A DNA stretch of 13,856 nucleotides, taken from positions 1-13,856 of the forward strand of contig JALLBK010000680.1 of the NCBI GenBank assembly GCA_036940085.1. Direction: 5' to 3'. The stretch's first letter is position 1. Each line of letters begins with the position of its first letter. This stretch comes from Discostella pseudostelligera. Taxonomy: Eukaryota > Bacillariophyta > Thalassiosirophyceae > Thalassiosirales > Thalassiosiraceae. Of this stretch, positions 1-13,856 are shown piece by piece. The position numbers and the translations under genes are program-made. The notes below the pieces were generated by a model, which did not search any database, was not told the origin of the DNA, and saw nothing but the letters and a program-made list of their open reading frames with translations.

Positions 1-87
1 AGAGTATCTACAGCAAGCAACCATGGTAGAGAGTATCATCCATACTCAGATTTATACAATGCGTATAGTTTATACAACATGAGTTAT

Positions 88-891
88 CTAAATCGTTCGT
101 CGACATGGTTGCCTTGCAGCTTCATGTGCATCTTCCCATAGTTTCCGCTGTTCTCGACTGTGAGAGATTCCTTTGGTGGCCCTTTCTAATTTCCTCGCCG
201 CAGACTCCTTAATTACTAAAAGGCGTTCACGAGTGCTGGTGTATTTTGCATTGCACGGCCCGCCAATCTGAACTAATGTCTCTGTACGAAGGTGTCTATC
301 GAAATAAGCTTGCATCTGGCCTTGAACGATTTGGGTGTGAGGTATCCCGCCAATGTCAATCAAAATGTTTTCCCTCTGCTTCGGTGAGAGTCTTTCGCAT
401 CGAGCTGAAGCGCGATCAATAGCTCGATCCGCTTCATATGTATCTATGTCTATCTCCCCATGGCAGTTAAAATTCCATCCTATTGCCAAGGGGCACCCCG
501 ATGACACGCTTGGATTATCACCTACTTGCCGGCAATATTCTCTAATGCCGACGTTGGCAAATGAAACTTTGTGGCTATCTCCAGAAGAACTCCTTAAAAA
601 GTCCGTGTCCGCGCTTGCCGAAGGTTTCTTGAGACAGCTCTTCAGAATATTACCATCTGGCCCGGTGGGTTGAGGCCCGGCGTAAAGAGACGAGCAAGAA
701 CACGACGAAATCGCCGTCGAAGAGGATGCTGCTCGTTTGAGCAAGCTATTCAATCGCTTTGGCCGTGATGGAAGTGGTGCCACTGACTGCTTTGCGGAGA
801 AATAGGTCACCACTTTTGTTGACGATGGGTTCTTTTCATCCACGGTATGAGGATGTCCGTGAAGAGAAGCTGATCCCTTCATATTGCGCAT
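88..891 (-). CDS. Hypothetical protein with diatom-type GDNPSVSSG motif
   Basis: Single open exon of 267 codons when started at the first in-frame ATG (889-891). The frame stays open upstream to about 1010 but has only a GTG near 993, so either 891 is the start or an upstream exon is missing. I recognise the central block at about residues 108-141 (positions 469-570), with VSFANVGIREY then GDNPSVSSG then IGWNF. Blocks of this kind recur in many diatom proteins of unknown function, usually in a Ser-rich N-terminal context as here (Ser-rich stretch about residues 54-106). The C-terminal third is basic and charged, ends near CRRTI, and is probably helical (STRERLLVIKESAARKLERA). No signal peptide or membrane segment is evident from the 891 start. 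Molecular role unknown. It is transcribed divergently from the hydrolase gene. The coding call is fairly sure; the exact start is not. Confidence 0.75.
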   Translation of the reverse strand: MRNMKGSASLHGHPHTVDEKNPSSTKVVTYFSAKQSVAPLPSRPKRLNSLLKRAASSSTAISSCSCSSLYAGPQPTGPDGNILKSCLKKPSASADTDFLRSSSGDSHKVSFANVGIREYCRQVGDNPSVSSGCPLAIGWNFNCHGEIDIDTYEADRAIDRASARCERLSPKQRENILIDIGGIPHTQIVQGQMQAYFDRHLRTETLVQIGGPCNAKYTSTRERLLVIKESAARKLERATKGISHSREQRKLWEDAHEAARQPCRRTI

Positions 892-1487
892 GCTGTTAAT
901 TGTTGCGCGCGCCAACTTTACCGAACCAAGGGGATAGGGTGTTGAAATGAGAGGTAGGAGCAGGTGATGACAAACCCGAAGGTGCGAACTCACGACTTTT
1001 GTGGAACATAAGTATACCTTCCAATTTCATTAAGCAATCAGTCTAATAATATTAACGCCCCGATGACAGAGGAGACGAATATTTGGAGGCGGTGGGAGGA
1101 GGATGTTGGGGCTCCGGCTTCGGGTTGCTGGTTGCTTTTATCTCGTCAGTACTACTACTTATTCCGGCTCCAACCAGTAGATTCGGAGAATGGTGCATGC
1201 GCTTGGCTCATCCAGCTGGGTGCTGCCTGCTTCGGTTGATGTTGAGGTTGGTGGTAAGTAGCTGGACATGCAGTGCATTGATCGATGTGCGCGCTTGTAT
1301 TTTGTATTTTGTAACGAACCGAGAACAACGAACAGTACATACATTAAGTGGCGGCAGAAGTTTTATGTGTCACACCATCTCTCTCTTTGTTCTCTTGTGT
1401 TCGTGTTGACGGGGGAAAAGATTCAATGAATCTTCAGGTTGTGATTGCTCACCACATAAATAATTTGAATGGGTCCGAACGGAAAAT

Positions 1488-1514
1488 GATGACAGCTGTC
1501 ATCGAATGACGTCA
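1488..1514. promoter_or_regulatory. Palindrome plus CRE/bZIP octamer
   Basis: Two perfect dyads lie 3 bp apart: a 16-bp one centred on CAGCTG with TGACAG half-sites, and TGACGTCA. TGACGTCA is the classical bZIP (CREB/ATF) site, and TGACGT-type elements mediate CO2/cAMP responses in diatom promoters. The octamer is about 155 bp before the hydrolase ATG, a plausible promoter distance. Site identity is read directly; function is inferred. Confidence 0.45.
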
Positions 1515-1527
1515 CTCTTTGCGTTTT

Positions 1528-1538
1528 TTTGCGGGAAG
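1528..1538 (+). promoter_or_regulatory. E2F-like site
   Basis: TTTGCGGGAAG, within a run of seven T, agrees with the E2F/DP consensus TTTSSCGC / GCGGGAA. Similar sites occur before the glycosyltransferase (4082-4093) and between the PSD-like and fusion genes (8025-8133). Confidence 0.35.
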
Positions 1539-1557
1539 AGGGAAATTGACAATTCTT

Positions 1558-1597
1558 CGACGCGACGCCGAACGCCGACGACGCGACGACCGACGAT
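1558..1597. repeat. CGACG-rich low-complexity tract
   Basis: An imperfect CGACG/GCCGACG repeat about 40 bp long, ending about 70 bp before the hydrolase ATG and so probably in or near its 5' UTR. A shorter GACGACGACGAC run lies at about 4452-4463, just upstream of the glycosyltransferase ATG. Confidence 0.4.
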
Positions 1598-1667
1598 GGC
1601 ATGAAAAGTACTCCTCTAGAGTCCTAGGAATTAGGAACTAGACATTCTATCCGCAGACAACATCACC

Positions 1668-2714
1668 ATGGCGGAGATAATACAATGCAATGATTGCAAA
1701 ACCAAGTTGTTAAGAGGCTGCCTGGGTCTCACAAAGCCCTCTTTGGACGCGTGTGAAAAATGTCAGAAGCAGCTTTGCCGTAGGTGCGCCGGAGACCACG
1801 CCTTGATACCCTACCGAGAGAACGAGGAGCCGCTGCCTCTCAAAAAGTCGTCGATTAAATCGTATTGCAAATCATGTTTCAAGGACGTATCGGTTCTCGA
1901 CTACGGAAAATCTTATGATGTAATTGATCCCATCATATCGGCCAACAATCCAGGGAGATCAAAGGTGACATTGCTGTGGGTGCATGGAGGTGGAGGCAGT
2001 AGAGCCATGTTCCGTCCACATGCTTCCTCCCTCGCCAAAAATGGGTATCGTTCTATTCTGATGGACCTTCCCGGTCATGGAACGTTGGTCGACTCAACCT
2101 CTCTGACTCTGGACTCGTGTGTTGATGCAGTGAAATCAATCTTGGACCAGGAGTGCAGCAGTACGGAATGTTCTCACATAATCTACATTGGCGGGTCGTT
2201 GGGTGCCTACACTGGATTCCATATCTTTTCTAAACTGGGGAATCGATTTAGTGGCGCAATTCAATTAGATTGCGGACAAAATGTTGGACCCGACTGCAGT
2301 CTCAAAGCGCGAGTTGGACTTTGGTTTCTGCGTCAGATATCAGGGAGGATGAGTAACAAGGCCTTGATGAGTGCCATGATGGGCACAGTAGAAAAATCGA
2401 AAGCGGATTATCACTTGGTCGAGTGTTCCTTTGCTGCGGGCATGTTCTTTCAGCAAGGTCCAGCACAATGTGACTGTTTGCATGCGGTAGCACCTGCGGA
2501 TATAATTCCTTCATTATCGTTTCCAATTCTATATTTCAATGGATCCGAAGATTACAGAGATAGTGAAAACAAGTGGCTTGACCTTTGCAGGGATCAAGAA
2601 CGGTCATCTCTCAAAGTTTATGATGGGGGTGATCATTTCTTTTGTCATGATTCGAGATTTGTTGAGGACATGTTGAGAAGAATGGATGAGTTTATCCAAT
2701 CAACCGTGAGTTGA
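1668..2714 (+). CDS. FYVE-like zinc finger / alpha-beta hydrolase
   Basis: One exon, 348 residues; the start sits in a near-ideal context (ACCATGG). Residues 1-75 form a cross-brace zinc finger with eight Cys in four CxxC pairs: C7/C10, C29/C32, C37/C40, C67/C70. The spacing and CRRCAG resemble FYVE-type fingers, but the basic HHCR stretch that binds PI3P is replaced by QLCR, so lipid binding is doubtful. Residues about 98-345 are an alpha/beta hydrolase: oxyanion segment HGGGG (106-110), nucleophile elbow GGSLG with Ser177, likely acid D295 or D298 (NGSEDYRD), and catalytic His323 in GGDHFFCHD. These support an active serine hydrolase (esterase or lipase type); the substrate is not evident. 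No signal peptide or clear membrane helix. The finger may act as a membrane- or protein-targeting module. Domain calls are strong; substrate unknown. Confidence 0.88.
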   Translation: MAEIIQCNDCKTKLLRGCLGLTKPSLDACEKCQKQLCRRCAGDHALIPYRENEEPLPLKKSSIKSYCKSCFKDVSVLDYGKSYDVIDPIISANNPGRSKVTLLWVHGGGGSRAMFRPHASSLAKNGYRSILMDLPGHGTLVDSTSLTLDSCVDAVKSILDQECSSTECSHIIYIGGSLGAYTGFHIFSKLGNRFSGAIQLDCGQNVGPDCSLKARVGLWFLRQISGRMSNKALMSAMMGTVEKSKADYHLVECSFAAGMFFQQGPAQCDCLHAVAPADIIPSLSFPILYFNGSEDYRDSENKWLDLCRDQERSSLKVYDGGDHFFCHDSRFVEDMLRRMDEFIQSTVS

Positions 2715-4482
2715 CTGAAGACGATGCAATCAAAACTAGAGGAGGAATCATCGGTACGCTAAGCAAGCAAATGTCGAGATATGCAGTAATACAAGATGGA
2801 GCTTGAGTCACAGCGTCGACCAAAATCTTGCATCGATAGAGAAAGCGGGAGCAATGCTCATTTTATACGACATATCATTTCATGCAACACTTCAGAATGT
2901 TAGAGCGGTGACAATGTAGAATCACGCGGTGATAATTGCTAAGCGTATTGTATGCTTCTCTACTACCGATTAGGCACTGCAGCATGTATTATCTAATGCA
3001 ACAAACTGGCGCACCGAATGTCGCTTCTGACTAGAAACGCAACATGTCCAAGATGTCTCGTGTATTATTCGTCACATGTCACATACCATTTACTCTCCGC
3101 CCGAGCGCCGCTGGCAGGCCAACCTTTGAAGGTGAAGCATAACGACGATGTTCATATCTGTCAAATCATCGGTGTGCGGTAATGAATCTGAGAATATTTT
3201 CACGTTGGACTAGAGCCATTATTTCAGTTGCCTAACTCTTTTCTACTAGTGGCTCCGGCTGCAACGCTACTCATGTATGCATGGGCGGCGTCAAAAGACT
3301 CCTGTTACGGTTTGAAATGGTCTGGGCAATGATAGTCATTAAGCCTCATTTCTTATGTTTATGTTTATGAGGTATACTCTTTTCTATTTGCAATGAGTAA
3401 GAACCAATTCATTTTACATATTTACTTCGACACACAATGACGACATAGATTCGACGGTAACACATTGCGGGATACATCAATCGTCATCAACTCGGAGTTG
3501 GAGAACGCACATCATGCAGGTTGCTCGGGAAGTTATCTCGGCGAGTAGTAGATGTAGATAGAGACACGAAAGTCGATACTGCCAAACTAGAAACTAGATG
3601 CGTATTCTCTCATCGATCCGGCCCTGAATCTCAGTGTTGTTCTCCTGATCTTCTAACAGTGATAATGTTCTATCGTATCGATTCTCGAAATAATCCCGCG
3701 CTCGACTGAGAGCGAACAGGTAGAGCAGAGCGACGATGACCTCTTCCATTTTGTTCTATTGTAATTGAAGCGCGGTGATGGCTTGATTATAACTTGTGGC
3801 TAGCCACTGATAATTGATCATAATGTTGTCGACAGCCGATGCAATATTGTGTTACCAGAGCGTCAACCGACCAAAGACATCATCGAATCATCGCGCCACT
3901 TCAATTGAATTACGCACTCAACTCAATCAATACCATAAAGATAAGCTAAAAAGAATAAAGAATCTCGTCATGGTAGAGGATGTGGTGGTGTTCCGTCTCT
4001 TGCTTGTGCGAACACATTGCATCTGCATGCGGAAAGAATCTTGGGTCAGACTGCGTCATCCACATCGCTTTCTCCAAAACATTTGGCGGGAAGTGTACCA
4101 GTTCCTTTGTTAGAGATTCCTACGTCCCTCGAGGAGGCGAAGATTTTTCTACGGAGGACCATCGTTGAAATCGGCATGAAGATTCGCCTTCCTTCCGCGC
4201 GCCTCCGATCCAAAAGCCACAGCCAACAACGACCGCCCGCCGGCCATGGCCGCTTGAGCTTGAGAAGGATTCGTTGTTTCGATCGTCGCGTCGCCACCCC
4301 AAACTAAATAGCCATACCCAATGACACCTACCCGGCCATCAGCTCGGCATAAAATAATAATATTATTACCCACATCATCACTAAGGCAGGCTGCGCGGTA
4401 TCGTTGACAGACTCGAGGATCATTGTTGGCCAATTGATACATAGCTTAACAGACGACGACGACAAATACGACAAAGATAATC
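2715..4482. other. Long intergenic region
   Basis: This 1.77-kb stretch is by far the largest gap in the window. It should contain the 3' end of the hydrolase gene and the promoter of the glycosyltransferase. Several small open frames (3521-3709, 3814-4113, and overlapping frames on both strands in 4017-4442) show no family motif I recognise. A weak inverted repeat CCTCAT ... ATGAGG lies at 3344-3372, and an E2F-like site at 4082-4093. No RNA gene or transposon was recognised. Confidence 0.4.
4082..4093 (+). promoter_or_regulatory. E2F-like site TTTGGCGGGAAG
   Basis: A full match to the TTTGGCGGGAA form of the E2F/DP site, about 390 bp before the glycosyltransferase ATG. It is the best-formed of the E2F-like sites in the window. 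Function is inferred from sequence only. Confidence 0.4.
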
Positions 4483-6320
4483 ATGTGCCGAGTGAGAGCT
4501 GCCCCCGTGGAACAATCCATCCCTGTTGTGAATCATTATAGTTCGAATACTATGGACGCCAATAAAGCTGACGCTAGGATACATTCAACATCACAGAAGT
4601 CAAATTTACGAGTACTCATCTGCTCGGAGAATGTGCCACCACAAGTTAATGGAATTGCACGTCGCGTGGGCATGTATGCCGACGGGTTGAGGAATCTTGG
4701 GTGCGACGTGGGTAAGTAGATATCATTCAATAATCTCGTACACTGCATTGAAAGTCTGCGGGTGTCTACAACATATGAATTCATTCTCAATTTTCATCTT
4801 GTCATCTCAATGCCCCATCAGATGTCCTACATCCCGACTCTGGTGTGTCCAAGGTACTCTCTCACGTCAATCCATGGAACTTCACTGCGCGCATGATGAT
4901 CGTCCATCCAGCCCAACTATTCAAGCTCCTCGCAACTCCCTACGATGTTGTGCATATTGTCATGCCTGCCAATTTGTCGGGTATGTGGATTCTTGCGGCA
5001 TTCAAGATTTTACGTTGCATTAAGGTAAGATATCACATGTGCTCGGAGAAGTCTGGATGCATTGTTGCCACCGTTGAACAATCAAATTTAACATCTCGTC
5101 ACCTATCTTTTGATGCATGACAGTGCGAATCAAAACCAGCTCTGGTAGTCAGCTGGCACTGCAATATCGTTGACTACATTAAGCACTTCTCCATCGGTCC
5201 ATTACGATTCTTAATGTACGCCTTCTTCTTCCTCTTGTTTGGGATGCTTCCCATGATCAGTGATCGTGTCCTCACCCCCACAAAGAAGAGTGAACCACGT
5301 CTTGTGGCCCTTTGGGAACGATCGATTGGGAAACGTGCCGGTGTTTGTTTTACCGGTGTGGATAAGGCGGAATTTTCTCCGGCGATGAAGGAATCGAAAT
5401 GGGGAAGGAATTGGTTAGCGTCGAAGGAGAAATATTTGAAGCGAGAGAATAAGAAATTTTTGCTAGTTTGTGTGGGTAGACTCTCACCCGAGAAGGGTGT
5501 GGATGGTGAGGAAGGATATCTATGGAGTAATGATGTTGACAAGCACACAATACGAATCACTCATGATCTTCTTTGCTCTTCCTTTTCATTGATACCAGAA
5601 CTGATCAAGGTACTTCCTCGATTGCCCGATTGCGCATTGTGGCTAGTGGGAGATGGTCCATTCCGTCCGGAGCTGGAACGTCTTGCGCGTGTCCTGGACG
5701 TACCAGTGAAATTTCTAGGATATCAAAGTGGCGAGGCACTTCACTCCGTGTATGCAGTGGCAGACTTGTTCGTTTGTCCATCTCTCACGGAAACGTTTGG
5801 GCAGACTGTCAATGAGGCCCTTGCCTCTCAAGTTCGAGTGGCTCTGCCGAATGTACCAGTCTTCGCGGAGGCATATGGAGAGGCCATCCCTTCAGATGCG
5901 TTTTGGAAACCACTTGACCAATCCGACATGGCCAATGCCATATCACGGCAACTTGTGCGACACGCCAGGAATGATCCCACTGGATTGCCCGACCTCGACA
6001 AACTAAAAACGTGGACCGACGCTTGCCAAGCTCTTCTTGGAGAGTACCGACATGCATTTCAAGATCGTCAACACACGTTCACACTCTTATCATGGATCTA
6101 TTTCCCGATATGGTGTGCTTTTACTATCTCGACAACTATATCATTCTTCGTCTTCGCCCAGATCCGATCGGTCTGTGGTGGATCCGTTCGTCTCTTTTTT
6201 AGGTCTGCTGCGGAGGATATGCTGATCAAGGTTCAATCTTTCCAACGGTTACCTTCTTTTGAAAGTTTGAATCGTATGGAAGCTGCAGAGAAGCGACCTG
6301 TTCGAAGTCGAAGCGAGTGA
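4483..6320 (+). CDS. GT4 glycosyltransferase, SQD2-like
   Basis: Four exons: 4483-4711, 4822-5024, 5124-5505, 5599-6320, giving 511 residues; all introns are GT-AG. An alternative ATG in frame is at 4552. The N-terminal Rossmann half starts RVLICSENVPPQVNGIARRV, with VSWHCNIVDYI later. The C-terminal half has GRLSPEKG (262-269), LVGDGPFRPELE, and the EX7E donor-binding motif E336-E344 in SLTETFGQTVNE. This is the retaining GT4 pattern shared by SQD2 (sulfoquinovosyl-diacylglycerol synthase) and mannosyl- or glucosyl-lipid transferases, so a nucleotide-sugar donor and lipid acceptor are likely but unproven. A hydrophobic stretch (PLRFLMYAFFFLLFGMLP) and an unusual C-terminal tail with a probable membrane helix (about 432-460) suggest membrane attachment. 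The 93-nt third intron is in frame without stops; removing it joins VD to ELIKVLPRLP and restores the family pattern. It converges on the PSD-like gene, 224 bp apart. Confidence 0.85.
5506..5598 (+). other. Stop-free 3n intron (93 nt) in glycosyltransferase
   Basis: Donor GTGAGG follows GGTGTGGATG; acceptor ATACCAG precedes AACTGATC. Read through, it would insert 31 residues between GRLSPEKGVD and ELIKVLP, where GT4 enzymes have no insertion, so splicing is the better model. Confidence 0.75.
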
Positions 6321-6544
6321 GTTGAGCATAAGATCTCGCTTGATCTATTCACCTCAACAAATTAATTTTTGTTGTACAGCTTAATGTTCTACTGTATTAA
6401 ATGAATGTTTATATTACACAAGTTGGTGCCGTACTTCATTTTCATGTCCCCAGTTCTTTAAAGGCCCGAACTGATACTGCCTGAGTGGAACAAATGATAT
6501 TTGATACAAAGATAATAGATACGTTTGTCGCGGTTACCGATGCT

Positions 6545-7778
6545 CTAATGGGCAAGCGACTCCCCAACAAGAGTCTCTACATGAACACCCTGCTCAGCAG
6601 CCTTCTGCAAAGGATAGAGAATGTCGATTGGCTTGGTCGTGAATAATGCAAACGCGCTGATATGAATCATGAAAGAAAGGGAGTTAGTGAAGACCGATGC
6701 AATCAGGTGGGAAAACGACATATTGCCAACCTACCTTCCACCTGCTCTAAATGCCGATAGCTCATGTCCCTTCGGAATGCTTTTGCCAATCATCTGTGCA
6801 TCATAAGTAATAGTGTTGACTCCCACACCGCCAATGATGACCAGTGCTGCACGCAATGGCTCTTCGTCATCTCCTTGCTCTCCTCCTTCCTCTTCTAATA
6901 CAATGACCAATCTCTTGTTCTCATTCAAGAGATTGAATTTGCCACCAAAGAACTTTACCGATGCAGAAGGCGAGTCGAGACCTTCCATTTTGCAGTGGAC
7001 AACTTTTCCCTACCAAATCATAAGGCGCAAGAATGCGTGGCACATGGAAACGATCAAGCATGCACGTTTGTCAATACGATATCCGGTACAAAGAAAACTA
7101 CATTGGTCGATCAAAATAAGCTCCTTTGATTCTTACCGATATGGGTGCATGCACTCTGTGATAATCCTTTGGGGACAAATATCCCAATATGACACGATTT
7201 TTTCGATAGGCATCCAGATCTTCTTCTGGTAGGCCAATGTTGGCCACGTCATAATTACATCCCTTAATCAAAATCGATTTCATACTCTCATCATTCACAA
7301 AGCTTTGGATTTTGCAACACGCAGGAGATAACAATTGACCATCGCCAATTTTGGGGAAATGTTGAGGCGCATAAGTCCGTGAGAAGAAATCATTGAGGGA
7401 GGTATAACTTTGAATCTCCTTCTCCCATATCCAAGGCTGTTGTTGAATATCTAATCGGTTGCAAAATTCGGTAATCTTAGCGGTGGCCTCCTCTTCGCTC
7501 GAAAAGGGTGTGTCCCATGAATTTTGTATGCGTGTGAAGAAGAAAATGATTCCATTGATGATTGCATTCGAGGTGCCGAACAAGGCCATGTCGAAGAGCA
7601 GTGTGGCGAAGACACCCTCGAAGAGTGTCATGCGCGGTTCATTGCTCTTCATTGTCGCCGTGCGTAGGACATACACCTCGAGTGGAGAGGTGTTTTCCCG
7701 AATACGATTGGATATGTGACGGGGGAGGAAGAAGAGCAAGAGACGTGCGATGAAGTCTCCGATGGCGAAGAAATCCAT
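6545..7778 (-). CDS. Phosphatidylserine decarboxylase-family protein with altered triad
   Basis: Exons in transcription order: 7778-7137, 7009-6735, 6656-6545; 342 residues. PSD enzymes are pyruvoyl-dependent, cleave themselves at a C-terminal Ser, and turn PS into PE at membranes. Visible motifs: SLNDFFSRTYAP (127-138), PKDYHRVHAPIS with His207 and His210 (the triad His), SGKVVHCKMEG after the first splice, and AGGS at 303-306, where Ser306 (codon split by intron 2) is the expected pyruvoyl Ser. Oddity: the conserved PAD(G/S) segment reads SPACCK, so the triad Asp is Cys154. Self-processing or substrate may thus differ; the family also contains non-lipid decarboxylases such as fungal tryptophan decarboxylase PsiD. 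The N-terminus has two hydrophobic stretches (about 3-19, 56-81), suggesting membrane attachment. The short tail after Ser306 (36 residues) is complete to TAG. It diverges from the fusion gene across 565 bp. Confidence 0.85.
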
Positions 7779-8343
7779 TGTTGAGTTGAGTGGTGCACCG
7801 TTAGATGATGAATGGGTTGGTTGGCCGACGCAGGTGGCTACGACCTACGACCGAGTTCTCACAGGACAGTCTAATTGAATATTGAGCTATCCCTGTTAAT
7901 TGGCTGCGCAGTGGATGCAGCAGAGCTATTGGCGTTGGCAGCGTACTATTACCTACTCCTAGATTTCTGGCGGCGACAAATACCACCACCTTTTACAGTC
8001 CATGGTCAATGGCCAATTGCCAAGCTTGGCGCCAAAATGAGGCCATAGAATAGGTAGAATTGTGGCGAAAATAATGGCGGGAAGATGTTTCGGCGATAAG
8101 ATGGCGAAGAAAATTTTGCGAAAATGGCGGGAGAACGACATCCGTCGCGCGCTTGAATCTTCCACACAACCGCCATGATGACGATAGAATCTTTTCCTTT
8201 TGCTTTGCTTACTCACCATGACCATGAGATGTGCCGAGCTCGCATTGACTCATTGTAATTGCACCCATCGATCATCGATCACTACGCCACCACAACATCG
8301 CACCGTCAATCATCATAATCTCAACAACCCTCCTCGACGAACC
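7779..8343. promoter_or_regulatory. Bidirectional control region of PSD-like and fusion genes
   Basis: A 565-bp gap between divergent starts. It holds an E2F-like palindrome TTGGCGCCAA (8026-8035, extending to TTTTGGCGCC on the minus strand) and two GGCGGGA sites inside a short direct repeat (8064-8133). An in-frame ATG at 8218 could extend the fusion protein by 42 residues, but 8344 has the stronger start context. Confidence 0.5.
8064..8133 (+). repeat. Two-copy GCGAAAAT...GGCGGGA repeat with E2F-like cores
   Basis: Copy 1 runs about 8064-8084 (GGCGAAAAT, AA, TGGCGGGAAG) and copy 2 about 8117-8133 (TTGCGAAAA, TGGCGGGAG). A further GGCGATAAGATGGCGAAG lies between them. The repeated core GGCGGGA resembles an E2F half-site. 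The copies sit about 210-280 bp before the fusion-gene start and about 290-360 bp before the PSD-like start. Confidence 0.45.
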
Positions 8344-11128
8344 ATGGGCCCCGTCGCTGCACTAGTTCTGGCCTTCATCGCCATCTCTCTCTTCATCAAA
8401 TTCGCCCGCGAGAAGGTGGAATTCTTCCTTCACTCCAATTTCAAGTACCACGTCCTCGACGCGCTGGCATCGTACATTCATTATGGAAATGATATCGGCG
8501 TCGATGCGGCATTGCAACTTGATTCTCCTACGCAAGAGGTGTTCCAACGTCGTATGGAGGGGCAGAAGTATTTGACATCCAAGCTAGGTGACACATCTAC
8601 TACCAACGGTGCATCATCGTCGGCATCGGGGGGAGACAGGTCGGAATCTCGTGGACATCAACTTGCATCGTCATTGGTAGATTGTCGTTTCATCTTGGCC
8701 AAGGTGTGCATGCCACTATTGCGTGAATTGGAATTCCCAAATGAGAAGCGCAATTTCATCACGGGGGTATTCAATAACAAAAATAATGGCAATGACGCAG
8801 AAGCCAAGAGTGGCGGTGGTGGTGGAATGCTCCACGTTCTTAACGAAGATGGAGTGTCCCGACCATATGTGGGGAATGATGCCGTGTACACATTTGGAAT
8901 TGATTCGTTCTACGCACCTATTCAGGAGGAGGTGAGCCGTCGCATGACTTTGAAAAATGATGACTCCAAATTGAGATTTTGTCCGATTGCCATGAATGGA
9001 GAGATTGAGAAGAATGTGGAACTTATCAAGAGACTTACGGGTTTGGATAAGGTGAGATATCTTGGTTCATGAGGGCAATGAAATGTTGTTGAAGTGTGTA
9101 ACTGAATTTGTTCAATGGCCATAATTTCGCCACCCAGGTTCGTTATTCTCTCAGTGGTTCGGAGGCAGTTGACGGTGCATTGAAGGATATCAAGGCATCA
9201 TGCAACAACAAGCCTCTCGTGGTGCGCTTCAAATCGGCCTATCACGGTCACGTATCGGGAGTATCTTTCATTGATTGCCCCAATCACGTATTCCTACCGG
9301 AATGTTCGCAAGAGAGCATTGACTTCATTGAACGGTACCACTATCGCATTGCCGCCGTTATTGTGAATCCCATGCAACATTTTACTGGCATTAATAAGCC
9401 TAGTCCTCCGGGGGAGAAGGTGACGCATTCGAGCCGTATTCGATCTTCCGTACCGCGTGATGAGTATGCGAGGTGGCTTCATTCGCTTCAGGAGAAGTGT
9501 ACTTACTGCACCAAGTATTTGTCGAAAGTGAGTTTTTGGAATCTGTAATGTCAAGCCGTTTCATTGTTCCCTACATCATGCATTCATTTAGCTCATTTTC
9601 TTCCTTTTCTACTGACGAAATAAGGTCGCATTGGTTATGGACGACATCTATTTTGCATTCCGCACCCCTGAGCTGCTCAGTAGCAACTACTTTGCCCATC
9701 CCGATACAAAGGCTTCATTGAAGCCAGATGTGATCATTCTCGGGAAAGCATTGGCCGCTGGATATCCTCTCAGTGCGATTGTTGGACGAGAGGGATTCCT
9801 TAACTCGTACGATAAGAAGTTCTTGCTTCAGGTGAACAAGACTGTGGGCACTTTCGCGGCATGGCATGGTGGCATTGTGGCGTCCAATGTATTTTTGGAA
9901 GCCCTCGAAGGACGTGGTTGTTCCGACGGAAAGCCAATTCTCAAAATCAGTGCCAAAGATCAGCTGACGAGTTTAGTGCAGAAGTGTGATGCCTTCACTG
10001 AGTCACTCAATGCGGCATTTGCCAAAGCGGTTGTTCCAGTTCGTATTCGCAACTTTAGCAACACTTTCTCGATCGATTTCCTCAACAAGTCGCTTTACAA
10101 CAGCCGTTATCCTCAGTATTTACTCGCGGAAGGCATCTTCCTTGGAAACTATTCTACGGGCAAATTCAACCTTAATGCCGATACTACCAAGAATGATTTC
10201 AATGACTTGGAAGCAAAGTTTGTTGCCGCGGCCACCAAAATGCAACGCGATGGTTACTTCGAACCCATGAAGTCAGGCGTGAAGTTCAAATTCCTCATCA
10301 AACTCATGACTCGGTTTGCTAAGAACTATGCCAAGCTCTACTACGATCAAATCATGGCGGATAAGCACATCGATATCGAGGTGTCGCACAACCACCCGGT
10401 GAATAAGTTTGGACACTTCTGGTCATCGGTTGGAATGATCCTGTTCGCTTATCCACACTTATTTTGGTACGGAGAGCCACTCAAGGGATGCGCTTGGTTT
10501 TTCATGACGCACGTCGTGAGGCAGAGTGGTCATTTCTTCTACGAACATCAGGTAAGCGATCGATCAAATCTACTGATGGTGTTCGTGCAATATTCAAATC
10601 TAACCCTACTGCTGCTCCCAATACCTCACAGGACCGTGACATTGAAAAGCTCAAGTTTGGACACAAGGATGCAAGCAAGAAAGAAGCGGTCGCGTTCCTT
10701 TCATGTGCCGCGCTCATCTACAACTACCGGGAACAGCTAAGCTCCTTTGCTAGCACGTACATTGATCCTTCATTCTTTCAACTTTCGATTGATCAATACG
10801 TCCTTGTGATCGCGCTGTTCACTGTCGTTCCACACTTCGTTGAGATCATCTATCAGTTTGTAAGTGAAGATAATATTTCGATCTTTGAACTCAACACCCG
10901 TCTCGATGTAAGCCCCATCTAACTTGATTGCTTGCCGTATCTCAAATATCGTAGGGCTTTCTCCGCGGAATGTCCTGGGCTCTGAAAATCATCACCGACC
11001 CTTTCACAGATCTCCTAGATTTTTACACCCATGTGATCATTCATCCAAGATGGTTTCTCGACTTCAAGGAACATCGTGCTACCTACCGCTTGGATATCAA
11101 AACGAAGAAGGTTGTGAAGGTGGAATGA
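8344..11128 (+). CDS. Class III PLP aminotransferase fused to Mpo1/DUF962-like domain
   Basis: Five exons: 8344-9051, 9138-9527, 9625-10551, 10632-10859, 10955-11128; all introns GT-AG, 808 residues. The start ACCATGG puts a hydrophobic anchor (ALVLAFIAISLFIKF) at the N-terminus. Residues about 170-590 are a fold-type I, class III PLP enzyme closest to glutamate-1-semialdehyde aminomutases: SGSEA (242-246), YHGH (271-274), MDD with Asp372 for the pyridine nitrogen, Lys407 in GKALAAGYPLSA for the Schiff base, and TVGTF (439-443). All key residues are present, so it should be active. From 617 a membrane region follows with H621-x2-P-x-N-x3-H630 and GHFFYE (668-673), the signature of Mpo1/DUF962 proteins; yeast Mpo1 is an Fe(II) dioxygenase acting on 2-hydroxy fatty acids from phytosphingosine. 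Low-complexity Ser/Gly/Asn inserts occur before 200. The substrate is unknown; an amino-lipid or sphingoid-type substrate is inferred. It is probably not plastid GSA aminomutase, because of the anchor and the fused domain. Confidence 0.87.
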
Positions 11129-11444
11129 AACGGGTAGTTGCTAATCTAAATAATACATTCGAAACGGTGTCATATTACCCTAAACAGTTCGAGAGCACTT
11201 AGAGTGGGCAATCAGAATAGTTGCGGATAAATAATGATTGTCTTTTTGGCTTAGTTTGAACTCTTATCAACGTAATTCCACTCGCATTCTGCATGTGACG
11301 AGGAGCTCATATTTCTAGGTGAAGTCAAAATTGATAGCATCTCTCGAAGTTGCCTCCTTTCCCATCATCGGCACACTACGATGAGCACCAGCTCGCATCG
11401 TTGCACCACATCCCATAACATATATTGTAATATTTCGTTCATAT
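11129..11444. other. Convergent 3' intergenic region
   Basis: This 316-bp stretch separates the stop codons of the fusion gene and the methyltransferase gene. It is AT-rich with ATAAATAAT near 11226 and presumably holds both polyadenylation regions. I see no gene, RNA or repeat in it. Confidence 0.4.
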
Positions 11445-12321
11445 CTATGCAGCTTTAGCACTGTTTGTTTTGGAGCCAGACAATGCATTCGCCCAGCGTC
11501 GTCCACGTTCATTCTCCAACACTTTCATCGACATGAGATACCAGAATAGCTCGAAAACTGGAATCATCAATGAGGATGCTCCCACAGCGACATATATGCC
11601 GAAGACGGACAAGACAACACCTGTTGAGTGGAGAAGTAATCCAATGTTGAGCAGAGCGAGGCGGTTGGTCATCATGTCAATGAACCCTTGTAGGTACTTA
11701 CCCCAATACTGCGGGTCGCTGATACTGAGGTTGTATGGAAAGCAATAAACTCGTGACACTGGATATCCAAACTCGTAGCCATAATAGACACCCTTGGCAC
11801 CAAGTGCCTCAAATACTGCATAGTTGAGCACTTGACCAATGAATAATAGTAGCAGACCAAATGCAAGCTGAGCCGTCTTTTCTGGAGTTGCGAGCATCCC
11901 CCCCTGGAACAGATTGTTGAGAACATTTGTGCGATCCAATACTAGCAAATCGTAAGTGCAAACCCCAAACTGGAACACTTTGATGTACATTCCGAGCCGT
12001 TGCATACATCGCCAGTAGAATCCATCTTTCGATACGCTGGACAGGCCTGGAATTTTGTTTTGATCGACGGATTTCTTGAAATGATCGGTGCATATGTAGC
12101 AGTAGCTGTAAAGAAGCTGCAGTATGCTTTAATTGAGAAATGATATATGAATAGGCGCGGCATTTCATTTAAGATAGCATGAACTATTCCGGGAGCCAAT
12201 GACATAGTTACAAAATGTTCACATGACATGAACATAAACATAACGCACTCACCCGTTCAATGCCCAGTGCAAAAAATGCAATGACGGCAAATGGCATCGG
12301 GATATCAATATTCACGTTCAT
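11445..12321 (-). CDS. Phospholipid N-methyltransferase (PLMT/PEMT family)
   Basis: Exons in transcription order: 12321-12253, 12116-11702, 11620-11445; 219 residues. The second intron (81 nt) has no stop and is a multiple of three; splicing it joins PQYWG to VVLSVFGIYV and reproduces the plant/fungal PLMT pattern. Visible motifs: N-terminal helix FAVIAFFALGIERLLYSYCY, helix AFGLLLLFIGQVLNYAVFEALG, then GAKGVYYGYEFG, CFPYNLSISDPQYWG, and the final helix FELFWYLMSMKVLENE. In this ER-membrane family the G-x-Y-YG and PxYWG segments and the acidic motif after the last helix bind S-adenosylmethionine. PLMT enzymes do the second and third methylations, from phosphatidyl-N-methylethanolamine to PC (EC 2.1.1.71). 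Its place beside the PSD-family gene fits the PS-PE-PC route. Family is sure; the exact methylation steps are inferred. Confidence 0.88.
11621..11701 (-). other. Stop-free 3n intron (81 nt) in methyltransferase
   Basis: Donor GTAAGT and acceptor CTCAACAG, phase 1. Retention would add 27 residues directly after the conserved PQYWG motif. Family alignment logic favours removal. Confidence 0.78.
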
Positions 12322-12818
12322 TGTCTATGCTTGGACTGTGCGTCCGCAAATCAAACCAATGCCAAGATATTTATGGGTGGAATGAGAGGCTGCTGGGCGG
12401 CTAACGACAACGACGGCAGGGATATTATTGCAATGAATGGTGGCTGGAAGTGGAGTTGTGGACGGTGGCGGCGGAAGATGACGGTGTGTGCGTGGTGGTG
12501 TGTTGGCGATTAGCTTGTCACATGGAGAGTGCGTCGACAATGATCGCCAAAAGTGCCGATGGCCCAAGTTATTGAGCATGCAAATCTTCGGAATCTCGAA
12601 TTTCACCATGAATCTGAGGTGGACCCTTCCTCCCTATGACGATCCTTGATGATGGTCGAATATGAATCTGCAACCATGGGAAATTAAAACTGTCATGGCT
12701 GGCAAGTTCGCCAATGATGATGTGCGTGTGCGAAGCCATGAAGCGAAGCGGTCCTGCATGTGGTTTTGGAGTGACGAGGCGGCGACGGCGTCGATGGCGC
12801 CCTTCGGGGTTGGTACTG
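12322..12818. promoter_or_regulatory. Divergent intergenic control region
   Basis: About 0.5 kb between the methyltransferase and phosphatase starts. A partial E2F-like TTTTGGCG lies on the minus strand at 12545-12552; full GGCGGGAAG is absent. Overlapping open frames on both strands from 12569 onward look like chance or frame shadows, apart from the frame that becomes the phosphatase N-terminus. Confidence 0.35.
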
Positions 12819-13856
12819 ATGATGACAACAATAACATCATTGTGTTCCTCGCACAAGACGACTCCGATAACTGCACATCGGGCTTCATTGAAAAGGCTCG
12901 ATCCTATTGCATCAAACGCTTGCTTCATATCTAGTAGAAATAATTGGGATCGTTTCGCCATGATTGCACTTAAAAGCTACAGTCGGAATGATATTCCTAC
13001 GCCAAAAATGGTACGTGCATTTGCATCGTGTTGTCGGCAATGCAAAACCATGTATTTCAATTTCTCAAACTCATTTGAATTCATATCACAAATCACAGAT
13101 CGTATTCGATAAAGATGGTATGTTGAATTGCGTATGATATTTCTATCCTAACTTTTAGTTGATTGCACTAACAGTTGATATTCCAATCAAAGGTACACTC
13201 GGTGACTGCACTCCTGCTCTAAGTCAGTGGTGCTCAAAGATGACATCTGCAGTGCATCAAAAATGTGCATCTGTAGGTATCTCTACAATCCATACTGAGC
13301 GTATCATCTCCACTTTTCACGATGCCATCGGCTGGGATGCTTCCATCAATGGTTTGAAACCGTCGGCTCCTCTTTCTGCTGGAACTTGGAATGAAATTGT
13401 TGAACTATCTTCATCGAGTCTGTTCGAGGCTGGATTGCGCATCGAACATGAAGAAGTGTTAGGGTGGCATCAAAACCTGGGTGATATCCACTCGGAAGAT
13501 TTACCATTGATCAAGAACATGCCAAGATTCTTGCAACATTTGAAGCATCACGGAATAATGATATCCATATGTACTTCGGATGATCGTGCAGCTACGAACG
13601 CATGCATGCAGAACTGGGGCATTGCCGATCTAGTTGACTTCTCCATTTGTGGCGATGAAGTCGGTGAAGAGTGCAAGCCTAGTCCTCAACCGCTGAATGA
13701 ACTATGTCGTCGTGCGGGACTTTCTCCCGACGAGTGCTTTGTCGTTGGTGATACAAGTAACGATACGAAGATGGGCTCCCGGTCAGGTGCAGGGTTCGTA
13801 GTTGGAGTGCTAACAGGAAGTGGTACTACGGAACAATTGCTTGAAACTGGTGCCGA
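12819..13856 (+). CDS. HAD phosphatase, phosphoglycolate phosphatase-like (3' partial)
   Basis: Exons: 12819-13010, 13099-13117 (only 19 nt), 13193 to beyond the window end; about 291 residues seen. The microexon encodes IVFDKDG, so it carries motif I with nucleophile Asp68 and acid Asp70 and is invisible to simple ORF searches. Motif II is ICTSDD, the motif III Lys is in CKPSPQPLNELC, and motif IV is VVGDTSNDTKMG; a helical cap lies between I and II. This is the class I HAD pattern of phosphoglycolate phosphatases, which hydrolyse 2-phosphoglycolate and related small phosphates. The start is uncertain: ATGs at 12819/12822 give a Ser/Thr/Arg/Lys-rich leader with almost no acidic residues, resembling a mitochondrial presequence, whereas 12960 gives a short cytosolic form. 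The reading ends in LETGA without a stop, so the last part is missing. Substrate could differ. Confidence 0.82.
13099..13117 (+). other. 19-nt microexon carrying HAD motif I
   Basis: Flanked by introns 13011-13098 (ends CACAG) and 13118-13192 (GTATGT ... AAAG). It joins PTPKM in phase 0 to IVFDKDG and continues as TLGDCTPAL, giving the universal DxDGT motif intact. Confidence 0.85.

What the first reader, a model, noticed from the sequence alone, without database searches (positions are those of the whole stretch)
8344..11128. Aminomutase-like PLP enzyme fused to an Mpo1/DUF962-like membrane domain
A complete class III PLP domain (Lys407, Asp372, YHGH and SGSEA all present) is joined in one spliced frame to a C-terminal domain with H-x2-P-x-N-x3-H and GHFFYE. 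Mpo1 proteins handle 2-hydroxy fatty acids from long-chain bases, and class III PLP enzymes include ethanolamine-phosphate lyase and GSA aminomutase. One polypeptide with both could run a two-step transformation of an amino-lipid at a membrane. I do not know of a characterised enzyme with this architecture.
Basis: partly seen in the sequence, partly recalled or inferred. Interest (0 to 1): 0.85.

Follow-up and report, generated by a model that had tools for sequence, protein, structure and literature searches.

The report
Fused lipid enzyme in diatoms
A diatom gene joins into one protein two enzymes that many bacteria keep as separate neighbouring genes in what looks like a lipid gene cluster, so it may take part in building phosphorus-free membrane lipids by a route not yet described.

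Summary
The gene is real: five exons, 808 residues, exactly at 8344-11128. The whole fusion is conserved in diatoms and other protists, including a full-length transcriptome protein. The N-terminal half is a class III PLP enzyme with its catalytic motifs. The C-terminal half is a distant Mpo1-like domain (below Pfam's cut-off) with invariant His, Asp and Glu residues.

They lie with a second phosphatidylserine-decarboxylase (PSD) gene (78/80), usually a family 4 glycosyltransferase (65/80) and, in all 16 Hyphomicrobiales loci, a PmtA-like methyltransferase. Some clusters carry PhoB boxes. The diatom window holds the same functions side by side: glycosyltransferase, PSD, the fusion, phospholipid methyltransferase.

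Best reading: a bifunctional enzyme of a phosphorus-free amino-lipid head-group pathway. Boldest reading not excluded: the unknown route to DGCC, the betaine lipid with which Thalassiosira replaces phosphatidylcholine. Against it: DGCC is not established in bacteria, no named haptophyte appeared among the hits, and the window's PSD resembles canonical PSDs more than the cluster's. The sphingolipid or 2-hydroxy-fatty-acid idea is not supported.

The parts
8344..9051 (+). Exon 1 of the fusion gene (residues 1-236): N-terminal hydrophobic stretch, extension, start of class III PLP domain
   Evidence: spliced frame; hydropathy peak 1-25; relatives
9138..9527 (+). Exon 2 (residues 237-366): SGSEA and YHGH of the PLP domain
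9625..10551 (+). Exon 3 (residues 367-675): Asp372, Lys407, end of PLP domain, and the first half of the Mpo1-like domain (HNHPVNKFGH, GHFFYE)
10632..10859 (+). Exon 4 (residues 676-751): KFGHKD motif and a hydrophobic stretch of the C-terminal domain
10955..11128 (+). Exon 5 (residues 752-808 and stop): K-I-x-T-D-P-F-T-D motif, C-terminus
4483..6320 (+). Neighbour: family 4 glycosyltransferase (four-exon model 4483-4711, 4822-5024, 5124-5505, 5599-6320; first ATG uncertain, 4483 or 4552)
   Evidence: Pfam Glycos_transf_1 1.5e-17 for the ORF 5121-6317; splice; 140.8 bits to an HMM of bacterial cluster glycosyltransferases, but another gene of this genome scores 148.9
6545..7778 (-). Neighbour: phosphatidylserine-decarboxylase-family gene, exons 7137-7778, 6735-7009, 6545-6656; FRAGGSAF at the place of the LGST motif
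   Evidence: Pfam PS_Dcarbxylase 1.5e-12 for the ORF 7098-7844; splice; only PSD found in this assembly
11445..12321 (-). Neighbour: phospholipid methyltransferase (PEMT) family gene, two-exon model (acceptor of the second exon, about 12116, uncertain)
   Evidence: Pfam PEMT 1.6e-7, 32.2 bits, cut-off 25; splice

Best explanation
The gene encodes a bifunctional, membrane-bound enzyme of a phosphorus-free amino-lipid head-group pathway. Shown: a class III PLP enzyme with a hydrophobic N-terminus (nearest curated families include glutamate-1-semialdehyde aminomutase) is fused to a domain, predicted helical, distantly related to the Mpo1 dioxygenases; the two halves are separate neighbouring genes in a conserved bacterial cluster together with a PSD paralogue, usually a family 4 glycosyltransferase and, in Hyphomicrobiales, a PmtA-like methyltransferase; the same functions lie next to the fusion in the diatom. 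Inferred: the glycosyltransferase puts a sugar on diacylglycerol; the PLP domain brings in or shifts an amino group on the oxidised sugar; the Mpo1-like domain, using a His/Asp/Glu-bound metal and O2, cuts the neighbouring carbon-carbon bond to leave carboxylates; the PSD-family enzyme decarboxylates the resulting O-linked serine-like group; the methyltransferase (PEMT in diatoms, PmtA type in Hyphomicrobiales) methylates the amine. My single most likely product for the diatom is DGCC (about one in three; see the section on the most novel reading). Fusion would channel a reactive amino-carbonyl intermediate between the two active sites.
For: Full-length conservation of the fusion. In 80 bacterial loci picked by the stand-alone C-terminal homologue, an HMM of the eukaryotic PLP domain hits an ORF in the same locus in 77, at 127.7-248.6 bits, against 41-74 bits for 12 generic class III enzymes. 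PSD 78/80, glycosyltransferase 65/80. A metagenomic, bacterial-looking protein (P0206) is itself such a fusion. 8 of 8 bacterial genomes tested carry two PSDs, one of them of the cluster type in each, so the cluster PSD is a second, probably specialised copy. The one Hyphomicrobiales methyltransferase scanned (L073) is closest to PmtA (163 bits; cut-off 390), and in L055 the two nearest glycosyltransferase models are lipid glycosyltransferases, far below cut-off; in L021 they are not. PhoB boxes: of 8 sites with at most 1 mismatch in 1.40 Mb (one strand), 6 lie just upstream of a cluster gene; in 9 of 10 Bradyrhizobium loci a box with at most 3 mismatches lies at -144/-145 of the glycosyltransferase; upstream regions with at most 3 mismatches 25/144 against 16/350 for other genes. 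Residues invariant from bacteria to diatoms: C-terminal D616 H621 N626 H630 H669 E673 E680 D766 D770 (33 of 33 rows), PLP K407 and D372 (28 of 28). Class III fold in the model.
Against: The window's PSD is nearer to canonical than to cluster PSDs: 28.9 bits to the cluster HMM, 48.8 bits to an HMM of six canonical bacterial PSDs; and it is the only PSD found in this assembly, so it may simply be the house-keeping enzyme. The window glycosyltransferase is not more cluster-like than another glycosyltransferase of the same genome, and only one of two bacterial cluster glycosyltransferases scanned has lipid glycosyltransferases as its nearest models. Adjacency in the diatom is seen on one contig only. 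The strongest Pho boxes come largely from one genus, and control regions also exceed their shuffles (5 against 0.2 at <=2 mismatches). In P0100-P0106 and P0108 the PLP part is shrunken while the Mpo1-like part is intact, so the two activities are not always needed together. No activity, metal or substrate was tested.
Confidence: 0.6

Rival explanations
1. One reading: the PLP domain deaminates or transaminates a sphingoid base or amino-lipid, and the Mpo1-like domain removes one carbon from the resulting 2-hydroxy fatty acid.
Against: The genes shared by most of the 80 bacterial loci are PSD and glycosyltransferase; a sphingolipid gene was not searched for by family, but none is among the widely shared neighbours. 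Three of 8 genomes carry a separate strong Mpo1-like gene elsewhere. The C-terminal domain has a long conserved extension (KFGHKD .. TDPFTD) outside the 620-675 Mpo1 match.
Confidence: 0.1
2. The diatom neighbours are ordinary PE and PC synthesis genes (PSD, PEMT) that lie beside the fusion by chance; the fusion itself acts on another amino compound.
For: Window PSD is nearer to canonical than to cluster PSDs and is the only one found in the assembly; GT4 not cluster-specific.
Against: The same kinds of function also sit together in bacteria, where the PSD is clearly a second copy (8 of 8 genomes). In T. pseudonana a PSD protein rises 2.94-fold under P deficiency (PMC6246746, table passage), opposite to what house-keeping PE synthesis would be expected to do, though whether that protein is the orthologue is not known and the authors list it with phospholipid-handling enzymes.
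Confidence: 0.2
3. Only the Mpo1-like domain is catalytic in the pathway; the PLP half is a scaffold or a regulatory remnant.
For: P0100-P0106 and P0108 keep the Mpo1-like domain with an N-terminal part shrunken to 153-173 residues that still matches the PLP domain (hhalign probability 96, E 3.8e-9 for one comparison) but lacks SGSEA, YHGH and the Lys; P0055 has Asn at the Lys site.
Against: Lys407 and Asp372 are invariant in 28 of 28 diverse rows including bacteria; in the 31-row alignment Asp372 is invariant and Lys407 at 90% or more.
Confidence: 0.1

Closest known systems
Class III aminotransferases, glutamate-1-semialdehyde aminomutase (HemL) branch; PF00202, TIGR00713
   Same: Catalytic Lys, Asp, SGxEA, YHG and the fold; two bacterial cluster enzymes scanned have HemL-type models on top (185.3 and 174 bits)
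   Different: Far below the HemL cut-off (527.3); long N-terminal extension with its own conserved residues (D60, R70, D113 in 28 of 28 rows) and a hydrophobic N-terminus; neighbours are lipid genes. For the diatom protein itself a PRK08117 aspartate aminotransferase family model (43.6 bits) and HemL (42.6) are tied
Mpo1-like 2-hydroxy-palmitate dioxygenases, PF06127
   Same: H-x2-P-x-N-x3-H and GHxxxE region within the matched stretch
   Different: Below cut-off in the window protein; at 21.8-25.5 bits around the cut-off in 7 bacterial cluster members; extra KFGHKD and TDPFTD block; a separate strong Mpo1-like gene exists in 3 of 8 genomes
BtaA/BtaB betaine-lipid (DGTS) pathway
   Same: Phosphate-regulated phosphorus-free lipid, ends in N-methylation (PMC3972451 passages)
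   Different: Neither enzyme is among the window's identified genes; PMC3315573 (passages) reports no clear homologue in T. pseudonana although it makes betaine lipids
Agrobacterium Agt glycosyltransferase (glucosyl- and glucuronosyl-diacylglycerol under phosphate limitation)
   Same: Lipid glycosylation under phosphate limitation; glucuronosyl-DAG would be a fitting first intermediate (PMC3972451 passages)
   Different: Not compared by sequence here; I know of no report that its product feeds an amino-lipid

Membership tests
Class III aminotransferase (PF00202) | Pfam gathering score 30.5 bits | tested here: met
   59 bits; 31 of 31 relatives match at E<=0.1
Class III aminotransferase (PF00202) | Schiff-base Lys and PLP-binding Asp | tested here: met
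   K407 and D372 in 28 of 28 rows, (roles of these residues recalled from the family)
Class III aminotransferase (PF00202) | Fold type I, class III | tested here: met
Glutamate-1-semialdehyde aminomutase (TIGR00713) | Curated score 527.3 bits | tested here: not met
   42.6 bits; bacterial cluster enzymes 185.3 and 172.6
Mpo1-like (PF06127) | Curated score 24 bits | tested here: not met
   14 bits (whole), 16.7 bits (C-terminal part); 3 of 7 bacterial cluster members reach 24.1-25.5
Mpo1-like (PF06127) | Conserved His residues for Fe2+ (recalled) | tested here: inconclusive
   H621, H630, H669 and acidic residues invariant in 33 of 33 rows, but not compared with characterised Mpo1
Mpo1-like (PF06127) | 2-hydroxy acid dioxygenase activity | not testable with these tools
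   needs an enzyme assay
DGCC biosynthesis | Enzyme set and product | not testable with these tools
   two papers call the pathway unknown (PMC5835749, PMC10685587, passages), so there is nothing to test against

The most novel reading that the evidence does not exclude
The fusion and its neighbours are the missing biosynthetic route to the betaine lipid DGCC, and bacteria hold the ancestral phosphate-regulated version. The DGCC head group (recalled: glycerol-O-CH(COOH)-O-CH2-CH2-N(CH3)3) reads as an opened 4-amino-pentopyranoside: acetal carbon = anomeric C1, carboxyl = C2, lost CO2 = C3, CH2-N = C4, O-CH2 = C5. The enzymes fit in order: lipid glycosyltransferase; PLP aminase or aminomutase; Mpo1-like C2-C3 cleavage giving an O-linked serine; PSD-family decarboxylation to O-linked ethanolamine; PEMT or PmtA trimethylation, in line with the reported labelling by methionine.
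Probability: 0.33. Interest if true: 0.95.

Novelty: new variant of a known kind. Interest (0 to 1): 0.82.

Why it matters
DGCC is the phosphatidylcholine substitute of phosphate-starved Thalassiosira. [quoted passage not shown] If the reading holds, a small set of candidate genes makes that question testable at once. It would also mean that many soil and marine bacteria make an undescribed phosphorus-free amino-lipid. Even without DGCC, a fusion whose halves are linked in bacterial clusters points to a new lipid-modifying enzyme pair.

Tried and rejected
Gene-model error or two genes: rejected, because the full-length fusion recurs in independent genomes and in a transcriptome.

Viral origin: the C-terminal alignment A2 found no relative in viral contigs (57 pattern matches, none confirmed). 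The eukaryotic form in bacteria: A2 found none in genome contigs (110 pattern matches, none confirmed); only the separate, distant bacterial form was found.

Fold of the C-terminal domain: the bacterial homologue model (pLDDT 83.9) had no PDB match at E<=0.001 (29 at E<=10), and a profile search of PDB sequences found none up to E 1. This does not show a new fold; the second-look tool was run on the full-length model only and barely tests this part.

Inconclusive, leaning against.

Orthology of the window PSD and glycosyltransferase to the cluster genes: tested by HMM scores and not shown. No tree was built.

PhoB boxes: a first count that took in 60 coding bases and used plain shuffles gave 12 of 73 (PLP) and 14 of 79 (Mpo1-like) upstream stretches with at most 3 mismatches. 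The later dinucleotide shuffler is a simple swap method and may leave sites standing. In the window itself: one 3-mismatch match, 1.97 expected by chance; uninformative for a eukaryote.

Literature: searches for Mpo1 + 2-hydroxy fatty acid, DUF962 + aminotransferase, DGCC + betaine lipid + biosynthesis (48 papers, 30 listed), carboxyhydroxymethylcholine + phosphatidylserine decarboxylase (0 papers), P stress in diatoms, PSD + P deficiency, Mpo1 + dioxygenase, DGCC gene cluster from 2023 on, and Bradyrhizobium betaine lipids showed no description of this fusion or cluster in the listings, nor in the passages read of eight papers. The library holds open-licence papers only.

Full report
1. The observation. 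Pfam gives Aminotran_3 at 59 bits (cut-off 30.5) and Mpo1-like at 14 bits, or 16.7 bits with the C-terminal part alone (cut-off 24). The PDB sequence relatives listed (24 at E<=0.01) are class III enzymes. The genome holding the window (23.0 Mb, 963 contigs) shows this C-terminal domain only here and class III matches on five other contigs.

2. The fusion is a conserved gene. A search with the whole protein gave 86 relatives at E<=1e-3 among the 7997 candidates scored, and a profile search 134 (120 listed). Named ones include Thalassiosira pseudonana, T. profunda, Stephanocyclus, Conticribra, Cylindrotheca, Grammatophora (a 461-residue fragment) and Amoebophrya (a dinoflagellate relative, recalled); one is an MMETSP transcriptome protein. 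Many rows are fragments from metagenomes. In an alignment of 31 chosen rows both halves are conserved, and 29 of 31 match Mpo1-like at E<=0.1.

3. Natural variants. P0100-P0106 and P0108 (322-345 residues) keep the C-terminal domain at 47-51% identity, but their N-terminal 153-173 residues are a shrunken PLP domain (hhalign probability 96, E 3.8e-9 in a single comparison, eight rows against twenty; alignment). They lack the PLP motifs. P0055 is full length with Asn at the Lys site. So the C-terminal domain can be kept without PLP chemistry. P0206 is a bacterial-looking 737-residue fusion.

4. The halves are separate neighbours in bacteria. A search with eleven C-terminal domains gave 93 hits, most of them fragments of the fusion, and among them six stand-alone 202-206-residue proteins; those too match Mpo1-like just under the cut-off. 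In these 80, anywhere in the fetched locus (up to about 20 kb): PLP enzyme at E<1e-20 in 77, PSD in 78, GT4 in 65, a methyltransferase like that of L073 in 17 (one of them, in L008, about 9 kb away), a metallophosphoesterase in 11. Losses: L017 and L020 end at a contig edge where the PLP gene should lie; L068 ends inside the PLP gene, before any PSD; L039, a 5.3-kb contig with coverage 0.84 in its title, shows neither PLP nor PSD. The other confirmed loci (at least 457) were not examined, and the 80 are the most query-like, with close relatives among them. Gammaproteobacterial loci such as L005, L021 and L030, and L014 (titled Mariprofundus), have the order PLP, GT4 (900-960 residues), PSD, Mpo1-like on one strand. 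All 16 loci titled Hyphomicrobiales or a member of it (10 Bradyrhizobium) have the methyltransferase between GT4 and the Mpo1-like gene, 15 as a separate ORF and L039 in one ORF with GT4; the one scanned, L073, is closest to PmtA (163 bits, cut-off 390). Eight of eight bacterial genomes searched have two PSD matches, one per genome of the cluster type.

6. The diatom neighbourhood. Beside the fusion lie a GT4 gene (4483-6320, +), a PSD-family gene (6545-7778, -) and a PEMT-family gene (11445-12321, -), the same set of functions as in the bacterial clusters. But the window PSD is closer to canonical bacterial PSDs (48.8 bits, HMM of six) than to cluster PSDs (28.9 bits) and is the only PSD found in the assembly; and the GT4 is no closer to cluster GT4s (140.8 bits) than another GT4 of the genome (148.9). 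Shared function is shown at family level; shared descent of these neighbours is not.

7. Phosphate regulation. With the PhoB box consensus (recalled), 1,399,548 bases of the 80 loci, one strand, hold 8 sites with at most one mismatch; 6 lie 66-145 bases upstream of the ORF start of a cluster gene (L061, L070, L074, L078, L082: GT4, all Bradyrhizobium; L071: Mpo1-like). In 9 of 10 Bradyrhizobium loci a box with at most 3 mismatches lies at -144 or -145. Upstream regions of cluster genes with at most 2 mismatches: 9 of 144, other genes 5 of 350; at most 3: 25 of 144 against 16 of 350 (shuffled means 1.5 and 7.2 against 0.2 and 5.9; Fisher p 0.006 and 9e-6, overstated because loci are related). 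Other genes also exceed their shuffles. An earlier count with GT4 among the controls gave less contrast (17 of 118 against 24 of 377 at most 3). Most of the 80 loci show no good box: 22 of 77 loci with a scored region have one at <=3 mismatches.

8. Mechanism. The set GT4, aminating PLP enzyme, Mpo1-like oxygenase, PSD-family decarboxylase and N-methyltransferase describes head-group construction. PSD-family enzymes decarboxylate O-linked serine; PEMT and PmtA methylate O-linked ethanolamine (family knowledge). A phosphorus-free choline-ended head group made from a lipid-linked sugar fits all five. DGCC is such a lipid; its biosynthesis is described as unknown beyond methionine labelling (PMC5835749, passages; PMC10685587, passages). 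In T. pseudonana a PSD protein rises 2.94-fold under P deficiency (PMC6246746, table passage), four transcripts with methyltransferase domains rise, and no clear bta homologue is found (PMC3315573, passages). The order of steps, the sugar, the metal and the substrate are inference.

9. Against. DGCC, tentatively identified in an aquifer, was called unprecedented in bacteria (PMC7242380, passage). In 64 of the 80 bacterial loci no methyltransferase like that of L073 lies beside the Mpo1-like gene (other types were not sought), so they would make an unmethylated product or methylate with a distant gene. No named haptophyte or Symbiodinium appears among the listed hits, although Pavlova makes DGCC (PMC8379373, passage; Symbiodinium recalled). 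Of the two bacterial glycosyltransferases scanned, only L055's has lipid glycosyltransferases as nearest models. The shrunken-PLP relatives need another explanation. I put the pathway-level reading at 0.6 and DGCC at 0.33.

Noticed in passing
Proteins P0099-P0106 and P0108: Proteins of 212-345 residues with an intact Mpo1-like domain; in P0100-P0106 and P0108 the N-terminal part is a shrunken, motif-less relic of the class III PLP domain.
   Followed up: partly
P0055 and P0085: Relatives with Asn in place of the PLP lysine; in P0055 the YHGH motif is also lost while the Mpo1-like domain is intact (P0085, 458 residues, shows no Mpo1-like motif).
   Followed up: no
P0206: Bacterial-looking fusion of the same two domains with the bacterial type of C-terminal domain, perhaps an independent fusion.
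   Followed up: partly
L005:6263-9046, L021:6031-8907: The GT4 of these gammaproteobacterial clusters is 927-958 residues long; its N-terminal 550 or so residues match no Pfam family clearly (weak GT61-like hit in L005).
   Followed up: no
window 6545-7778 (-): PSD-family protein with GGSA at the place of the usual LGST self-cleavage motif; the intron junction falls inside the Ser codon.
   Followed up: partly
window 1671-2714 (+): Alpha/beta hydrolase with a Cys-rich, zinc-finger-like N-terminus.
   Followed up: no
window 13159-13854 (+), runs off the contig: HAD-family phosphatase, truncated by the contig end.
   Followed up: no
L032:6883-7695 and ten other loci: Metallophosphoesterase gene in the fetched stretch of 11 of 80 bacterial loci.
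   Followed up: no
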